From positions 310,001 through 374,000 of the forward strand of contig CATLAK010000001.1 in assembly GCA_949878435.1 (NCBI GenBank): DNA of 64,000 nt. The letters run 5' to 3'. The stretch comes from an uncultured Lachnospiraceae bacterium. Its GTDB lineage: Bacteria; Bacillota; Clostridia; Lachnospirales; Lachnospiraceae. A program made the position numbers and the translations under genes. The stretch's first letter is position 1. Each line of letters begins with the position of its first letter. The notes beneath the pieces are model-generated. The model had not been told where the DNA came from, ran no database searches, and worked only from the letters and a program-made list of their open reading frames with translations. Below are positions 1 through 64,000 of this stretch, one piece after another.

Positions 1-290
1 CCGCTTTCTTTAAGAATCGCCGGCGATAAATCAGCGCTTGCCTTCTCATGGGGCGTGCCGTCCTCATACTGACGCCATCTCCCAATATCGTGCAAAAGCG
101 CTGCCGCATAAATGATTTCCTGCTCCTGTCCGTAGTCTTCCTTCTCATTCAATATGCTGGCAATACGCGCCACATCCAAAAAATGCCCCATATTATGATG
201 GCAGAAGCGCCGTGAAGCCTCTGCCAGATCATTCTTTTTCAGATATTCTTGATACAAACTGCTTGTTAAAATCCTGTTTACACGCTCCAT
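1..290 (-). CDS. HD-domain phosphohydrolase (C-terminus beyond window edge)
   Basis: The 5' 290 bases of a minus-strand gene run off the left edge of the window. The translation begins MERVNRIL and contains the motif LLHDIGRWRQ, the His-Asp core of HD-superfamily metal-dependent phosphohydrolases, with an upstream histidine (CHHNMGHFLDVARI) that probably completes the metal site. It starts 12 bp after the folE stop, so it is probably the third gene of the folC-folE transcript. HD proteins next to folE occur in Clostridia, and a role in processing a folate or nucleotide intermediate is possible, but the substrate cannot be read from the fragment. The start was chosen at the ATG just after the folE stop. 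Confidence 0.8.
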   Translation of the reverse strand, partial: MERVNRILTSSLYQEYLKKNDLAEASRRFCHHNMGHFLDVARIASILNEKEDYGQEQEIIYAAALLHDIGRWRQYEDGTPHEKASADLSPAILKES

Positions 291-302
291 CTGTTTTCCG
301 CC

Positions 303-857
303 TTATCGCACCAAATCAAGAAACGTCTTTTTCAGTCTCTCATCTTTTTCAAAGATTCCTTTACAAACCATGGTCACAGTCTGGCTTCCCGGCTTTTTGA
401 CGCCCCGCATGGTCATGCACATATGTTCTGCCTCTATCAGCACGATCACGCCCTTGGGTCTTAGATTCTCCATGATCGCATCCGCAATCTGTGCCGTCAT
501 CTTTTCCTGGATCTGCAGTCTTTTTGCATAAGTCTCCACGGTGCGGGCAAGCTTACTGATTCCCACCACCTTACCGTCGGGCACATAGGCAATGTGCGCC
601 TTCCCATAAAAAGGCATCAAATGATGCTCGCAGGTAGAATAGAAAAGAATGTCCTTTTCTATGACCATCTCATTATTTTCTGCGGTAAAGGTTTTAGACA
701 AATGCTCCTTGGGGGAATCCTCCATGCCGCTTAGAATCTCCTCGTACATCCTTGCCACCCTTGCCGGCGTGTCTTTCAGTCCTTCTCTGTGTAAATCCTC
801 TCCGATGCCTTCTAAAAGGAGCCTTATTGCCTCCTCAACTTTCTCTTTGTTTACCAT
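303..857 (-). CDS. folE: GTP cyclohydrolase I
   Basis: This cytosolic enzyme converts GTP to 7,8-dihydroneopterin triphosphate, the first step of tetrahydrofolate synthesis. The 184-residue product has the usual family length. The zinc ligands are visible: Cys76 and His78 in [10 protein letters not shown] and Cys147 in [10 protein letters not shown], followed by the conserved GVKKPGSQT segment. A longer frame could start at 896, but the ATG at 857 has a GGGAGAG ribosome binding site about 7 bases upstream and matches the usual FolE start ([11 protein letters not shown]), so 857 is preferred. With that start the gene overlaps the end of folC by 23 bases, which suggests translational coupling within a folC-folE-HD operon. 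Confidence 0.96.
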
Positions 858-2193
858 GCGAATCTCTCCCGATATCATTTCTGCCTTTTTGGGCATTTAT
901 TTTTTCCACCATTTGAATCAGCCCGCCTAAGTAAGATAAAGAACCAAAAGCAATGATGACCGTATCCTTATCTGCCAGCAGATACGCCATCTCCACCGCC
1001 TCCTCCACACTGTCCGCCGCCGTCACATGCTCGTGATATTCCTTCGCTTTACACGCCAGATCATACGCGGAAAGCCCCCGCTCTCCCTTAGTCGGCACCG
1101 TCAGAATCTGGGATGCCAGGAAGGCGGTTTCCTTTAAAATCTCGTCCTGTTCTTTATCTCTCAACATTCCTATTATATAGATAATCTTCCTGTTTGTAAA
1201 ATACAAACGAATGGTTTCGGCAAGATGCTTCGCGCCGTCCCGGTTATGCGCACCGTCAGCAATAAAGTAGGGTCTTTTCGCCAGAACCTGGAACCGCCCC
1301 TGCCAGGAGGTGCGTTCAAATCCTTTATAGACCGCCTGATCGGGTATCTGGAATCCCTTTTCCTTCAGCACCCTTATGGTCTGTGCCGCAAGAAGCGCAT
1401 TTTCAATCTGGTAGGCGCCTACAAGGGAAATGGTGAGGTTTTTGTACTCTTTATAGGAAAAGGTCTGTTTAGTCAGGTTTCTCTTTATGCCTGTCGCCTG
1501 GTCAGGGTCTACTGTGATAAAGGGAATCCCTAAGAGAGCGGCTTTTTTCTGTAAAACCGCAATTACTTCCATATCTTTCTTAAGCGCTACTGCCGTTGCA
1601 CCGGGTTTCATGATTCCCGCCTTATGCTCCGCAATCTCCTGCAGCGTTCTTCCCAAAACGCCCATATGGTCCATACTGATCGATGTAAATACCGCTGCCA
1701 GCGTATTCGTAACAATATTGGTAGCGTCTAAAAGCCCTCCAAGTCCCGTCTCAAGAACCACGATCTGACACTTCTGCTCCTTAAAATATTGAAACGCCAT
1801 CGCCGTCTCGATTTCAAAAGCTGTAGGGTGAGGCTTTCCCTCTTCTTCCAGCTCCCGGCAAATCTCTTTCAGTCTTGTCATCTGAACGCAGAGTTCTTTT
1901 TTGCTGATTGGACGGTTATTGACCTGAATCCGCTCCCTGTATTCAAACAGCGTAGGCGAAATGTATCTGCCCGTGCGGTATCCCGCTTCCTTCAGCACTT
2001 CGGAGAGAAAGGCAAGCACAGAGCCCTTTCCGTTGGTCCCCGCAATGTGGACGAAGGAAAGGTCCTTTTGGGGATTGCCGAGTTTATCGCACAAATTCCT
2101 AATGTTGTCAAGTCCCGGCACACTCCCATATACTTTCAATTCCTCTATGTAATCCATGACCTCCTGATACGTCATATCTTTCTGATTTTCCAT
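835..2193 (-). CDS. folC: Bifunctional folylpolyglutamate / dihydrofolate synthase
   Basis: FolC adds glutamate to dihydropteroate and then to tetrahydrofolates, using ATP. The 452-residue protein belongs to the Mur-ligase superfamily. The P-loop is seen in [11 protein letters not shown] near residue 50, followed by [11 protein letters not shown], the substrate segment FEIETAMAF, the ligase motif [12 protein letters not shown], and the C-terminal domain signature ADGAHN. It is the first gene of the folC-folE-HD run, and its last codons overlap folE. Upstream of the start lies AGGAAAG. A second in-frame ATG six codons later has no ribosome binding site, so the longer form was kept. The C-terminal tail is rich in charged residues and slightly longer than usual. 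Confidence 0.95.
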
Positions 2194-2249
2194 CTCAACT
2201 GCTTCTTTCCTAATGTATAATTCTGTTCCTTTTTTCTCATACTGATACT

Positions 2250-2669
2250 ATGATGAAAACATTCCTTAAAAACTTTTTAAAATGCGGGCTCCTTGGATGG
2301 TGCCTTGAAATTACCTTTACCGCCCTTGGCTCCCTCCAGAAAAGAGACCTGCGCCTGATGGGGCAGACCTCCCTTTGGATGTTCCCTATCTACGGCAGTG
2401 CCTGCCTGCTTGATCCCCTCTTTAAGCGGCTTAAAAATATGCCTCTTTTCGTAAGAGGCAGCGCCTATTCCCTGTGTATCTTCGCCGGCGAATATCTGAC
2501 GGGGCGCTATCTGGAGGACCGTAAGCTGTGTCCCTGGAATTATGAAGGCACCCGATGGCATATTCAAAAGGTAATCCGCCTGGATTATTTCCCCAACTGG
2601 TTTTTGGCAGGGCTTTTGTTTGAAAAACTTCTGTCAGAGGATAAAAACTGCAACAAGGAAGCGGTATGA
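2250..2669 (+). CDS. CmpB-like membrane protein (putative ABC-transporter type IV family)
   Basis: A 139-residue integral membrane protein with about three to four hydrophobic segments. The C-terminal motif WNYEGTRWHI followed by RLDYFPNWFLAGLLFE is characteristic of the CmpB / putative ABC-transporter type IV family (PF06541), which is common in Clostridia and whose transport role is not proved. The gene is divergent from folC, with only 56 bases between the starts. No clear ribosome binding site precedes the ATG, and a TGATACTAT extended -10-like sequence sits immediately before it, so the message may be nearly leaderless or the start may be wrong. It ends in a hairpin shared with the convergent gene downstream. 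Confidence 0.75.
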   Translation: MMKTFLKNFLKCGLLGWCLEITFTALGSLQKRDLRLMGQTSLWMFPIYGSACLLDPLFKRLKNMPLFVRGSAYSLCIFAGEYLTGRYLEDRKLCPWNYEGTRWHIQKVIRLDYFPNWFLAGLLFEKLLSEDKNCNKEAV

Positions 2670-2684
2670 TTCTGCTCATACCGC
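2661..2684. terminator. Bidirectional intrinsic terminator
   Basis: A perfect 9-bp stem GCGGTATGA / TCATACCGC with a 6-base loop lies between two convergent genes. It contains the stop codon of the plus-strand gene and ends 8 bases before the minus-strand gene's stop. No long T-run is present on either side. Confidence 0.7.
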
Positions 2685-2691
2685 CTCGTAT

Positions 2692-3075
2692 TTATTCCAT
2701 ATCATCCAGCTCAAGATCGCCGGCACCGGCGCCGATATCCAGCGTATTGAGTGTACGGCGTTTCATCCTTGCCTGCTCTGAAGCCTCAAGGATGAAGTCC
2801 TTAATCACCTTTGCATTCTTAATGTGGGATAAGATCAGTTTCGGGTGGGTGGTATCCCCGGTATAACAGATCACCGTCCCAATCCCAAAAATCCGCTCTG
2901 CAAGAGAAGTCACCAGCTCCACATCCTGCACCTTGTACATATAGCAGTCATTTTCAACCTTTTTCAAAAGTCCGCTGTCTATGGTAAGTATAGTTTCTTT
3001 GATGATATATTTCGTAAATGTAAACGGAAGCCCAAAAAATAACCATCTCTTTCTCTCTACAAATTCTGTCGCCAT
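2692..3075 (-). CDS. PH-domain-like protein of unknown function
   Basis: A 127-residue protein beginning MATEFVERKRWLFFGLPFTFTKYIIKETILTI. The early aromatic-rich strand, the alternating beta pattern and the phrase KVQDVELVTSLAERIFGIGTVICYTGDTTHPKLIL are typical of bacterial PH (bPH2, YdbT-like) domains, which often associate with membranes. The tail has a low-complexity acidic end. The frame is open further upstream to 3162, but AAGGAGAGGTGG lies just before the ATG at 3075 and that start is preferred. The gene is monocistronic and convergent with the CmpB-like gene. Function is unknown; the fold assignment is an inference from sequence pattern. Confidence 0.65.
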   Translation of the reverse strand: MATEFVERKRWLFFGLPFTFTKYIIKETILTIDSGLLKKVENDCYMYKVQDVELVTSLAERIFGIGTVICYTGDTTHPKLILSHIKNAKVIKDFILEASEQARMKRRTLNTLDIGAGAGDLELDDME

Positions 3076-3192
3076 AATCCACCTCTCCTTTCGGAATCTT
3101 CTCCTAAGTTCCAAGCCTTCGCTGCTATTTTCTACTTCGTAGTATACTAAATCCCCATCCATATTGCAAGTTGAACTATCACCATTATTTGA

Positions 3193-3221
3193 TTGAAAGA
3201 AGCCCTCCCGTGTGCTATGAT
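3193..3221 (+). promoter_or_regulatory. Sigma-A type promoter of the nitroreductase gene
   Basis: The -35 TTGAAA (3193-3198) and -10 TATGAT (3216-3221) are separated by 17 bp and point toward the gene at 3266. Confidence 0.75.
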
Positions 3222-3265
3222 GGTATCAATGAAGTTAAAAATCCAAAATAGATAGGAGTGTGCTT

Positions 3266-3826
3266 ATGACTGCAAAAGACTGTATCAAAGAACGCAGAAG
3301 TATCCGTAAATTCAAGGATCAGCCTGTGGATCATGCTTTACTTTCTGAAATCATCGAAACTGCTTCCTATGCACCCAGCTGGAAGCATACACAAATTACC
3401 CGCTATATTGCAGTTGAGGGAGATTTGAAGAACAAGATTGCTGCTGAATGTACACCGGCATATCCCAAAAACGGTGAGATCATTGCACAGGCACCTCTCT
3501 TGGTTGCCATAACCTACATCAAGGGAAGAAGCGGCTTTGAGCGTGACGGCTCCTATTCTACTCCCCGCGGCGCATCTTGGCAAATGTTCGATGCCGGAAT
3601 TGCCGCACAGACCTTCTGTCTGGCTGCCTACGAAAAGGGACTTGGCACCGTTATCATGGGAATCTTCGACGAAGCAAAGGCTGCTTCTTTATTAAACGTT
3701 CCCGAAGAGCGGGAATTGGCAGCGCTTATCCCTGTGGGATATCCCGACGAAGAGCCGACTGCTCCAAGACGGAAACCAGTGGAAGAATTATTATCATTTC
3801 AAAACGACGAATGCCGCACCTCGTGA
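3266..3826 (+). CDS. Nitroreductase family FMN-dependent oxidoreductase
   Basis: A 186-residue protein of the FMN-binding nitroreductase fold. The N-terminal KERRSIRKFKDQPV is the FMN phosphate-binding segment, and APSWKHTQ is the second conserved motif (usually APSxxNxQ, here with a His). The C-terminal part has GLGTVIMGIFDE and ALIPVGYPDEEPTAPRRKPVEE, the family signature ending. It probably reduces nitroaromatics, quinones or enones with NAD(P)H, but the substrate is unknown. The ATG at 3266 is preferred over a GTG six bases upstream because AGGAGTG lies 5 bases before it. The gene is followed by an intrinsic terminator placed directly before pyrB. Confidence 0.88.
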   Translation: MTAKDCIKERRSIRKFKDQPVDHALLSEIIETASYAPSWKHTQITRYIAVEGDLKNKIAAECTPAYPKNGEIIAQAPLLVAITYIKGRSGFERDGSYSTPRGASWQMFDAGIAAQTFCLAAYEKGLGTVIMGIFDEAKAASLLNVPEERELAALIPVGYPDEEPTAPRRKPVEELLSFQNDECRTS

Positions 3827-3846
3827 GACGTGCCCTTATGAAACTT

Positions 3847-3877
3847 AAATCGAAGAGATTTTTCTCTTCGATTTTTT
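3847..3877 (+). terminator. Intrinsic terminator before pyrB (possible attenuator)
   Basis: A perfect 12-bp stem (AAATCGAAGAGA / TCTCTTCGATTT) with a TTTT loop is followed by further T residues. It ends the nitroreductase transcript and lies only 19 bases before the pyrB start. No pyrB promoter was found between hairpin and gene, so the hairpin may act as an attenuator for read-through into pyrBI. Confidence 0.8.
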
Positions 3878-3896
3878 ATGGAAGGAGAAGCAAACT

Positions 3897-4814
3897 ATGA
3901 GACATCTTATGAATCCCCTGGATTTTTCCGTTGGGGAATTGAACCAGCTCTTTGACTTGGCAAACGATATTGAAGCAAACATGGATAAGTACGCCCATGC
4001 CTGCACAGGAAAGAAACTTGCCACCTGCTTTTATGAGCCCAGCACCCGTACAAGGCTCAGTTTTGAATCTGCCATGCTGAACTTAGGCGGCAGCGTCCTT
4101 GGTTTTTCCGACGCAGATTCTTCCTCTGCCGCCAAAGGTGAAAGCGTATCCGACACCATCCGCGTTATCTCCTGCTTTGCCGATATATGCGCCATGCGCC
4201 ATCCCAAAGAAGGCGCCCCTATGGTCGCTGCCAGCAGATCTTCTATTCCGGTCATCAATGCAGGCGACGGCGGACATCAGCACCCTACCCAGACGCTCAC
4301 CGACCTGTTGACCATCCGCTCCCTGAAAGGACGTCTTGACCACTTTACCATCGGGCTTTGCGGAGATCTCAAATTTGGGCGCACCGTACACTCCCTGATC
4401 AATGCCCTTGTCCGCTATGAGGGAATCAAGTTTATTTTTATCTCTCCCAGGGAACTCATGGTGCCGGATTATGTCACCGATATGCTAAAGGAGAAGAACA
4501 TCCCTTATGAAGAAGTGATCCGCTTAGAGGAAATCATGCCGGAACTCGATCTGCTATACATGACCAGAGTCCAAAAGGAACGCTTCTTCAATGAAGAAGA
4601 CTACGTAAGATTAAAAGATTTTTATATTCTTGACAAAGCCAAAATGGAACTGGCAAAATCCGATATGCTGGTGCTCCACCCCCTTCCCCGAGTGAACGAG
4701 ATTTCTGTGGAGGTGGACGAAGACCCAAGAGCCGCTTACTTTAAGCAGGTACAGTACGGCGTCTACGTGAGAATGGCTCTTATTTTAACATTATTAAATA
4801 TCCAGGTAGATTAA
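3897..4814 (+). CDS. pyrB: Aspartate carbamoyltransferase catalytic subunit
   Basis: PyrB condenses carbamoyl phosphate and L-aspartate to N-carbamoyl-L-aspartate in pyrimidine synthesis. The 305-residue protein is of normal length. The carbamoyl-phosphate loop STRTRLSFE is present near residue 50, followed by the SSSAAKGES loop, the HPTQTLTDL motif near residue 130, [10 protein letters not shown] near 162, and the aspartate-binding HPLPRVNE near 260. GGAAGGAGAAG precedes the ATG. It is co-transcribed with pyrI 13 bases downstream, giving the allosteric PyrB-PyrI enzyme seen in enterobacteria and many Clostridia. No other pyr genes follow, and a convergent gene ends the unit. Confidence 0.97.
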
Positions 4815-4827
4815 GGGAGGAAACGAC

Positions 4828-5259
4828 ATGCTTAATGTAGGGAAAATAGAGGAAGGATTTGTTTTAGACCATATCAAGGCGGGAAAAAGCCTTTCCATTT
4901 ATCATCATCTTCAGCTGGACAAGCTGGACTGCACCGTTGCCATCATCAAGAATGCCAAGAGCAGCAAAATGGGCAAAAAGGATATTTTAAAGGTGGAATG
5001 CGATATCGATATGCTGAACCTTGACGTGCTGGCATTTATCGATCACAACATAACCGTCAACGTCATCAAGGACGGAAAAATCGTATCAAAAAAGGAACTG
5101 CTGCTGCCTAAGGAAATCAAGAACGTCATCCGCTGCAAGAATCCCAGGTGCATCACTTCCATTGAACAGGGGCTTCCCCATATCTTCGTGCTGTCCGACG
5201 AAGATAAGGAGATTTACCGCTGCAAATATTGCGAAGAAAAGTGTACAGAAAACCTATGA
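4828..5259 (+). CDS. pyrI: Aspartate carbamoyltransferase regulatory subunit
   Basis: PyrI binds nucleotides and carries the structural zinc that holds the catalytic trimers together. The 143-residue protein starts MLNVGKIEEGFVLDHIKAGKS, with the nucleotide-binding N-terminal domain. The zinc site is seen as CKNPRC (Cys-x4-Cys) and CKYCEEKC near the C-terminus. AGGGAGGAAAC lies just upstream of the ATG, and the gene is 13 bases after pyrB. The last 6 bases overlap the 3' end of the convergent VanZ-like gene, so no terminator separates them. Confidence 0.96.
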   Translation: MLNVGKIEEGFVLDHIKAGKSLSIYHHLQLDKLDCTVAIIKNAKSSKMGKKDILKVECDIDMLNLDVLAFIDHNITVNVIKDGKIVSKKELLLPKEIKNVIRCKNPRCITSIEQGLPHIFVLSDEDKEIYRCKYCEEKCTENL

Positions 5260-5763
5260 TGCATGGCTCGCCGTCATCAGACGAAAGAACCCTTTTACCA
5301 GCTTCACTGTCAGCGTGATTACTGACACAAAAATGAATCCGGCTGCCGCTGCTGCCATGCTGATCATCATTTCTTCATAACTGTAATGCCTGGTGGGAAT
5401 ATAAACTTTCAGTTTTTCTGTTAAATATGCAATTGCCACCAGGATAAACGCAGTTATACACGTTTTAACAAACCAATTGCATTTACTGCATGAAGCATGA
5501 ATCGTAATCGTTCCAATGATTCCAATTAGCAGAAAAGCGATCACCCTTCCATTCTGCCTGATCATATACGTAAATGTATTCATATCATTTTCTGATATCT
5601 CTGACGACTCGTACTGCATTTGTGCAAGTTTCGCAATCATATCTTTTCCCAACAGCTTTGCATCCTCGCCGCTTTGGAAGGACAGGTAAGCAACACCGGC
5701 TACCAGCACTCCAAAAATCACCCACAAGGCCAAAACGATGGGCCATCTTTTCTTATTCTTCAT
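5254..5763 (-). CDS. VanZ-like integral membrane protein
   Basis: A 169-residue protein with four predicted membrane segments. The pattern YLSFQSGEDAKLLGKDM after the first segment, then a basic/polar segment (IRQNGRVIAFLLIGIIGTI), then YLTEKLKVYIPTRHYSYEEMMISMAAAAAGFIF resembles the VanZ-like family, where a conserved Ser-x-Gln and an acidic/proline motif before the last helix are typical. Members include teicoplanin-tolerance proteins, but most have no known function. The start at 5763 was chosen because GGGGAAGGG directly precedes it, although spacing is tight; a start four codons earlier is possible. A good promoter lies upstream. There is no sign of a link to the van cluster at 27-31 kb. 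Confidence 0.6.
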   Translation of the reverse strand: MKNKKRWPIVLALWVIFGVLVAGVAYLSFQSGEDAKLLGKDMIAKLAQMQYESSEISENDMNTFTYMIRQNGRVIAFLLIGIIGTITIHASCSKCNWFVKTCITAFILVAIAYLTEKLKVYIPTRHYSYEEMMISMAAAAAGFIFVSVITLTVKLVKGFFRLMTASHAS

Positions 5764-5807
5764 ACCCTTCCCCATTTTCAGTACATAAAACTACCTGCAA
5801 TAGAGTC

Positions 5808-5837
5808 ATTATATTCCGCATTGCACCTAGATGTCAA
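5808..5837 (-). promoter_or_regulatory. Sigma-A type promoter of the VanZ-like gene
   Basis: On the minus strand, TTGACA (5832-5837) and TATAAT (5808-5813) are separated by 18 bp, both at full consensus. Confidence 0.8.
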
Positions 5838-5880
5838 TTACCGGGATTCAGTATTAAGAATAAATTCAGAAACTCTTTTA

Positions 5881-6480
5881 CTAATTTTCAAAGGGAGACT
5901 GTTCCACCCTGATAAAATATCCTCTGTCATGATCGCACACCGGACACTTTTTGGGTGCTTCCTCACCTTCATAGATATAGCCGCAGTTTAAGCAGATCCA
6001 GCCGGTCTTCTGCTCTTCCTTAAAGAGTCTGTCCTTCTCTAAAAGCTCCGCAAACTTCCCAAATCTGTCTCCATGCACCTTTTCAACTTCCGCAATCAGG
6101 AAAAAGGAATTGGCAATCTTGTGGAATCCCTCTTCCTTCGCCTTTTCCCCAAAGGCTTTATAAACGGAATCGTGCTCCTCGTATTCATTGTGCTGTGCCA
6201 TGCGAAGAAGCCCCGCCACATCATCTGTAAGATCCACCGGATAGCCGCCGTCCACATGAATAGTCTCGCCTGCCATCTCCTTCAAATGATGATAAAAGAT
6301 TTCCGCATGTTCCTTCTCTTGATTTGCCGTATAAGTAAATACCTCCTTAATCACGTGCAAGTTCTCTTTCTTTGCCTGGGCAGCCGCAAATGTGTAACGG
6401 TTCCTTGCCTGGCTTTCCCCTGCAAATGCACGCATCAGGTTATCTTTGGTCTCGCTGTTCTTAAAATCCACTGCCATCAT
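5881..6480 (-). CDS. rbr: Rubrerythrin
   Basis: Rubrerythrin reduces hydrogen peroxide in anaerobes. The 199-residue protein has an N-terminal ferritin-like four-helix domain with the diiron ligands in [14 protein letters not shown] and NQEKEHAEIFYHH, and again in AEVEKVHGDRF. The C-terminal rubredoxin domain has CLNCGYIYEG and CPVCDH, supplying the Fe(SCys)4 site. Two adjacent ATG codons (6480 and 6477) share an AAGGAGA ribosome binding site, and either may be used. The gene stands alone between the VanZ-like gene and the amidase. A second, different rubrerythrin is encoded at 40.7 kb. Confidence 0.95.
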   Translation of the reverse strand: MMAVDFKNSETKDNLMRAFAGESQARNRYTFAAAQAKKENLHVIKEVFTYTANQEKEHAEIFYHHLKEMAGETIHVDGGYPVDLTDDVAGLLRMAQHNEYEEHDSVYKAFGEKAKEEGFHKIANSFFLIAEVEKVHGDRFGKFAELLEKDRLFKEEQKTGWICLNCGYIYEGEEAPKKCPVCDHDRGYFIRVEQSPFEN

Positions 6481-6550
6481 CCATTCTCCTTTTCACCAGA
6501 TATTTTGCTGATTCTATCCATATTATGGGTAAAAAAGGATATTTTATTCA

Positions 6551-7378
6551 TTACGCACTTGTTTTGGCGTAAAAGTACATCTCGATTCCCTCCGCGATTC
6601 CCTCTGCGATCTTTTCCTGATATTCAGCCGTGGAAAGCTGGCGGCATTCCTTCCGATTGGTCAGAAATCCTGTCTCGATCAGGCACGCCGGCATCAGGGT
6701 CTTGTTGGTAACATACAAATCCGCGATATCCCACAATACCCGCTCGTTGGCTCCCGTGCTTTTAATGGTCTGCTGGTGGACCAGCTCTGCAAGCCTTGCA
6801 TTATCCCTGCTTTGATCCGCTCCGTCGTACCAGGTCTCGATTCCGCTCACGCTCTTATCACTGCCCTCATAGGTATTTTGATGAATGCTCACATAAGCAT
6901 CCGCCTGATAGCTGTTTGCCAGTTCTGCCCTCTCTTCCTTAGAAAGGAACTCGTCTGTCTCCCGGGTCATCAAAACCCGGAACCCTCTCTCCTCCAGATT
7001 CTGTTTCACCCTGAGGGCAATTTGAAGATTAATGTCCTTTTCATAGATTCCAAACCCCAGACATCCCGAGTCTTCGCCTCCATGCCCTGCATCCACCACG
7101 ATCATCGGTCCTTCCTGGCGCCTTATCTTGTCCCACATCAAATTCTGCACTGCCAGCATGTTTTCTGCCGCTTCCAGTTTCCAGGACATCTGCAGCGTCT
7201 CTTTCGTCTTTTCTTCTGCCAAAATAGGAGCCGATGATACCGGCGCCGCCAACGCCACCATTTCCACGTAAGTACATATGAAAACAGTCAGTGCCACAAG
7301 CAATACCGGCTGTAAAAATCCTGCCTCTCTATTCCTTTTTCTCTTATTTTTCCAATTCCTGTTTTTTCTTCCGTACAT
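6551..7378 (-). CDS. N-acetylmuramoyl-L-alanine amidase (Amidase_3), membrane-anchored
   Basis: A 275-residue cell-wall hydrolase that cleaves the amide bond between MurNAc and the stem peptide. A basic N-terminus is followed by one membrane helix (about residues 22-45), which is either an anchor or a signal peptide. The catalytic domain starts near residue 90 with IVVDAGHGGEDSG (zinc His), then YEKDINLQIALRV (zinc Glu), VSIHQNTYEG (zinc His) and LIETGFLTNRKE (catalytic Glu). It lies just downstream of the two-component operon but has its own promoter, preceded by six tandem 11-bp repeats shared with that operon's upstream region. It is therefore a likely target of the adjacent response regulator. 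Confidence 0.93.
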   Translation of the reverse strand: MYGRKNRNWKNKRKRNREAGFLQPVLLVALTVFICTYVEMVALAAPVSSAPILAEEKTKETLQMSWKLEAAENMLAVQNLMWDKIRRQEGPMIVVDAGHGGEDSGCLGFGIYEKDINLQIALRVKQNLEERGFRVLMTRETDEFLSKEERAELANSYQADAYVSIHQNTYEGSDKSVSGIETWYDGADQSRDNARLAELVHQQTIKSTGANERVLWDIADLYVTNKTLMPACLIETGFLTNRKECRQLSTAEYQEKIAEGIAEGIEMYFYAKTSA

Positions 7379-7416
7379 AAAAATGATGCCCCTTTCGTGT
7401 TTTACTGCTTACATTC

Positions 7417-7497
7417 AGCATACACACAGGGTGCATCATTTTTTCATCATTCTTGCATCATAATACCATCATTTTTGCATCAAATCTGCATCATTTT
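7417..7497 (-). promoter_or_regulatory. Amidase promoter with six tandem 11-bp activator repeats
   Basis: Six consecutive 11-bp units fill 7432-7497; the plus-strand consensus is TGCATCATTTT, read on the minus strand as AAAATGATGCA. They start at 7432, 7443, 7454, 7465, 7476 and 7487 and are exactly in phase. Nine bases beyond the last unit is TATGCT (7417-7422), a -10 box for the amidase gene. No good -35 is present, as expected when an OmpR/PhoB-type activator replaces it. The right end overlaps the stop codon of the upstream gene. Confidence 0.8.
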
Positions 7498-8321
7498 GAA
7501 ATTTTTAAAAACAGCTCATTGATTCCCTCATAAAATCCAATCGTCACGATGCTTATTTCCTCTCCGCTCCCCGAAAATACATATTTTTTGTAATAGGGCG
7601 TGGATTCCAGCAGGGGATTTTCTGTCTCATAAGGAAGGGGCTTGGAAAGTCCCATATATGTGCTCCATTTTTCTATCAGCGCGTCAGGGTCTACATCTTT
7701 CCATTCCCATTCTGTTCTGGCATAAAATTCGTACACCTTCCCGTCATCCGCATCCAGATAAGCGTCTATGAGATGATTGCTCTTATCTGCATTTTTTACA
7801 TTGGTGGAAAGACTCACCTTCCAGACTGCAACGTTATTTCTGGGCTCTAGCACATCGATTGCAGAGTACAGCGTCGCATCATAATCCCCTCCGCCTACCT
7901 CTTTCACCGTTTCCGGCAATATTCCCAGCTCCTTAAGTGCTGCCATGGTCTGGTTACAGGTATTGAAAATCTGTTCATCCGTGATTTCCCTTCCGGTAGG
8001 TCCCCTGTGGTTGACCACGAAAGCATAGGTGCCATCCAGCTCCTGATATTCCTTTGTTTCATCCTCCAGCCTGGTAAGGGCATTCTGTTCGCTCTCCGGA
8101 GGGCTCTGGCTGTTCAACGCCTGGGAGAGAATATACAGCTTCTCGCTGCTATCCAGTTTATATCGATAACCCTCTCCTTCCATTTCGGAAGTCTGGGTGT
8201 TGATCCTATCGAGCACCGTCCGGTCCCTGTATCTGGCAAGCAGTTCCGGTCCCCAGATGGATAAGACCATGACCAAAACCGCAAACGTGTAGAAAGCATA
8301 CTTAATGGTCGGTTTTTTCAT
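7491..8321 (-). CDS. Membrane-anchored protein of the two-component operon, function unknown
   Basis: A 276-residue protein with an N-terminal basic stretch and one membrane helix (about residues 6-27), the rest being predicted outside the cell. No domain was recognised. The second half has two strand-rich segments (VWKVSLSTNV, IDAYLDADDGKVYEFYARTEW) that resemble a PepSY/YpeB-like or YcdB-like substrate-free domain, but this is only an impression. The frame is open further upstream, but GGAGGAGG precedes the ATG at 8321. The start lies 20 bases inside the histidine kinase gene, so translation is probably coupled. As the fourth gene of the operon it may assist the kinase or be an effector in the cell envelope. 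Confidence 0.75.
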   Translation of the reverse strand: MKKPTIKYAFYTFAVLVMVLSIWGPELLARYRDRTVLDRINTQTSEMEGEGYRYKLDSSEKLYILSQALNSQSPPESEQNALTRLEDETKEYQELDGTYAFVVNHRGPTGREITDEQIFNTCNQTMAALKELGILPETVKEVGGGDYDATLYSAIDVLEPRNNVAVWKVSLSTNVKNADKSNHLIDAYLDADDGKVYEFYARTEWEWKDVDPDALIEKWSTYMGLSKPLPYETENPLLESTPYYKKYVFSGSGEEISIVTIGFYEGINELFLKISK

Positions 8322-9735
8322 TGGCTGCCTCCTCCTTTCTCCTATCAGGAAGGACAAAGCTGATACTCGTTCCCTCTCCCAGCGTGCTTTCTATCTCAAG
8401 GCTGCTGCCATGGAGGGATAGGATCTCCGTGCACAGGGAAAGCCCAAGCCCTGCTCCGTTTCTGCTTCTGGATCTGGATTTATCCACCATATAAAATGCC
8501 TTGGTAATCTTCTGCAGTTCCTGCTCTGGGATTCCAATCCCATGATCCCTTACGGTAAATCGGTAACCGCCTTCTTCCTTTCTGCCGCCGATTTCTACAA
8601 CGCTTCCCGGTTCAGATGCCTTACAGGCATTGTCAAGAAGATTAATTAAGACCGTTATGATCATATTGCTTTCCGCCCACACCGTCGCCTTATCGTAGTG
8701 AAATTCAAACTGCATGCTTTCATTGGTCTTAAACATATCCTTTATATAAAGGAACAGGCTTTCCGCCGAAGCCTCCTGGAACTGCACCTGTCCATGCCTG
8801 GTCACCATGATATCCAGAAGGCGTATAGACATGGCTTCTAACCGCTTTCCTTCCGTATAAATATAGTTGGCGGACATAAAACTCTTCTCCTCATCCAGCT
8901 TTCTGGAACGCAGCATATCCGCATAGCCAATGATCGCCGTCAGCGGCGTTTTCAGTTCATGGGCAAAAGCACCCACGAAGTCTTCCCGCGCCTGTATCTC
9001 ATCCTCCAATTTATTGATATTCTCCTCCAGCGCCTCCGCCATCTGATTGAAATCAAGGGTCAGCCGTCCCAGCTCATCATCGCTGATCTGTTTTGCGCGG
9101 TAAGCATAGTCTCCCGCCGCCATCTGCTTCGTCGCCTTTGTCAAAAGACGGATTGGTTTAGTCAGCCAGGAAGAAATCAGATGCATGATGATTGTTCCAA
9201 AAAACAGCATGATGATCGTCACCCGCTGGTAGACCTTAAATCCCAGCTCTCTTTCATTGAAGACCTCCGAGACATCCCGCAAGGTTTCCAGATACAGCAC
9301 CCGGTCCAGCGCATTGACAGTGCTTCCGGTCTGAATATAATAATGATCGTTCAAGAGGATGGTACGGTAGGTCTTAGTGACGGCATCGGTCTGTGCCAAA
9401 AGCTCATCATCCGTCTCAAAACCGTCGCTGGCATACAAAGGGCTTTTTTCCTCATTAGACAGGCGCAGCATGCGGCTGGCATTCTGTCCGCCGGATTCTA
9501 AGTTCGCCGCAATCTGCTCCACCGTACTGTCCTGCAGCACATCGTATTTTGCCGGCACATTTAAGGCAGCCGTCTCAAATGCAAAACATAAAATACTGTT
9601 CTCATCCAGCGCCTGCCCCGCCTCCCTGGCAAGGGAGGTCTCAAACACATAATTGACAAAATAAAAGCCGCTGATTCCAAGGGCGATTGCCATGACAATC
9701 ACCGTCCACAGCAATAATTTTAACGAAAACTTCAT
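8302..9735 (-). CDS. Sensor histidine kinase (HAMP, HisKA, HATPase)
   Basis: A 477-residue OmpR-partner kinase. Membrane helix 1 is near residues 5-28, an extracellular sensor of about 150 residues follows, and helix 2 is near 180-203. The HAMP linker (KPIRLLTKATKQMAAGDY) follows, then the phospho-acceptor H-box FVGAFAHELKTPLTAIIGY, the N-box NLLDNACKAS, and the G-boxes RDHGIGIP and GAGLGLSL. The ATG at 9735 overlaps the response regulator's TGA in an ATGA junction and is preferred over an upstream frame extension. It should phosphorylate the regulator encoded just upstream. The signal is unknown, but the regulon points to the cell envelope. Confidence 0.94.
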   Translation of the reverse strand: MKFSLKLLLWTVIVMAIALGISGFYFVNYVFETSLAREAGQALDENSILCFAFETAALNVPAKYDVLQDSTVEQIAANLESGGQNASRMLRLSNEEKSPLYASDGFETDDELLAQTDAVTKTYRTILLNDHYYIQTGSTVNALDRVLYLETLRDVSEVFNERELGFKVYQRVTIIMLFFGTIIMHLISSWLTKPIRLLTKATKQMAAGDYAYRAKQISDDELGRLTLDFNQMAEALEENINKLEDEIQAREDFVGAFAHELKTPLTAIIGYADMLRSRKLDEEKSFMSANYIYTEGKRLEAMSIRLLDIMVTRHGQVQFQEASAESLFLYIKDMFKTNESMQFEFHYDKATVWAESNMIITVLINLLDNACKASEPGSVVEIGGRKEEGGYRFTVRDHGIGIPEQELQKITKAFYMVDKSRSRSRNGAGLGLSLCTEILSLHGSSLEIESTLGEGTSISFVLPDRRKEEAANEKTDH

Positions 9736-10391
9736 CCCTGTACCTCTAAGCGGTAACCAACCTTGTACACTGCCACTAAATTCTGTTCCCATCCCAGCTT
9801 CTTTCTAAGACGCTGCACATGAAGATCTAAGGTGCGGCTGTCCCCGATGTATTCATCGCCCCACACCTTCTCATATAATGCTTCCCGAAACAGCGCCACA
9901 TTTTTATTCTGTATGAACAGCACCAGCAGTCCAAACTCCTTATTGGTAAGGACCACCTGCTTCCCATCCTTTAAAACCCTTCTTGCGTCCACATCTACCA
10001 CGATGTTTCCTGCCGTAAGAAGCTTATCCGTCTTATTATAACGGCGAAGGACCGCTTCCACCCGCGCCACCAGTTCCACCACGTCAAAGGGCTTCACCAG
10101 ATAATCATCCGCTCCCAGCTTCAGTCCCTTCACTCTGTCTTTTACTTCGTGTTTTGCCGTAATGAAAATGACTGGAATCTTTAATGGACGGATGTACTCG
10201 ATCACATCATATCCGTCTGCCCCCGGCAGCATGATATCCAGCAAAATCAAATCAAATACTTCTTCCTCTATCAGATCAATAGCGTCCAGCCCATTCTGCA
10301 CGGAAGTGCAGTGATAGCCTGCCGCCGACAAGTTCAAATCAATCAAGTCGCAAATCGCTTTTTCATCGTCTACAATCAATATCTTAATCAT
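9732..10391 (-). CDS. OmpR/PhoB-family response regulator
   Basis: A 219-residue regulator with an N-terminal receiver domain: acidic pair in ILIVDDEKAI, phospho-acceptor Asp in LILLDIMLPGADG, Thr/Ser in VIFITAKHE, and Lys in DDYLVKPFD. The C-terminal winged-helix domain (residues about 125-219) ends RTLDLHVQRLRKKLG followed by VYKVGYRLE, the OmpR-type recognition helix and wing. It overlaps the upstream gene's stop by an ATGA junction. OmpR/PhoB proteins bind direct repeats spaced 11 bp, which is exactly the spacing found at three promoters in this window, including the ones before this operon and the amidase. It is the best candidate to bind them. Confidence 0.95.
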   Translation of the reverse strand: MIKILIVDDEKAICDLIDLNLSAAGYHCTSVQNGLDAIDLIEEEVFDLILLDIMLPGADGYDVIEYIRPLKIPVIFITAKHEVKDRVKGLKLGADDYLVKPFDVVELVARVEAVLRRYNKTDKLLTAGNIVVDVDARRVLKDGKQVVLTNKEFGLLVLFIQNKNVALFREALYEKVWGDEYIGDSRTLDLHVQRLRKKLGWEQNLVAVYKVGYRLEVQG

Positions 10392-11515
10392 TCTTTTGTC
10401 TTCCACCCCCAATATGCCCTTGCCCTGTCCACAAGCCCGGACACCGTATCTTCATCACTGCACGGGTTCTTAAGTTTGATATCCTTATCTTCCATAAAAC
10501 CGCCCGTTCTCTGATAGTAAATTGCATAATCGCACTCTGTGATCATCTCGTTTTCGCTGCCCGCATAACTGTATTTGGCAAGCACCAGCATATCTTTCAT
10601 TCCGTCTCCGTCGATATCCCGGCAGGTGATTCCTTTAAGCGCATACAGATTATCAAAATCTCCCATAGGCTGCAGACACCACACGATATATCCCTGCTCA
10701 TTGACAAGATAAATCATGAATGTGGCAAAGTTTGCCATGGTATAGGTGCCCGGCACCACTTCCAGCCTTCCCAGCTTCTCAAACTGCCTGTAATAGCACT
10801 GCTCCTTTTCGATCACAAAACCATGCTCCAAAAGTTCCTGTTTGGTGGCTGCCGTATAGAGAAATTCCGTGGAGTAGCCGTCCCTGACAAAGACAACAAT
10901 ACTCTCCACGCTCTTGTTCATGCTGAAGCGGTTGATCTTGTCGGAGATTCTATAGTCCCTGTAAAATCCCTTTTCATTCTGAAACAGGACGTCGCCGATC
11001 TTGTAGGGCTTGCCCGCATAATCGCCTTCATCGTTCACGCAGGTGGTAATCAATATAATATCCATCCTTCCGTCCCCGTTCAGCTCCTGAAAAGAAACTG
11101 CCTTTAATTCCCGCAAAGGCTGCTCCATTTCCCCTGGATTGCGGTTATTGACCTCCAGCTGGTCCGTCTTATATACAACGCTGCCGTCCTCATCGGTAAA
11201 AAATAACGCCAGCCTGTGATAGTCCTTCTCCATCGCCGGGACAAAGGACACCTCTCCAAAACTTTTCGTTTCTATGGGAAATATCTGATCTTCTATGATA
11301 TCAAAGCCTGCGGGCTCGATTTCCCCGTAGTCTTCGATCTGTGAGAACCGCTGTCTGTAGCTTCGATAAGCTTCCGAGAGCGCCTTTGCATCGCCTGCGT
11401 CTGCTTTTCCATAAAGCGCACTGCCTGCCCCGCGGGCATAAATGGCAAAAGGCGAGGACAGCGCCAGCATACAGGTACATAATATTGCAGATGAAAATAG
11501 AATTCCTTTTCTCAT
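10388..11515 (-). CDS. Secreted VCBS/FG-GAP-repeat protein, first gene of two-component operon
   Basis: A 375-residue protein with a signal peptide (residues 1-28, ending near YARG). Two Ca-binding type repeats are visible: FQELNGDGRMDIILI near residue 140 and CRDIDGDGMKDMLVL near 300. These match the D-x-N/D-x-D-G-x-x-D pattern of FG-GAP/VCBS repeats, which fold into beta-propeller blades outside the cell. It overlaps the response regulator by 4 bases and leads the operon, so it may be a sensor accessory for the kinase. A much larger lipoprotein with similar repeats is encoded at 44.3-46.5 kb and carries the same promoter repeats. Confidence 0.85.
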   Translation of the reverse strand: MRKGILFSSAILCTCMLALSSPFAIYARGAGSALYGKADAGDAKALSEAYRSYRQRFSQIEDYGEIEPAGFDIIEDQIFPIETKSFGEVSFVPAMEKDYHRLALFFTDEDGSVVYKTDQLEVNNRNPGEMEQPLRELKAVSFQELNGDGRMDIILITTCVNDEGDYAGKPYKIGDVLFQNEKGFYRDYRISDKINRFSMNKSVESIVVFVRDGYSTEFLYTAATKQELLEHGFVIEKEQCYYRQFEKLGRLEVVPGTYTMANFATFMIYLVNEQGYIVWCLQPMGDFDNLYALKGITCRDIDGDGMKDMLVLAKYSYAGSENEMITECDYAIYYQRTGGFMEDKDIKLKNPCSDEDTVSGLVDRARAYWGWKTKE

Positions 11516-11560
11516 GACTTCGTCACCGGCTTCTCTTTCGTAGTGGATTGTGCTTTAAAT

Positions 11561-11590
11561 ATTATAGCACAGAGGAGCTCATTCACACAA
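11561..11590 (-). promoter_or_regulatory. Basal promoter of the two-component operon
   Basis: On the minus strand, TTGTGT (11585-11590) and TATAAT (11561-11566) are 18 bp apart, with an extended -10 (TGC before TATAAT). This probably gives regulator-independent expression of the operon. Confidence 0.65.
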
Positions 11591-11675
11591 TCGGCACTTT
11601 TTTACTGCATTCTCACTCTATCTTAATCCTTTACCCATGATCCGTTCTTTTCTGTGCAGTATGTGGATGCATCTT

Positions 11676-11712
11676 ATTATAAACCATACTTGCATCATTT
11701 TTGCATCATAAG
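11676..11712 (-). promoter_or_regulatory. Activator-type promoter of the two-component operon with two 11-bp repeats
   Basis: Two tandem units (TGCATCATTTT at 11691-11701 and TGCATCATAAG at 11702-11712 on the plus strand) end 9 bp before a minus-strand TATAAT (11676-11681). The arrangement is the same as before the amidase and the 46.5 kb lipoprotein, and suggests positive autoregulation. The rest of the 274-base gap between genes (11516-11789) shows no gene. Confidence 0.75.
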
Positions 11713-11789
11713 CCAATATCCAAGTATTTCTACGGAATTGCTTTTCAGCCTATTCCACGCATTTCCCATTACAGATCATTTTTATTAAT

Positions 11790-12518
11790 CTATCTCGCAT
11801 CTGTGTTATTTTCTTTCTTATTTAAAGCTTTTTGAATAATTGCATCCAGATTGCTTTCCTTTACTTTTTCCCCTTCATATTTTTGAACTTGAAGCACTGC
11901 CTGTTTTGTTAATCCTTCTTCATGTTCCTGTTCCATAAAAAGTTCATTTAATCTTTCTGAATTTAATGCCGCTTTTAAAACCTGTATTGCATATTCAGAA
12001 ATATTTTCCCATCCGTCATATAAATTCCTTACTGCGCAATCAATCTGTTGGTAACTTAAAGGCTCTCCCCTTCTTTCCTGTTCATTTAAGATGCCTATAA
12101 TATCAGACAGATCTTTCTTATAGCGTCTCCCAGACATTAATTTCATGGCAACGAGATATTCTGCACTGATTGTCCTGATATTCAGCACGTTAGAGTATGT
12201 GCGATAATATTTAGAATATTGTGCTAATTTAGGTCTATAAGAACTTGTCTTCTTAAAATCTGCGTTTAACCAGCCATTCGGCAATCCAAGACGGTCGCCT
12301 ACTGCATTAACTGCTTCCTTCATGGCTGATGATGCTGTTATGACTGCATCTATATCATAGGTCATTTCACGGAACCCATAATTGGCAAGGATTGCCGCAC
12401 CTCCAACTAACACAATTTCAGCCGGCGTATTTCTTCCATTTCTCTTCCGAAACTCTTTTGCCAATTCCTTCAAATAATAATCCAAATTCTCTTTGGTAAA
12501 ACCTTTCTTAACAGACAT
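11790..12518 (-). CDS. Nucleotidyltransferase-like protein (DUF6036 / AbiEii-like), possible toxin
   Basis: A 242-residue protein with the nucleotidyltransferase-fold motif IVLVGGAAILANYG followed by MTYDIDAVI, i.e. the GG and D-x-D elements seen in DUF6036/MNT-like and AbiEii-type proteins. A helical segment YLVAMKLMSGRRYKKDLSDIIGIL matches the family's second conserved motif (K-x-x-x-x-R-x-K-D). The C-terminus is charged and helical. Its start lies 11 bases inside the Xre-type regulator gene, which is the layout of a type IV or MenAT-like toxin-antitoxin pair. Whether it transfers a nucleotide, and to what, cannot be told from the sequence. Confidence 0.75.
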   Translation of the reverse strand: MSVKKGFTKENLDYYLKELAKEFRKRNGRNTPAEIVLVGGAAILANYGFREMTYDIDAVITASSAMKEAVNAVGDRLGLPNGWLNADFKKTSSYRPKLAQYSKYYRTYSNVLNIRTISAEYLVAMKLMSGRRYKKDLSDIIGILNEQERRGEPLSYQQIDCAVRNLYDGWENISEYAIQVLKAALNSERLNELFMEQEHEEGLTKQAVLQVQKYEGEKVKESNLDAIIQKALNKKENNTDAR

Positions 12519-13095
12519 TCCTTATCTCACTTTCTATAATATTAAACCTCAGAAATTCGGGAATCGCTTCTTTCAAACACTGTTCTTTCACATCAAGAGA
12601 TGCATCCAGCTTTGCGGCAAGAATGACATCCCTCGGATATAATGGCTCTGGCAGCGAACAATTCCTTATATCTTCATAATCATTGCACAATGGAAGGTCA
12701 TTTTCCCTGCTTAAGTAATCTACCATAGCCAAAAGGTAAAAACTCTCCCGATACCATTTCCGTTCCCAATAAGTCCTTATTTGATTTTCCTCCAATATAT
12801 CAATAATAAATTCAATATCTCCTTTATCTTTCACTAAATGACAAATATTACTTTTATATATTTCAAAACCTTTTAAATCTGGAACCTTTTCCCTTTCCCC
12901 AAAACATTCTGCCAAAAGATCTTCCATTGTCATATGAAGCGTCTTCGCTAATTTATATACTGTTTCTGCAGTACATTTTTCAATCCTCGTTTTTCCTTTC
13001 ACGATATCTGACAATGTAGTATATGGTACATGGCTTTCCTTCGCACACTGATAAACAGAAAGCTGCTTTTCCTTTAGCAAACGCATCAATTCCAC
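12508..13095 (-). CDS. Xre-family DNA-binding protein, possible antitoxin
   Basis: A 195-residue protein with an N-terminal helix-turn-helix (residues about 5-62: LSVYQCAKESHVPYTTLSDIVKGKTRI and ETVYKLAKTLHMTMEDLL). The C-terminal two thirds are helical and unrecognised. The start is probably the GTG at 13095, 8 bases after GGAG; an ATG three codons later is too far from that site. The gene overlaps the nucleotidyltransferase-like gene by 11 bases, and a full-consensus promoter lies upstream. The pair is likely autoregulated through a near-palindrome in the promoter spacer. Toxin-antitoxin function is an inference. Confidence 0.8.
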   Translation of the reverse strand: MELMRLLKEKQLSVYQCAKESHVPYTTLSDIVKGKTRIEKCTAETVYKLAKTLHMTMEDLLAECFGEREKVPDLKGFEIYKSNICHLVKDKGDIEFIIDILEENQIRTYWERKWYRESFYLLAMVDYLSRENDLPLCNDYEDIRNCSLPEPLYPRDVILAAKLDASLDVKEQCLKEAIPEFLRFNIIESEIRNVC

Positions 13096-13131
13096 TTTCT
13101 TTTCTCCATTTCTTTTATTCTTTTGTTATTA

Positions 13132-13160
13132 ATTATAACGGTATATCGTGATAGTGTCAA
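13132..13160 (-). promoter_or_regulatory. Consensus promoter with candidate operator for the Xre/nucleotidyltransferase pair
   Basis: TTGACA (13155-13160) and TATAAT (13132-13137) on the minus strand are 17 bp apart. The spacer holds ACGGTATATCGT (13138-13149), an almost perfect dyad that could be the binding site of the Xre protein. Confidence 0.75.
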
Positions 13161-13264
13161 GGAAGGAAAAGGACCCCAGATATCTCTGAAGCCCTTCAAC
13201 CTTTATAATTAAATTCAAATTAACTATATTCCATCTCTATTTTAATATAATCCATAAATTTTGC

Positions 13265-13717
13265 CTACAATCTATACTGCATAAAATTTTCGTTTTTCAC
13301 AAACCCAAAATCGGTATATAGCAGCACTCCCATATCCGAAGCCGTTATTTGTACACTTCCGCATCCATACTCCTTTGCTTCATTTATTACTCTCTGCAAT
13401 AATTCTCTGGCAATTCCCTGCCTGCGGTAATCACCTGACGTAAACATACTGGAAAGAAGTCCTATTTTTCCGCTAGGGCATCCAAAATATGGCGGTTTTT
13501 CTACAAATGACATTCCGCTTGTTCCCACAATCTTATCCCCATCAACTGCCAGCCATGAAACAAACGTACCCTCCGACATATGCCTTTTGTAATAGTCCAT
13601 TAATGCCGGTCGCAAATCCATATCTTCTTTGGCGCCCTCTTCCCGTAATTGACAAATTCTCATTTCTATGAAAGTATCTAACTCCTTTTCTGTTAATTTC
13701 TTATATTGCACAGCCAT
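13265..13717 (-). CDS. GNAT-family N-acetyltransferase
   Basis: A 150-residue acyl-CoA-dependent acetyltransferase. The acetyl-CoA pyrophosphate loop is seen as YRRQGIARELLQRVINEA near residue 100 (the R/Q-x-x-G-x-A/G motif), followed by VQITASDMGVLLYTDFGFVKNENFMQYRL, the usual C-terminal strand and helix. AAGGAGGG precedes the ATG. It is a single gene in an area of small accessory genes, and its substrate cannot be inferred. Confidence 0.88.
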   Translation of the reverse strand: MAVQYKKLTEKELDTFIEMRICQLREEGAKEDMDLRPALMDYYKRHMSEGTFVSWLAVDGDKIVGTSGMSFVEKPPYFGCPSGKIGLLSSMFTSGDYRRQGIARELLQRVINEAKEYGCGSVQITASDMGVLLYTDFGFVKNENFMQYRL

Positions 13718-13829
13718 ATGAAAGCCCTCCTTACTCCTTGAAATATTTTCTAGTTACATTCCCTCCCGCGTGTTGACTGCCGCATCCAACAATACAAGGA
13801 AACATTTTAATCGGCGTTCCCTAAAAGAA

Positions 13830-14243
13830 TCATAAGACCATGAACAATGTTCCCACGCCAATTAAGAGACAGCCTATCAGCGACTTGACTGTAAATTGCT
13901 CATGAAGAAAAACAAATGCCAATATAAGCGTGATCACGACACTCAACTTATCAATCGGAACCACCTTAGAGGCTTCTCCAACCTGCAATGCTCTATAATA
14001 GCAGAGCCATGACGCACCGGTCGCCAAGCCCGAAAGGATCAAAAAAATCCAGCTCTTTTTACTGATCTCCGTTATGCCGCTCTGCGTATTTGTCAAAAAA
14101 ACCATTCCCCATGACATGACAACGACCACCACCGTCCGTATTGCCGTAGCAAGGTTTGAATTGACACCCTCTATACCGATTTTCGCCAGTATTGATGTTA
14201 AAGCTGCAAATAATGCGGACAATAATGCAAATAAGAACCACAT
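13830..14243 (-). CDS. EamA/DMT-family transporter, four-helix type
   Basis: A 137-residue, very hydrophobic protein with four membrane helices, half the size of the common ten-helix DMT exporters, so it probably works as a dimer. It contains the EamA-type phrases GLATGASWLCYYRALQVGEASKVVPIDKLSVVITLILAFVFLHEQF, of which the central ASKVVPIDKLS motif is characteristic. The ATG at 14243 has GGAGG 9 bases upstream and is preferred over one two codons earlier, which would sit only 3 bases from it. The substrate is unknown. No partner gene is adjacent. Confidence 0.82.
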   Translation of the reverse strand: MWFLFALLSALFAALTSILAKIGIEGVNSNLATAIRTVVVVVMSWGMVFLTNTQSGITEISKKSWIFLILSGLATGASWLCYYRALQVGEASKVVPIDKLSVVITLILAFVFLHEQFTVKSLIGCLLIGVGTLFMVL

Positions 14244-14345
14244 TTGCATCCACCTCCAATCTCAGTCCTTCTTCTCTTCCTATTCAAACACAGTATTAAA
14301 CAGGATAATAATACCAAATATTTTCCTGCATCATATGTAATCATA

Positions 14346-15032
14346 TTACCACGGACATTTTTTCTTCATCCACCCTTTCTTTTCCCAGTAATCCGCATCT
14401 GCTTTATTCCAGCCGTTTTTCTGCATCTGACGCATAACATAAAAGAGCAGCTTTGTCTTTATGGATGGACTGATTCTTCCCTGCCTTTTCACGATTTTCC
14501 CTGCCAGCAGGTCCAGTTTCTTTTCTATTGCCTGTTTCTTTTTCGCGCTGACTCTTTCCCATGAGGTTTCCATCACAGCTACGCCGTATTTATAAGTTCT
14601 GGCAACGCCCCAGAAGAACATGCTGTGTGCCATATCCTGATTCGTGCTCTTCATTCCCCTTCCGGCGGCGGTGGAAATGCAGACTGCCTGCTTTTTAAAC
14701 ATCGCTTCTTCTGGGCGGTGATTCATCCAGCGAAAGCCATAATGATCAAGAAATGCTTTCATCGCTCCTGTGGCATGATATACATAGACCGGGCTTGCCA
14801 ATATAATCACATCGGCGCCATCCAGCGCTCTGGTAATCGGCAAGAGTTTTTCATAATGAGGGCACTTCGTTTCAGATTCCATAAAGCATGACGTGCACCC
14901 CATGCAGAACTCTCCAAAATCTCTCGGCAAGAAGAACTCTTCCACCTGACCGTTTAGTCTCTCCGCCAGCATCCTTGCAATATTACAGGTAGACCCCTGA
15001 TGGTTCTGCCCGTGTATAATCGTTATTTTCAT
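14346..15032 (-). CDS. Flavodoxin-like NAD(P)H-dependent oxidoreductase
   Basis: A 228-residue FMN reductase-type protein. The N-terminus ITIIHGQNHQGSTCNIARMLAERL is the FMN phosphate-binding loop of the flavodoxin-like (NADPH-dependent FMN reductase) fold, and GCTSCFMESETKCPH is a cysteine cluster typical of the clostridial branch of this family. ILASPVYVYHATGAMKAFLDHYG is the conserved central motif. A 60-residue basic C-terminal extension (WNKADADYWEKKGWMKK) is common in Clostridia. It starts 2 bases after the TetR-type gene, in the same operon, so the TetR protein probably controls its expression in response to an electrophile or drug. Confidence 0.85.
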   Translation of the reverse strand: MKITIIHGQNHQGSTCNIARMLAERLNGQVEEFFLPRDFGEFCMGCTSCFMESETKCPHYEKLLPITRALDGADVIILASPVYVYHATGAMKAFLDHYGFRWMNHRPEEAMFKKQAVCISTAAGRGMKSTNQDMAHSMFFWGVARTYKYGVAVMETSWERVSAKKKQAIEKKLDLLAGKIVKRQGRISPSIKTKLLFYVMRQMQKNGWNKADADYWEKKGWMKKKCPW

Positions 15033-15034
15033 CC

Positions 15035-15607
15035 CTACACCTCCAAAATATCACGCAAAAGCTTTGCATGATATTCTTTTCTTTCTTCTATATTTGTCAA
15101 ATCGATACCGTAAAGCTGCCGGATCACCTGATACTGTAAGAATACCTGCTGCATGACTGCAATCAGGCAAAAAGTCCTGCGCTGCAGCATCTCCTCATCC
15201 CAGTCCGGGCGGCAGGCTGCCACAAGGGGCAGATAGGCACGGTATGTCCTGCGGGTATTATCGTCTTCCTTTGGCGATGCCATGTCAGAAAGGACTGAAA
15301 TTTTTGACATGGCATAATGCTCAAACATAAAGGTCCATGTCAGATTGCCCAGATATTCCAGCTTTTCAACAGGCGAATATCCGCCCGTCTTTTCGCGGAT
15401 GAACTGAAAGTTTTCAACAATACCGTTGATTACCCGCTCCACACATATTGCAATGAGCTTATCCTTGTTTCCGAAATGATAGTTGATCAATCCAAGCCCC
15501 ACATGAGCCCTTTTGCTGATTTCCCTGACTGTAATGTCACTAATCTGCTCTCCCCGCTCCTCTATTAACTCTGTCGCCGCCTGAATGATGATTTCTTTAT
15601 GATCCAT
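15035..15607 (-). CDS. TetR/AcrR-family transcriptional regulator
   Basis: A 190-residue one-component repressor. The N-terminal helix-turn-helix is seen in ISDITVREISKRAHVGLGLINYHFGNKDKLI (residues about 22-52), and the rest is the helical ligand-binding domain. It leads a two-gene operon with the flavodoxin-like oxidoreductase. CAGGGAGGCG precedes the ATG. Two palindromes of the form TGAAC-N-N-CGTTCA flank the -10 box of its own promoter, so it is very likely autoregulated. The ligand is unknown. Confidence 0.92.
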   Translation of the reverse strand: MDHKEIIIQAATELIEERGEQISDITVREISKRAHVGLGLINYHFGNKDKLIAICVERVINGIVENFQFIREKTGGYSPVEKLEYLGNLTWTFMFEHYAMSKISVLSDMASPKEDDNTRRTYRAYLPLVAACRPDWDEEMLQRRTFCLIAVMQQVFLQYQVIRQLYGIDLTNIEERKEYHAKLLRDILEV

Positions 15608-15618
15608 AATCGCCTCCC

Positions 15619-15666
15619 TGAACGTCGTTCAATTTGTATTATACTGAACAGCGTTCAAAAAGTAAA
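15619..15666 (-). promoter_or_regulatory. TetR-type promoter with two operators
   Basis: Two 13-bp dyads, TGAACGTCGTTCA (15619-15631) and TGAACAGCGTTCA (15645-15657), bracket the minus-strand -10 TATAAT (15638-15643). A weak -35 TTTACT lies at 15661-15666 with a 17-bp spacer. The operator centres are 26 bp apart. Binding would block RNA polymerase directly. Confidence 0.8.
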
Positions 15667-15690
15667 GCCAAATATTATTTTTCATGATAA

Positions 15691-15737
15691 AAAGCAGTGA
15701 ATTGATTTTTGGGTTAAAAAATCATCTTCACTGCTTT
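15691..15737 (-). terminator. Intrinsic terminator of the metal ATPase operon
   Basis: AAAGCAGTGAA (15691-15701) pairs with TTCACTGCTTT (15727-15737), and an inner GATTTTT / AAAAAATC stem extends the hairpin. On the minus strand it is followed by TTTTTATC. Confidence 0.8.
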
Positions 15738-15751
15738 ACAACCTGTAATTA

Positions 15752-17623
15752 TTATTTTTGTATCTTAAGGGCGCGCATGGCATTTAAGATTGCAATGACC
15801 GATACCCCCACGTCTGCAAACACAGCTTCCCACATATTGGCAAGCCCCAGTGCCCCCAAAAGGAGCACAAGCGCTTTCACCGCAAGGGCAAAAACGATAT
15901 TCTGCTTAACGATTTTCAGGGTCTTTCTGGAGATTCTTACCACTGCCGCGATCTTGCGCACGTCATCGTCCATCAGCACCACGTCGGCGGCTTCTATGGC
16001 GGCATCCGATCCCATACTGCCCATGGCGATTCCGATGTCTGCCCGGGTGAGCACCGGCGCATCGTTGATTCCGTCTCCCACAAACGCCAGCTTTTCTTTC
16101 CCCTTACGGACATTCAGCAATTCCTCCACCTTGGACACCTTATCCCCCGGAAGGAGCTGGGCATGCACCTCATCGATTCCAAGTTCTCCTGCCGCAGCCT
16201 GGGCTGCCTGCTGCCTGTCGCCGGTTAGCATGACGCATTTTTTCACGCCTACCTGCTTCATGCTTTGAATGGCTTCCTTCGCCCCTTCTTTGACGGAATC
16301 GGCAATCACCACAGCACCCATATATCTGCCGTCACATGCCGCATAAACGATGGTTCCTGCGCTTTCCACCGACGTATACCGAATCTTTCTTTCTTCCATC
16401 AGTTTCTCATTGCCCAGAAGCACCTCTTTCCCATCGATGGGGACACAGATGCCATGCCCGGCAATTTCCTCTGCCTGCCCTACCCGACTCATATCCGGTT
16501 CTTTTCCGTAGGCTTCTTTGATGGAGCCTGCTATGGGATGGTTGGAATAAGCCTCCCCCAGCGCTGCCAGTTCCATCAGTTCCTCCTTAGTGCAGCCTTC
16601 AGGGCACACTTCCTGCACTTTGAACTCTCCCTTGGTGAGGGTTCCTGTCTTGTCAAAGACAATGGTCGTCATCTCCGCAACGGCTTCCAGATAGTTACTG
16701 CCTTTCACAAGAACACCAATCTTAGAAGCAGCTCCAATCCCGCCGAAAAATCCAAGGGGCACAGATATGACCAGTGCGCAGGGACAGGATATGACAAGAA
16801 AGATGCATGCCCTCTGTATCCATTCTCCCCATCCGCCTCCTAAAATAAGGGGAGGCAGGAAGGCAAGAAGAACTGCCAAAATCGTCACGATGGGCGTGTA
16901 ATATTTTGCAAAGCGAGTGATAAAGTTTTCAACCTTTGCCTTCTTGCTGCTGGCATTTTCCACCAGCTCCAGAATCTTAGCGACCGTAGAATCGTCAAAT
17001 TCTTTGGATACCCTGACCCTTAAAGTGCCGCTGCCATTGACACATCCGCTTATGATGTCATCTCCTGCAGATGCCCTTCTGGGCACCGATTCTCCGGTAA
17101 GCGCCGCAGTATCAATCAAGGATTCTCCTTCTATCACGACGCCGTCGAGGGGAATCCGCTCTCCCGGCTTCACCACGATTACGCTTCCAATCTCCACATC
17201 GTCCGGATCCACCTGCGTCAGTTTCCCATCTATTTCAATGTTGGCATACTCGGGGCAGATATCCATCATATCCGAAATGGACTTTCTGGACTTTCCCACT
17301 GCATACCCTTGGAACAATTCGCCCACCTGATAAAAGAGCATCACCGCTACCGCTTCCGAGTATTCCTGCACTCCAAAAGCCCCAAAAGTGGCAATCATCA
17401 TCAGGAAATTTTCATCAAACACCTGCCCATGGCTGATATTTCTCGCTGCTTTATAAATAATGTCGTAACCGATTACCAGATAGGGAATCAGGTAAATCAA
17501 AAACAAAATCCATTTGCTTCCTATCCTTTCAAACAATCCTGCATGTTCGCAAATAAACAATCCCACAAAGATGACGAAAGTGGCGATAATGCGGACAAGC
17601 ATTTTCTGCTGTTTCTTCGTCAT
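15752..17623 (-). CDS. P1B-type heavy-metal (Zn/Cd/Pb) efflux ATPase
   Basis: A 623-residue metal-pumping ATPase with about eight membrane helices. The motifs are in order: actuator TGES near residue 176, intramembrane metal site CPC in FLVISCPCALVIS, phosphorylation site DKTGTLTKG, the P1B-specific HP in YSNHPIA, MLTGD, GDGINDAP, and a final helix with an Asp (AVFADVGVSVI), which is typical of ZntA/CadA-type Zn/Cd/Pb pumps. It lacks the usual N-terminal HMA domain, and a free HMA protein is encoded 9 bases upstream. The ArsR-type repressor further upstream has the SmtB-type zinc site. The set is a zinc or cadmium resistance operon. Confidence 0.95.
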   Translation of the reverse strand: MTKKQQKMLVRIIATFVIFVGLFICEHAGLFERIGSKWILFLIYLIPYLVIGYDIIYKAARNISHGQVFDENFLMMIATFGAFGVQEYSEAVAVMLFYQVGELFQGYAVGKSRKSISDMMDICPEYANIEIDGKLTQVDPDDVEIGSVIVVKPGERIPLDGVVIEGESLIDTAALTGESVPRRASAGDDIISGCVNGSGTLRVRVSKEFDDSTVAKILELVENASSKKAKVENFITRFAKYYTPIVTILAVLLAFLPPLILGGGWGEWIQRACIFLVISCPCALVISVPLGFFGGIGAASKIGVLVKGSNYLEAVAEMTTIVFDKTGTLTKGEFKVQEVCPEGCTKEELMELAALGEAYSNHPIAGSIKEAYGKEPDMSRVGQAEEIAGHGICVPIDGKEVLLGNEKLMEERKIRYTSVESAGTIVYAACDGRYMGAVVIADSVKEGAKEAIQSMKQVGVKKCVMLTGDRQQAAQAAAGELGIDEVHAQLLPGDKVSKVEELLNVRKGKEKLAFVGDGINDAPVLTRADIGIAMGSMGSDAAIEAADVVLMDDDVRKIAAVVRISRKTLKIVKQNIVFALAVKALVLLLGALGLANMWEAVFADVGVSVIAILNAMRALKIQK

Positions 17624-17632
17624 GATGTCCTC

Positions 17633-17851
17633 TTACAGCAGAATCCGGCAGTCAGGCTCCACCTTCGCGCAGACCCTGACAACCTCTTTCATGATTTCAT
17701 CGAACTTATCATCCTGTGCATCAATAGTCATCTTCTGTGCCAGGAAGCTTACATTGGCATCGCTTACGCCGTCGATCTTCTTGATTGCATCCTCCATCTT
17801 AGCCGCGCAGTTTGCACAGTCCAAATCTTCCAGTTTAAATTTTTTCTTCAT
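17633..17851 (-). CDS. Free-standing heavy-metal-associated (HMA) domain protein
   Basis: A 72-residue ferredoxin-like metal-binding protein. The metal motif is LEDLDCANCAAKMEDAI (C-x-x-C), the sequence being close to the N-terminal domains of CadA/ZntA, where DCANC is typical of Zn/Cd pumps rather than the GMTCxxC of copper chaperones. Residues 20-60 follow the beta-alpha-beta pattern of HMA domains. GGAGGA lies before the ATG at 17851. It probably delivers metal to, or regulates, the ATPase that follows and that has no HMA domain of its own, so the usual single gene appears to be split here. Confidence 0.9.
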   Translation of the reverse strand: MKKKFKLEDLDCANCAAKMEDAIKKIDGVSDANVSFLAQKMTIDAQDDKFDEIMKEVVRVCAKVEPDCRILL

Positions 17852-17889
17852 ATTTTCCTCCATTCCGATGCGTTTAACGCTCCTGCTTT

Positions 17890-18249
17890 TTACTCGTTGA
17901 TATGCTCTCTTCCCTGGGCAATAATCGTCCTCACGTGCCCATCTGCCAGTGAATAAAATACAGATTTCCCTTCTCTCCTGCTCTTGACCAGCTTCGACTG
18001 CTTTAAAATCTTAAGCTGATGAGAAACCGCCGACTGGGTCATGGAAAGCGCCTGTGCCAAGTCGCACACACATACTTCCGCCTCAAAGAGCACATACAGA
18101 ATCCTGATTCTCGTGGAATCCCCAAACACCTTAAAAAGCTCTGCCAGATCATACAGTTCATCCTCATCCGGCATCTGCTCATGCACAATCTTAAGAAGCT
18201 CCTCATGGGTCTGAAAAGTCTCACAGCACTCAACATCATGAATCGCCAA
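17890..18249 (-). CDS. ArsR/SmtB-family metal-sensing repressor
   Basis: A 119-residue winged-helix repressor. The helix-turn-helix is VCDLAQALSMTQSAVSHQLKILKQSKLV. The C-terminal helix has DGHVRTIIAQGREHINE, an exact match to the D-x-H-x10-H-x-x-E alpha-5 zinc site of SmtB/CzrA-type sensors. The CVCDL segment in the recognition region could be a second, alpha-3 type site for Cd/Pb. The start is a TTG at 18249, eight bases after AGGAGGG; the next ATG lies 25 codons in. It is the first gene of the repressor-HMA-ATPase operon, and a matching operator lies upstream. Confidence 0.93.
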   Translation of the reverse strand: MAIHDVECCETFQTHEELLKIVHEQMPDEDELYDLAELFKVFGDSTRIRILYVLFEAEVCVCDLAQALSMTQSAVSHQLKILKQSKLVKSRREGKSVFYSLADGHVRTIIAQGREHINE

Positions 18250-18278
18250 CTTCGTTGCCCTCCTTCATTATATTCTTT

Positions 18279-18300
18279 CATTTGAACAACTATTCATATG
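18279..18300 (-). promoter_or_regulatory. SmtB/CzrA-type operator before the metal operon
   Basis: TGAACAACTATTCA (18283-18296) is a near-perfect inverted repeat with the TGAA...TTCA arms and 12-2-12 style layout typical of ArsR/SmtB operators. It lies about 35 bases before the repressor start. Confidence 0.7.
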
Positions 18301-18326
18301 TATGATAAAATATTTTTCCCCCCTTG

Positions 18327-18974
18327 TCAACCCTTTTTTCCAACTCCGCATTTGGCACATATGTCATTCAAACAGCATTTTTCACAAAAAGGATTCGTTC
18401 TTGCGGTGCAGACCTCCCGCCCATGGTAGACCAGGCGGTGACAAAAATCGCTTCCTTCTTCCGGCGGAATAATCTTCCACAGAGCCATTTCTACCTTCTT
18501 AGGCTCTTTCACGCCATCAACCAGCCCCATTCGGTTGGTCAGACGGATGCAGTGGGTATCTGTCACGATGGCAGGTTTCCCAAACACATCTCCCATAATC
18601 AGATTGGCGCTCTTACGACCCACGCCGGGAAGCTTTAGCAGGGCGTCAAAATCGTCCGGCACATTTCCCTGATATTCGTCACGCAAAATCTTCATACATG
18701 CGCTGATATCCCTTGCCTTACTGTGCCCTAACCCGCAGGGCTTTACAATCCGCTCTATCTCCTCCACATCTGCCGCTGCAAGCGCCTCCACATCGGGAAA
18801 TTTGGCATATAGATCCTGCACCACAACATTTACCCTTGCATCGGTGCACTGCGCCGCTAAGCGGACGCTCACCAAAAGCTTCCATGCCTGATTGTAATCA
18901 AGGGTACAGCCTGCGTCCGGATATTCTTTTTTTAACCGTTCGATAATCTCGATCGCCAGTTTTTCTTTTGTCAT
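18327..18974 (-). CDS. nth: Endonuclease III (DNA glycosylase/AP lyase)
   Basis: Nth removes oxidised pyrimidines and cuts the abasic strand. The 215-residue protein has the helix-hairpin-helix LPGVGRKSANLIMG with the catalytic Lys, and the catalytic Asp in IVTDTHCIRLTNRMG. The four iron-sulfur cysteines are at the C-terminus in CTARTNPFCEKCCLNDIC (C-x6-C-x2-C-x5-C). A ribosome binding site AAAGGAAC precedes the ATG. The gene stands between the metal operon and the HD-GYP gene, and a short GC-rich hairpin upstream of it (19011-19025) may separate it from the latter. Confidence 0.96.
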   Translation of the reverse strand: MTKEKLAIEIIERLKKEYPDAGCTLDYNQAWKLLVSVRLAAQCTDARVNVVVQDLYAKFPDVEALAAADVEEIERIVKPCGLGHSKARDISACMKILRDEYQGNVPDDFDALLKLPGVGRKSANLIMGDVFGKPAIVTDTHCIRLTNRMGLVDGVKEPKKVEMALWKIIPPEEGSDFCHRLVYHGREVCTARTNPFCEKCCLNDICAKCGVGKKG

Positions 18975-19010
18975 CTTACTTTCCGTTCCTTTTTATCTCT
19001 TGAATGAAAG

Positions 19011-19025
19011 TGCGCTTCGCGCGCA
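19011..19025 (-). terminator. Weak terminator-like hairpin after the HD-GYP gene
   Basis: TGCGC / GCGCA with a 5-base loop lies 22 bases after the HD-GYP stop, followed on the minus strand by CTTTC. The T-run is poor, so read-through into nth is possible. Confidence 0.35.
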
Positions 19026-19046
19026 GCTAATCTCTTTCCAACAATT

Positions 19047-20327
19047 TTATGCAGTCATTTCTGCCTGATCAAACTCCTTGAAGCGTTCGTAAATATTGTC
19101 ATATTGATTGACGATTTCCATATATCTCTCCATGGTCACATCCCGCTGTTTTTCGTAAGTGCGGATAATTTCATCATAATGACCAAGCGCTGCCTGTACC
19201 ACCTTGATACAGATTTTTCCCTGATTTGCATCTTCCAACAAAATCTCTTTAATTTTTTCGGGCGGGAACGCTTCCTTATAGCTTCTCTTTCCATAAAGAG
19301 CACTCAAAATATCTGCAACTGCAATAATCCGCTCCAGCATCGACAAATCAGCAGCACCGATTCCTTTGGGATAACCCGAACCGTCCAGCTTCTCGTGATG
19401 TTTAGCGGCAACGTTTACGATCCGCTCGTCCATAACGCCCCGGAGAATCTTGTCCGTCATGACTACATGCCCCTGCATGACCCGCATTTCTTCCTCTGTC
19501 AGCCTTCTCGGCGCTTCCAGAATGGATATGGGAATCGCAATCTTGCCGATATCATGCAATAGCGATCCATAGTACAGAATCTGGAGATCTGCTGCCGGCA
19601 CCCGCATGAGCCTCCCCAATTCAAGAGCAAAAGTTCGGGTGGACATGGTGTGAATCACAGTAGGCTGGCTTCTGAAATCTATTGCATAAATCAGCATATC
19701 CAAAAAGCTTCTTTTCTGCCTTTCCGTAAAAGAAATCCTGTCAAACAGCGCTTCCAATTCCTTTTGATATGCATGGGTCTTAAGTTTTCTCAAAACGTCG
19801 AACCGTGTCTGCGCAATCTGGAACAGCTCCAGCGCTTTCGCTGACAGCTCTCCTTGTGCCTGGCGCATATAAATGCTCTGCTCCGCCTTGTCCTCTCCCA
19901 TGCGCAAAAAGACCGCCATCTTATCTGCAAGCGTCAGATATTCCGTGACCTTCATATATCTGCTCTTTATTTGGGAATGCAGTTTGTAAGGAAGATGGTG
20001 GTATAACACGATTTCAGCTTTATCATCCACCGGCGACAAATTCTTCAAAAAAAGATATCCGTATATGGAATGCGCCCAGATGTTGGTGCTCTCGCATTGA
20101 ATGATGCCGCCCTCGTAACCTGTCTTGATCATTCCCAGATCATGGAGCATACCGATCAGCGTATATTCCGCAAGATCCATCTCCGTGTAAATGCCTTCTG
20201 CTTTTAATATATTATAAAAAAGATATCCTGTGATTTCCCCATGCCATAGAATCTGGGCATCCATGACCTCCAAGGTTCTGCGCACCACATTATAGATATC
20301 TTTTGTACTTACCAGTTCTGAACCCAT
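19047..20327 (-). CDS. HD-GYP domain protein, putative cyclic-di-GMP phosphodiesterase
   Basis: A 426-residue protein with two HD-type domains. The N-terminal half has a degenerate HD (GMLHDLGMIK near residue 60), and the C-terminal half has a full HD-GYP domain with LLHDIGKIAIP, the HHEKLDGSGYPKG signature, and the DILSALYGKRSYKEA follow-up. HD-GYP proteins degrade cyclic-di-GMP or related dinucleotides. There is no receiver or membrane segment, so it is cytosolic. The ATG at 20327 has GGAGAAC six bases before it, and an in-frame TTG upstream was rejected. It diverges from the symporter gene. Confidence 0.9.
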   Translation of the reverse strand: MGSELVSTKDIYNVVRRTLEVMDAQILWHGEITGYLFYNILKAEGIYTEMDLAEYTLIGMLHDLGMIKTGYEGGIIQCESTNIWAHSIYGYLFLKNLSPVDDKAEIVLYHHLPYKLHSQIKSRYMKVTEYLTLADKMAVFLRMGEDKAEQSIYMRQAQGELSAKALELFQIAQTRFDVLRKLKTHAYQKELEALFDRISFTERQKRSFLDMLIYAIDFRSQPTVIHTMSTRTFALELGRLMRVPAADLQILYYGSLLHDIGKIAIPISILEAPRRLTEEEMRVMQGHVVMTDKILRGVMDERIVNVAAKHHEKLDGSGYPKGIGAADLSMLERIIAVADILSALYGKRSYKEAFPPEKIKEILLEDANQGKICIKVVQAALGHYDEIIRTYEKQRDVTMERYMEIVNQYDNIYERFKEFDQAEMTA

Positions 20328-20422
20328 ACTGTTCTCCAAACTTTGTATTTTAATAAGAACATCATATCATACAAAAGCACAAGTCAACAACCCTTAAAAT
20401 TGTATACACTTCTCATTATCGT

Positions 20423-20451
20423 TTTACAAATGCTTCTTTCTACTATATACT
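20423..20451 (+). promoter_or_regulatory. Promoter of the AGCS symporter gene
   Basis: TTTACA (20423-20428) and TATACT (20446-20451) are 17 bp apart, 34 bases before the start codon. Confidence 0.75.
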
Positions 20452-20484
20452 AGTTGTGAGGGAAAAGCAAAGGAGAATTCTGTG

Positions 20485-21882
20485 ATGGACATCGTGATTA
20501 AGATTATTCAAAAGATTTATCAGTTTTTATGGGGCGATTTAATTACGATACCGCTGCCCGGCGGAAGTACTCTTGGTCTTTCGCTGCTGGTGCTTATTCT
20601 GATTCCATCTGGCATTTACTTTACCATCCGCACCCGCTTTCTGCCCTTCCGCTTTTTTCCCGAAATGCTGAAAATCTCCATGGAAAAGAAGATTTCTTCT
20701 CACAAAGGCTCCATTTCAGGCGTCCAGGCACTTATCATTTCTACGGCAACACGTGTGGGAATGGGCAATCTTGTAGGGGTCGTAGCTGCAATTTCCTTAG
20801 GCGGTGCAGGCGCTGTTTTCTGGATGTGGATCACTGCCCTTTTGGGTTCCTCCACTGCATTCGTGGAAGCCACACTTGCACAAATGTATAAAGAAAAAGA
20901 CCCCCTTTACGGAGGTTACAGAGGCGGTCCCGCCTACTATATTCATCATCTTTTTGTCAAAAAAGACGGACACAAAAAGCGCAGCATCATTGCCATCCTG
21001 TTTGCCATCTCCGGTCTAATCTGCTGGTGCGGCATCAGCCAGGTCATCGGCAACTCTGTTTCCTCGGCTTTTGAAAATGCCTTTCAGATTCCCCCGCTTT
21101 ACACCACGATTGTCCTGGTGCTGATTGCGGCAGTCATTGTCCTGCGCAAGAATGCTACGGTGCGTGTGCTGAATGTCATCGTGCCGGTTATGGCAGGTTT
21201 ATATTTTCTCATTACGATTCTCATCATCCTTCAGAATATCGGTCAGCTTCCTTCCGTTTTCCAGCGTATCTTTTCGGAAGCTTTTGGACTCCGCCAAGTT
21301 GCTGCAGGAGGTTTCGGCGCTGTTATCATGAATGGCGCTAAACGCGGTCTGTTCTCCAATGAAGCAGGTTCCGGTTCTGCCCCCTGCGCCGCCGCTGCCG
21401 CTGATGTGAGCCACCCTGCCAAAGAAGGACTCCTTCAGGCACTGGGGGTTTTTATTGATACCATTGTTATCTGCAGCTGCTCGGCAATGATCATGCTCCT
21501 GACCCCCATCGACCTGACCAATGGGCTTGCCGGAATGGATCTTTTGCAGACCGCTATGGATTATCATTTTGGAATGTTCGGCGTCATCTTTATCGCCGTC
21601 ATCCTCTGGCTTTTCAGCTTTTCCACCTTTATCGGCATTCTGTTTTATGCAAGACCAAACGTTGCATACCTTTTCGGTGATAACTGGCTGTCACAGACCT
21701 TGTACAAGCTCCTTGCCCTCATCATGCTCTTCGTTGGCGGGCTGGCGGCTTATACCATTGTGTGGGATCTGGGAGATATCGGAATCGGGCTTATGACGAT
21801 TTTCAATATGATCGCCTTGGTTCCCTTATCACGGCATGCCCTTGATTCCTTAAAGGACTATGAAAAGAAAAGACCTTGTTGA
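20485..21882 (+). CDS. Alanine/glycine:cation symporter (AGCS family)
   Basis: A 465-residue membrane protein with about eleven helices that imports alanine or glycine with Na+ or H+. The family signatures are ATRVGMGNLVGVVAAI near residue 95 and, near residue 290, GLFSNEAGSGSAPCAAAAAD, with the conserved NEAGxGSA substrate site. PLYGGYRGGPAYYI is the third conserved motif. AAGGAG lies before the ATG at 20485, and the GTG one codon upstream was not chosen. It is monocistronic and convergent with the DUF3021 gene, with only 14 bases between stops. Confidence 0.95.
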   Translation: MDIVIKIIQKIYQFLWGDLITIPLPGGSTLGLSLLVLILIPSGIYFTIRTRFLPFRFFPEMLKISMEKKISSHKGSISGVQALIISTATRVGMGNLVGVVAAISLGGAGAVFWMWITALLGSSTAFVEATLAQMYKEKDPLYGGYRGGPAYYIHHLFVKKDGHKKRSIIAILFAISGLICWCGISQVIGNSVSSAFENAFQIPPLYTTIVLVLIAAVIVLRKNATVRVLNVIVPVMAGLYFLITILIILQNIGQLPSVFQRIFSEAFGLRQVAAGGFGAVIMNGAKRGLFSNEAGSGSAPCAAAAADVSHPAKEGLLQALGVFIDTIVICSCSAMIMLLTPIDLTNGLAGMDLLQTAMDYHFGMFGVIFIAVILWLFSFSTFIGILFYARPNVAYLFGDNWLSQTLYKLLALIMLFVGGLAAYTIVWDLGDIGIGLMTIFNMIALVPLSRHALDSLKDYEKKRPC

Positions 21883-21896
21883 CTCTAGCCAGCATT

Positions 21897-22373
21897 TTAC
21901 TTGCCTTCTTTGCCCAGCATTGCCTTTGCTGCATGCTCTGCATCCTTTTCTTCATTTACCTTTTTAATTTTTTCATCTATTTTCCTTACTTCCTGCTTAT
22001 AGTACCACCAAAAACAAAACCATAAGAAAAGAGCTATTAAGATTCCAGCCAGTACTACTCCAACACCTGCCCAAAGATTATTCCCTCTCGGAATCCATCC
22101 CACAGCAAACCCTGTAATAACAAAAATGGTACATCCCACTCCCATATGTATTATAAATCGCATTACATAAGGCATATTCTCATTTTCATACACCACCCCC
22201 GGTAATGAGAATCCTATTCCAACTATAATTGCCCCGATAAACATTTTTGTATAAAAACCGTTTTCAAATATAAGCTCATTGCCGCCACAAACATCATATA
22301 ACATGATAAATATTGAAAATAAAGATAATGCTCCGCTTATCCCTTTCACAAGAAGTCCAAATATTTTTCTCAT
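21897..22373 (-). CDS. DUF3021 family membrane protein
   Basis: A 158-residue protein with four membrane helices in the pattern of DUF3021, followed by a charged C-terminal helix. It is downstream of a LytTR-domain regulator with 18 bases between, the usual pairing for DUF3021 proteins, which are thought to modulate the regulator. The tail ends AAKAMLGKEGK, and the same AKAMLGKE string ends the PadR protein at 25.1 kb. AAGAAGGG precedes the start. Function is unknown. Confidence 0.8.
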   Translation of the reverse strand: MRKIFGLLVKGISGALSLFSIFIMLYDVCGGNELIFENGFYTKMFIGAIIVGIGFSLPGVVYENENMPYVMRFIIHMGVGCTIFVITGFAVGWIPRGNNLWAGVGVVLAGILIALFLWFCFWWYYKQEVRKIDEKIKKVNEEKDAEHAAKAMLGKEGK

Positions 22374-22391
22374 ACTGATACTTTACCCTTC

Positions 22392-22826
22392 TTAAATACC
22401 CAAATACTTTTTTAGATCCGGTAAATACTTTCTTGAGACATAATCTTTACACCCGTTTTTTAAAACTAAACACATCATGCCTCCAAAAGCCGCTTCCGCA
22501 CTGATAATATAATTCAAATTGACAAGTGTCGTTTTAGAAATTTTCATAAAACTACCCTTTAGAATCTTCTCTAATTCAATCAACCGCTTCTTGCTTGCAT
22601 ATTTCTTTTCCTTGCAGTATATGATTGCTTTATTGCTTTCTACCCGGATCATGTAGATATCTTTCATCCGCAGTACAATCGTCTTTTCCTCTTCTATTGC
22701 TGTTATGACTCCATTGGTATTTCCAATCATATCAACAACCTGCAATACTTCTTCATCAATCCGATTTGTATAAATCACTGCATATGTATCTGTTACTTCT
22801 TCCAAAACCTTAATTTCTACATGCAT
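22392..22826 (-). CDS. LytTR-domain transcriptional regulator without receiver
   Basis: A 144-residue protein starting MHVEIKVLEEVTDTYAVIYTN, with the LytTR DNA-binding domain in the second half: DIYMIRVESNKAIIYCKEKKYASKKRLIELEKIL, then FMKISKTTLVNLNYI. Stand-alone LytTR proteins with a DUF3021 partner are widespread in Firmicutes. The start at 22826 fits the family's usual N-terminus; the frame extends 13 codons further. The regulator may control its own operon and possibly the ABC exporter upstream at 23.2-24.5 kb. Confidence 0.88.
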   Translation of the reverse strand: MHVEIKVLEEVTDTYAVIYTNRIDEEVLQVVDMIGNTNGVITAIEEEKTIVLRMKDIYMIRVESNKAIIYCKEKKYASKKRLIELEKILKGSFMKISKTTLVNLNYIISAEAAFGGMMCLVLKNGCKDYVSRKYLPDLKKYLGI

Positions 22827-23156
22827 TACTCTGCCTACCTCTTTACGGATATGAAAAATAGCCATCCATAAAAAATCCTTTTATCCAAATCAATGTTTTT
22901 AGTATAAATCCTCTAATCTATTTTTTCAAGCAAAAACCTTTACGGAATCTTGGGGATAGGGTAAATTTATTATCAGAAATTAATAAGCAGCACAAGTTTA
23001 TTTACTAATAGTCAAATCAAAATATATGACACAAAAAAAAGCACTAGAATATTTAACTCTAATGCCTTAAATCTATTTCATGCTTTTAAAAAAAACACCC
23101 TTTACATTCATTACATGTTTTTGGATATGCTTCTTTTACAAAAGCAAATAATACAA
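22827..23156. other. AT-rich intergenic region without a gene
   Basis: This 330-base stretch holds the presumed promoter region of the LytTR gene and, at 23033-23065, the terminator of the ABC exporter operon. No open frame with a ribosome binding site or RNA structure beyond the terminator was seen. Confidence 0.6.
23033..23065 (-). terminator. Intrinsic terminator of the ABC exporter operon
   Basis: GCACTAGA / TCTAATGC (one mismatch, a wobble on the RNA) with a 9-base loop is followed on the minus strand by eight T residues (23033-23040). Confidence 0.85.
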
Positions 23157-23789
23157 TTAATTGTAATTTTTTATCCCTGTTTCCGTAAATTCAATAATAT
23201 GTGCCTTTCCCTCAATCCATTCCTGCTCTTCATGCGATGTTAAAATGATTCCCTTCCCAACATTTACTTTCTCTTCTATCATATCCCAAAGAAATTTTTT
23301 TCTTGTTTCATCTATAAAAGCAAAAGGTTCATCTAATATATACCACTCTCTTTGCAGGGATAACAAAATCACTGCATACAGAAAATTTTTCTCGCCGCAT
23401 GATAGCATTCCCCATTGCTTTCCAATTAATTCGAACACAAACTTACTCTTTTCACTGTCACCATAAAAAGATTTTATATAATTTTCAAAAGTAATCTTAT
23501 CATTTTTAATGCTGTCTAATCGATATACGAACATCAAAAAGTCTTTTCCAAGAAGTCTATCTGAGAAAAAAATAGTCTGATTTATGTATATGATACTTTC
23601 ATTTCCCTGTATCAGAGCCTTCTTTTGCTTTCTTAACCCTGCAATGTAATCCAGTAATAATGTTTTGCCACAGCCATTGTCTCCACGTAAGTAATTTAAT
23701 CCTCTCACAAGCTCAATATCTATTTTTTTATTTATATGTGGAATTATTAAGTCATGTATAATTATATTTTTATTTTCCAAACAAATCAT
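23157..23789 (-). CDS. ABC transporter ATP-binding protein
   Basis: A 210-residue short ATPase subunit. Walker A is GDNGCGKTLLL near residue 37, Walker B is EWYILDEPFAFID near 150, and the switch His is LTSHEEQEW. The signature motif is degenerate (MLSCGEKNF instead of LSGGQ), which is seen in small exporters of peptides or bacteriocins. It overlaps the permease gene by 4 bases (ATGA). The DNA is much more AT-rich than its neighbours outside 22-31 kb, suggesting acquisition by transfer. The substrate is unknown, and no peptide precursor gene was found nearby. Confidence 0.88.
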   Translation of the reverse strand: MICLENKNIIIHDLIIPHINKKIDIELVRGLNYLRGDNGCGKTLLLDYIAGLRKQKKALIQGNESIIYINQTIFFSDRLLGKDFLMFVYRLDSIKNDKITFENYIKSFYGDSEKSKFVFELIGKQWGMLSCGEKNFLYAVILLSLQREWYILDEPFAFIDETRKKFLWDMIEEKVNVGKGIILTSHEEQEWIEGKAHIIEFTETGIKNYN

Positions 23790-24463
23790 CTCCTTTCATT
23801 TGAATTAGGATCAAATTGAAATATCCCAACTCCGCCAAGGATTAAAGCTATAACCGAAGTACATATATACACTGCTACATTTTTCATAGTAAAATTTGTT
23901 AATATTGCAGTTATATAGTACATTGGATTAAATTTATTATATTCTGCTCCTATGCTTAAAAACATGAACATTCCAAATAATGTAATTGACAATAATGTTC
24001 TTATTGTATTAGCATGAATTTTTTTTAACAAAACCAAAGCATATCCCAAGAAGGCAAAAGGAATGCAAAGAAAAATCAATATCACACTACCACTCATAAG
24101 ATGTATAAAAGAAAATCCCTTAATAAGAAAAACTGCCACATTAAATATGCTTAAGCTAATGATACTAAAAATAATTTGTGTAACTAAATTCCCCATAAAA
24201 AAAACTGTGGAAGAATTATATATGGAAAAAATAGTTCGCAAGCATCCTGCTTCTTTTAATTCAATCGCATAAAGCCCTACACCATAAAAATACGCACAAA
24301 GAATCATATAAATCCACCAATAAGCTAAATCCTGCTCCTTACTCATATGATCTTTCTCTACGTAAAACATAACCAACGGCAGAAAAATGGACCACGCAAA
24401 AGGTAACTTATCCTTTAACAATGATTTAACATTCAAAATAACATAAGCCATTACTCTTTTCAT
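23786..24463 (-). CDS. ABC-2 type membrane permease
   Basis: A 225-residue protein with six membrane helices, the first starting near LPFAWSIFLPLVMFYV. It lacks recognisable motifs beyond the ABC-2 layout and is coupled to the ATPase gene by an ATGA overlap. GGAGG lies 6 bases before the ATG at 24463, and a longer frame to 24493 is not preferred. Together the two genes should form a small exporter with two ATPases and two permeases. Base composition is strongly AT-rich. Confidence 0.8.
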   Translation of the reverse strand: MKRVMAYVILNVKSLLKDKLPFAWSIFLPLVMFYVEKDHMSKEQDLAYWWIYMILCAYFYGVGLYAIELKEAGCLRTIFSIYNSSTVFFMGNLVTQIIFSIISLSIFNVAVFLIKGFSFIHLMSGSVILIFLCIPFAFLGYALVLLKKIHANTIRTLLSITLFGMFMFLSIGAEYNKFNPMYYITAILTNFTMKNVAVYICTSVIALILGGVGIFQFDPNSNERR

Positions 24464-24601
24464 TACATACCTCCGCAAAACTCTATTATGCAAACGGAAT
24501 CATTTTCTTCATAACTGTAATCACTCTGGTTATAGATTATCAAATCATTGCATATCTGTACGCAAATATGTGACAAGTGGCTATCACTCAATACTCAAAG
24601 G

Positions 24602-25072
24602 TTAAAATCCATAAATGAAATGCTGCAAATGAATCCCAATATGCCCTATTCCCAAAATAATGCTTGCAATCAGCATCCATATAACTTTTCCATAGATGCC
24701 CAGCAGAAAAAACGCAAGCACCGGCAGCGTAGCACCAGCCACCGGAATGCCCAAAAAGCTGCTGTAAAAATCAACCTGTTTTCGTTCACTCTTAAAATAC
24801 CGGACCCACCATATCTCATACATAATCATCAGAATAAATGCTGCCGCAAGCCACAACGACCACTTTGAAATCCCATGCAGGTTAAAATCAGAAAAGAAAA
24901 GCGCACAGCAGGTAGCCAGCACTTCTCCCACTCTCTCCAGCATCAATAAGATCTTATTTTCGTTTTCTGCACTGTAACCCTGCGGCTGCCTTTTCGCCCA
25001 CATGATATTAGGGATAAAGAGCATGAGCATAAATAGCAGTCCAACATATGAAAATCCCAAATGTCCCATCAT
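24602..25072 (-). CDS. Integral membrane protein, partner of PadR regulator
   Basis: A 156-residue protein with about five membrane helices and the C-terminal motif GIGHIGIHLQHFIYGF. No family was recognised with confidence. It overlaps the PadR-type gene by 4 bases, so it is very probably the target of PadR repression, as in other PadR-membrane protein pairs where the partner is a transporter or stress protein. Function is unknown. Confidence 0.75.
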   Translation of the reverse strand: MMGHLGFSYVGLLFMLMLFIPNIMWAKRQPQGYSAENENKILLMLERVGEVLATCCALFFSDFNLHGISKWSLWLAAAFILMIMYEIWWVRYFKSERKQVDFYSSFLGIPVAGATLPVLAFFLLGIYGKVIWMLIASIILGIGHIGIHLQHFIYGF

Positions 25073-25623
25073 TTTTGCTTATCCTCCTTGCCCAGCATTG
25101 CCTTTGCCTCCTCGCACCATTCCAAGTAGGCACGATAGGTCTTTATGCCAAATTCTACCGTAAGGAGATAATATTGGTGGGCGTCATCAATATCTATCAC
25201 TTTTTTAAGCGTATCTTCTGCTTTAACAAGATATGGCAGTTCCTTTTCTATTTTCTTTTGAAAAGCATCTATATGTGCTATCGCCTGCTGCACACCGCCT
25301 TCGTTGCCAAAGAATAGTTTGAGCAGTGTTTCATAACGCAGCTCATCTCTCTCTGCCGGAGCCTGAAGCCATTCTTTTAAATAACCTCTTCCCGCTTCCG
25401 TGATAGAGTATACAAATTTATTCCGCTTATTTTCTGCCCCGTCTCTTTTCTCCGCCAGCCCCCGGTCGACCAAATTGCCAAGCGCAGGATATATACTGCC
25501 GTAGCTTGCCCCCCAGAAATACTTTAGTGAAGTATCCATGCGTTTTTTAATTTCATAACCTGTCAGATCTTCATGACTCAACAATCCCAAAAGTACACAA
25601 TCAATCTTCTTTTCTATTGCCAT
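25069..25623 (-). CDS. PadR-family transcriptional repressor
   Basis: A 184-residue regulator with the N-terminal PadR winged helix: LLGLLSHEDLTGYEIKKRM, then YFWGASYGSIYPALGNLVDRGLAEKR, which is diagnostic. The C-terminal part (YETLLKLFFG, helix to LEWCEEAKAML) is the PadR subfamily-2 dimerisation domain (Vir_act_alpha_C). AGAAGGAGAAGGG precedes the ATG at 25623; a longer frame to 25689 has no such site. A perfect palindrome lies between this ribosome binding site and the promoter, so it is likely autoregulated along with the downstream membrane gene. Confidence 0.93.
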   Translation of the reverse strand: MAIEKKIDCVLLGLLSHEDLTGYEIKKRMDTSLKYFWGASYGSIYPALGNLVDRGLAEKRDGAENKRNKFVYSITEAGRGYLKEWLQAPAERDELRYETLLKLFFGNEGGVQQAIAHIDAFQKKIEKELPYLVKAEDTLKKVIDIDDAHQYYLLTVEFGIKTYRAYLEWCEEAKAMLGKEDKQK

Positions 25624-25640
25624 TATCCCTTCTCCTTCTA

Positions 25641-25661
25641 TATATATCAATTTGATATATA
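25641..25661 (-). promoter_or_regulatory. PadR operator (perfect 10-1-10 palindrome)
   Basis: The arms TATATATCAA (25641-25650) and TTGATATATA (25652-25661) are perfect inverted repeats around one T. It lies 18 bases before the PadR start codon and would block transcription of the PadR-membrane protein operon. Confidence 0.8.
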
Positions 25662-25825
25662 GAATATATCGCACTGAAATATTTGTCAAGTCCGATTTGT
25701 ATTATTGCTGGCATAATATTTCTTTTTATAATTTTTGAAGGTTTTCAGCAAATTACAAATATAGTAAAATAAAACAAAAACAATCAAACTTGAACTTTAT
25801 TTCGAGTGAAAACAGGAGGGAAGCG

Positions 25826-26791
25826 ATGCGAACGATTGCTATAATTAAAAATTGTCTGGAATGTGAGAAAAATCTTATTTTAACATCAGTTGAAAAAGAG
25901 GATAAGGTTTTGTTTTTTGACAACGAGAACGAACTTCTCGAAAGCAAAGAGCACGCAAATATAGAAATTGTATTTGGAGAACCCGAATACAGTACGATTC
26001 GTTGTATGAAAAATCTTAGATGGATCCAAATGACTTGGGCAGGCGCCAATAAATACACTTCTGCTCCGAATTTCCCTAATCATATTGCTCTCACCAGTGC
26101 TTCTGGCGCTTATGGATATGTTATTTCTGAATATATTGTTTCGGGAATCCTTGCACTATATAAAAATCTGTTCTCATACCGTGCACAAATGAAAAGCGGC
26201 GCTTGGAACCAAATTGAAAGTGATGATACATTAGAGGGGAAAAGAGTACTTATTTTAGGAACCGGAAATATCGGACAGGAAACTGCCAAAAAGCTTAGAT
26301 GTTTTGGGTCTTATATAGTTGGGATATGCCGTACCCCTGGCAGCCAGCATTCGGCTTTTGATGAAATATATACAACAGACTGTGTTGATGAGCAACTGCA
26401 AATTGCCGATGTAGTTATTATCGCGCTTCCAGGTACGACTCAGACAGCAGGCATGTTCGATGTTGAAAGAATAAGAAAGATGAAGCCAAACGCCATGCTC
26501 GTAAATGTTGGACGTGGATTTATCGTAAATACGGACGAGCTGACAAATGCGCTGCAAAATGGATTACTCGCAGGTGCAGTTTTAGATGTTACAGACCCAG
26601 AACCTTTACCTGAAAATCATCCCCTCAGATATATGGAAAACGTGCTATTGACTCCGCATATTTCAGGAATCAGCTGGGGTGGGAATACATTTACAAGAAA
26701 AAGGATTTTAGATATCTTTTGTGAAAATATAAAGCGGGATAGCGATAATGAACCTAAAAAGAACCTTATTGATTTCAGTAAAGGGTATTGA
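25826..26791 (+). CDS. D-2-hydroxyacid dehydrogenase (NAD-dependent)
   Basis: A 321-residue enzyme of the D-isomer 2-hydroxyacid dehydrogenase family. The Rossmann motif GTGNIGQETAKKL (G-x-G-x-x-G) is near residue 143, followed by LPGTTQTAGMF, the catalytic Arg in NVGRGFIVNTDEL, the Glu in VTDPEPLPENHPL, and the catalytic His in LLTPHISGISWG. The substrate-binding N-terminal part has SASGAYGYVISEYIVSGIL. It is not a typical VanH by neighbourhood, though it lies 3 kb from van-type genes. CAGGAGGG precedes the ATG at 25826. It is probably a glyoxylate/hydroxypyruvate- or 2-keto acid-reducing enzyme of unknown specificity. Confidence 0.9.
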   Translation: MRTIAIIKNCLECEKNLILTSVEKEDKVLFFDNENELLESKEHANIEIVFGEPEYSTIRCMKNLRWIQMTWAGANKYTSAPNFPNHIALTSASGAYGYVISEYIVSGILALYKNLFSYRAQMKSGAWNQIESDDTLEGKRVLILGTGNIGQETAKKLRCFGSYIVGICRTPGSQHSAFDEIYTTDCVDEQLQIADVVIIALPGTTQTAGMFDVERIRKMKPNAMLVNVGRGFIVNTDELTNALQNGLLAGAVLDVTDPEPLPENHPLRYMENVLLTPHISGISWGGNTFTRKRILDIFCENIKRDSDNEPKKNLIDFSKGY

Positions 26792-26824
26792 TTTACAAGC
26801 AAATCCCTGCTTTCAATCATGAAA

Positions 26825-27121
26825 TCAAAAGATCTGTGTAATATCCTGATATCGGCTTGCAATCCGGTAAATCTCCACATATTCTTTTCCAACCTTATAC
26901 AGCACAACATAATTTCCGCAAATCACATATTTATAATCCGTTCGGAAGCTGACTCGCTTAGCCAAGTCAGCTCCCATATGCGGGAATTGCTGTATATTCT
27001 CAATTTGAGCATATATCTCCTGAATAGTTTTTACTGCCATTTCTTCATTATCTTCAGCAATATACTCTTTAATATTCTTCATATCTTCTGCCACAATAGG
27101 ATTAATCCGCAATTTCATCAT
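26825..27121 (-). CDS. RelE/ParE-family toxin
   Basis: A 98-residue protein of the RelE/ParE fold: RINPIVAEDMKNIKEYI, then IENIQQFPHMG, YKYVICGNYVVLYKV and VEIYRIASRYQDITQIF. The final R-x-x-x-x-R-Y-x segment is typical. Family members either cut ribosome-bound mRNA or inhibit gyrase; which applies here is not clear. It starts 3 bases after the antitoxin gene. Two adjacent ATG codons can serve as start. Confidence 0.9.
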   Translation of the reverse strand: MMKLRINPIVAEDMKNIKEYIAEDNEEMAVKTIQEIYAQIENIQQFPHMGADLAKRVSFRTDYKYVICGNYVVLYKVGKEYVEIYRIASRYQDITQIF

Positions 27122-27124
27122 AGA

Positions 27125-27373
27125 CTAAACCCCGACAGATTTCTTTAATTCATCCAAATTCATCCAAGCACTTTCATCCTTAACAGCCTCTTCTGCTTCC
27201 TGCAGTTTCATAAGCAGTTTCTTTTCGGCTTTTTCACGCTCAAAATCCTCAATATCCATAACCACAAACTTTCCTCTGCCATTTTTGGTCAAAAATACGG
27301 GTTCTCCAACTTGGCAATTTTTCAGTACTTCATTATAATTTCTTAAATCTGAAACGGGTAATATATTTGGCAT
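27125..27373 (-). CDS. Phd/YefM-family antitoxin
   Basis: An 82-residue protein starting MPNILPVSDLRNYNEVLKNC, with VGEPVFLTKNGRGKFVVMDIEDFER, the Phd/YefM DNA-binding and dimerisation domain. The C-terminal helix (MNLDELKKSV) would bind and block the toxin. AGGAAAGGAAATG precedes the start. Together with the toxin it forms a type II toxin-antitoxin operon whose promoter lies within the terminator hairpin of the racemase gene upstream. Confidence 0.92.
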   Translation of the reverse strand: MPNILPVSDLRNYNEVLKNCQVGEPVFLTKNGRGKFVVMDIEDFEREKAEKKLLMKLQEAEEAVKDESAWMNLDELKKSVGV

Positions 27374-27417
27374 AAATCCATTTCCTTTCCTACTTGATAT
27401 AATTCCTTTATTTATAT

Positions 27418-27470
27418 ATTATACGCAAATAAGCTGTAAAATTCAACGTAAAATTTTACAGCTTATTTGC
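27418..27470 (-). promoter_or_regulatory. Racemase terminator hairpin containing the toxin-antitoxin promoter
   Basis: A perfect 19-bp inverted repeat (27425-27443 and 27452-27470, 8-base loop) starts at the racemase stop codon. On the minus strand a -35 TTGAAT (27441-27446) sits in the loop and a -10 TATAAT (27418-27423) just outside, with a 17-bp spacer. The hairpin thus ends one transcript and launches the next. Confidence 0.7.
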
Positions 27471-28627
27471 TAAGCAATTATGATTTTTAAACGCCTGCCC
27501 ATTCTACAAAGTAATTCGTTCGCAATACTTCCTAGGTTGTCAGCCACCACCGGTGCAGTAATTTCTTCCTTTCCGTCTTGACCGATTACTGTCGCAATTG
27601 CACCTATCTTGACATCGGGAAGATCGGTAACATCAACCGCAAGCTGATCCATACAGATTTTTCCCACAACCGGCGCTTTATGACCATTGATAATCACATA
27701 ACCCTTTCCGCAGGAAAGACTTCTCGGATATCCATCTGCATAGCCGATAGGCAATATAGCAATTAAGCTATCTCTATCAGCAACAAATGCCCTGCCATAA
27801 CCTACACTGTCGCCTTTTTCTATTTCTCTAAGCAAAATCACCTTTGCTTTCAGCGAAAGTACCGGTCTTAAATCTAATTGAAGCTTTGTGGTATCATCAG
27901 GTGAACTTAGAACACCATATAGTGCAATGCCTGCCCTTACATAATCACACCTAAGTTCCGGATAATTTAACAATCCATAACTGCTTTGTATATGTACTTT
28001 GGGAATGTTTATACCTCTTTCCTCCAGCCGCTTTATCATCTGATAAAAGCTTTGAATCTGCCTATTTGTGAAGCAGATGTCTTTCTTATCCAGACTATCT
28101 GCTGCACATAAGTGTGTATAAATTCCGGATACCTTGATATGTTTCAATGAAAAAACAGCCGCTGCACTTTCTGCGTCTTCGTCGTCAAACCCCAGTCGGT
28201 GCATACCTGTATCGACCTTAATATGTGCCTTTACTCTGTATCCTTGCTTATTTAAACCCAAAGCATACTCATAATTTATCAATGTTTGCGTCAGGTCATA
28301 TCTATGAAGCTCCTTTGCTCTTGCAGGCGCAGTATACCCTAAAATCAGAATCTCACCGCTAATACCAGCTCTGCGTAATTCGATGCCTTCGTCGATGGTT
28401 GCTACAGCAAAAGCTTTCACACCTATCCTGTTCATATATGTTGCAATTTCAAACGCGCCATGACCGTACACATCAGCTTTTACAACAGCCATCAATTCAC
28501 ATTGGGGCGGCATTGCATTTTTCAAAACCATTACATTATGCTTCAAATTGTTTAAATTAATTTCTAAATAGGCTCTGTCCGTATATACAGAATTTTTTTC
28601 TTTTTTTGATTCAGTCATTTTCATCAT
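27470..28627 (-). CDS. VanT-like alanine/serine racemase (catalytic domain only)
   Basis: A 385-residue PLP-dependent racemase. The PLP lysine is in VVKADVYGHGAFE near residue 50, the catalytic Tyr in SVGYGRAFV, and the PLP-contacting segments HIQSSYGLLNYPE and VGKICMDQLAVDVTD follow. The pattern AVATIDEGIELRRAGISGEILILGYT is closer to VanT than to housekeeping Alr as far as memory allows. VanT normally has an N-terminal membrane domain of about ten helices; here it is absent and the gene starts with a short charged leader. It overlaps the broken vanG ligase by 4 bases. It would supply D-Ser for a D-Ala-D-Ser ligase, or act as a second alanine racemase now that the ligase is broken. Confidence 0.82.
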   Translation of the reverse strand: MMKMTESKKEKNSVYTDRAYLEINLNNLKHNVMVLKNAMPPQCELMAVVKADVYGHGAFEIATYMNRIGVKAFAVATIDEGIELRRAGISGEILILGYTAPARAKELHRYDLTQTLINYEYALGLNKQGYRVKAHIKVDTGMHRLGFDDEDAESAAAVFSLKHIKVSGIYTHLCAADSLDKKDICFTNRQIQSFYQMIKRLEERGINIPKVHIQSSYGLLNYPELRCDYVRAGIALYGVLSSPDDTTKLQLDLRPVLSLKAKVILLREIEKGDSVGYGRAFVADRDSLIAILPIGYADGYPRSLSCGKGYVIINGHKAPVVGKICMDQLAVDVTDLPDVKIGAIATVIGQDGKEEITAPVVADNLGSIANELLCRMGRRLKIIIA

Positions 28628-29399
28628 TTTGTGTATAGACCTATCAACTCATCCAGCATCCGGGCAAAAGAAAGACCGATTCCTTTCATCATATTTGGAT
28701 AACGGCTGTGAGCTGTCAAGCCGGGGATTGTATTTACTTCATTAAATACGATTACTTCTGTATCATGTTCAAATGCCAGCTCTACGGCAGCATCCAGTTC
28801 CTGTTTTTTATTTACCTTTGTGATACCGAAAGACGACCCTGCACGGACAGGTTTTACAAAAAGAGGATATGTTAAATTTTTTTCTACCTCTTGTAGTGCC
28901 ATCCCTTTATAGAAACGTCCGAAAGTTACTGACTTAGGTACTGTTATCCCTGCAAGGCTGACCAGCTTATGTGCCCTGTCTTTATCCATACACAACGCTG
29001 ACGACAGCGTGTTGCATCCTGCTATGGGTATTCCTGCCAATTCAAATACACCCTGTAAAGTCCCATCTTCACCGTTCTTACCGTGCAAAACAGGAAATAC
29101 CAAATCGACTTCAATCACACAATATTTATCCGCCCTAAACTCGAAAAACCCACAAACGAAAGGATTTTGAGAAACAGCAACCGGATACAGATTCTTGCTG
29201 TCTTTAAACCATGTATTATGCAAGATTTTTTCCTTTTCTCCTGTATAATGATACCATTCGCCGCTTCTGGTAATTCCAATCGGGAATATGTCAAATTTAT
29301 CCGTATTCAAATTTTCTAAAACAGCGGATGCCGATTGTAATGACACCTCATACTCCGTAGAATTACCGCCAAAAATAACCACTATCCTTTTTTCTGCAC
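28624..29399 (-). pseudogene. vanG: VanG-type D-Ala-D-Ser ligase, inactivated by internal deletion and frameshift
   Basis: The frame reads FGGNSTEYEVSLQSASAV, then GITRSGEWYHYTGEKEKIL, FPVLHGKNGEDGTLQG, CMDKDRAHKLVSLAGI and FVKPVRAGSSFGITKV, all very VanG-like. After AFEHDTEVIV (codon 212, near 28747) it jumps to FNEVNTIPGLTAHSRYPN, which in D-Ala ligases lies about 90 residues further on. The missing part holds the omega loop and ATP-grasp residues, so the product of about 252 residues cannot be active. At the 5' end, a GTG (29397-29399) with GAGGTG upstream is one base out of frame: six A residues stand where seven would restore it. The rest of the gene is well conserved, so decay is recent or the base is an error. 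Confidence 0.82.
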
Positions 29400-29500
29400 T
29401 TTACACACCTCTTTCCAAAGTAATTTGCCAAACAAAAACACGCTTGTTTCAGCACTAAAATCATACCAATAACAAGAGTGTCATTTATTTGTTTACCCAT

Positions 29501-29548
29501 AAGATAATCATCTGTTTTTCTGCGGAATTTCTTACAACTTTCCTACGA
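29501..29548 (-). promoter_or_regulatory. VanR-box promoter of the vanG operon
   Basis: Three exactly tandem 11-bp units occur on the minus strand: TCGTAGGAAAG (29538-29548), TTGTAAGAAAT (29527-29537) and TCCGCAGAAAA (29516-29526). The first matches the TCGTANGAAANT site described for VanR as remembered. Nine bases later is TATCTT (29501-29506), a -10 box. The site overlaps the end of vanS. Confidence 0.75.
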
Positions 29549-30673
29549 AAAAGGAATAGTCACTTCAAATTCAATGATATCATTTTCACTTCTGGCTGTG
29601 ATTGTTCCTTTATGGAGCTCCACAATTTCTTTTGCAATGGCAAGACCCAGACCTGCGCCTCCGTTCCCAGAACTTCGTGCGCTGTCGAGCCGGTAAAACT
29701 GTTCAAAAATGCGCTCCAGTTTTTCCTGCGGAATCGTGTTACCGCAATTCACAAACTGAATACACAAATTGTTCTCATTCTGCGTGGCAGCAATATGAAT
29801 CGTCCCGTCGTCAAAACTATAATTTACAGCGTTTCTAAGCAGATTATCAAAAACGCGCTGTATTCTATCAGCATCACATGAAATCATTACGTCTGGTGCC
29901 ATTTCAAGCTCACATTTTAAGTTTTTTTCCAAAAACATTGGCCTGAACTCGTATGTAAGCTGTTCCAACAGGCGGGTCAAATTTACTTTGCTATACTGAA
30001 GCGTAATATTTGACAGGTTAAACCGGGTGATTTCAAAAAACTCATCAATCAAAGCTTCAAGCCGTTCTGACTTTTCTAAAGCTATTGAAAGATATCTTAC
30101 CCTGAGTTCCTCGGACATTTTATTTTCGTCACGAAGCAGGGTCAAATATCCTATGACTGATGTAAGCGGTGTTTTTAAGTCATGAGCAAGATAGACCACC
30201 AGGTCGTTTTTCCGCTGTTCCGCAAGATTGGCTGTCAATTTTCGTTGTTTAAGCGTGTGTTTAATTTCATTGACTTTCTTTTCCGTTGCGGCAAGTTCCG
30301 GGGAAAGGACAATGTCATCGGCACGCTCTTCTATCAGTACATCTATTCCACGGTTAATTTCATTAAAATATTTTGTGAAGTTCCTTAAATATATACGCAA
30401 TACAACCAGAAACACAGCAACTATGGCAAATAAGACATACAAATCCATATGCTTTCTAATAACCTGCCCATATAAACTCCGTGCAGTATCGTAATCTTCA
30501 ATAAAAAAGTTGAAAAAACCTACAATAAAATTTGCAAAATGTCCTTCTAATATGAAACGATAGAGCCCAAATATACCAATAATCGCACCAAATAAAATAA
30601 TAGCTGTCCTGATGAATATCTTAGTCTGTAAATGCTTAAATTCATTACCTGCTTTTTGTTTCTTATGATTCAA
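29543..30673 (-). CDS. vanS: VanS-type sensor histidine kinase
   Basis: A 376-residue membrane kinase. Two helices (about residues 20-42 and 77-96) flank a short extracellular loop. The phospho-acceptor region is VVYLAHDLKTPLTSVIGYLTLL, the N-box is NLLRNAVNYS, and the ATP-lid motif is GAGLGLAIAKEIV. The sequence and layout match VanS of D-Ser type clusters, which sense vancomycin-type stress and phosphorylate VanR. It overlaps vanR by 11 bases. It appears intact, although its target ligase is broken. Confidence 0.87.
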   Translation of the reverse strand: MNHKKQKAGNEFKHLQTKIFIRTAIILFGAIIGIFGLYRFILEGHFANFIVGFFNFFIEDYDTARSLYGQVIRKHMDLYVLFAIVAVFLVVLRIYLRNFTKYFNEINRGIDVLIEERADDIVLSPELAATEKKVNEIKHTLKQRKLTANLAEQRKNDLVVYLAHDLKTPLTSVIGYLTLLRDENKMSEELRVRYLSIALEKSERLEALIDEFFEITRFNLSNITLQYSKVNLTRLLEQLTYEFRPMFLEKNLKCELEMAPDVMISCDADRIQRVFDNLLRNAVNYSFDDGTIHIAATQNENNLCIQFVNCGNTIPQEKLERIFEQFYRLDSARSSGNGGAGLGLAIAKEIVELHKGTITARSENDIIEFEVTIPFS

Positions 30674-31391
30674 TGGTGTATCCCACTCCCCACACTGTTT
30701 TTATAAATTTAGGTTTCTTAGCCGGCTCTCCCAATTTTTCTCTCAATCTTCCGATATGTGCCATAACCGTATTATTTTGATCAAAAAATTTTTCTCCCCA
30801 AACCATTTCAAACAATTCCTCCGACGGAATAACTTTTCCCCTGTTCTCACACAGATACCAGAGAATCGAAAATTCAATCGGTGTCAAAGTAATCTCCTTT
30901 TCATATAAAGTACATTTGTGTGTATTCCTATTTATAACAAGCCCCCTTATATCACACTCTGTAACTGATATATTTCTTGCTGCAATTGATGCATGATTAT
31001 AAAGGACATATCGCCGGAGCTGGGTTTTTACTCTTGCTGCTACCTCCAGAGGATTAAACGGTTTTGTAATATAATCGTCTGCTCCTATGGTAAGTCCCAT
31101 AATTTTATCCGTGTCGTCCACTTTTGCCGTCAGCATTATGATTGGATAAAAGAATTTCTCTCTTATTTTCTGACATATACGAAACCCATCTATATCAGGA
31201 AGCATTACATCCAAAATTGCCAGGTCGATTTCTGAACGCTCCGCACATTTCAAGGCATCAGCCCCATTGTAAAACTTATATACAGTATAACCATCATTCT
31301 TCAGATACACTTCAATAAGGTCTGCAATCTCCCTTTCATCCTCAACAAGCAGTATATTGGCATGTGAATATTCTTGTACTCTTTCCGGCAT
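30663..31391 (-). CDS. vanR: VanR-type response regulator (OmpR/PhoB family)
   Basis: A 242-residue regulator with receiver (ILLVEDEREIADLIEVYLKNDGY, phospho-Asp in LAILDVMLPDIDG, Lys in DDYITKPFN) and an OmpR-type winged helix ending NTVMAHIGRLREKL and IKTVWGVGYTIE. The phrases YLKNDGYTVYKFYNG and the NNTVM helix are typical of VanR. AGAAGGGAAGAAG precedes the ATG at 31391; an in-frame TTG upstream was rejected. It should bind the 11-bp repeats before the broken ligase and perhaps a weaker set before itself (31440-31472). Confidence 0.88.
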   Translation of the reverse strand: MPERVQEYSHANILLVEDEREIADLIEVYLKNDGYTVYKFYNGADALKCAERSEIDLAILDVMLPDIDGFRICQKIREKFFYPIIMLTAKVDDTDKIMGLTIGADDYITKPFNPLEVAARVKTQLRRYVLYNHASIAARNISVTECDIRGLVINRNTHKCTLYEKEITLTPIEFSILWYLCENRGKVIPSEELFEMVWGEKFFDQNNTVMAHIGRLREKLGEPAKKPKFIKTVWGVGYTIES

Positions 31392-31498
31392 ATCTTCTTC
31401 CCTTCTTATCAACGCTCTATGATACTTAATCTAACACTTTTTTCCTTTCTATTTCTCACAAAATTCCTACAGTTTTCTTAATTTTTCCTTATAAAGAA

Positions 31499-31549
31499 AA
31501 GTCCCATAAACATCAGTCAAATCAAAGATTTGCTTTGTTTATAGGACTT
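31499..31549 (-). terminator. Intrinsic terminator of gdhA
   Basis: AAGTCC-x-ATAAAC pairs with GTTTAT-x-GGACTT, with an inner CAAATC / GATTTG stem, followed on the minus strand by TTTTCTTTAT. It insulates vanR from gdhA. Confidence 0.8.
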
Positions 31550-31582
31550 CTCCCGATTATCTTTAATTTTGTAACTCAGCTC

Positions 31583-32932
<1,350 letters not shown>

Positions 32933-32961
32933 TTAGTTTAGTATTATTGTAGTACAGTATC

Positions 32962-32973
32962 ATTGTATACAAT
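32962..32973. promoter_or_regulatory. Palindrome in the gdhA upstream region
   Basis: ATTGTATACAAT is a perfect 12-bp dyad with the GTATAC core typical of GntR-family operators. The region also holds TTGTAT/TACAAT promoter-like sequence. The binding protein is unknown. Confidence 0.4.
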
Positions 32974-33068
32974 TATTACATTTTTCTCCCACTGGTATTA
33001 TATAACGTGTCTTCAAAAATCTCAAGACACTTTAAGCAATTAAATTGTAAAAGTTTCAATTTTTTCGT

Positions 33069-33500
33069 TCACAGATACTGTTTCAACCGCTCAATATTCT
33101 TTTCTTCAAAGTCCATCAGTTCTTTTGCAATTTCCATGGAAACATTTCCTGCATTTTCATGATGATTAATTGCCTTCCACATGCTGGTGAGCCCTCTGTT
33201 CGCCCCCTGTATCATCACCTCTGCAATATGACTGGTGCTGGTGTTGAGCATTGTATTGGCGTGCACGCCGCCTTTGATCATGATATCCTCAAACCCGGTT
33301 TCCTTATAACTGGCAGCTTTTTCATTAAGCAGCCTGCCCGTCGCCTTGTTGTAAATATCTGAATATTTCATAGATTCCCTTGCAACCTGCAGGGATAAAT
33401 CATCATCATAGATTTTGCTGCTTATGGCATCAATGGCTTTCATCGCCATTTTTGTATTTCTTTGAACCTCCTGCAGCACCTTCACGTCATCCTTTTTCAT
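33069..33500 (-). CDS. Helical protein of unknown function
   Basis: A 143-residue protein, predicted all-helical and soluble, with the phrases VQRNTKMAMKAIDAISSKIYD, GGVHANTMLNTSTSHIAEVMIQGANRG and AINHHENAGNVSMEIAKELMDFEEKNIERLKQYL. The repeated His/Glu-rich helix pattern recalls ferritin-like four-helix bundles, but no metal motif can be confirmed and no family is recognised. AGAAAGG precedes the start. It stands alone between gdhA and the oxidoreductase gene. It is well conserved in tone and looks real. Confidence 0.65.
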   Translation of the reverse strand: MKKDDVKVLQEVQRNTKMAMKAIDAISSKIYDDDLSLQVARESMKYSDIYNKATGRLLNEKAASYKETGFEDIMIKGGVHANTMLNTSTSHIAEVMIQGANRGLTSMWKAINHHENAGNVSMEIAKELMDFEEKNIERLKQYL

Positions 33501-33560
33501 GTTTACGACCGCACCTTTCTATACTTATTCCATTTAACGAACACATTTAGCAAATGCATT

Positions 33561-33596
33561 AAAAAAGCAAAGCAGATTCATCGTCCGCTTTGCTTT
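33561..33596 (-). terminator. Intrinsic terminator of the Gfo/Idh-type gene
   Basis: AAAGCAAAGC / GCTTTGCTTT is a perfect 10-bp stem with a 13-base loop, followed on the minus strand by TTTTTT. Confidence 0.85.
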
Positions 33597-33618
33597 ATTT
33601 TCTCCTGATATTTCTTTT

Positions 33619-34743
33619 TTATTCCTGATTTTCCATCTGTCCCGCTTTTTCAAGTTCCGGATTCCCCGACTCCTGATTCTCCCTATCTAAGCTCTGCTTA
33701 TCATTCAAAACAGCAGCTTCCTGCTCTGTCTTTTCCTCCACGGATTTAGGCTCTGTCTCCGCCTTTTCAAAAGGAAATACAATTCCCCATTCCTTCCTGA
33801 TACTGTCCATGATCTTCATCACGCGGAGCGATTCGGCATGAGGCATTTCCGCGCATTCGATCTGGCGGCTGCGGATTGCCTTTACACTTGCCTCCACCTC
33901 ATATTCATAACCAGAAATCTGCTTAGGGCATTTGTACAGTCCAACTTTCTTGTAGAGAGAATCATAAACGGCTACGCTCTGGAAGTTATTGATATTTTCA
34001 ACAATAATAAAACCTTTTGTTCCATAGACGATGCCTTTCCTGTCGCTTAAAGAGACCATGGAACTGTTTAAGTGTGCCATCCTGCCGTCTATATATTGAA
34101 GGGTTATACTGTCCTGCTCATCCACGCCAGTATCTGTATAGGTACAAGATGAATGAATCTTGGCTATATTGTAGCCAAACAGCATCAGCGCGAAATTCAG
34201 CGGATAGATGCTTAAATCTAAAAGCGCTCCGCCTGCCAAATTGGGGTCCTTCATCCGTTCAAGGTGGCTGACGGCATACCCCAGATTCGCTGTAAGTGTC
34301 TTCGGCTCTCCTATCACACCGCTTCCAATCACTTCACGTATCGTGGTCAGCATGGGCATGTAGCGTGTCCACATCGCCTCCGCAAGGAATACGCCTTTCT
34401 CTTCCGATAATCTGATCAGTTCTTCCGCCTGCATGGCATTGGCTGTGAACGCCTTTTCGCACAGGACCGGCTTGCCATGCTCAATACACATCTTTGCGTT
34501 TGCAAAATGCTCTGAATGAGGCGTAGCGATATAGATCAAGTCCACCTTATTGTCCGAAGCCAATTCCTCATAGGATCCGTATGCTTTCTTGCATCCGTAT
34601 TTTCCTGCAAAAACATCTGCCTTAACCTTTTCCCTGGACGCAACCGCATAGAGTTTTACATTCTTCATCTTGTTAACAGTATCTGCCATAACCCCTGCAA
34701 TATTTCCTGTTCCCATGATTCCTATTTGAAATTTCCCAAGCAT
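33619..34743 (-). CDS. Gfo/Idh/MocA-family oxidoreductase with acidic tail
   Basis: A 374-residue NAD(P)-dependent dehydrogenase. The Rossmann motif IGIMGTGNIAGVMADTV is at the N-terminus, YIATPHSEHFANAKMCIEHGKPVLCEKAF near residue 70 carries the conserved EK, and GGALLDLSIYPLNFALMLFG the substrate-domain motif. It probably acts on a sugar or dihydrodiol. The last 50 residues are a Glu/Gln/Lys-rich low-complexity tail (EEKTEQEAAVLNDKQSLDRE) not normal for the family and perhaps disordered. CGGGAGGG lies before the ATG. Its promoter seems to overlap the terminator of the upstream SH3 gene. Confidence 0.88.
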   Translation of the reverse strand: MLGKFQIGIMGTGNIAGVMADTVNKMKNVKLYAVASREKVKADVFAGKYGCKKAYGSYEELASDNKVDLIYIATPHSEHFANAKMCIEHGKPVLCEKAFTANAMQAEELIRLSEEKGVFLAEAMWTRYMPMLTTIREVIGSGVIGEPKTLTANLGYAVSHLERMKDPNLAGGALLDLSIYPLNFALMLFGYNIAKIHSSCTYTDTGVDEQDSITLQYIDGRMAHLNSSMVSLSDRKGIVYGTKGFIIVENINNFQSVAVYDSLYKKVGLYKCPKQISGYEYEVEASVKAIRSRQIECAEMPHAESLRVMKIMDSIRKEWGIVFPFEKAETEPKSVEEKTEQEAAVLNDKQSLDRENQESGNPELEKAGQMENQE

Positions 34744-34788
34744 TCCACATATCCCTCCCGCATATCTGTCTTTCGCCTCTCAGCCAAA

Positions 34789-34841
34789 AAAAGCATTTTA
34801 CTTTGTAAGTATACTACATTTTCTTACAAAATAAAATGCTT
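34789..34841 (-). terminator. Terminator of the SH3-domain gene, with embedded promoter-like sequence
   Basis: AAAGCATTTTA / TAAAATGCTTT with an inner TTGTAAG / CTTACAA stem forms a long hairpin followed on the minus strand by TTTTTTT. The loop holds a TATACT -10-like element with TTTATT 16 bp upstream, pointing to the downstream oxidoreductase gene. Confidence 0.75.
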
Positions 34842-34845
34842 TCTG

Positions 34846-36141
34846 CTATTCTACATAATCTGATTTAACATATGCTGTCTGTCCGTTGTATTTAATCCTG
34901 CTCCAGCCGTCAGCCTGCTTCATAATCAGCTCCAATACATCTCCCTCATAGGCAGTTCCAATGGACTCTGCACTTGTACTGGCGCTCTTGCGAACCTTTA
35001 CGCTCTCGATTACCGTAACAGTTCCCATACTGGTTTCATTGCTGCTTGTCACAGTCTCCTCCGGCTCTTCCGGCGGCTGTTCTGCCTCCGCAACCTGTAC
35101 CTCTGTCTCATCCGCAGGCACTGCCTCAAGATAATCACTCTTAATAAACGCTTCTCTGCCATCATAGTCTACTTTACTCCAGCCGTTGCCCCTTTGCTCC
35201 AATAAAGTAAATTCCTGACCGATTTGAGCCTTATCTATTTTATCAGCCTCTTCACTGTCCGAAGTTCTGATATTAACCACATCTGTAGCACGTACCATCG
35301 TAATTATGCTGGGCACATCCTGCGTATCTTCTTCCGGTGTATCCGGCATCTCCTCTGGTGTATCAGCAGTTTCCGGTACCTCTGCCTGAGCCAAAATCTC
35401 GCCTACTTCCTCGTTGATCTTTTCTTTCAGATACGCGATAAACTCATTGAGCTCAGCATCTTCTGCCAGAAGTTCATTATATTCCACCACGACTTTATTA
35501 TTTAAGTCAACCACATCATCTTGTAAGGTAACCTCCTTGATGTAATTCCACACTGTATCATCATAGGTACCATCGTTAATGAAATAGTTTCCCGCTTCGT
35601 CCATGCCGATATAATAGGTCTGCATTCCCGGAAGGGATTTTTCTACATCCGTAAACTGTACTTCTGAATATACATACGCAACATAGGTATTTTCTGTTAA
35701 ACCCGGTTTTGTATATACCTCCAGCACAGGATAGGATTCAATATACTTACTTAATTCCTCCACACGTATGGTCTCAATCTCATTTAAATACGCATTCATA
35801 GATGAGATTGTCTGAATGTCTCCCGATGCCTGTGCATCATAATAAGTACGAATCAGGTTATTTATTTCCGGATGTGCATTTTCTTCCAATTCAAAGACAG
35901 GTGCTTCAAGACCTTCAACCTGGGAATCGGTTTCTTCATTAGAAACTGCCATTGCAGCCTCCTTTGCCTCGTTCTCCAAAGCCTCTCTATGATTGGCATT
36001 TACTGCTATCACAATTGTAAGAAGCACGCAAACAACTAGAACAAGCGGCATTACAATCTTGTTATGATCCATGACCCAGTCTCTGGCTGTCATGAATTTT
36101 TCCTTTAGCATATGCAATTTGTTCTGATCTGAATGTTTCAT
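34846..36141 (-). CDS. Membrane-anchored protein with two SH3b domains
   Basis: A 431-residue protein. A membrane helix near residues 28-50 (IVMPLVLVVCVLLTIVIAV) is followed by an extracellular region. Residues about 85-250 form an NTF2-like or unknown domain (NNLIRTYYDAQASGDIQTI), and after an acidic Pro/Glu/Thr linker come two bacterial SH3 repeats: VVNIRTSDSEEADKIDKAQ ... SKVDYDGREAFIKSDYL and VKVRKSASTSAESIGTAYEGD ... SRIKYNGQTAYVKSDYVE. Such repeats bind cell-wall peptides. The open frame continues upstream through a tRNA gene, which is not real coding; AAAGGAAAG before the ATG at 36141 decides the start. Confidence 0.88.
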   Translation of the reverse strand: MKHSDQNKLHMLKEKFMTARDWVMDHNKIVMPLVLVVCVLLTIVIAVNANHREALENEAKEAAMAVSNEETDSQVEGLEAPVFELEENAHPEINNLIRTYYDAQASGDIQTISSMNAYLNEIETIRVEELSKYIESYPVLEVYTKPGLTENTYVAYVYSEVQFTDVEKSLPGMQTYYIGMDEAGNYFINDGTYDDTVWNYIKEVTLQDDVVDLNNKVVVEYNELLAEDAELNEFIAYLKEKINEEVGEILAQAEVPETADTPEEMPDTPEEDTQDVPSIITMVRATDVVNIRTSDSEEADKIDKAQIGQEFTLLEQRGNGWSKVDYDGREAFIKSDYLEAVPADETEVQVAEAEQPPEEPEETVTSSNETSMGTVTVIESVKVRKSASTSAESIGTAYEGDVLELIMKQADGWSRIKYNGQTAYVKSDYVE

Positions 36142-36182
36142 AGCTTTCCTTTCTGAGTTTTTCATATCCAAGGTGATGCAAA

Positions 36183-36254
36183 TGCACCCGACAGGAATCG
36201 AACCTGCATTAAAGGCGTCGGAGGCCTTCGTTCTATCCGTTAGACTACGGGTGC
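36183..36254 (-). tRNA. tRNA-Arg (anticodon CCG)
   Basis: A cloverleaf of 72 bases on the minus strand: acceptor GCACCCG / CGGGTGC with discriminator A, anticodon stem AAGGC / GCCTT with loop CTCCGAC (anticodon CCG, reading CGG), and T-arm GCAGG-TTCGATT-CCTGT. CCA is not encoded. A promoter lies about 40 bases upstream, and the SH3 gene starts 41 bases after the tRNA. Confidence 0.95.
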
Positions 36255-36294
36255 ATATCATAAAATATTACAAATTTGTTACATCACCTTGAAT

Positions 36295-36323
36295 ATAATA
36301 TCATACGACTTTCAAATTGTCTA
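36295..36323 (-). promoter_or_regulatory. Promoter of tRNA-Arg (and possibly the SH3 gene)
   Basis: TAGACA (36318-36323) and TATTAT (36295-36300) on the minus strand are 17 bp apart, about 40 bases before the tRNA 5' end. Confidence 0.6.
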
Positions 36324-36350
36324 GTCCGTCAATTGTAAAAAAAGTGTGAA

Positions 36351-37319
36351 TTATGAAATCCAAAGCACTTTGTCCAGTTTTTTATTGTAAAAATAGACAG
36401 AATCTGCCAAAATTTCCTCTTCCGCCACCTGTGTGCGGTTGATTTCCGTCACAATCTCACAGAGCGCTTCCTGATCCGTATCTGAATCCGCCGGCACGAG
36501 AATCACTTCATGGACAGAACTGGGCAGAATGTAAAAGTTCCTGCCTATCTTTTCTGCAAATTCTTTTAGTACCCCCGGATAAAGCATGCAGGCGGCTCCA
36601 TAAAGCTTCTGTTTATTAGTGAGTACATACATGGGCATCTTCGTCTCTCCCACTTCCTGTTCCCACACTTCCTTAAGCAGCTCCGCTTCCACCCCTTCTT
36701 CCTGAAAAAGGTCCTCTTCTAATCCCTCCATAAGAATGCTGCGCATGACATCCTGCATGTTCTCGATTATGCTTGGGAAAAGAATCGGCGTATTCTTAAA
36801 TGCTGTCTGATACAGCGTATCCAGATCTGCCTCCCACTGCTTCATATGCGTATTGTAGACAAGAATCGCACCCTTTCCATAAAAAGGCGCCTCCTGAACC
36901 GTGTAGTAAAAGACGATTGCAAGGTTGTGAAACACTTTATGCGGAACGAGCTTTAGTAATTCCTTATTTTTTTCTGCGTGAACAAGTTTGAAGGCAAGAT
37001 TTTCCTTTGCCTTGTCAAATTCAACAAATCCTGACATATCAAGATTATCGTCAAACTCTGCCGCCTGAAAATAATCGTACAGCATATCCGCTGCTTTTCC
37101 AGCTTCTTTCAAGGTAATGCCCGGTTTGTAAAGATCATTGATGTAAAAGGTGGGGGATGTATTGCACCCCTTTCTCTTAGCAACGATTCCCGTAAGTTCA
37201 ATGCCATTGTTCTTTTTTACATTATGAGAAAATACAGAATAGTTATCTCCTAACTTTCTTTGAAGATTTTTTAGAATAGACTGCGTAAATGATGTGAAAT
37301 TCATAGATGTGTCGTTCAT
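36351..37319 (-). CDS. DUF5688-like protein
   Basis: A 322-residue soluble protein resembling the DUF5688 proteins frequent in Lachnospiraceae: an N-terminal helix (FTQSILKNLQRKLGDNYSVFSHNVKKNNGIELTGIVAKR), PTFYINDLYKPG, then LTNKQKLYGAACMLYPGVLKEFAEKIGRNFYILPSSVHEVILVP near the C-terminus. Its function is unknown. GAGGTATTT precedes the ATG. It is encoded between efp and the tRNA gene, and no terminator follows directly. Confidence 0.7.
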   Translation of the reverse strand: MNDTSMNFTSFTQSILKNLQRKLGDNYSVFSHNVKKNNGIELTGIVAKRKGCNTSPTFYINDLYKPGITLKEAGKAADMLYDYFQAAEFDDNLDMSGFVEFDKAKENLAFKLVHAEKNKELLKLVPHKVFHNLAIVFYYTVQEAPFYGKGAILVYNTHMKQWEADLDTLYQTAFKNTPILFPSIIENMQDVMRSILMEGLEEDLFQEEGVEAELLKEVWEQEVGETKMPMYVLTNKQKLYGAACMLYPGVLKEFAEKIGRNFYILPSSVHEVILVPADSDTDQEALCEIVTEINRTQVAEEEILADSVYFYNKKLDKVLWIS

Positions 37320-37367
37320 AAATACCTCGTTCTTTCAAGACAATTCCTTTATTAAGTAACAGAAAAA

Positions 37368-37390
37368 GACAATGACTTTACATCATTGCC
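37368..37390 (-). terminator. Intrinsic terminator of efp
   Basis: GGCAATGA / TCATTGTC on the minus-strand RNA (one G-U pair) with a 7-base loop, followed by TTTTTCTG, ends the aro-efp operon. Confidence 0.75.
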
Positions 37391-37421
37391 TTTCAGACTC
37401 TTTTATTGATAGCGCATCAGC

Positions 37422-37979
37422 TTATACTCTGGAGAGGTATTCACCTGTTCTGGTATCAATCTTAATCACATCATGCATCTCAACAAATAAAGGAACGTTT
37501 ACGCTGGCTCCGGTTTCAACCTTGGCAGGCTTGGTAGCACCTGTGGCTGTATCGCCTTTAAAGCCCGGCTCTGTGTCGATAATCTCTAATTCCACGAATA
37601 AAGGCGGCTCTACTGAAAATACGCTGCCGTTGTGGGAACAGATCTTAACCATTTCGTTTTCTTTCACAAATTTGAGTGCATCGCCGACAGTTTCAGCATT
37701 TAATGCAATCTGATCGTATGTTTCAACATCCATAAAGTTATACAGATCTCCGTCTGCATATAAGTATTGCATGTCTTTTCTATCAATACGTGCCTGTGGA
37801 CACTTTTCAGTAGGTCTGAAAGTCTTCTCCACTACGCCGCCGCTCTTGATGTTTTTCAGTTTGGTCCTGACGAAAGCTGCTCCTTTACCAGGTTTTACGT
37901 GCTGGAACTCAATAATCTGGTAAACGTTATTATCTAACTCAATTGTAATACCATTTCTGAAATCACCTGCAGAAATCAT
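37422..37979 (-). CDS. efp: Translation elongation factor P
   Basis: EF-P relieves ribosome stalling at polyproline. The 185-residue protein has the three-barrel layout: the modifiable loop [17 protein letters not shown] near residue 30, the middle domain with [15 protein letters not shown], and the C-terminal domain ending [33 protein letters not shown] lies before the ATG. It is the last gene of the yqeG-aroE-aroK-aroQ-efp run and is followed by a terminator. Confidence 0.97.
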
Positions 37980-38049
37980 AATATACTCCTCCTAAATTTT
38001 TCACGTTATAATTCTTTACCAGTTTAATATAAAAATTGATATTTTTCAA

Positions 38050-38496
38050 CTACTTTTTCATTTCCATGATGAAATCAACAATAAAATCAATCGCTTCAAG
38101 ATATCCTTCCAGCCCGTGTCCGTAAATCTGCTTGTCACAGACTGGAGCCGTGACGGATATTTTTCGGAATTCTTCCCGCTTTGTGATATCTGAAATGTGA
38201 ATCTCCACTTTGGGCAGGGAAATGCTTGCAAGCGCATCCCGTATGGCATAGCTGTAATGGGTATATGCCCCCGGATTGATGACGATCCCCTCCGTCCCGT
38301 CAAAATACGCATCCTGGATTCTGTCTATCAAAGCGCCCTCATGATTGCTCTGGAAGACCTCTATGGAAATTCCTAAAGATTCCCCCTTTTCAGCAATCAT
38401 TTTAAGCAGGGCATCATAGTCCTTTGTTCCATACACACTTTTTTCCCTGATTCCGAGAAAGTTAAGATTTGGTCCGTTGATCACTAATAATTTCAT
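38050..38496 (-). CDS. aroQ: Type II 3-dehydroquinate dehydratase
   Basis: AroQ dehydrates 3-dehydroquinate in the shikimate pathway. The 148-residue type II enzyme has NGPNLNFLGIREKSVYG (with the active-site Tyr), FQSNHEGALIDRIQDA, and INPGAYTHYSYAIRDAL with the catalytic His region. The C-terminus HISDITKREEFRKISVTAPVCDKQIYGHG is typical. The ATG lies inside the aroK gene (35-base overlap). It is part of an aroE-aroK-aroQ operon. Confidence 0.97.
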   Translation of the reverse strand: MKLLVINGPNLNFLGIREKSVYGTKDYDALLKMIAEKGESLGISIEVFQSNHEGALIDRIQDAYFDGTEGIVINPGAYTHYSYAIRDALASISLPKVEIHISDITKREEFRKISVTAPVCDKQIYGHGLEGYLEAIDFIVDFIMEMKK

Positions 38497-39007
38497 GTTT
38501 TATAAGCTCCTCCTCTATCTGCCCTAAAATTTCATCAAACGATAAATCCGAAACATCCAGCACCACATCGGCACAGGCTTTGTAGACGGGCGCCCTCTGT
38601 TCCAGCAAGGTCCTGATTCTTTCTTTAGGATTCTCTACCTGTAAAAGAGGTCTTGTGGTGTCTGTCTTTAACCGCTCATAAACAGCCTCCGGCGTCGCCT
38701 GCAGGTAAATTACGGTACCTAACGCCTTAAGAAGCGCATGATTTTCTTCCCGCATGGGCAGACCGCCCCCTACGGAAATGATTTGCTGATCTGCCGTCCG
38801 GATCAGTTCCCTTAAGCAGTCTGTTTCCATCCTCCGAAAGGTTTCCTCCCCACTTTGGGCAAAAATCTCCGACACCGTTTTCTTCTGCTTTTGCTCAATC
38901 CATTTGTCCGTATCAATCATCGTGCGCTTTAACTGATAAGACAGGCGGATGCCCACGCTGGTTTTTCCGCTGCCCATAAACCCAATCAAAATAATATTAT
39001 CCTTCAT
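38462..39007 (-). CDS. aroK: Shikimate kinase
   Basis: AroK phosphorylates shikimate. The 181-residue P-loop kinase has GFMGSGKTSVG at residue 10, DTDKWIEQ (shikimate-binding Asp), ETFRRMETDCLREL (Arg), and SVGGGLPMREEN. The RPLL lid motif (TTRPLLQVEN) is present near residue 118. It begins 3 bases after aroE and overlaps aroQ, so the genes are coupled. The C-terminal helix is slightly longer than usual. Confidence 0.96.
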   Translation of the reverse strand: MKDNIILIGFMGSGKTSVGIRLSYQLKRTMIDTDKWIEQKQKKTVSEIFAQSGEETFRRMETDCLRELIRTADQQIISVGGGLPMREENHALLKALGTVIYLQATPEAVYERLKTDTTRPLLQVENPKERIRTLLEQRAPVYKACADVVLDVSDLSFDEILGQIEEELIKHEIISDQRTKS

Positions 39008-39010
39008 ATC

Positions 39011-39877
39011 CTATATTCCTATTTTTTCCTTCAGTACTTCGTACACCGCTGCCGCCATCTCCTCCGGAACAGCTATGTCGTTCCAGAGTTCATAGGCAAT
39101 GATCCCCTGATACAGAAGCATCTTAAGACCGTGGTATGCCTTTCCTCCCTGCTCTTTAACATGCTGCATGAACCGGGTATGAAAGGGTTTATATATCAGA
39201 TCATATCCTGTATGAATCTTATGATAGAATGCTTCATCCTCAATCACCGCCCGTTCTGTGTCAGGATAGAGTCCCACACTGGTCGCTTGAATTGCAAGGA
39301 ACTTACGGTCCGGGAGCTGATGATAGTCAGAAAGCGCCATGGGATGAATCACATTTTTTCCGGTCTTTGCATTAACTTCCCCGGCAACCGCCTGCGCTTT
39401 TTCTATGGAACGGTTGAGCAGATAAACCTTGGAGGCATTTTTAGATGCACATAAAAAGGCAACCGCCCTCGCCGCACCGCCTGCTCCAAGCAAAATAATC
39501 TCCTGCCCTTCTATCTGTATTCCCTCGCTGCTCATGGCACGGTAAAGCCCGGGCATATCCGTATTGTAGCCTTTAAAGCCGCCCTCCATGCGCACCAGTG
39601 TATTCACCGCACCGATTTTTTCTGCCAATTCATCTATCTGGATCAGTCCCTCCATCACCTGGCTTTTGTAGGGAACCGTGACATTTAATCCTAACAGATT
39701 TAAGGCATATGCCCCCTCCACTGCCGCCTGAATCTTTCCTTCGTCTACATGAAAGGGGACGTACACCAGATTATGGGAAAGCTTTTTGGCCAATGTGTTA
39801 TGGATAAGCGGCGATAAAGTGTGCTCCACCGGATTGCCGATTAATCCACAAGTTCTTGTATATCCGTCAATCGTCAT
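39011..39877 (-). CDS. aroE: Shikimate dehydrogenase
   Basis: AroE reduces 3-dehydroshikimate with NADPH. The 288-residue protein has the N-terminal substrate motif GLIGNPVEHTLSPLIHN, the catalytic Lys in GLNVTVPYKSQVM, GAVNTLVR, NTDMPGL, the NADP loop ILLGAGGAARAVAFL near residue 130, and the final GLKMLLYQGIIAYELW. GGGAGAGG precedes the ATG. It follows yqeG by 42 bases and leads the three coupled aro genes. Confidence 0.97.
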   Translation of the reverse strand: MTIDGYTRTCGLIGNPVEHTLSPLIHNTLAKKLSHNLVYVPFHVDEGKIQAAVEGAYALNLLGLNVTVPYKSQVMEGLIQIDELAEKIGAVNTLVRMEGGFKGYNTDMPGLYRAMSSEGIQIEGQEIILLGAGGAARAVAFLCASKNASKVYLLNRSIEKAQAVAGEVNAKTGKNVIHPMALSDYHQLPDRKFLAIQATSVGLYPDTERAVIEDEAFYHKIHTGYDLIYKPFHTRFMQHVKEQGGKAYHGLKMLLYQGIIAYELWNDIAVPEEMAAAVYEVLKEKIGI

Positions 39878-39919
39878 TTTTCCTCTCCCTTACAAATCAT
39901 AAAAATAAGCCGTATTTGA

Positions 39920-40441
39920 TTAACTCAAATATGTTTTACCCTCTTTTTTGCATCTGTGCCTGTAGCTTGCCAGTACGATTTTTTCTAAATAACGCTTCAA
40001 AACAATCTGTATTTCTTCCTTTTTGTCAATGGGCTTTACCAAGATTGAAAAAATACCCGTATTTCTGGCGCCCCAGACATCCGTAAACAGTTGATCCCCC
40101 ACGAAAAGCGTCGAGGCAGTATCTGTTCCCAGCATCTCCATTGCCCGCAGATATCCTTTCCGCCCCGGTTTGCCGCCTTTAAAAATGTACTGGGCATGCA
40201 CCGCATCATTGAACATTTTCACCCTTGGTTCTTTGTTGTTTGATAAAAAAAGAATAGAAAATCCAATCTCTTTGAGCCTTTGAATCAGCGCTATGCTTCT
40301 TTCGTCCGCCGGCGCTCCGTGAGGAACCAGCGTGTTGTCTATGTCAAAAATAATTCCCCTGTAACCAGATTTGTAATATTGGTCAAAATCTATGTTGTAG
40401 GTAGAACGCATATATACATCAGGATAAAACCGCTCCAGCAT
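39920..40441 (-). CDS. yqeG: YqeG-family HAD phosphatase
   Basis: A 173-residue HAD-superfamily IIIA phosphatase. The N-terminal signature LERFYPDVYMRSTYNIDF is that of YqeG, followed by the catalytic GIIFDIDNTLVPHGAP, ILFLSNNKEPRV, KPGRKGYLRAMEM and VGDQLFTDVWGARNTGI. In many Firmicutes yqeG lies next to aroE and ribosome-assembly genes, and PGP phosphatase activity has been described for relatives. AAAGGAGC precedes the ATG at 40441. A strong promoter lies upstream. Confidence 0.92.
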   Translation of the reverse strand: MLERFYPDVYMRSTYNIDFDQYYKSGYRGIIFDIDNTLVPHGAPADERSIALIQRLKEIGFSILFLSNNKEPRVKMFNDAVHAQYIFKGGKPGRKGYLRAMEMLGTDTASTLFVGDQLFTDVWGARNTGIFSILVKPIDKKEEIQIVLKRYLEKIVLASYRHRCKKEGKTYLS

Positions 40442-40479
40442 AATTGCTCCTTTCTGCTTTGTGCAATTATTTAGCATTT

Positions 40480-40508
40480 ATTGTATCATCAGGGCAGCCG
40501 GACGTCAA
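40480..40508 (-). promoter_or_regulatory. Promoter of the yqeG-aro-efp operon
   Basis: TTGACG (40503-40508) and TACAAT (40480-40485) on the minus strand are 17 bp apart. The remaining 180 bases up to the rubrerythrin terminator at 40688 show no gene or clear structure. Confidence 0.7.
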
Positions 40509-40687
40509 TGTTGTCACAGCAATGGAGAAATTTACGGAAAATTTACATATCCGGCTCCGCCATCCGGCATATGATTTGAAAAACAATACTGTAGCACAAC
40601 AATTTTTCAAACAGGAAGCTGCCTGACAGCCCACTCTTCACCAAATGAACGCCGCCACGCTTTGCGAGCCGGCTTATCGTAAATATA

Positions 40688-40715
40688 TTTGCCCCGCCGA
40701 AAACGGCGGGGCAAA
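40688..40715 (-). terminator. Intrinsic terminator of the second rubrerythrin
   Basis: A perfect 12-bp stem TTTGCCCCGCCG / CGGCGGGGCAAA with an AAAA loop lies 15 bases after the stop codon. The following minus-strand sequence is AT-rich (TATATTTA). Confidence 0.85.
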
Positions 40716-40729
40716 GCTCATTCCAACTA

Positions 40730-41275
40730 TTATTTGTAATTTTCTTCGTGCACTTCAAAATAACTCTGGGGATGATTACAGGTAGGACATACGTCCGGTG
40801 CCTTCGTTCCCACAACGATGTGTCCGCAGTTGCGGCATTCCCACACCTTTACTTCGCTCTTTTCAAACACCGCTGCCGTCTCCACATTCTTAAGCAAGGC
40901 ACGGTATCTTTCTTCATGATGCTTTTCAATCTCTCCCACAAGTCTGAACTTCGCTGCAAGCTCAGGGAAGCCTTCCTCCTCTGCCGTCTTAGCAAAATTC
41001 TCATACATATCCGTCCATTCGTAATTTTCGCCATCTGCTGCGGCAGCAAGGTTTTCCTTGGTATCGCCGATTCCCTTTAACTCTTTAAACCACATCTTCG
41101 CATGTTCTTTTTCGTTGTCTGCCGTCTTTAAGAAAAGCCCTGCGATCTGCTCATATCCTTCCTTTTTTGCTACAGATGCAAAATAGGTATATTTGTTCCT
41201 TGCCTGTGATTCCCCTGCAAATGCAGCCTCCAGATTCTTTTCTGTTTGTGTTCCTGCGTACTTTGTTGTTCCCAT
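40730..41275 (-). CDS. Rubrerythrin (second copy)
   Basis: A 181-residue rubrerythrin, with diiron motifs [27 protein letters not shown] and [12 protein letters not shown], and a C-terminal rubredoxin domain with [10 protein letters not shown] and CPTCNH. It differs from the rubrerythrin at 5.9 kb in spacing and in being shorter at the loop between helices. TTAAGGAGG precedes the ATG. It follows the HAD gene by 11 bases and may be the last gene of the opu operon, linking peroxide defence to osmolyte uptake on one transcript, unless an internal promoter exists. Confidence 0.95.
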
Positions 41276-41286
41276 AATTTTCCTCC

Positions 41287-41913
41287 TTAATGGTTTTTAA
41301 TGACAGAAAGTAATTCTTCCGGTCTGTTCAAATAGTAATTTGCCGATATTGACTGCGTATGGCTGCCCCAGACTGCCAGCGCAAAGTCAACCCCTGCATT
41401 CTGTGCACACTGGCTGTCATGGATGCTTTCCCCAATAAAGATAACCTCATGCGCTGCCGTTTTGGTCCGTTCCATATATTTAAGGAGCGGATCGGCTGTG
41501 GGCTTATGTCCCAAAGTATCATCGGCACAGACAACTGTGGTAAAATACCTGCTGATATCCCATTTGCAAAAGTCCTGTTTATACAATTCCTGCGTCCGTG
41601 AGGATACAATGCCAAGCCCATATCCGTCTTCCGACAGTTGCTTTAAGAGTTCCGGGATTCCCTCATAAATGCTTACAGTATCTTCATACTTCTGCAAATC
41701 TTCGATCCATATCTGCATAACCTTTGATATTTGTCTGATTTCCAGCCTTTCTAATGCATCTTCCCCCGGGATTCCCAGCGCAAAAGTCAGCTCTTCATAG
41801 GAATACTGCTTCCCCGTCTCCTTGCGCAATGCCTCCTGCAGGGAATAAATAATTGCCTTCTCATTGTCTACCAAGGTTCCATCAATATCAAATACAATTT
41901 GTTTATACTTCAT
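41287..41913 (-). CDS. HAD-superfamily phosphatase (Gph/PgmB-like)
   Basis: A 208-residue HAD hydrolase with [13 protein letters not shown] (nucleophile Asp) at the N-terminus, a helical cap of subfamily [14 protein letters not shown] (motif II Ser), and [13 protein letters not shown] with [16 protein letters not shown] (motifs III and IV, where the usual GD-SxxD is GESIHD). It is probably a small-molecule phosphate phosphatase. It follows the opu substrate-binding protein by 14 bases. Confidence 0.88.
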
Positions 41914-41927
41914 CTTCGCACCTCTTT

Positions 41928-42818
41928 TTAACTATGCAGCAGTCCTTTGTTTTTAAGGAACTGTCTCGCCACTTCCTTGTCCTCCTTGCCGCCCACTTCC
42001 ACTTCATAGTTCATCTGCTGCATTTCTTCTTCCGTAATCAATCCGTTTAGTTTCTCCAATACGCCTCTTAGTTCAGGATATTTTTCAAGTGCATCCTTCC
42101 TCACCACCGTACCTGCCATAAAGGTCTCAAAGAAGCTGCCGTCGTCGGCAAGCAGTACCAGATCGTTTGCAGCAAGCTGCGCATCCGTGGTAAAAGCATT
42201 GATCACGTCCACCTCGCCATTTACGAGTGCCTCATACTTTAGTGCGATCTCCATCTGCCTAGTGTCCTTAAACTGCATATTGTAAGCTTCACAAAGCCTT
42301 GTATAGCCGGTTTCCAGCTCCATGTAATCGGGATTTCCTCCAAAAATCAGTTCGCCGGAGGCTGCCGCTAAGTCAGAATAGGTGGAAAGCCCATATTGCT
42401 CCGCCGTCTCCTTTCTGACTGCCAGTCCATAAGTATTGGAAAATCCATATAAGCCTGTCCAGGTAAGCCCCATTTGATCGTATTCTGACAGAAGATTATC
42501 ATAAAGAACGGCATCGTCCTTTTCCATTTCTTCTTTTTTCAGGACATTCAGCCATGCTGTCCTGGTGTATTCCGGATACAGGTCAAATTCCCCTTTTTCA
42601 AGGGCAGGATGGATATTGGTGGTACCTCCGCCGATTCCCTTTGTAATCTCCACTTCGTAGTCTGTCTCTTCTTCAATCAGCTGCGCAATAATCTCCGTCA
42701 GGATATACTGCTCCGTCATTGGTTTGGACGCTATTTGGATGGATTCCTTCTTTCCGCAGGCACACATAAACAGCGCTGCCAGCAACATTAAAATCATTCC
42801 TTTTTTGGTGTTTTTCAT
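41928..42818 (-). CDS. Glycine betaine/choline ABC importer, substrate-binding lipoprotein
   Basis: A 296-residue lipoprotein with signal peptide and lipobox FMCACGKK (lipidated Cys near residue 21). The mature part is of the OpuAC/ProX fold: IQIASKPMTEQYILTEIIAQLIEEET, GGGTTNIHPALEKGEFDLYPEYTRTAW, then VDVINAFTTDAQL and the C-terminal helix. It binds quaternary ammonium compatible solutes such as glycine betaine. It follows the ATPase by 47 bases in the permease-ATPase-binding protein operon. Confidence 0.9.
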   Translation of the reverse strand: MKNTKKGMILMLLAALFMCACGKKESIQIASKPMTEQYILTEIIAQLIEEETDYEVEITKGIGGGTTNIHPALEKGEFDLYPEYTRTAWLNVLKKEEMEKDDAVLYDNLLSEYDQMGLTWTGLYGFSNTYGLAVRKETAEQYGLSTYSDLAAASGELIFGGNPDYMELETGYTRLCEAYNMQFKDTRQMEIALKYEALVNGEVDVINAFTTDAQLAANDLVLLADDGSFFETFMAGTVVRKDALEKYPELRGVLEKLNGLITEEEMQQMNYEVEVGGKEDKEVARQFLKNKGLLHS

Positions 42819-42865
42819 ATCTCTTTATCCTTTCTATATCCATTTATTCAATATAATTCCCAGAT

Positions 42866-43591
42866 TCACCTGCCGGTCAGCCGCCGTACAAATTCATCCT
42901 TGGGATTTTGAATCAATTCTTCGCTGCTTCCTTCCTGCCAAATTCCGCCGTCTTTCATGATCACAATGCGGCTCCCCAGCTTAAAGGCTTCCCCGATATC
43001 ATGGGTGATGAAGACAATCGTGATCCCCGTCTTTTGCCACAAGGTAAGGAGTTCTTCCTGCAGCCCTTTCCTTGTAATTTCATCCACAGCCCCAAAAGGC
43101 TCATCCATAAGCAGGATATCGGGCTCTGATGCCATTGCTCTTGCAATTCCCACCCTCTGCTGCTGCCCGCCGGAGAGCTGCCTTGGAAAACGCCCTGCCA
43201 GTTCTTCAGGAAGTTCTACCATCTTAAGCATTTTCTGCGTCAGAATATATTTTTCGTCCTTTGTCATCTTTCTTTCCAAACAGGGAACATAACAAATATT
43301 ATCCTCCACCGTCATATGGGGAAAAAGCCTTGCCCCCTGTACTGCATATCCAATGCGCCTGCGCACTGCCGTCAGATTCTCTTCTTCTAAAGGTGCTCCG
43401 TTTACGCTTACCAGTCCTTCCTCGGGTATCACAAGACCGTTGATCATTTTAAGGAGCGTGGTCTTTCCGCAGCCTGATGGACCTATGATAACCAAAAACT
43501 CGCCCTTTTTAACCGTAAGCGAAACGTGGCTTAGGACTTCATTTTCCCCATAGGAAACGGAGCAGTCCTGTATCTTTATTTCCTCACTCAA
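42866..43591 (-). CDS. Glycine betaine ABC importer, ATP-binding protein (OpuCA-like)
   Basis: A 241-residue ABC ATPase. Walker A is IGPSGCGKTTLLKM near residue 37, signature RQLSGGQQQRVGIARAM, Walker B ILLMDEPFGAVDEITR, and the switch VFITHDIGEAFKLG. It lacks the C-terminal CBS domains that regulate longer OpuAA/OpuCA proteins. The start is a TTG (43589-43591) with GGAGG 7 bases upstream, overlapping the permease stop by 8 bases. It powers uptake through the one permease encoded here. Confidence 0.94.
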   Translation of the reverse strand: MSEEIKIQDCSVSYGENEVLSHVSLTVKKGEFLVIIGPSGCGKTTLLKMINGLVIPEEGLVSVNGAPLEEENLTAVRRRIGYAVQGARLFPHMTVEDNICYVPCLERKMTKDEKYILTQKMLKMVELPEELAGRFPRQLSGGQQQRVGIARAMASEPDILLMDEPFGAVDEITRKGLQEELLTLWQKTGITIVFITHDIGEAFKLGSRIVIMKDGGIWQEGSSEELIQNPKDEFVRRLTGR

Positions 43592-44219
43592 TGCCGTACC
43601 TCCTGCTTACTGCTTTTTCTGCCTTAGAGAGCAGATAATCACAAAAAAGTGCAAGCAGGGCAATCAATAGCGATCCTGCCGCCGTCAACGTCATGTTATA
43701 GGTGGTGATTCCCCTATAGATTGCAGCGCCCAGCCCGCCTGCCCCTATGAAAGAAGCAATGCCGCCCATGGCGATGATCATGACTACCATATTGCGGAAG
43801 CCGCTTATGATAATGGGAAGCGCCAGCGGAAAACGCACCCGGAAAAGTACCTGACGCTTGTCCGCTCCAAGTCCCTCCGCCACCTCTAAAATGCCTGCAT
43901 CCACATTCACAAGCCCTGTGTAAGTATTTCTGACGATGGGCAGCAATCCGTACACCGTAAGGGCTATAATCGCTGTCTTATTGCCGATTCCGGTAAAAGG
44001 AATCAGAAAGCCCAGAAGAGAAATGGACGGCACCGTGTAAATCACATTGATAATACCAAGAACAACGCCTGCCGCCTTCTTATGACGGCTGATCAGGATG
44101 CCTGCTAAAATTCCCAGCACCCCTGCACATACCACTGCCGTCAGGGATATTCTGATGTGTTCCAATAAACAGGTCAGGAAAAACTCTCTCCTGTCCCAAA
44201 GTATCTGCACCAGCTCCAT
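43584..44219 (-). CDS. Glycine betaine ABC importer, permease (OpuCB-like)
   Basis: A 211-residue permease with five to six membrane helices. The coupling motif EVAEGLGADKRQVLFRVRFPLALPIIISGFRN is the EAA loop of the family, and IYTVPSISLLGFLIP is the conserved early segment. OpuC systems often have two permeases (OpuCB and OpuCD), but only one is present here and may work as a homodimer. AGAGGTAAAC precedes the ATG. It is the first gene of the operon, with a strong promoter and an operator-like dyad upstream. Confidence 0.93.
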   Translation of the reverse strand: MELVQILWDRREFFLTCLLEHIRISLTAVVCAGVLGILAGILISRHKKAAGVVLGIINVIYTVPSISLLGFLIPFTGIGNKTAIIALTVYGLLPIVRNTYTGLVNVDAGILEVAEGLGADKRQVLFRVRFPLALPIIISGFRNMVVMIIAMGGIASFIGAGGLGAAIYRGITTYNMTLTAAGSLLIALLALFCDYLLSKAEKAVSRRYGIE

Positions 44220-44243
44220 GCTGTTTACCTCTTTATTTATTTC

Positions 44244-44296
44244 AGAACGAATGTTCTAATGGTAATAATATTATGATATTTATCTCCTTTTGTCAA
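44244..44296 (-). promoter_or_regulatory. Promoter and operator of the opu operon
   Basis: TTGACA (44291-44296) and TAATAT (44268-44273) on the minus strand are 17 bp apart. The -35 overlaps the stop codon of the upstream lipoprotein gene. A perfect dyad, AGAACGAATGTTCT (44244-44257), lies just after the expected start site and would suit a repressor. It resembles the GAAC-N4-GTTC core of Firmicutes LexA boxes, but a MarR/GbsR-type site is equally possible. Confidence 0.75.
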
Positions 44297-46482
44297 TAAT
44301 TGTATGCCCCCAATTCATATATTCTATTTATATTCTGGCAGGTGACAAGTGTCTTTACATAGCAGTCCACCTGCAAAAGCTTCCTGTATTCTGTCTCCGT
44401 AAGCATATAACCGCAGATGTGAAAATCATACAAGCCGTCTTCATACAGGACATAAATCACATTTCCAAAGTCCGTTTCGTCCACCCACAGGTTGATCGGC
44501 GTCCCGATTATTCCATTTTCATAAATCATATCCCGAATCTGATCATTGAGCTTGGCTTCTTCAAAATCATAGCTTAAACTGTCTACTGTATAATAATTGG
44601 TGGTCTGCCAAAGGGATATTCTATATTTCTCCAAAACGCCGTCATTGTCGATGTCGCTGCATCTATTATATTCTTCGTCCTTGATTTCTTCCTCCCCGGT
44701 TCCACAGGAAAGCCTGGTTCCGGACTGATATGTTCCTGCGAGTGTATAAAGGGAAGAGGCAAGATTGCTGTACTTTTCTTTTTCCAGATAAGAAGTCTTG
44801 ATGCTACGCCCTTCCATTCCCTCCTTCGCTGTAATTTTCAGCTCCACTCCTCCCTGATATCTGCCCTCTGCATAACACTCTAACTGAATTCCGTCAACGC
44901 ACTTCTTGGTAAACTCCCACGTAGTCTTTGCCAGATAGTTTTTTCCTTCCCAATTGATAAATGCAAATTCCATTTTCAGTTCTTCCTCTTTTGAGGTGAA
45001 AATATATCTGCCCTCCTTTGTACCCTTAAACAAATAGTAAGATACTGCTCCCAGGCTTCCGCCTAAATATTCACAGAGAAAGATATCTTCTATTCCATCA
45101 TTGTCTGCATCTGCCTTCAGCCATATCCCCTGCCCCAGTGAATTACATGTGATTGTAAGAAGCTGCCTTTTGATATCGGGATTTTCTCTGGCAAGTTCTT
45201 TCACTTCCTCTATTGTAAGTTCCTTATCATTGACCATAGGAAGCATAAGATTTTTCAGCTCTTCTTTGCTGCCAAGGAGCGGATCTGATAAATACGCAAT
45301 CAGTTCCTTGGGAATCTGCTGACTGCCCGTGAGCGACTCTTTCCATCCCCAGTCTTCCCATACCACATTTCCAAGCAGGGATTCTCCAAGGGTATACTCA
45401 AAGGAAGCACTCTTTTCATCCCACAAATATCCTTCTGTCTCACTGTTATACTGCGGATTTAGTTCCCAATAATTACACAAAATATCGTCATACCCATCCT
45501 GATTGAAATCCGCAATCAAAAGATATTTCCCTTCCGGATACTCTTCCTGTGCTTTCTGTATGGAAAGCGGCGTCTGGTAATCGCCTGACCGATACACTGC
45601 CATTTCATCCGTCCCATCCCGGACAACCAAAAATAACGGATCATCTGTCTTATCATTCAGCCAGTAATAGTATTCTAATTCTGATGTGTATTCTTGTTTT
45701 ATCACACATTTACCGCTGTTTCCATGCACAAACCCTTCCTTAAGAAAGTCTTGGAAAGATTCCACATCATTTTGGTAAGAAGTAACAGAACTGTCTCCTT
45801 CCATGACATGAAACAGCTCTTTTTGCCCTGTTTCACTTTCAGAAAAAATGAAATATTCCTCTTCCCCGGCATCGCGATTTTTACCGTGCATCCAGCAGCC
45901 TTCTATCTCTTGCGTTTTCACGGCTCCTTTGATTCCGCCCAAAATCGGAACCGGAAAATACCTCTTCATTTCCGCTGCCAGCTGCAGGGTTTGCTCCGGC
46001 ATTCTACTTATTACATATGGGGTGATTATAATTTCGTGTTCATAACCATCCCTATGACCCTCGGTTCTATGGAAATTGGTCTCTTCATCTGCGCATGCAG
46101 AATGTATATCTGTCAGAACATACTGCTTTATGCCTTCCTCCGTTATGCGCTGCTCTATTTTCCAGCCTGAGGGCAGAGCAATCGAAAAACTTCCAATCGA
46201 TGCTTCTGCTTTGGCTACGCTAAGCTCAAAATCTGCAGGAACCAGTTCCAGCGGACCTACGCCTGTTTCTTCCCCCGTTTTCTCCTTTGAAATTGGCTCC
46301 TTTTTTGAAACCGGCTCCTGATCTGCCTCCAGTACATTTTCTTCCTGCTTTTCTGTATCATCTTTCGTCCCTGCAGTACTGCCTGTTTCAGGAAGCGATA
46401 GGCTCTGCCTGCTGCACCCAACGCTTGACACCCCTATAGAAATCGCTATCATCAATGCTGTCATTCTTTTTCCAAATTTCAT
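44293..46482 (-). CDS. Large lipoprotein with EF-hand/FG-GAP-like repeats
   Basis: A 729-residue surface lipoprotein. A signal peptide ends in the lipobox VSSVGC, followed by a Ser/Glu/Lys-rich linker. Three Ca-binding-type repeats are seen: LIADFNQDGYDDILCNYW near residue 315, LKADADNDGIEDIFLCEY near 450 and CSDIDNDGVLEKYRISLW near 620, the D-x-D/N-x-D-G pattern. No enzymatic domain was recognised. The open frame continues to 46575 but the ATG at 46482 just before the signal peptide is preferred. The promoter carries four 11-bp repeats shared with the two-component operon and amidase at 7-12 kb, so it is likely co-regulated. The gene appears monocistronic. Confidence 0.82.
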   Translation of the reverse strand: MKFGKRMTALMIAISIGVSSVGCSRQSLSLPETGSTAGTKDDTEKQEENVLEADQEPVSKKEPISKEKTGEETGVGPLELVPADFELSVAKAEASIGSFSIALPSGWKIEQRITEEGIKQYVLTDIHSACADEETNFHRTEGHRDGYEHEIIITPYVISRMPEQTLQLAAEMKRYFPVPILGGIKGAVKTQEIEGCWMHGKNRDAGEEEYFIFSESETGQKELFHVMEGDSSVTSYQNDVESFQDFLKEGFVHGNSGKCVIKQEYTSELEYYYWLNDKTDDPLFLVVRDGTDEMAVYRSGDYQTPLSIQKAQEEYPEGKYLLIADFNQDGYDDILCNYWELNPQYNSETEGYLWDEKSASFEYTLGESLLGNVVWEDWGWKESLTGSQQIPKELIAYLSDPLLGSKEELKNLMLPMVNDKELTIEEVKELARENPDIKRQLLTITCNSLGQGIWLKADADNDGIEDIFLCEYLGGSLGAVSYYLFKGTKEGRYIFTSKEEELKMEFAFINWEGKNYLAKTTWEFTKKCVDGIQLECYAEGRYQGGVELKITAKEGMEGRSIKTSYLEKEKYSNLASSLYTLAGTYQSGTRLSCGTGEEEIKDEEYNRCSDIDNDGVLEKYRISLWQTTNYYTVDSLSYDFEEAKLNDQIRDMIYENGIIGTPINLWVDETDFGNVIYVLYEDGLYDFHICGYMLTETEYRKLLQVDCYVKTLVTCQNINRIYELGAYNY

Positions 46483-46552
46483 TTTTCCCATTCCCTTCTT
46501 ACTGCATATTATATAAGACTTATAAACATTTACAAGACTCTTCCATGGTAAT

Positions 46553-46611
46553 ATCATAAGGCGGCAATGCATCATAACATCATCATTTCTGCATCATTTT
46601 TGCATCATTTA
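46553..46611 (-). promoter_or_regulatory. Lipoprotein promoter with four tandem 11-bp activator repeats
   Basis: Units at 46568, 46579, 46590 and 46601 (plus-strand consensus TGCATCATTTT) are exactly tandem. Nine bases beyond the last is the minus-strand -10 TATGAT (46553-46558). The design is the same as at 7417-7497 and 11676-11712, which are about 35-39 kb away. Confidence 0.8.
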
Positions 46612-46646
46612 ACATTATCTCATTATCTCATTTTCTGCTGTTTCGT

Positions 46647-46675
46647 TTGCGCTAGAACTTCCAAAATGATATAAT
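46647..46675 (+). promoter_or_regulatory. Promoter of the DUF1877 gene
   Basis: TTGCGC (46647-46652) and TATAAT (46670-46675) are 17 bp apart. Confidence 0.6.
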
Positions 46676-46731
46676 TTTTTAAAATAGGAACTGCTTATCA
46701 AAATTCAATGTACAAGAAAGGAATACAAAAA

Positions 46732-47211
46732 ATGAGCATGATTTGTTACTATCTTCAAGCAGACGATGAAACCTTACAAAAATTCCAATCAGGAAATGCG
46801 AACCCATTCACAGATATGGGCGATGCCTCTATCGATATCGATAAGGCATGGCATACGATACATTATATTCTGACCGGGGAAGTCTGGGATGTGCCGGACG
46901 ACGATATTCTGGCGCAGCTTGTTTTAGGGGGCGAGCCTATCAATGACGAGGATTTTGGCTACGGTCCGATGCGGCTTCTTACAAAAGAAACCGTAAGCCA
47001 GCTGGCAGATGCATTAGAGAAATGGGACGAAGATGCTTTTCGCGAAAACTTTCATATGGAGGACCTGACAGCCAATGAAATCTATCCCACCACAGGGATG
47101 GACGAGGAAGAGGAATTTTTCCAGTATGTATGGGAAAACTTTGACGTGCTGAAAAAATTCATTAAAGAGACATCTGAAAAAGACTTGAATGTACTCACCT
47201 TCCTCGCCTAA
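46732..47211 (+). CDS. DUF1877 (YfbM-like) family protein
   Basis: A 159-residue soluble protein starting MSMICYYLQADDETLQKFQ, with IDIDKAWHTIHYILTG and GGEPINDEDFGYGPMRLLTKETVSQLADALE, the hallmarks of the DUF1877/YfbM family of unknown function. The second ATG (46732) with AAAGGAA nine bases upstream is preferred over one eight codons earlier. It is monocistronic and convergent with the MATE gene, with 28 bases between. Confidence 0.88.
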   Translation: MSMICYYLQADDETLQKFQSGNANPFTDMGDASIDIDKAWHTIHYILTGEVWDVPDDDILAQLVLGGEPINDEDFGYGPMRLLTKETVSQLADALEKWDEDAFRENFHMEDLTANEIYPTTGMDEEEEFFQYVWENFDVLKKFIKETSEKDLNVLTFLA

Positions 47212-47239
47212 GGCGCTTTATATCACGCTGAAAGAATGT

Positions 47240-48571
47240 TCAATACCCATACCGCTTTCTATGCTTAAAAAACATAGTTATAGACAGTACAAGCGCCATC
47301 AGTTCCGCTGCCGGTGTTGCCAACCAGATTCCGTTCACTCCTAAGATGAGAGGCAGCACGATCATCGTAATCAGCATAAAGACAAAGGACCTTGTGAACG
47401 CAAGGACGGCTGAAACGATTCCGTTTGATAATGCCGTAAACATGCCGCTCGCAAAGATATTAAAGCCAATAAAGAATAATGCAATGGTACAGATTCTGTT
47501 TCCGGTCACAGCAAGTTCATACACCGGATTATCCGGGCGTGCAAAAACACCCACAAGCGGTCTCGTCAGAAAGATGGATAGGGCTACGGTCAATACGGAA
47601 ATGACTGCAATCACCTTTATGCTGACCGCAACCAGTTTTTTCAGTTTATCGTGATTCTTTTCTCCATGATAAAAACTAATCATGGGCGCCACCCCGTAGG
47701 AATACCCCGTGTAGAGAGAACTTGCAAACATCAGCACATACATAATGATCGTGACCGCCGCCACGCCGTCTTCGCCCACATAGTGGAGCATCGTCCAATT
47801 AAACATCATGGTAATGATTCCTGTAACAAGTGCAGTCGCCATTTCAGAGCATCCGTTTGTGGCTGCACTTAGCAGGACCCTTAAGCGAATCACAGGCTTT
47901 TTAAAGCAAAGAAGGCTCTTCTTCCTTGCAAAAACAAATAGTCCCACAACTGCCGTTACAGAATATCCCATTCCCGTGGCAATCGCCGCACCCTCAATTC
48001 CCATATTCAAAATGGCAATGAACACATAATCAAGGATCATGTTCAAAACACCGCCTGCCACAGAACACAGCAAAGAAAGGGCTGCCTTCTCGCTTGCAAT
48101 CATATAAAGAGTAAAATTATTCATCAAAAGAATAGGAACCGTAAACAGCAGATACCGGCTCAAATAAGCTGTACAATACCCCGCCACATCTGCGGACAGA
48201 TTCATTCCTGCAAAAATCTGATCCATCAGCCTATATCCAAGCACGCACATAAAGATCCCCACTAATACATTCACAAGAATCAGAAAGGTAAAATCTTCTT
48301 TTGCCTCATCACTTTTCTTCTCCCCCATCTTCTTCATGATTACAGCACTTCCTCCGGTGGCAAGCATGGTAGAAATTGCTGTCACGATTTGAATAATCGG
48401 CGCAGTTAGATTAATCGCAGACAGCGCATTGGTGCCAATCAGATTTGATACAAATAAACCATCGACCATTGTATAAAAAGACATAAAGACCGTCATTGCA
48501 ATGGTCGGCACCGCAAATTTAAAAATATTTCTTAATGTTACAGGTTTTAAATATACATTTTGATTTTCCAT
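47240..48571 (-). CDS. MATE-family multidrug efflux pump
   Basis: A 443-residue protein with twelve membrane helices, of the MATE family (NorM/DinF-like branch): FKFAVPTIAMTVFMSFYTMVDGLFVSNLIGTNALSAINL at the N-terminus and GYSYGVAPMISFYHGEKNHDKLKKL in the middle. It exports cationic drugs with Na+ or H+. GGGAGAAG lies before the ATG at 48571; the frame is open further. It is divergent from a MerR-type gene that probably controls it. Confidence 0.93.
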   Translation of the reverse strand: MENQNVYLKPVTLRNIFKFAVPTIAMTVFMSFYTMVDGLFVSNLIGTNALSAINLTAPIIQIVTAISTMLATGGSAVIMKKMGEKKSDEAKEDFTFLILVNVLVGIFMCVLGYRLMDQIFAGMNLSADVAGYCTAYLSRYLLFTVPILLMNNFTLYMIASEKAALSLLCSVAGGVLNMILDYVFIAILNMGIEGAAIATGMGYSVTAVVGLFVFARKKSLLCFKKPVIRLRVLLSAATNGCSEMATALVTGIITMMFNWTMLHYVGEDGVAAVTIIMYVLMFASSLYTGYSYGVAPMISFYHGEKNHDKLKKLVAVSIKVIAVISVLTVALSIFLTRPLVGVFARPDNPVYELAVTGNRICTIALFFIGFNIFASGMFTALSNGIVSAVLAFTRSFVFMLITMIVLPLILGVNGIWLATPAAELMALVLSITMFFKHRKRYGY

Positions 48572-48615
48572 CTTTTTCTTCTCCCTTCGCCTTGTTTTTT
48601 TCTCCTGTGTATAGT

Positions 48616-48646
48616 ACCATAAACCATACAGTAACTGGACAGTCAA
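48616..48646 (-). promoter_or_regulatory. MATE promoter with the long spacer typical of MerR control
   Basis: On the minus strand TTGACT (48641-48646) and TATGGT (48616-48621) are 19 bp apart. The spacer contains the dyad CAGTAACTG (48629-48637), 2 bp off centre. A 19-bp spacer is the mark of MerR-activated promoters. Confidence 0.5.
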
Positions 48647-48681
48647 TAGGCTTTAAGAAAATTTAAAAGGAGAAAAACACG

Positions 48682-49500
48682 ATGAGTGAAAAGGAAAAAT
48701 TACTTACAATCGGGCAATTCGCGGCACTGCATGGTATCAACAAAAAGACCCTTATGTGGTATGATGAAATCGGGTTGTTTAAGCCTGCTGCCATCAATCC
48801 TGAAAACGGATACCGCTGTTACAATTACCACCAGAGTCCTATCTTAGAAACCATACTCTTGCTTCGCGAGCTGAACGTTTCCATAAATGAAATCCAGACC
48901 TTTATGCATAATCGCTCTGCCCAGAATTTAAAATGCCTTTTAGATGAAAAAATTGCTGATTTGGACCGCAGCATCATGCACCTGCAGGCAGTCCGGAAAA
49001 CATTGTGCAGTCACCGGCAGGATATGATTACTTTGCTTACCATGAATTTATCCGAAATCAGTATTATTGAAAAAGAAGAACGCCATTTAGTGACGGTAGA
49101 TATTGATCAAAATACGTCTTTTGAAAAAGAAGTGGAGCTGATTACAGCTGAAACGGTCAAGTACCAGTTAGGACGCCTGCATGACGCCTCCTATGGCTCC
49201 ATGATCCCTGTCTCCAGCCTGCAAAGCGGCAATTTTGACGACTATACGAAGCTATTTATAGAAATTCCATCCCTCCCCAGTAAAAACGGACTCCACATCC
49301 AGCCCAAAGGACTTTACTTGAGAGCGTTCCACAAAGGCAGCTGGGAAGGGATTCCCATGCGGTATCAGGCAATCCTTGATTATGCCAAAAGCCATAGTCT
49401 TACCTTGTCTGGCTTTTCTTACGAAAAAGGAATCAACGAAACCGTCATTGACCAAATCGAGGATTATATTGTACAGATTGAAATCCCAATCCAAAGCTGA
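48682..49500 (+). CDS. MerR-family regulator with GyrI-like ligand domain (BmrR type)
   Basis: A 272-residue regulator. The N-terminal winged helix is LTIGQFAALHGINKKTLMWYDEIGLFKPAAINPENGYRCY, with helices and coiled coil to about residue 120. The C-terminal 150 residues form a GyrI/BmrR-type effector domain (GLYLRAFHKGSWEGIPMRYQAIL, then VIDQIEDYIVQIEIPIQ). It is divergent from the MATE gene with 110 bases between starts, the classical arrangement of a drug-sensing MerR and its efflux pump. AAAGGAG precedes the ATG. Confidence 0.93.
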   Translation: MSEKEKLLTIGQFAALHGINKKTLMWYDEIGLFKPAAINPENGYRCYNYHQSPILETILLLRELNVSINEIQTFMHNRSAQNLKCLLDEKIADLDRSIMHLQAVRKTLCSHRQDMITLLTMNLSEISIIEKEERHLVTVDIDQNTSFEKEVELITAETVKYQLGRLHDASYGSMIPVSSLQSGNFDDYTKLFIEIPSLPSKNGLHIQPKGLYLRAFHKGSWEGIPMRYQAILDYAKSHSLTLSGFSYEKGINETVIDQIEDYIVQIEIPIQS

Positions 49501-49563
49501 AAAACATGCATAAGCCTCCATCTGCCGCGAGATGAATCTGCCTTTGCATAAGCCGTTCTCCTC

Positions 49564-50442
49564 TCAGACTTTCTGCCACAACAGCATATTGTCCTCAAAT
49601 ATGACCGATACTTTTCCCATATCTTTCAGCCATGAGAGATAAGAACGGACGGTGCTTCCAACCAAGACATACTGTTCAAAGTTCATAGAAAGCCCATACC
49701 CCTTAAAAACATTCTGCAAAATCTTTTCAAAATGCAAAGGTTCTGTGCAGATGGACAGAATCCGTTCTGCCACTTCATGGACTTTGTCCCTGTTATACCG
49801 GACCAGGTCTCTTATATCGTTGCTCGCCTCGGCATGGGCAGGAACAAATAGCTTTCCTTCCATTCCTTCTACCATATCCAGCGTTTCCAGATATGCTCCC
49901 ACATCATAAATGAAAGAAACCGCATACTTTTCCAATGTTTCCCTGCTGCTGATGCAGTCCGCAAGGAATACAGTGCCATCCGGCATGCCGAACCCCACCA
50001 TGTCAAAGAAATGCCCCGGCAGCGGTATCACTTTGACTTCCTTCGGGAAATCTTTCTCCGAGAAATCAGCAACATCGCTCGCCTGTGCCATCAGAAACTT
50101 ATGCCTCAAATCCTTGCATGGATACCCTCCATAAAGAAACGAAGGTTCCAAAAGCGGGTCTTTAATAAATGCATGTTCTATACCCCCGGAATATATTTTG
50201 CATCCGGTCTGCCCCTGCAGATAACGGTTGCCCCCGATATGATCCGCATTGGAGTGAGTATTAAGTATTGCCTTTAGATGCCATCCATTCTTCTCCAGAA
50301 TCTGCCTGACCTTTCTGCCTGCATCTTTGTCATTCCCGCTGTCAATCAAGTAAACATTCTCCTGGTCTTCACAAAAAACACCGATCTTTGCCGGACAATT
50401 TATATAATAACACCGGTCACTGACCTGAACTAATTCGTACAT
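49564..50442 (-). CDS. Metallo-beta-lactamase-fold hydrolase with variant metal motif
   Basis: A 292-residue MBL-fold protein. The first metal motif reads NTHSNADHIGGNR, i.e. H-x-N-x-D-H rather than the usual H-x-H-x-D-H. Further metal positions are PLPGHFFDMVGF (His) and FLADCISS (Asp) and a late PAHAEA (His). The C-terminal 90 residues form a winged-helix-like segment (CTEPLHFEKILQNVF, YLSWLKDMGKVSVIFED), as in some regulatory or RNA-related MBL proteins. It is monocistronic and convergent with the MerR gene. Substrate unknown. Confidence 0.88.
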   Translation of the reverse strand: MYELVQVSDRCYYINCPAKIGVFCEDQENVYLIDSGNDKDAGRKVRQILEKNGWHLKAILNTHSNADHIGGNRYLQGQTGCKIYSGGIEHAFIKDPLLEPSFLYGGYPCKDLRHKFLMAQASDVADFSEKDFPKEVKVIPLPGHFFDMVGFGMPDGTVFLADCISSRETLEKYAVSFIYDVGAYLETLDMVEGMEGKLFVPAHAEASNDIRDLVRYNRDKVHEVAERILSICTEPLHFEKILQNVFKGYGLSMNFEQYVLVGSTVRSYLSWLKDMGKVSVIFEDNMLLWQKV

Positions 50443-50530
50443 TTATCCTCCATTCCGAAGCGCTTTTGCGCTGACAATATTTTTTTGTAATTGTATCATG
50501 GGTTTTTATTTCCGGGTAGTTTTTTTTACT

Positions 50531-50544
50531 AATTTTGCTATAAT
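50531..50544 (+). promoter_or_regulatory. Extended -10 promoter of the GHKL kinase gene
   Basis: TATAAT (50539-50544) is preceded by TGC, an extended -10, with no clear -35. It lies 34 bases before the ATG. Confidence 0.55.
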
Positions 50545-50577
50545 AGATTTGTTATTACAAGAAATGAGGTATATCGC

Positions 50578-51912
50578 ATGAATATTGCTTTATTCAATAA
50601 TGCCCCTGCATTTTTATCAACTTTATTTCAATTTCTTGTCCTTTTGCCTGTAGCAGCATCCTGTTATCTCCCGGCAAAAAATCAGATGAAATATTCCCTG
50701 TCAAAAACGGCTGCCCTGTGCAGTTTCCTTCTATTCCCTTTCATCTTTCTGGGCACATGGCTCTGCAAAGCATTTCAGATTGGAATCAATATCATCCTCC
50801 TTCCATGCCTTATACTATTTTTTATCCTGTATCTGCGCACGGTAAAGACAGATTTTCCCCGCTCACTTGCCATTTTCGTAGGAGTCTGCGCGGTGCAGAC
50901 CTTTCCTGCCCAATTTGCCTATGCCCTTGACGCACAGCTTCATCCCGCATCGGGAGCTGCTTTCCTTTCCCCTGAAGCGGCGCTGTTTCAGCTTATCATC
51001 GCCTGTCTGATGCCGATTGTTTTTGCTTATCCTGCCTGCCATCATTTTGCATGGGCAATTGACTGTCTGGATCTTTCAAAGGTCTGGTACTCCACTGCGG
51101 CTATGTCTGCCATTTTCCTCATTTTCAATTTACTGGCAGTCCCACACTCCTACAGCACTCTTCACGCCGGAAGAATGTCTTTCCTCTTCCCTGCTTTTGA
51201 GATTTGTGCTCTGACTCTCCTTACCATTATTTATGTGCTCTTCTATCAAGGTGCAAAACTAATCTTAGAGCACGCTAATCTGGTGGTACATACACAGCTT
51301 CTTGAAACACAGGCACACCAGTATCAGTCTCTACAGGCATACATGCAGCAGACCGCAAGGCTGCGCCATGATTTCCGCCACCATCTGCGCCTGCTTGCCT
51401 CCCTGGCAGACCAGGGGGACCTTAACAGCATCCGCACGCATCTTGCAGAATATGAAATCCGGCTGGAAGAAAATATCCCCGCCAATTACTGTTCCAACGC
51501 TGCTCTAAATGCCCTGTTTGGCTATTACCATGAAATGGCTGCCGCCGCAGGGATTAATATCAACTGGAAGATTTCTCTTCCCGATCCGCTGACCGTTTCT
51601 GAGGTTGATCTGGCATCCCTTTTTGGGAACCTGATGGAGAATGCTATTGCGGGATGCCAGAACGCACCCCGAGCAGAACGCTATTTCGGTCTGGCGGCGG
51701 AAGTACATCATGGCTGCCGCCTCTACATCGTCTCTGCCAATAGTTTTGACGGAATTGTCCGTAAGGGAAGAGATGGATACCGCTCAACCAAACACAGCGG
51801 AAAGGGAACCGGTCTTGCCTCCATCCTTGCTGTAGCAGAGAAATATCACGGTTCAGCCCGTTTTTCCAACAATGATCAAAAATTTTTTGTGGATGTGATT
51901 TTGAAAGTATAG
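50578..51912 (+). CDS. GHKL-type sensor histidine kinase without adjacent regulator
   Basis: A 444-residue protein with six or seven membrane helices in the first 225 residues, then a coiled-coil and a GHKL kinase domain. The phospho-acceptor is LRHDFRHHLRLLASLAD near residue 262, the N-box NLMENAIAGC, and the G2 box GKGTGLASILAVAEKYHG. This is the AgrC/VirS-like layout that usually sits beside a LytTR response regulator, but none is near; the gene is followed by trxA. GAAATGAGG lies before the ATG. Confidence 0.88.
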   Translation: MNIALFNNAPAFLSTLFQFLVLLPVAASCYLPAKNQMKYSLSKTAALCSFLLFPFIFLGTWLCKAFQIGINIILLPCLILFFILYLRTVKTDFPRSLAIFVGVCAVQTFPAQFAYALDAQLHPASGAAFLSPEAALFQLIIACLMPIVFAYPACHHFAWAIDCLDLSKVWYSTAAMSAIFLIFNLLAVPHSYSTLHAGRMSFLFPAFEICALTLLTIIYVLFYQGAKLILEHANLVVHTQLLETQAHQYQSLQAYMQQTARLRHDFRHHLRLLASLADQGDLNSIRTHLAEYEIRLEENIPANYCSNAALNALFGYYHEMAAAAGININWKISLPDPLTVSEVDLASLFGNLMENAIAGCQNAPRAERYFGLAAEVHHGCRLYIVSANSFDGIVRKGRDGYRSTKHSGKGTGLASILAVAEKYHGSARFSNNDQKFFVDVILKV

Positions 51913-51952
51913 TGACTTTGTCACAGAAATAAATTCTAATAAAGATTATGCT
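51912..51952 (+). promoter_or_regulatory. Crp/Fnr-type site and promoter before trxA
   Basis: GTGACTTTGTCAC (51912-51924) is a perfect dyad with the GTGA/TCAC arms recognised by Crp-type helices, but with 5 instead of the usual 6 bases between arms. A -10 TATGCT lies at 51947-51952, which puts the dyad centre about 41 bases before the expected start, the standard class II activator position. No -35 is present. Confidence 0.6.
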
Positions 51953-51986
51953 AAATGCACAGACAACAGAAAGGAAGGTAATCAAT

Positions 51987-52295
51987 ATGTCAGTACTTAG
52001 CATTAATAAAAATAATTTCGATTCCGTAAAAGAAAGCAGCAAAACGGTGCTTCTGGACTTTTACGCCGATTGGTGCGGTCCCTGCCGCATGGTATCTCCC
52101 ATCGTAGATGAGATTGCAGAGGAAAATCCTCAGTATCTTGTGGGAAAGATCAATGTGGATCAGGAACCGGAATTGGCGCAGGCATTCAGCGTTTTAAGCA
52201 TTCCCACGCTTGCCGTGATGAAGAATGGGAGAATTATACATCAGTCCGCGGGAGCAAAACCCAAGCAGCAGATTCTTGCCATGCTAGAGGGCTAA
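51987..52295 (+). CDS. trxA: Thioredoxin
   Basis: A 102-residue thioredoxin of normal size. The active site is FYADWCGPCRMVSP near residue 30, and IPTLAVMKNG holds the cis-proline (SIPT). It reduces protein disulfides in the cytosol. AAGGAAGG precedes the ATG. Its last 12 bases overlap the 3' end of the convergent Crp/Fnr-type gene. No thioredoxin reductase is adjacent. Confidence 0.96.
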   Translation: MSVLSINKNNFDSVKESSKTVLLDFYADWCGPCRMVSPIVDEIAEENPQYLVGKINVDQEPELAQAFSVLSIPTLAVMKNGRIIHQSAGAKPKQQILAMLEG

Positions 52296-52958
52296 TGCGC
52301 GCAGACATTTCTTATCAAGGATTCTTATCCCCTTGCGGGAAACCTCCACAATTCCTTCATTTGCAAAGTATTTCAGCATTCTCGAGACCACCTCACGGGC
52401 AGACCCCATATAGCGGGCAATCTGCCCGTGTGTCAATGTAATGGTATCGCTGCCGGTCCTTGCAGATTCATCTGAAAGGAATATGGCAAGTCTTTTATCC
52501 ATACTCATAAAGAGAATCTGCTGCATGACCCACATCACATCCGAAAACCGGCTGACCGCCGTCTCAAGGGCAAATATCTTAATACACGGGTTGCGCTCTG
52601 AAACTGCTGCAAAGGCAGATCCACTGATTACATAACACGTACTCTCCACCTCCGCATCCACGAACACGTCAAAGGTAATCGCATCCAGCACGCAGGATGC
52701 CGACAACATGCACATATCACCGCTGTGCAGGCGGTACAAAGTAATGTCCTTCCCTTCCTCCGACATCATATAAAGCCTTAAGCTTCCTGTGTGCACCAAA
52801 ATCACACCGGAACACTCATTGCCATTGTGGATATTCTTTCCCATGGGATAAGTGAATATATGGGAGTTTTGACATATATAATCCCTATCTGCATCCGATA
52901 TTTCACTCCAGAATGGAAAGATTTCTTTGTAAACAAATGCAAACTCTGTCTGTTCCAT
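52284..52958 (-). CDS. Crp/Fnr-family transcriptional regulator
   Basis: A 224-residue regulator with an N-terminal cyclic-nucleotide-binding-like domain (IFTYPMGKNIHNGNECSGVILVHTGSLRLY) and a C-terminal HTH (LTHGQIARYMGSAREVVSRMLKYFANEGIVEV). The recognition helix R-E-x-x-S-R resembles that of Crp (R-E-x-x-G-R), which reads TGTGA/GTGA half-sites. Three clustered Cys (MCMLSASC) could sense redox or heme/iron. GGAGG lies before the ATG at 52958. It is convergent with trxA and a good candidate to bind the GTGAC dyad in front of trxA. Confidence 0.92.
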   Translation of the reverse strand: MEQTEFAFVYKEIFPFWSEISDADRDYICQNSHIFTYPMGKNIHNGNECSGVILVHTGSLRLYMMSEEGKDITLYRLHSGDMCMLSASCVLDAITFDVFVDAEVESTCYVISGSAFAAVSERNPCIKIFALETAVSRFSDVMWVMQQILFMSMDKRLAIFLSDESARTGSDTITLTHGQIARYMGSAREVVSRMLKYFANEGIVEVSRKGIRILDKKCLRALAL

Positions 52959-53009
52959 GTGCCTGCCTCCTTTTTTCCTATCATACCTTTGCCTGTTCAT
53001 AATTACAAG

Positions 53010-55190
53010 TTATGTTCTATCATCTTTAAGCATATCTGCTAAGTTGATCTTCAATAGTCTTCTTCCGCCCAAGTAATATGCCAGCGCCACGAATGCAAAG
53101 GCTGTAAGGAGAAATGTGAAAACCGGCACTACAGGTGCGGCGCGGACAAATTCCATCGGCTTTATATAGCTTGCCTTTATCATAAAAGCCACTGCAGCTA
53201 TGGTCATGACAAGTGCCGTCAGTAGGGGACGCCCAATCATTAAAAGTGCTTCGATGCAGAACATCTTCCGCATCCCCAAAGGCGTCAGTCCAACAGACAT
53301 ATAACGGGCGAACTCTCGTTTTCTCTGATGCAAAAATCCTAATGTATTTGAAAATACATGTGCAATCCCGATTACCGCAAACAAGGCACAGAATGCACCA
53401 AACACAAACTCATATCCTTTTATCATTTTATCATTGTCAAGTCTTTCCTGGATACGGTTCTCTGTTTCGATTTCATATTCCGGGCTTAAAAGGCGTATCA
53501 TTTCTTTTTCCAACGTGTTCAAATCATCAAGCGAATCTCTCTGATTCGCCAAAATCCGGACATACATATCCTTCTCCGCTCCCCCTACCTTGCCAGAAAT
53601 TTCTTTCCACAAGGATGCGGGGATAAATTGTACCAATTGATAATCTTCATATTCTTCCCGCAGGAGGGGACATTTCTGTGATAAAGCAGTTACTGGAATC
53701 TCAGCATTTGGCAGTTTTATTGTGTCCATTTTCTCTTTCACATAAGGAATATACACCGGATAACGAAAATTACTGTGCGTACTGTCCCAAAAACTATTCC
53801 ACAAAATGCTGCCTGAAAGGGAAGGGCTGACACCGATCTCCCTGCAAAATTCCTCAAAACTTCTATCATCCAGAATCATAACCGTGGTCCCAACTAGCAG
53901 ATTCCCTTCCCCGTTGAATGAAAGACCTTCTACAAATGCCTCCGGACCGCCTAACGAAAGAAGCTCCTCGCTCAAGACTTCCCGCGGCAGGCTGCACAGG
54001 GTCTTCGCTTTCTGATACACAACGCTGCTTTGGACGCCTTGCGCCTTTTCCATCTGTTCCGCCTTCCGGAAATCCTCTATCCGTGTGTCCTCCACCTGCA
54101 CCATGATATCCCACACATCCTGATATCTTTCAAAATAGGTGTAATCCGTGCTGATACCGGAAAGGGCAAAGAAGCACTGCATCAGCATAAATCCCAAAAA
54201 GGCAAGGGTAAGCGACAAAGATGTAGTGCGCAGGGCTTTTCCCTGTGCCCTAAGCGCACTCCCCGCCAATTCTCCTTCCATTCCAAAAAGAACAGACAGC
54301 ATACGGGAATGCCTTTTCTTTTTAAGCTGCATTCCATCTGTTCCCCTAATTGCTTCAAGGGGCGTCATCCTGCTCAATTTCCTTGCGGGAAGATAAGCAG
54401 AAATCAGCACTGTGAGGACAGACAGCAAAAGAATCACTGCCAGAATGACAGGATGAATACCAAACCGCATCTGTCTTCCTCCTGCCAGGTCAGCTGCAAA
54501 TTCCGTCATTGCCCAGACTGTGCACAGGCTTAAAAGTACTCCCAAAAAGGTGCCCAGCAGAATCGGTAAAAGCCCAAGCACGAAGGCTTCCTGCAAAAGG
54601 CAGGTGCAAATCTGTCCCGGCGTCGCCCCAATGCTGGTAAAAATGCCGAACTGATGAATCCTGCTGTTTTGCGACACCGCAAAGGAATTATGAATCACAA
54701 GAATTAAAGACACACATACAAGCGCCACAACTGCCAGATAGGCAGGCATCAGCATCCTCGGCTTATCATCACCCGGAATGCGGATGAAATAAAGGGAAAG
54801 AAGCTGATAATTGTAGCTGCAGGCATCTTCCGTAAGCCCTAAGGATTCTGCTATACTGCACATGTCCTGATAGACCGTCCTTTTATTGCTGAAATAGATG
54901 TCTACACTGGTCTGACCTTCCCCTGCAGTCTCTTCACGCACCACGGCTTTTTCCACATTAGCAAAATGGCTGATCTTTACAATTTCTTCCGCGCCCAATT
55001 CTCCGGTAATCCGCCCATGCCATCCTCCTTCTTCCTGTCTGGTCCCCTCGATATTATCCAGCCAGAAATTGTAAAACAGACTGCACAGAAAGGAAAGGAA
55101 CAGTGCAGCAATGAAAGCACCGATTATGATGGAATAACTGCTTGCTTTGTTCTTTTTCAAATAGTCGTAAGAATAGTTTTTCCACATCAT
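53010..55190 (-). CDS. FtsX/MacB-type ABC transporter permease
   Basis: A 726-residue permease with about eight to ten membrane helices and two FtsX modules. Helix 1 lies at residues 18-43, a first extracellular loop of about 100 residues follows, then three helices with GIFTSIGATPGQICTCLLQEAFVLG and LSRMTPLEAIRG, a second loop of about 240 residues, and a final three helices with FARYMSVGLTPLGMRKMF. This layout is shared by antibiotic-peptide resistance transporters (Bce/Vex-like). The ATG at 55190 is preferred over a GTG two codons earlier that overlaps the ATPase stop. It is the last gene of the operon. Confidence 0.9.
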   Translation of the reverse strand: MMWKNYSYDYLKKNKASSYSIIIGAFIAALFLSFLCSLFYNFWLDNIEGTRQEEGGWHGRITGELGAEEIVKISHFANVEKAVVREETAGEGQTSVDIYFSNKRTVYQDMCSIAESLGLTEDACSYNYQLLSLYFIRIPGDDKPRMLMPAYLAVVALVCVSLILVIHNSFAVSQNSRIHQFGIFTSIGATPGQICTCLLQEAFVLGLLPILLGTFLGVLLSLCTVWAMTEFAADLAGGRQMRFGIHPVILAVILLLSVLTVLISAYLPARKLSRMTPLEAIRGTDGMQLKKKRHSRMLSVLFGMEGELAGSALRAQGKALRTTSLSLTLAFLGFMLMQCFFALSGISTDYTYFERYQDVWDIMVQVEDTRIEDFRKAEQMEKAQGVQSSVVYQKAKTLCSLPREVLSEELLSLGGPEAFVEGLSFNGEGNLLVGTTVMILDDRSFEEFCREIGVSPSLSGSILWNSFWDSTHSNFRYPVYIPYVKEKMDTIKLPNAEIPVTALSQKCPLLREEYEDYQLVQFIPASLWKEISGKVGGAEKDMYVRILANQRDSLDDLNTLEKEMIRLLSPEYEIETENRIQERLDNDKMIKGYEFVFGAFCALFAVIGIAHVFSNTLGFLHQRKREFARYMSVGLTPLGMRKMFCIEALLMIGRPLLTALVMTIAAVAFMIKASYIKPMEFVRAAPVVPVFTFLLTAFAFVALAYYLGGRRLLKINLADMLKDDRT

Positions 55191-55192
55191 GC

Positions 55193-55873
55193 TCACCCCC
55201 GCTTCTCATCTCTTAAGATTTTGCCATCCTCTATGGTCACGATCCGATCTGCTTCCAATGCAATCTTTTCATCATGAGTAATCAGCAGGATTGTCTGATT
55301 CAGGCTGCGGTTTGAGAGCTTTAGCATATCAATGATCTCTCTGGAATTTTTCCGATCCAGATTTCCGGTGGGCTCATCCGCCAAAAGAAGCGCCGGCCGG
55401 TACAGCAAAGCGCGGGCAATGGCGGCGCGCTGCTGTTGTCCGCCGGATAGTTGATTAGGAAGAAACTCCAGCTTATCCCCAATCCCCAGAACCTTTACCA
55501 CCTGTTCAAAATATTCTTGATTTGGTTTCTTCTTATCCAATAAAAGCGGCATAAGAATATTCCTTCGCACGGTAATGGTAGGAATCAGATTATAGAACTG
55601 ATAAACAATCCCCACCTTCCTGCGCCGGAATATAGCCGCTTTTGTCTGGTTCAGCGCAGAAATATCCGCCCCGTCAATAAGCACCCTCCCCTCCGAAGGC
55701 TTATCCACACTGCCTAAAATATGAAGTAAGGTAGATTTCCCGGAACCTGACGCCCCCACAATCGCAACAAACTCTCCCTTATCTACGGACAAATCTATGT
55801 GATCAAGGGCTGTCACCTGATTTAAATCGGTACCATACACCTTTCTTATACCCTCGCATCTTAAAATTTCCAT
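55193..55873 (-). CDS. ABC transporter ATP-binding protein (MacB/LolD-like)
   Basis: A 226-residue ATPase with Walker A GASGSGKSTLLHILG near residue 40, Q-loop VYQFYNLIPTITV, signature NQLSGGQQQRAAIARAL, Walker B LLLADEPTGNLD and switch LLITHDE. The length and VYQFYNL motif place it with partners of FtsX-type permeases. AGGAGG lies 8 bases before the ATG at 55873. It overlaps the permease region and shares a promoter with it that carries TGTCAC direct repeats. Confidence 0.94.
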   Translation of the reverse strand: MEILRCEGIRKVYGTDLNQVTALDHIDLSVDKGEFVAIVGASGSGKSTLLHILGSVDKPSEGRVLIDGADISALNQTKAAIFRRRKVGIVYQFYNLIPTITVRRNILMPLLLDKKKPNQEYFEQVVKVLGIGDKLEFLPNQLSGGQQQRAAIARALLYRPALLLADEPTGNLDRKNSREIIDMLKLSNRSLNQTILLITHDEKIALEADRIVTIEDGKILRDEKRG

Positions 55874-55924
55874 GTCCACTTCCTCCTTGTCTCAAAGTTT
55901 CAAACGTATCCGTTTCTAAACTTT

Positions 55925-55957
55925 ATTATAACAGTGGAAAGTGACAACTAGGTGACA
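55925..55957 (-). promoter_or_regulatory. Promoter of the ABC transporter with TGTCAC direct repeats
   Basis: On the minus strand two TGTCAC elements (55952-55957 and 55941-55946) are spaced 11 bp, followed after 10 bp by TATAAT (55925-55930). The pattern resembles a Pho-box-like site for an OmpR/PhoB-type regulator, probably the one encoded upstream at 57.2-57.8 kb. Confidence 0.7.
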
Positions 55958-55970
55958 GCCGCCGACTTCT

Positions 55971-57167
55971 TTATGCTTGATAAAAGTGGATTTCAAAATA
56001 TGCCCCGCCCTCCTTACGATTTCCCGCAGACAGCGTTCCGTTCTGGCTTTCCACGATTCCCTTGGCAAGCGAAAGTCCTACGCCGATGCCGTCCTTTTTC
56101 GCATCCCGCCCCCGGTAGAACCGCTCAAAGATATGGGGCAGATCCTCTTTTGCAAATCCGACACCCTCGTCTTGAATTTTGATCTGCGTATATAAAGGAT
56201 TCTGCTCATAGGAACAATGAACACATCCTCCCGGCGGCGTGTGTTCCATACAATTTTTAAGAAGGTTCATGACCGCCTCCATGCTCCATTCCAAGTCCCC
56301 CCTGATGGACGCGCTGCCATTTTCCGGTATATCCACCGATACGCCTGCCTCTCGGAACAATTCCTGCAGATTGCCGGCGGCAAGTTCTAAAAGCGTAAAC
56401 ACATCGACTTCTCTGCATTCTAATGGCAGCGTTCCCGAATCAATTCTGGACAAAAGGAGCAATGCCTCTTCTAACGCGTTAAGCCTTAAAAGCTGGGCTC
56501 GCACCTGTTCCATTTGATGTAAGGATGGGGTTTCCTGCATCATCTGCATGGACAGCGAAATAGATGTAATCGGCGTCTTAAGCTGATGGGCAATATTATA
56601 GAGATTTTCTGCAAAATTCTTTTTCGCTTCAAGTGCCGCATCCCTTGTCTGGTACAGCTCTGTCACCGTCTTATAGATTTCATCCTGCAATTTAACATAT
56701 TCATCTTCGCCAGTCTGCATGAGTACTCCGTTTCCCCCAGTATTGATTTTTTCCAGATATTCTGTCAGATTCTTTACTCTCGCTATCTCTTTCTTATGCC
56801 AGAAAAAAAGTATCAAAAGAAAAAGCATCCCTCCGGCAAGGGCGCCTGCCGCTGCAAAAATCGCGACCATTCTGCTGGCAGCCGGCTGAAAATCACTCTG
56901 CCTGTAGCCATACGCATAAAGAATATTTTCTTCTGCCGGTGCCCCCATCAACGGCTTTGACCTGTGTAAATCATTCTTCAGCACAGAAAAGATGATCTGC
57001 TCCGCTTCCGGCTGGCTTTCTATAATTTCCTGACAGATTTCTCCCATCATCTGAAAGTGGGCGCGATCATAATAGCTTATCAAAAACACCGTGCACAAAG
57101 ATGTGACAAGCAGGCTGACCACCAAAAGAATTCCCGCCGGAACTGCCATCTTTTTTCCTACATTCAT
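55971..57167 (-). CDS. Sensor histidine kinase upstream of FtsX ABC transporter
   Basis: A 398-residue kinase. Two membrane helices (about residues 9-29 and 98-121) flank a short extracellular domain of about 65 residues. The H-box is NLYNIAHQLKTPITSISLSM, the N-box is NLLKNCMEH, and the G-boxes are DEGVGFAKED and GIGVGLSLAKGIV. It overlaps the response regulator by 4 bases. Kinases of this kind often sense peptide antibiotics through the adjacent transporter, but the kinase here has an extracellular domain and may sense on its own. Confidence 0.92.
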   Translation of the reverse strand: MNVGKKMAVPAGILLVVSLLVTSLCTVFLISYYDRAHFQMMGEICQEIIESQPEAEQIIFSVLKNDLHRSKPLMGAPAEENILYAYGYRQSDFQPAASRMVAIFAAAGALAGGMLFLLILFFWHKKEIARVKNLTEYLEKINTGGNGVLMQTGEDEYVKLQDEIYKTVTELYQTRDAALEAKKNFAENLYNIAHQLKTPITSISLSMQMMQETPSLHQMEQVRAQLLRLNALEEALLLLSRIDSGTLPLECREVDVFTLLELAAGNLQELFREAGVSVDIPENGSASIRGDLEWSMEAVMNLLKNCMEHTPPGGCVHCSYEQNPLYTQIKIQDEGVGFAKEDLPHIFERFYRGRDAKKDGIGVGLSLAKGIVESQNGTLSAGNRKEGGAYFEIHFYQA

Positions 57168-57835
57168 TCCACATCCTCCATGCGATAGCCAATGCTCCTG
57201 ACCGTTTTTAGATTTTCCGGCTGATGGAGCTTTTCCCTAAGGCGCTTCATGGCAACCGTGAGGGTATTGTCATTGACATAGTTTCCGCCACTGTCCCAGA
57301 TTTTTTCCAGCAATCGCTCCCTCGTAACCGTCCTGCCCTTATTCTGCATAAGGCATAAAAGCAATTGATATTCCAGCGGGCTTAAAGATAATTCCTCCCC
57401 GTCCTGAAAAACAAGCGTTCTTTTCAAATCAACAGATATGGCGCCGCAAGAAAGATATTGCTTTGACACATCTCCTGTTCTTCGTATCAAAGCTTTGATC
57501 CGGGATAGCAAGACCTCCAACTCAAAGGGCTTGACCACATAGTCGTCTGCACCGTTTTGAAAGCCACGGACGATATCCCCAGAATCGCCGCGGACAGTAA
57601 GGAAAATCACGGGAAGCTCTTTCTGGCGGGCACGAATCCATGAGACCAATTGGGTTCCGTTTCCGTCCGGCATATTCCAGTCCACCAGCACCAAAGCGGG
57701 AGACTTGCGCTTTAACGCCTGCTTGGCACCGACAATCGTTCCAAAGATGGAGACCCGATAGCCGCACTGTTCTAAATACTCCTTAACCGTCCCGGCTATG
57801 GTCTCATCGTCTTCTATGTAATAAATCTCGAGCAT
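57164..57835 (-). CDS. OmpR-family response regulator of the FtsX ABC module
   Basis: A 223-residue regulator. Receiver motifs are IYYIEDDETIA, LVLVDWNMPDGNG (phospho-Asp) and DDYVVKPFE (Lys). The DNA-binding domain ends NTLTVAMKRLREKL and VRSIGYRMEDVE. AAGGTCAGG precedes the ATG. It is first in the RR-kinase pair and is the natural binder of the TGTCAC repeats before the ABC transporter genes. Confidence 0.94.
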   Translation of the reverse strand: MLEIYYIEDDETIAGTVKEYLEQCGYRVSIFGTIVGAKQALKRKSPALVLVDWNMPDGNGTQLVSWIRARQKELPVIFLTVRGDSGDIVRGFQNGADDYVVKPFELEVLLSRIKALIRRTGDVSKQYLSCGAISVDLKRTLVFQDGEELSLSPLEYQLLLCLMQNKGRTVTRERLLEKIWDSGGNYVNDNTLTVAMKRLREKLHQPENLKTVRSIGYRMEDVE

Positions 57836-57914
57836 TTTCCTGACCTTCCTTTCTTATTCTTAGTCCAATACCCGCCGCAAACAGTCACTTGCTCGTTGCT
57901 CGCGGGAATAACAC

Positions 57915-57958
57915 ATTCGGCAGATGCAGAACATAATCACATTCTGCATCTGCCGAAT
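57915..57958. repeat. Long perfect inverted repeat in intergenic region
   Basis: A 17-bp perfect stem (57915-57931 and 57942-57958) with a 10-base loop lies between the ExK-nuclease-like gene and the response regulator gene. No T-run follows on either strand, so it is not a standard terminator. The flanking 57836-58040 shows no gene. Confidence 0.7.
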
Positions 57959-58040
57959 ATAGATTCATAAGCCGACCTGCGAAGCATGACGGCGTTTGAA
58001 TTAGCATAAGGATGCCTGCCGAAACCTGTCCTCTGTTGTT

Positions 58041-58736
58041 TTATGTAGTAAATCGATTTATGTATTGTGTATATTCGTATGGTGATAGAACTTTGATCTC
58101 ATCATAAAAATAGTCTTGACCATCTGCGGTCTTTAATCCAACAAATCTGGATAATGATGCTCTAACATTCGTCAAAGTATTGGAAGCAGAGGGTTTATCG
58201 GCAAGCTCTGTTAATGTATCTTCCATACTGTCAATGTAATCGTCTATGACTACGCAAAAAATGACTTTAATATGCTTATTTTCAGGAACACTCCCCGGAC
58301 AAAATGCAAATAATTTCTTTTCTAAAGTCACAAAACTTTCAATTGCCTTAAACTTTAGGGAATCAAGCAATTCTTTTGTTTCAAGTTTTCCTTTATCTAT
58401 CAATAATTTTGCATAATCCTTACATATTTTTGTGTTGTCGTCCGGGCATGTCAATTTGTTGTAATCAATTGTTTCTTCCGATATTTTTCTTTTAAATCCA
58501 CTCTTAAACTCTGTAAATAACAGTTCTTTACTGGTGGCAAAAAGCGCATCCGCAGAGGAAGGTACTTTAAGATTGTTGTATACTTTCTCAGTTATCTTAT
58601 CGAAATTGTATAGCTTTCTTTCATCTTTCACCAACACCTTCCCCTCTGTAGATTTAGAAAGTAAAAATATCGGTTCTAAGTAATCAGAAAATTCAGAAGT
58701 AATATAATTGCACAAATCCTTTTGTATCATAAGCAT
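58041..58736 (-). CDS. Putative PD-(D/E)xK-type nuclease, partner of ATPase
   Basis: A 231-residue protein with no known family recognised. Residues 63-78 have the pattern D-x12-E-x-K (SSADALF, then LLFTEFKSG), a hydrophobic strand ending in E-F-K, as in PD-(D/E)xK nucleases. The second half is mixed with a strand ICVVIDDYIDS-like core (VIFCVVIDDY). It starts at a TAATG junction with the AAA ATPase gene, so the two are translated together. Such ATPase-nuclease pairs are common in anti-phage defence. The nuclease assignment rests on one motif and is an inference. Confidence 0.6.
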   Translation of the reverse strand: MLMIQKDLCNYITSEFSDYLEPIFLLSKSTEGKVLVKDERKLYNFDKITEKVYNNLKVPSSADALFATSKELLFTEFKSGFKRKISEETIDYNKLTCPDDNTKICKDYAKLLIDKGKLETKELLDSLKFKAIESFVTLEKKLFAFCPGSVPENKHIKVIFCVVIDDYIDSMEDTLTELADKPSASNTLTNVRASLSRFVGLKTADGQDYFYDEIKVLSPYEYTQYINRFTT

Positions 58737-60157
58737 TACTCCACATCATCATTCATCAGGAACTGATTGCGCATTAATTTGATATCTGATAAATAGGTTA
58801 CAAAATCTTCATATATAAGATTCAGCGAATCGTTTACACACTTGTAAGATACGAACGGTCCATCCTCCACCTGTTCTGTCTGATAAAAGTTACACAAATC
58901 TGTTATGTTGTATTTTCGCATATATGCATCCACCGCAAGCATAAACTGAGAACTATGCGTGGTAAGCAATACATGGCATCCGATTTCCTTTACAAGAAGA
59001 ATCATAATTTCAACAAAAAGATTCTGCCACTTCGGATGTAAATGTGACTCTGGCTCATCGAGGATTAATAAGGTATTTCCATCGATTTCGCCCCGTTCCA
59101 AAAGAATCTTTATGATCGAAAACATTTTAGAGCCGGTAGCCAAATTACCTGCATTCAGCTTTACGTTATCATTGACATAAAAACGCTCTCCATCCTTCAT
59201 AGCAAATTCTCCGGGAAGAATGGCGTCGATTTTTTCTTTAATCAATTTATAGCGTTCATCAATTACCCCTTCCTCAAAAATCGACCTTGGACGCGCAAAA
59301 TTCAGCACAAATTTAAGTTTATTATCATGGGTAACTATTCTCGATTCATTCACAAAGGAAATGCTCGTTGTTGTATATTTGTTTTTTTTGCGAAATGCAG
59401 GTTCATCGAGAACAAATGGATTATCAATAAAATAAACTGTTTTGTATGGAGAGTTCCAGTATACAATATCATTAGATTCTGAAATCTCATTGTTCTCAAT
59501 ATTAATCTTAAAACACGCCTCTCCATTATTATTCATTTCTATATATGATCTTGCACTTTCCAACGCCACAGGTTGAATTTGCCCGTTAAATTCCAATGCC
59601 AAGGTAGAATTGATCGATTGCTTCGCATAATTAACGAGTTCAGGATCGCTTGTAATGTATTCCTGCGTTCTTTGCAAAATTGAAATTGCTTCCTCTTTAT
59701 AAATCTCAAATTTTTCAAAAGTGTTTTCCCGTCTAAAAGCAGAAGGGCGTTGAAACCTCTCCAAGATATAGTTATAAGGGTCCTCCGATATTTCAAAATA
59801 TTTAAGTTCCTGAATCAAATCCATTAAATACAAATCAATTTTATCGGGAGAAATCTCCTCTTCATATTCACCTGCAAAAAAAATCCTTATACATTCATTT
59901 TCAATATATTCTCTCCCACGCTTAATAATCAGATGAAATGGAAAGCATTCACATGCCTTTTCCAACTGGTCAATAGCGTAATTATACCTATCATTAATGG
60001 ATTTTTGTTTCATGTTGGCAACGCTGTCAATTAAAGAATATAATACTTTTCCAACCGTTGTCTTTCCCGAATTATTCTTTCCTGTAATCACTGTCAACCC
60101 ATTTATTTCAATGGCGGAATCCTGTATAATTCCAATATTCTTTAATTGAATATTCAT
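58736..60157 (-). CDS. AAA/OLD-like ATPase, putative defence component
   Basis: A 473-residue ABC/SMC-type ATPase (AAA_15-like). The N-terminal strand MNIQLKNIGIIQDSAIEI is followed by Walker A GKNNSGKTTVGK at residue 26. The C-terminal half has the LATGSKMFSI signature-like element, Walker B LLILDEPESHLHP near residue 370 and the switch His VLLTTHSSQF. The central 250 residues are an unrecognised helical insertion. No TOPRIM domain is present, unlike OLD nucleases, so the nuclease part may be the partner protein downstream. TTTGGAGG precedes the ATG. Confidence 0.85.
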   Translation of the reverse strand: MNIQLKNIGIIQDSAIEINGLTVITGKNNSGKTTVGKVLYSLIDSVANMKQKSINDRYNYAIDQLEKACECFPFHLIIKRGREYIENECIRIFFAGEYEEEISPDKIDLYLMDLIQELKYFEISEDPYNYILERFQRPSAFRRENTFEKFEIYKEEAISILQRTQEYITSDPELVNYAKQSINSTLALEFNGQIQPVALESARSYIEMNNNGEACFKINIENNEISESNDIVYWNSPYKTVYFIDNPFVLDEPAFRKKNKYTTTSISFVNESRIVTHDNKLKFVLNFARPRSIFEEGVIDERYKLIKEKIDAILPGEFAMKDGERFYVNDNVKLNAGNLATGSKMFSIIKILLERGEIDGNTLLILDEPESHLHPKWQNLFVEIMILLVKEIGCHVLLTTHSSQFMLAVDAYMRKYNITDLCNFYQTEQVEDGPFVSYKCVNDSLNLIYEDFVTYLSDIKLMRNQFLMNDDVE

Positions 60158-60267
60158 AAAATACCTCCAAAGCAGAGCTTGTCATCTTAATTTAAGTATA
60201 AACAAAAATTCTTTCATGTATGCTATATTTTATCATAGCCCGGAATAAATGACTACTCTAATCTTTG

Positions 60268-60360
60268 TCACTCCTCCCTGTCAAAACGGAATTGCCGGAT
60301 AATTTTGATAAGTTGTGCTTTCAGACGTTCTTGAATATCATCATTGATATGTCCCCGCAT
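60268..60360 (-). CDS. Small ORF of 30 codons, possible gene remnant
   Basis: An open frame of 30 codons (MRGHINDDIQERLKAQLIKI...) ends at GGGAGGAGTGA. The last bases double as a strong ribosome binding site for a GTG-started frame reading MTKIRVVIYSGL then stop, which resembles the N-terminus of serine recombinases (RVAIYxRxS). Either may be a relic of a mobile element. The rest of 60158-60375 shows only an ATATCA / TGATAT dyad. Confidence 0.25.
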   Translation of the reverse strand: MRGHINDDIQERLKAQLIKIIRQFRFDREE

Positions 60361-60375
60361 TAAGATATTCGTTGT

Positions 60376-61134
60376 TTAAAGCTGTTTTTTATTGAAAAGC
60401 CGAATAGCAATCAGCAATCCGAAAATGGATAAAATGAATGAAACAAAAGCCGGTATCACAAATTCTGCCGGAATGACTTTGCCGGAAATCAAATCTACGT
60501 TTTTTGATGTTAAGATGAACGGACTGAATTTAGCAATCGGTTCAATCATTCCAAGCAAAGATATAAGGGCAACAATACCACCCGTAAAGAGTATGCTTGT
60601 GAAAGTCTGCTTGAATATCACACACCCAATCATCAAAATACTTAAATACAGGAATCCGACGATCCAAAGGGAAACTGCGGCGAAAACAACATGGGCAAGG
60701 CTGGTATCGTTCCATAAAAGGGCTGTGTAGCCGTATGTCGCGGCATAACTAATCCAATAGCTGATTGTCATAAGAGCGACAGCTACTGTATATTTTGCAA
60801 GAATAACAGCTTTACGGGATAGTCCCTTAGTAACCATTAAAACTAATGTTCCTTTAGAATATTCATTTGACAAACAGCTTCCAAACAGAATGATAAATGC
60901 GCTGAAACCAACGCCTGAAATATTCTTGTAAAATTGTTTCCATGCGTCCAAAGCGACTGGTTCAGAAGTCATTTCCATGTCTGCGGCTAAAGCCGATAAA
61001 ATCTCCGGCGTAAATTTTGCAAGAAACGCGCTCATAATACCGAAAATCAGAAAGACCGCGAACAGGATAAGAAAACGATAATTCTTCATATTTTCCGTAA
61101 ATTCTTTTTTCACAAAAGCAATATATCCGCTCAT
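60376..61134 (-). CDS. ABC-2 type transporter permease
   Basis: A 252-residue membrane protein with six helices. The N-terminus SGYIAFVKKEFTENMKNYRFLILFAVFLIFGIMS and the loop SNEYSKGTLVLMVTKGLSRKAVILAKYT are typical of ABC-2 permeases of the YxlG/NatB class. It overlaps the ATPase gene by 4 bases. It is the last of the three genes (PLDc_N-like, ATPase, permease). The substrate is unknown, and transporters of this kind often export antimicrobial agents. Confidence 0.9.
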   Translation of the reverse strand: MSGYIAFVKKEFTENMKNYRFLILFAVFLIFGIMSAFLAKFTPEILSALAADMEMTSEPVALDAWKQFYKNISGVGFSAFIILFGSCLSNEYSKGTLVLMVTKGLSRKAVILAKYTVAVALMTISYWISYAATYGYTALLWNDTSLAHVVFAAVSLWIVGFLYLSILMIGCVIFKQTFTSILFTGGIVALISLLGMIEPIAKFSPFILTSKNVDLISGKVIPAEFVIPAFVSFILSIFGLLIAIRLFNKKQL

Positions 61135-62048
61135 TTCACTACCTCCAAAAACAAACTTTCAAGGGACGGCTCCATAAGTTCTATTTTTATGGGGCAAATC
61201 CCTGTTTCCGCAAGTATACGTAACAAGGTCTTTTGCACATTTTCCATATTGCGGCTGTGTAAAATGAGTTCCCTGTTATTTTCTTCGGAATAAATCAACA
61301 ATGGTTCTGCGGACTTCTGCTTTTTGAAAAGCTGTAAATCTTTATCCGCCGAAAATTCCAAAAGCAAGCTTTCATGTCCATGTAAAGCCTTAATTTCTGC
61401 GAGTGTTCCAGTGACGGCGATTTTTCCCTCATTCAAAAAGGCTGCATGGTTGCAAATTCGCTCTACATCAGAAAGAATGTGTGTGGAAAATAATACCGTC
61501 GTCGTTCCGCTGATTTTATAAAGAATATCCAAAATCTCTTTTCTTCCTACGGGGTCAAGCGCACTTGTCGGTTCATCACAAATCAGTAATTTCGGCTGCG
61601 TAAGCAATGCCTGTGCAATTCCCAATCGTTGCTTCATGCCGCGAGAAAATCCACCAATTTGCTTTGTTACGTCGTATAAGCCAACAAGTGAGAGAAGTTC
61701 TTCACTTCTTTTTGATATTTCAGCCTTTGATAGAGCAATGACTTCTCCGCATAGCTTTAGATATTGTATCGGTGTCATATAGTTATAAAATTCTGGTACG
61801 TCCGGTAAATATCCGATATATTGATTTGTCCTTGTCTGCCCAAAGCCAACAGGCTCATTGCAGACGTGGATTTCTCCGTTATCGGGCTGTAATAGTCCCA
61901 ATACCATTTTCATGGTCGTTGTTTTGCCGGCTCCATTTTTTCCTATGAAACCAAAGACACTTCCCTCCGGTACAGACAGATTGAGATTATCAATGATTCT
62001 CTGCTTTCCAAAACTTTTGGATAAGTTTTGTATTGTGAGGACGTTCAT
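61131..62048 (-). CDS. ABC transporter ATP-binding protein (YxlF/BcrA-like)
   Basis: A 305-residue ATPase. Walker A is GFIGKNGAGKTTTMKMVLG near residue 40, signature GGFSRGMKQRLGIAQAL, Walker B LLICDEPTSALDPVGR, and switch FSTHILSDVERIC. The C-terminal 90-residue extension is typical of BcrA/YxlF-type exporters. The ATG at 62048 overlaps the stop of the upstream PLDc_N gene (ATGA), and the open frame beyond it is not used. It pairs with the ABC-2 permease downstream. Confidence 0.94.
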   Translation of the reverse strand: MNVLTIQNLSKSFGKQRIIDNLNLSVPEGSVFGFIGKNGAGKTTTMKMVLGLLQPDNGEIHVCNEPVGFGQTRTNQYIGYLPDVPEFYNYMTPIQYLKLCGEVIALSKAEISKRSEELLSLVGLYDVTKQIGGFSRGMKQRLGIAQALLTQPKLLICDEPTSALDPVGRKEILDILYKISGTTTVLFSTHILSDVERICNHAAFLNEGKIAVTGTLAEIKALHGHESLLLEFSADKDLQLFKKQKSAEPLLIYSEENNRELILHSRNMENVQKTLLRILAETGICPIKIELMEPSLESLFLEVVK

Positions 62049-62248
62049 TCGTTTTCCCCCTTTCCAAAGACAAAATAAATAATCGGTCCAAAGATCAAGA
62101 TGACTACAACAATCACAAGCCATATAGTTCTGTTTCCAAAGCGATAGCGTGGGTGTCGCAGAATGTGCCTTACCGCCGCTACTGCAAGAGCAATGTCTAC
62201 CAACAGAACTGGAACCAGAAATGGCAGAATTTCAAATAGAATGTTCAA
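62045..62248 (-). CDS. Short PLDc_N-type membrane protein
   Basis: A 67-residue protein with two membrane helices: residues 5-27 and 42-62. The motif RFGNRTIWLVIVVVILIFGPIIYFVFGKGE is characteristic of the phospholipase D-nuclease N-terminal (PLDc_N) family, as in YxlE. These small proteins accompany YxlF-YxlG-type ABC transporters, and in Bacillus the yxlE product is an anti-sigma partner. Here it leads the ABC operon and overlaps the ATPase gene. AGGAGG lies upstream. Confidence 0.88.
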   Translation of the reverse strand: MNILFEILPFLVPVLLVDIALAVAAVRHILRHPRYRFGNRTIWLVIVVVILIFGPIIYFVFGKGENE

Positions 62249-62281
62249 TATTTTTACCTCCTATTATTTATCACTTTTATA

Positions 62282-62310
62282 ATATTATCATAATGATAAT
62301 ATAAAGTCAA
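62282..62310 (-). promoter_or_regulatory. ABC operon promoter with perfect 21-bp operator
   Basis: TTGACT (62305-62310) and TAATAT (62282-62287) on the minus strand are 17 bp apart. A perfect palindrome with arms ATATTATCAT and ATGATAATAT (62282-62302) fills the spacer and -10. The same left half occurs in the promoter of the regulator gene at 62917. Confidence 0.8.
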
Positions 62311-62312
62311 TA

Positions 62313-62339
62313 AAAACCGCCCCGCAAAATTTGGGACGG
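62313..62339 (-). terminator. Intrinsic terminator of the regulator gene
   Basis: On the minus-strand RNA, CCGUCCC pairs with GGGGCGG (one G-U pair) around a 9-base loop and is followed by UUUUUAUU. Confidence 0.8.
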
Positions 62340-62344
62340 TCATT

Positions 62345-62887
62345 TTATTTGTCAGTATTTTCTGCCGGAGATACAATCACACCTATCGTCCGTAACTTAC
62401 GTTCTGAATTAGGTTCATTGTTTTTTACTGTGTTGAGTATTTGAGAAATGTTTGTTACAAGAGAAGTCAATTCATCATCAGAAAGATATAGCGGGGAAAG
62501 AGAAAATCCCGTCATATCTTTTTTGATATTAATATTTGGAGATTGGCAATAATCTTGAAACTGCTTTGCAAATCCAAAGATATACTGCATGAAATATTGC
62601 ATATAAAGTTCGCCGGAATTTTCCTCCACCATAGTTTCCATATTACTATTGATGTCACATGCAAGTGAATAAGTTTTTTCTACTGTACCGCGTACCTGTG
62701 TTTCTTCTACCACCTGCAAAATGCCGTCGCTCAACATTTTTTTGAGATGCCGATATAGGGTAGCTTGTGGAATATCGTTATAGGTATCGGCTAAATGCTT
62801 TGCCGTGGCTTTCCTTTGTGAATGTATTTCGAGCAACAATTTACATTTTACCGGATTTGTAATGCAATCCATAAGTTTATCTGTCAT
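62345..62887 (-). CDS. Winged-helix transcriptional regulator of the ABC operon
   Basis: A 180-residue regulator. The N-terminal HTH reads MDCITNPVKCKLLLEIHSQRKATAKHLADTYNDIPQATLYRHLKKMLSDGILQVV, an ArsR-like winged helix (HTH_20 type), followed by a helical effector domain with LYMQYFMQYIFGFAKQFQDY. AGGAGGG lies before the ATG at 62887. Its gene and the neighbouring ABC operon have almost the same promoter and operator, so it probably represses both and responds to a compound the transporter exports. Confidence 0.85.
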   Translation of the reverse strand: MTDKLMDCITNPVKCKLLLEIHSQRKATAKHLADTYNDIPQATLYRHLKKMLSDGILQVVEETQVRGTVEKTYSLACDINSNMETMVEENSGELYMQYFMQYIFGFAKQFQDYCQSPNINIKKDMTGFSLSPLYLSDDELTSLVTNISQILNTVKNNEPNSERKLRTIGVIVSPAENTDK

Positions 62888-62916
62888 CTTCCGCCCTCCT
62901 GCTTTAATACACGAAA

Positions 62917-62945
62917 ATATTATCATTTTGATACTAAAAAGTCAA
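62917..62945 (-). promoter_or_regulatory. Regulator gene promoter with operator copy
   Basis: TTGACT (62940-62945) and TAATAT (62917-62922) are 17 bp apart. ATATTATCAT-T-TTGATACTAA (62917-62937) shares the full left arm and TGATA with the operator at 62282-62302. Confidence 0.75.
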
Positions 62946-63307
62946 TCGACACTTTGACCATATCACAATTAAAAACTTGAAACATTTTTCGGTGTATGTT
63001 AAGCATTTCCGGCATGTCCCCCGTAGTAGGAAATAAGAAAATTCCTTTCTTAAATCATTCTAAAATCTTCGGTAAAACCGCTATCTGCGATGTTGTAGGG
63101 ATTGAAAGAAACAATTATCATAAAGCGGGCTTGCAAATGTCTTTTCAGTGAGGGGGGCTACTCATGGAAAACAGGAAATGAAACGTACAAATCATTATTC
63201 GAATAACAGCGGAAGAAAGGGCATAGCCGCAAGCTACGCCGTTTCCGAAAACATTTCTAATACTGTCTTATGAGAGTCGCCCTAACGCCCTTTGCTGATA
63301 TCAATTG
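62946..63307. other. Intergenic region with small open frame
   Basis: This 362-base stretch contains no confident gene. A plus-strand frame of 31 codons (63178-63273, MKRTNHYSNNSGRKGIAASY...) overlaps an upstream five-codon frame that follows GAGGGGGG, in the style of a leader peptide, but nothing in frame follows it. Confidence 0.4.
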
Positions 63308-63877
63308 CTATTCCTTCCCTAAAAAATCCCAAAACTGCTTATAATCCAGATACCCCTTTAAGTTTCCCGCATCGTACTGCATCTGCATCACTTCTTTGAC
63401 GATGTCCATCCAATTTTCCTTATCAAATAAACCATTGCTGTTATTTGATGCATGATTGTAAGATTTCGCCCCCATAAATGCGCTCTGTGCGCCCGGGCAT
63501 TTGCCGCTGTCTGTTAAATGGCTTGAATAGGCAAACATGTCAATTTCATCACAATTTCCCGGATCAACCTTAGATACGTCGACCATCCTTTCCGTCACAT
63601 TTCCCTTGGCATCCCATATTTTCACCTTATATACAGGATTTGCCGGATCGAAATCCTTAGGTTTATATACCGTGACAGAGCCCTCATGGTCTGCCATTGC
63701 GCCGATTGCTTCTCCGTCTTCCGGATTTGAAATATGCAGGGCAAATCCTGTACTCTGTGTATGGTTTACATTTCCCATCTTCCCCTCAAAATCATTTCCT
63801 TCTGCTTGATTCGCCATTCTTCTTGTTTTATACCATCCTGAACAGTAATCTGCTGCTCCAATTTTGCTGATGCTCAT
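63308..63877 (-). CDS. Conserved protein of unknown function (Lachnospiraceae type)
   Basis: A 189-residue protein starting MSISKIGAADYCSGWYKTRRMANQAEGNDF. It contains GFALHISNPEDGEAIGAMAD, SVTVYKPKDFDPANPVYKVKIWDAKGNVTERMVDVSKVDP and MFAYSSHLTDSGKCPGAQSAFMGAK, a combination seen in many unnamed proteins of Clostridia as remembered. No enzymatic motif, signal peptide or membrane segment is visible. GGAGG 8 bases before the ATG at 63877 decides the start. The following partial gene upstream may be a relative, so these may form a cluster. Confidence 0.75.
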   Translation of the reverse strand: MSISKIGAADYCSGWYKTRRMANQAEGNDFEGKMGNVNHTQSTGFALHISNPEDGEAIGAMADHEGSVTVYKPKDFDPANPVYKVKIWDAKGNVTERMVDVSKVDPGNCDEIDMFAYSSHLTDSGKCPGAQSAFMGAKSYNHASNNSNGLFDKENWMDIVKEVMQMQYDAGNLKGYLDYKQFWDFLGKE

Positions 63878-63908
63878 CTCTAATTCCTCCATTGTCATTT
63901 ATGCTGTT

Positions 63909-64000
63909 TTATTTCCGGTTCATGAAATTCCAATATGCCTGCATGCTGTACTGATAATATGCCGCTGAGTTTCTCTGGCTCAATAGGTTCATGTCGCTGA
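63909..64000 (-). CDS. C-terminal end of an unnamed gene (truncated by window edge)
   Basis: The last 29 codons (…LLSQRNSAAYYQYSMQAYWNFMNRK then TAA) of a minus-strand gene enter from the right edge. The Tyr/Asn-rich tail is typical of the same unnamed protein class as the neighbour. It ends 31 bases before the start of the 63308-63877 gene, suggesting an operon. Confidence 0.5.
   Translation of the reverse strand, partial: SDMNLLSQRNSAAYYQYSMQAYWNFMNRK

Follow-up and report, generated by a model that had tools for sequence, protein, structure and literature searches.

Tandem 11-bp boxes placed 9 bp before -10 elements point to an envelope regulon of an OmpR/PhoB-type two-component system in Lachnospiraceae

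Introduction

What do the tandem 11-bp repeats found before several -10 elements of an uncultured Lachnospiraceae bacterium control, and which protein reads them? The window analysed here is a stretch of 64,000 nt (forward strand of contig CATLAK010000001.1, positions 310,001-374,000; assembly GCA_949878435.1, completeness 86%), whose arrays and two-component locus are given in Table 1. Our comparisons indicate that envelope genes appear to be switched on from promoters carrying 11-bp boxes, very probably read by a neighbouring two-component regulator common to most close relatives. They provide a readable DNA signature for a two-component regulon in a major gut bacterial family.

Table 1. Positions of arrays, promoter elements and genes in the window.
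Feature	Position	Strand	Remarks
N-acetylmuramoyl-L-alanine amidase (Amidase_3), predicted exported, target	6551..7378	minus	Pfam 7.9e-53
-10-like TATGCT, amidase promoter	7417-7422	minus	9 bp from six-unit array
Six-unit TGATGCA-N4 array, upstream of amidase gene	7432-7497	minus	
Membrane-anchored protein, no known family, next gene after kinase	7491..8321	minus	
Sensor histidine kinase (HAMP, HisKA, HATPase_c)	8302..9735	minus	
OmpR/PhoB-type response regulator, proposed array reader	9732..10391	minus	PF00072 9.6e-30, PF00486 2.1e-20
FG-GAP/VCBS-like protein, predicted exported, first gene of VCBS-RR-HK operon	10388..11515	minus	match below Pfam cut-off
-10 TATAAT preceded by TGC, conserved array-free extended -10 promoter of operon	11561..11566	minus	alignment with 7 relatives
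-10 TATAAT, two-unit array promoter	11676-11681	minus	9 bp from two-unit array
Two-unit array, upstream of VCBS-RR-HK operon	11691-11712	minus	
Lipoprotein with FG-GAP-like repeats, target	44293..46482	minus	
-10-like TATGAT, lipoprotein promoter	46553-46558	minus	9 bp from four-unit array
Four-unit array, upstream of lipoprotein gene	46568-46611	minus	

Results

Arrays and -10 boxes in the window and beyond

The original prediction described minus-strand arrays of six, two and four units in perfect 11-bp phase, each ending exactly 9 bp before TATGCT, TATAAT or TATGAT, and both the arrays and this spacing were verified (Table 1). The unit is best given as TGATGCA+N4, with seven conserved and four loose positions. 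Tandem Repeats Finder also called the six-unit array, at 69% matches, and recovered 2.7 copies in the four-unit one. The distal unit of the six-unit array overlaps the upstream gene: the first three bases of the unit are that gene's stop codon (7491-7493), and 44 of the 71 relatives with an array behind the kinase (among the best 80 of 170 loci) show the same overlap. Isolated single units are also found elsewhere in the window.

All three promoters exist, but three was an undercount. A search of the genome and its relatives for tandem units 9 bp before a -10 box identified at least ten promoters in the own genome where TGATGCA units at 11-bp pitch end exactly 9 bp before TAnnnT (ten being the count after merging several pattern matches per array), and more in relatives. 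When overlapping matches to one array are each counted, the paired unit (two mismatches at most) gave 26 matches in the whole genome versus 0 for the reversed pattern, and the geometric pattern gave 4 exact matches, 8 with up to one mismatch and 16 with up to two (reversed control 0 each), then 46 versus 2 with up to three. Among 80 relatives (the best 80 of 170 loci), the exact pair occurred 61 times at pitch 11; the remaining pitches between 8 and 24 had 0-1 occurrences apiece, leaving aside 22, which is twice 11. The offset to TAnnnT in relatives peaked at 9 (75); smaller peaks at 20 (48), 2 (38), 13 (34), 24 (27), 10 (24) and 21 (16) are taken to be letters within arrays or one unit off.

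AT-rich, trinucleotide-like letters (TGATGA) easily arise, and single units do stand alone in the window, so that the repeats might be imagined to arise by chance, or to be mobile or structural elements with no link to promoters. We regard this as extremely improbable: the arrays are not chance, because the reversed pattern yields no match where the paired unit yields 26; the pitch and offset controls agree; and, rather than being scattered at random away from promoters, all ten own-genome sites lie before genes.

The regulator of the two-component locus and the arrays

The response regulator of the window combines a receiver with a winged-helix Trans_reg_C domain, as defines the OmpR/PhoB type. 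Its top NCBIfam match is PhoB (TIGR02154), but at 195.4 bits it falls far short of the equivalog cut-off of 296.2. The first protein of the operon tentatively gives a beta-propeller-like model. The gene following the kinase is present in 79 of 80 relatives (best 80 of 170 loci), and its product has no clear fold match, a result of little weight because the model is of low confidence at stretches 34-53 and 73-96.

That this regulator reads the arrays, as originally predicted, is strongly supported by co-occurrence, gene order, the sites of distant relatives and the recognition helix, all of which are comparisons of sequences among genomes related by descent, so that the following counts overstate independence. 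Among the best 80 of 170 relative loci, an array lies behind the kinase within 3600 bp in 71 (absent in 9) and within 1400 bp in 70, compared with two units in 8 of 1600 shuffles that preserved single-base content only. All 63 loci among these 80 in which the amidase was detected have an array, and the amidase beside the kinase appears as the most conserved target seen. Within the genus, the kinase is present in 29 of 37 genomes, all 29 having 5-57 motif matches, and the eight genomes without it (90-98% complete, closest regulator at most 45% identical) have 0-7. At family level, 7 of the 11 genomes that have a kinase orthologue contain the exact pair, versus 11 of the 288 that lack one. In three of the latter 11 the pair adjoins a kinase homologue of 33-36% identity, TAnnnT at 9 bp being missing in two of these three (G144, G175). 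Four of the 11 genomes with an orthologue have no exact pair, and in two of them (G107, G033) the geometric pattern is also absent at up to one mismatch. The kinase/regulator family with its distant homologues occurs in 65 of 299 sampled Lachnospiraceae genomes, about a fifth, and is thin in other Clostridia.

The distant relatives of the regulator (49-64% identity) provide, in their promoters, an independent test of the offset and the -10 letters: 21 of 36 carry a site at offset 9, no other offset in the range 5 to 14 accounts for more than 4, and 15 of 36 have no site before the regulator gene. The recognition helix H[VI]QR is present in 80 of 80 orthologues (best 80 of 170 loci), 35 of 37 distant relatives and 17 of 20 regulators at class level, and in none of the 11 own paralogues compared.

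It is unlikely that another OmpR-type regulator, for instance a WalR-like one, reads the arrays and that the regulator of the window is a mere neighbour or shares the sites. WalR sites are likewise 11-bp direct repeats, and the genes under WalR control include wall genes, amidases among them (PMC9210968). The genome encodes about 25 near full-length OmpR-type regulators; of these, C6:59932 matches YycF/WalR best, with 265 bits versus 182 for the regulator of the window. Moreover, G310, a genus genome (94% complete) that lacks the pair, retains two convincing arrays of ~4 and ~6 units, read by eye, with TAnnnT at 9 bp and before exported-protein genes; G319 and G323, also of the genus, have one related site each. 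However, motif counts are near background in seven of the eight pair-less genus genomes, although an orthologue of another own-genome OmpR-type regulator (not specifically a WalR-like one) was seen in six of the eight. Likewise, the site in 21 of 36 promoters of distant regulator relatives stands against 0 of 11 for the own paralogue genes compared.

An apparently captured promoter before the regulator operon

The original prediction also had the regulator switching on its own operon. The comparisons do not support this as a basic trait: an array lies within 700 bp upstream in just one of 77 related operons, that of L112, which is 99% identical. A genuine ancestral autoregulatory promoter would fit the two-unit array, which is perfect and has TATAAT 9 bp away, as well as the sites that distant relatives carry at their regulator gene. 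Against this, a LysM gene of L123 has a promoter 93% identical to window positions 11709-11666, and the sequence beyond that gene is 85% identical to positions 11602-11448, the LysM-protein gene itself being absent from the window; and the conserved array-free promoter is closer to the operon than the two-unit array. Such an ancestral promoter is therefore improbable, and self-activation is, on these comparisons, not ancestral. The two-unit array resembles a target promoter captured in this lineage, which may add feedback to the regulator operon in this species, and illustrates how a feedback loop could originate through deletion. In more distant regulator relatives, autoregulation is likely because of the site before the regulator gene in 21 of 36.

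Targets of the arrays

Consistent with the envelope regulon originally proposed, the first genes of all ten own array promoters begin with a hydrophobic segment (by a crude hydropathy measure), and array targets appear to be mostly exported or membrane proteins. Own target types include the amidase, which scores under the CwlD cut-off (148 versus 222 bits), an MBOAT/GDSL pair, and FG-GAP-like and LRR proteins. No phosphate-acquisition target was recognised among the ten own first genes, four of which have no Pfam family. In other genomes, first genes were assigned by a simple rule, doubtful for L310, L313, L321, L323, L329 and L337; that of L315 encodes a cytoplasmic AAA protein, and none was called for L349. 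Surface proteins of unknown function (FG-GAP-like, LRR, WG-repeat, PdaC-like) would be linked to wall enzymes by shared control, and their roles therefore become testable together.

Promoter architecture and proposed mechanism

Promoter architecture was compared in 50 promoters, the ten own and 40 from other genomes (L310-L349, drawn from the matches listed up to part of genome G307, with G304, a near-identical genome, and the G301 copy left aside). As these 40 were picked by the geometric pattern (38 exact, two with one mismatch), they do not independently test either the 9-bp spacing or the letters of the -10 box. The number of units is even in 46 of the 50, the exceptions being three 3-unit arrays and one 5-unit array. 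Since unit numbers are nearly always even, 22-bp dimer modules are suggested. None of the 50 has a usable -35 box (at least four matches to TTGACA at spacing 16-18).

The direct observations (sites, spacing, parity, conservation, regulator co-occurrence and target types) lead us to consider it likely that the arrays are operators of the regulator of the window, which would activate envelope targets from dimer modules. The kinase, responding to a presumably envelope-related signal, would phosphorylate the regulator, a dimer of which would bind TGATGCA-N4-TGATGCA head-to-tail on one DNA face, in two-unit modules of 22 bp. The promoter-proximal dimer would sit where a -35 box would otherwise be, 9 bp from the -10 element, and recruit sigma-A RNA polymerase, and additional upstream modules would probably increase occupancy or output.

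Should the bound regulator instead repress, or work both ways, the overlap of the sites with the -35 region would be meaningful, since protein bound there could block polymerase. We regard this as quite improbable: promoters should be weak unaided because none of the 50 has a usable -35 box, and PhoB is an activator, yet its sites overlap the -35 region too.

Returning to activation from dimer modules, arrays of 2, 4 and 6 units, as the even-number rule supplies them, lend themselves to asking how dimer count might set promoter output. More tentatively, we may be dealing with an undescribed envelope-sensing two-component family with a countable promoter code, in which one, two or three whole 22-bp modules at a constant 9 bp from the -10 element set target strength, and module gain, module loss or the capture of ready-made array promoters rewires the regulon. 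The regulon itself would be new, and PhoB-like activation replacing a -35 box a known kind of mechanism.

Comparison with known systems

Judged from their listings, open-licence PubMed Central papers included none of apparent relevance to these repeat letters or to such a system in Lachnospiraceae. The closest parallels are other OmpR-type regulators. The PHO boxes of PhoB/PhoP in E. coli and others are read by an OmpR/PhoB-type regulator and consist of two 11-nt direct repeats with seven conserved and four loose nucleotides (PMC4415409), overlapping the -35 region (PMC3348028). The present arrays share this organisation; they differ in their unit (TGATGCA, not CTGTCAT), their length of up to six units and their apparently envelope-type targets. 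PhoP of Mycobacterium tuberculosis binds a 7-bp motif with a strict 4-bp spacer as a head-to-tail dimer, and binding extends to three and four motifs (PMC4832192). Its tandem-dimer sites thus have the same 7-bp plus 4-bp layout, but the motif and host are different, and triple sites are bound there whereas odd arrays are rare here. In C. difficile, the OmpR-type RR_1586, characterised through a motif and comparative genomics, likewise represents a clostridial regulator binding an 11+11 direct repeat, but with the motif DRTTAAGNWWW and sporulation- and phosphate-related targets (PMC6222199).

WalRK resembles the present system in its envelope regulon with amidases, its 11-bp pitch and a protein encoded first in the operon that is, tentatively for the window, propeller-like: in the C. 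difficile operon walA-walR-walK-truA2, the first gene encodes a lipoprotein predicted to contain a beta-propeller domain (PMC9210968). However, the motif reported there is TGTWAH-N5, in contrast to TGATGCA here, so that the pitch alone agrees; and WalRK is described as essential and present in all Firmicutes, whereas 8 of the 37 genus genomes yielded no copy of the pair of the window. WalR/WalK identity was rejected (NF040534, YycF, 183 versus 340 bits; NF033092, WalK, 189 versus 725), the regulator of the window being the 12th-best WalR match in a genome where no gene passes the YycF cut-off. The WalR reading was weighed in earnest because of the resemblance to the C. difficile operon, and WalRK is kept as an analogy.

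Arrays in the window and across the genome

The three arrays of the original prediction were confirmed in the sequence: each is built of minus-strand units of TGATGCA followed by four loose bases, and 9 bp separate its last unit from a -10-like hexamer (table below). A search of the whole genome for tandem units 9 bp before a -10 box, which had been proposed as a check, extended the observation. In the assembly containing the window (3.4 Mb, 51 contigs, 86% complete), the paired unit had 26 matches at up to two mismatches, against 0 for the reversed pattern. A unit pair followed after 9 bp by TAnnnT had 4 exact matches, 8 at up to one mismatch and 16 at up to two (reversed pattern, 0 each), and 46 versus 2 at up to three. 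Merging the matches left ten promoters that have two or more units and keep the 9-bp offset exactly.

Coordinates of the features discussed (window positions unless another locus or contig is named)
Feature	Position	Strand	Remarks
Amidase gene	6551-7378	-	target
Array before amidase gene		-	six units
Start of distal repeat unit	7491-7493		its first three bases double as the membrane protein gene's stop codon
Membrane protein gene	7491-8321		gene after the kinase
Sensor histidine kinase gene	8302-9735	-
TTGACA-16-TATAAT	9314-9341	+	perfect (12/12), inside the kinase gene, opposite strand
Response regulator gene	9732-10391	-	OmpR/PhoB type
VCBS gene	10388-11515		first gene of operon, FG-GAP/VCBS-like
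Array before VCBS-regulator-kinase operon		-	two units
tRNA gene	36183-36254	-	sole Rfam match at gathering threshold in the window
Lipoprotein gene	44293-46482	-	target
Array before lipoprotein gene at 46.5 kb		-	four units
LysM protein gene, L123	6400-8088		own two-unit array; directly before regulator operon
LysM protein gene, L311	200-1906		own two-unit array
Arrays in genome G310	C25:244876 (L292), C11:123482 (L298)		roughly four and six units; TAnnnT 9 bp away; exported proteins downstream
Second long array, L169 and L170	near 16.7 kb	-	about eight TGATGCA-like units, near operon, opposite strand

Together with 40 promoters of other genomes (among the matches listed), these ten formed a set of 50, with two units in 21, four in 21, six in 4, three in 3 and five in 1. 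The number of units is even in 46/50, and in 25 of the 29 promoters with at least three units (binomial p = 1e-4; some promoters are orthologous or duplicated). Of the -10 hexamers, 27 read TATAAT and 11 TAAAAT; at a spacing of 16-18 every one of the 50 has fewer than four matches to TTGACA, and the unit pair closest to the -10 spans the position of a -35 box.

A conserved locus beside the regulator

A kinase search of named genomes yielded 170 loci, of which the best 80 were analysed (identity 65-99%); among these the closest record, at 99%, belongs to Lachnospiraceae bacterium IMSAGC_005, and Parablautia species reach 83-84%. The loci keep the gene order VCBS protein, regulator, kinase, membrane protein, array, amidase. 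We detected the regulator in 80, the VCBS protein and the membrane protein in 79 each, and the amidase in 63. An array lies within 3600 bp behind the kinase in 71/80 loci (six units in 42, four in 25, three in 3, two in 1) and is present in 63/63 loci with a detected amidase; the amidase was undetected in all nine array-less loci, in two of which less than 3 kb of sequence remains there. Within 1400 bp the array is found in 70/80, while shuffled sequence of equal length reached two units in 8/1600 trials. Across the 80 loci, exact pairs numbered 61 at pitch 11 and at most one at every other pitch from 8 to 24 except 22. In 44/71 loci the preceding gene ends on the TGA of the first unit, and in 7/71 the array starts exactly 22 bp past this stop codon.

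Inside the kinase gene, the promoter-like match on the opposite strand could give an antisense transcript; it may also be a chance match, because such matches total 7 in this region, below the shuffle mean of 10.3.

The repeats track the two-component pair

The kinase is present in 29/37 genomes of the genus, with between 5 and 57 motif hits per genome; the counts in the other eight are 7, 2, 1, 0, 3, 2, 0 and 3 (rank test p = 3.7e-5, ignoring kinship of genomes). Three genomes (G307, G317 and G328) have 47-57 hits, about three times the 16 of the window genome, which we read as a larger regulon or longer arrays. In six of the eight kinase-less genomes the best regulator match has 42-45% identity and is an orthologue (79-87%) of another regulator in the window's genome; in the other two no regulator matched at threshold. 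The exception is G310 (94% complete), with two convincing arrays and neither regulator nor kinase detected. Among 299 family genomes, the exact pair occurs in 7/11 with a kinase orthologue versus 11/288 without (Fisher p = 2.3e-7), and the reversed pattern in 5/299. In three of those 11 orthologue-less genomes a kinase homologue (33-36%) lies no more than 1 kb from the pair, TAnnnT at 9 bp being missing in two of the three.

Around 38 distant kinase homologues, pairs with up to one mismatch numbered 15 at pitch 11, 6 at 22 and at most one at others. The regulator was found in 37 of these loci, 36 with a long enough upstream region; when the fifth base may be A or G and two mismatches are tolerated, 21/36 have a pair exactly 9 bp before TAnnnT, against at most 4 sites at each offset of 5-8 and 10-14. 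Outside the family, the site occurs at 4/19 homologue loci, and no other offset exceeds 2. All 80 orthologues and 35/37 of the wider set carry the recognition helix H[VI]QR. Of about 25 near full-length OmpR-type regulators in the window's genome, 11 were compared, and none has either this helix or the 9-bp site before it. The proposal that the local regulator reads the repeats thus holds at the level of sequence: co-occurrence in genus and family, gene order and sites at distant relatives all point to it as the probable reader.

Target genes

In the window's genome the first genes encode the amidase (Amidase_3), the VCBS/FG-GAP-like protein, the lipoprotein, a second FG-GAP-like protein (contig C7), an LRR protein including an FG-GAP-like stretch and an MBOAT acyltransferase followed by a GDSL protein (both on contig C6), and four proteins that match no Pfam family. 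The FG-GAP matches fall under the Pfam cut-off for all but the lipoprotein, and the MBOAT protein is DltB-like yet under the DltB cut-off (151 vs 375 bits). By a simple measure, a hydrophobic N-terminal segment is present in 10/10 of these genes, in 39/104 background genes of the same genome and in 29 of the 39 first genes called behind other-genome promoters (Fisher p = 1.3e-4 vs background). A Pfam scan of 30 of these 39 found no family in 13; it returned one GH25 lysozyme, two LysM proteins, LRR and WG-repeat proteins, PdaC-like domains below cut-off, and a sulfatase domain in two proteins (L322 and L343), the former scoring 104 bits against the LtaS model (cut-off 970). A cytoplasmic AAA protein, first gene of L315, fits poorly. 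With these hydrophobic starts, the suggestion of an envelope regulon stands.

The operon's own array

The original view that the regulator activates its own operon needs correction. In locus L123 (kinase 93% identical), an array promoter and the VCBS gene have between them a gene encoding a LysM protein of 563 residues; window positions 11709-11666 match this LysM promoter at 93% identity, and 11602-11448 match the L123 sequence immediately preceding the VCBS gene at 85%. No copy of the LysM gene was detected in the window or in any of the remaining 79 loci, and a similar gene with a related promoter (75% over 93 bp) lies on another contig of genome G299, at L311. The simplest reading is that a deletion in the window's lineage brought a target promoter next to the regulator operon. 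The alternative, that L123 gained the LysM gene by insertion, is less probable, since the array and leader also resemble a LysM promoter found elsewhere. The window and seven aligned relatives share an array-free promoter, TG[CT]TATAAT, about 45 bp before the VCBS gene (TGCTAAAAT in L117).

Comparison with known systems

The array-bearing genes would form the regulon of the window's predicted OmpR/PhoB-type regulator, a reading that holds on the genomic evidence. The even-number rule of the units is unusual and testable. M. tuberculosis PhoP attaches as a tandem dimer to 7-bp motifs set apart by a strict 4-bp spacer, and its binding is tighter to three or four motifs (PMC4832192). PhoB sites overlap the -35 (PMC3348028), and the array promoters share this arrangement, with a site across the -35 place. 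The proposed regulon is new; the kind of system is known.
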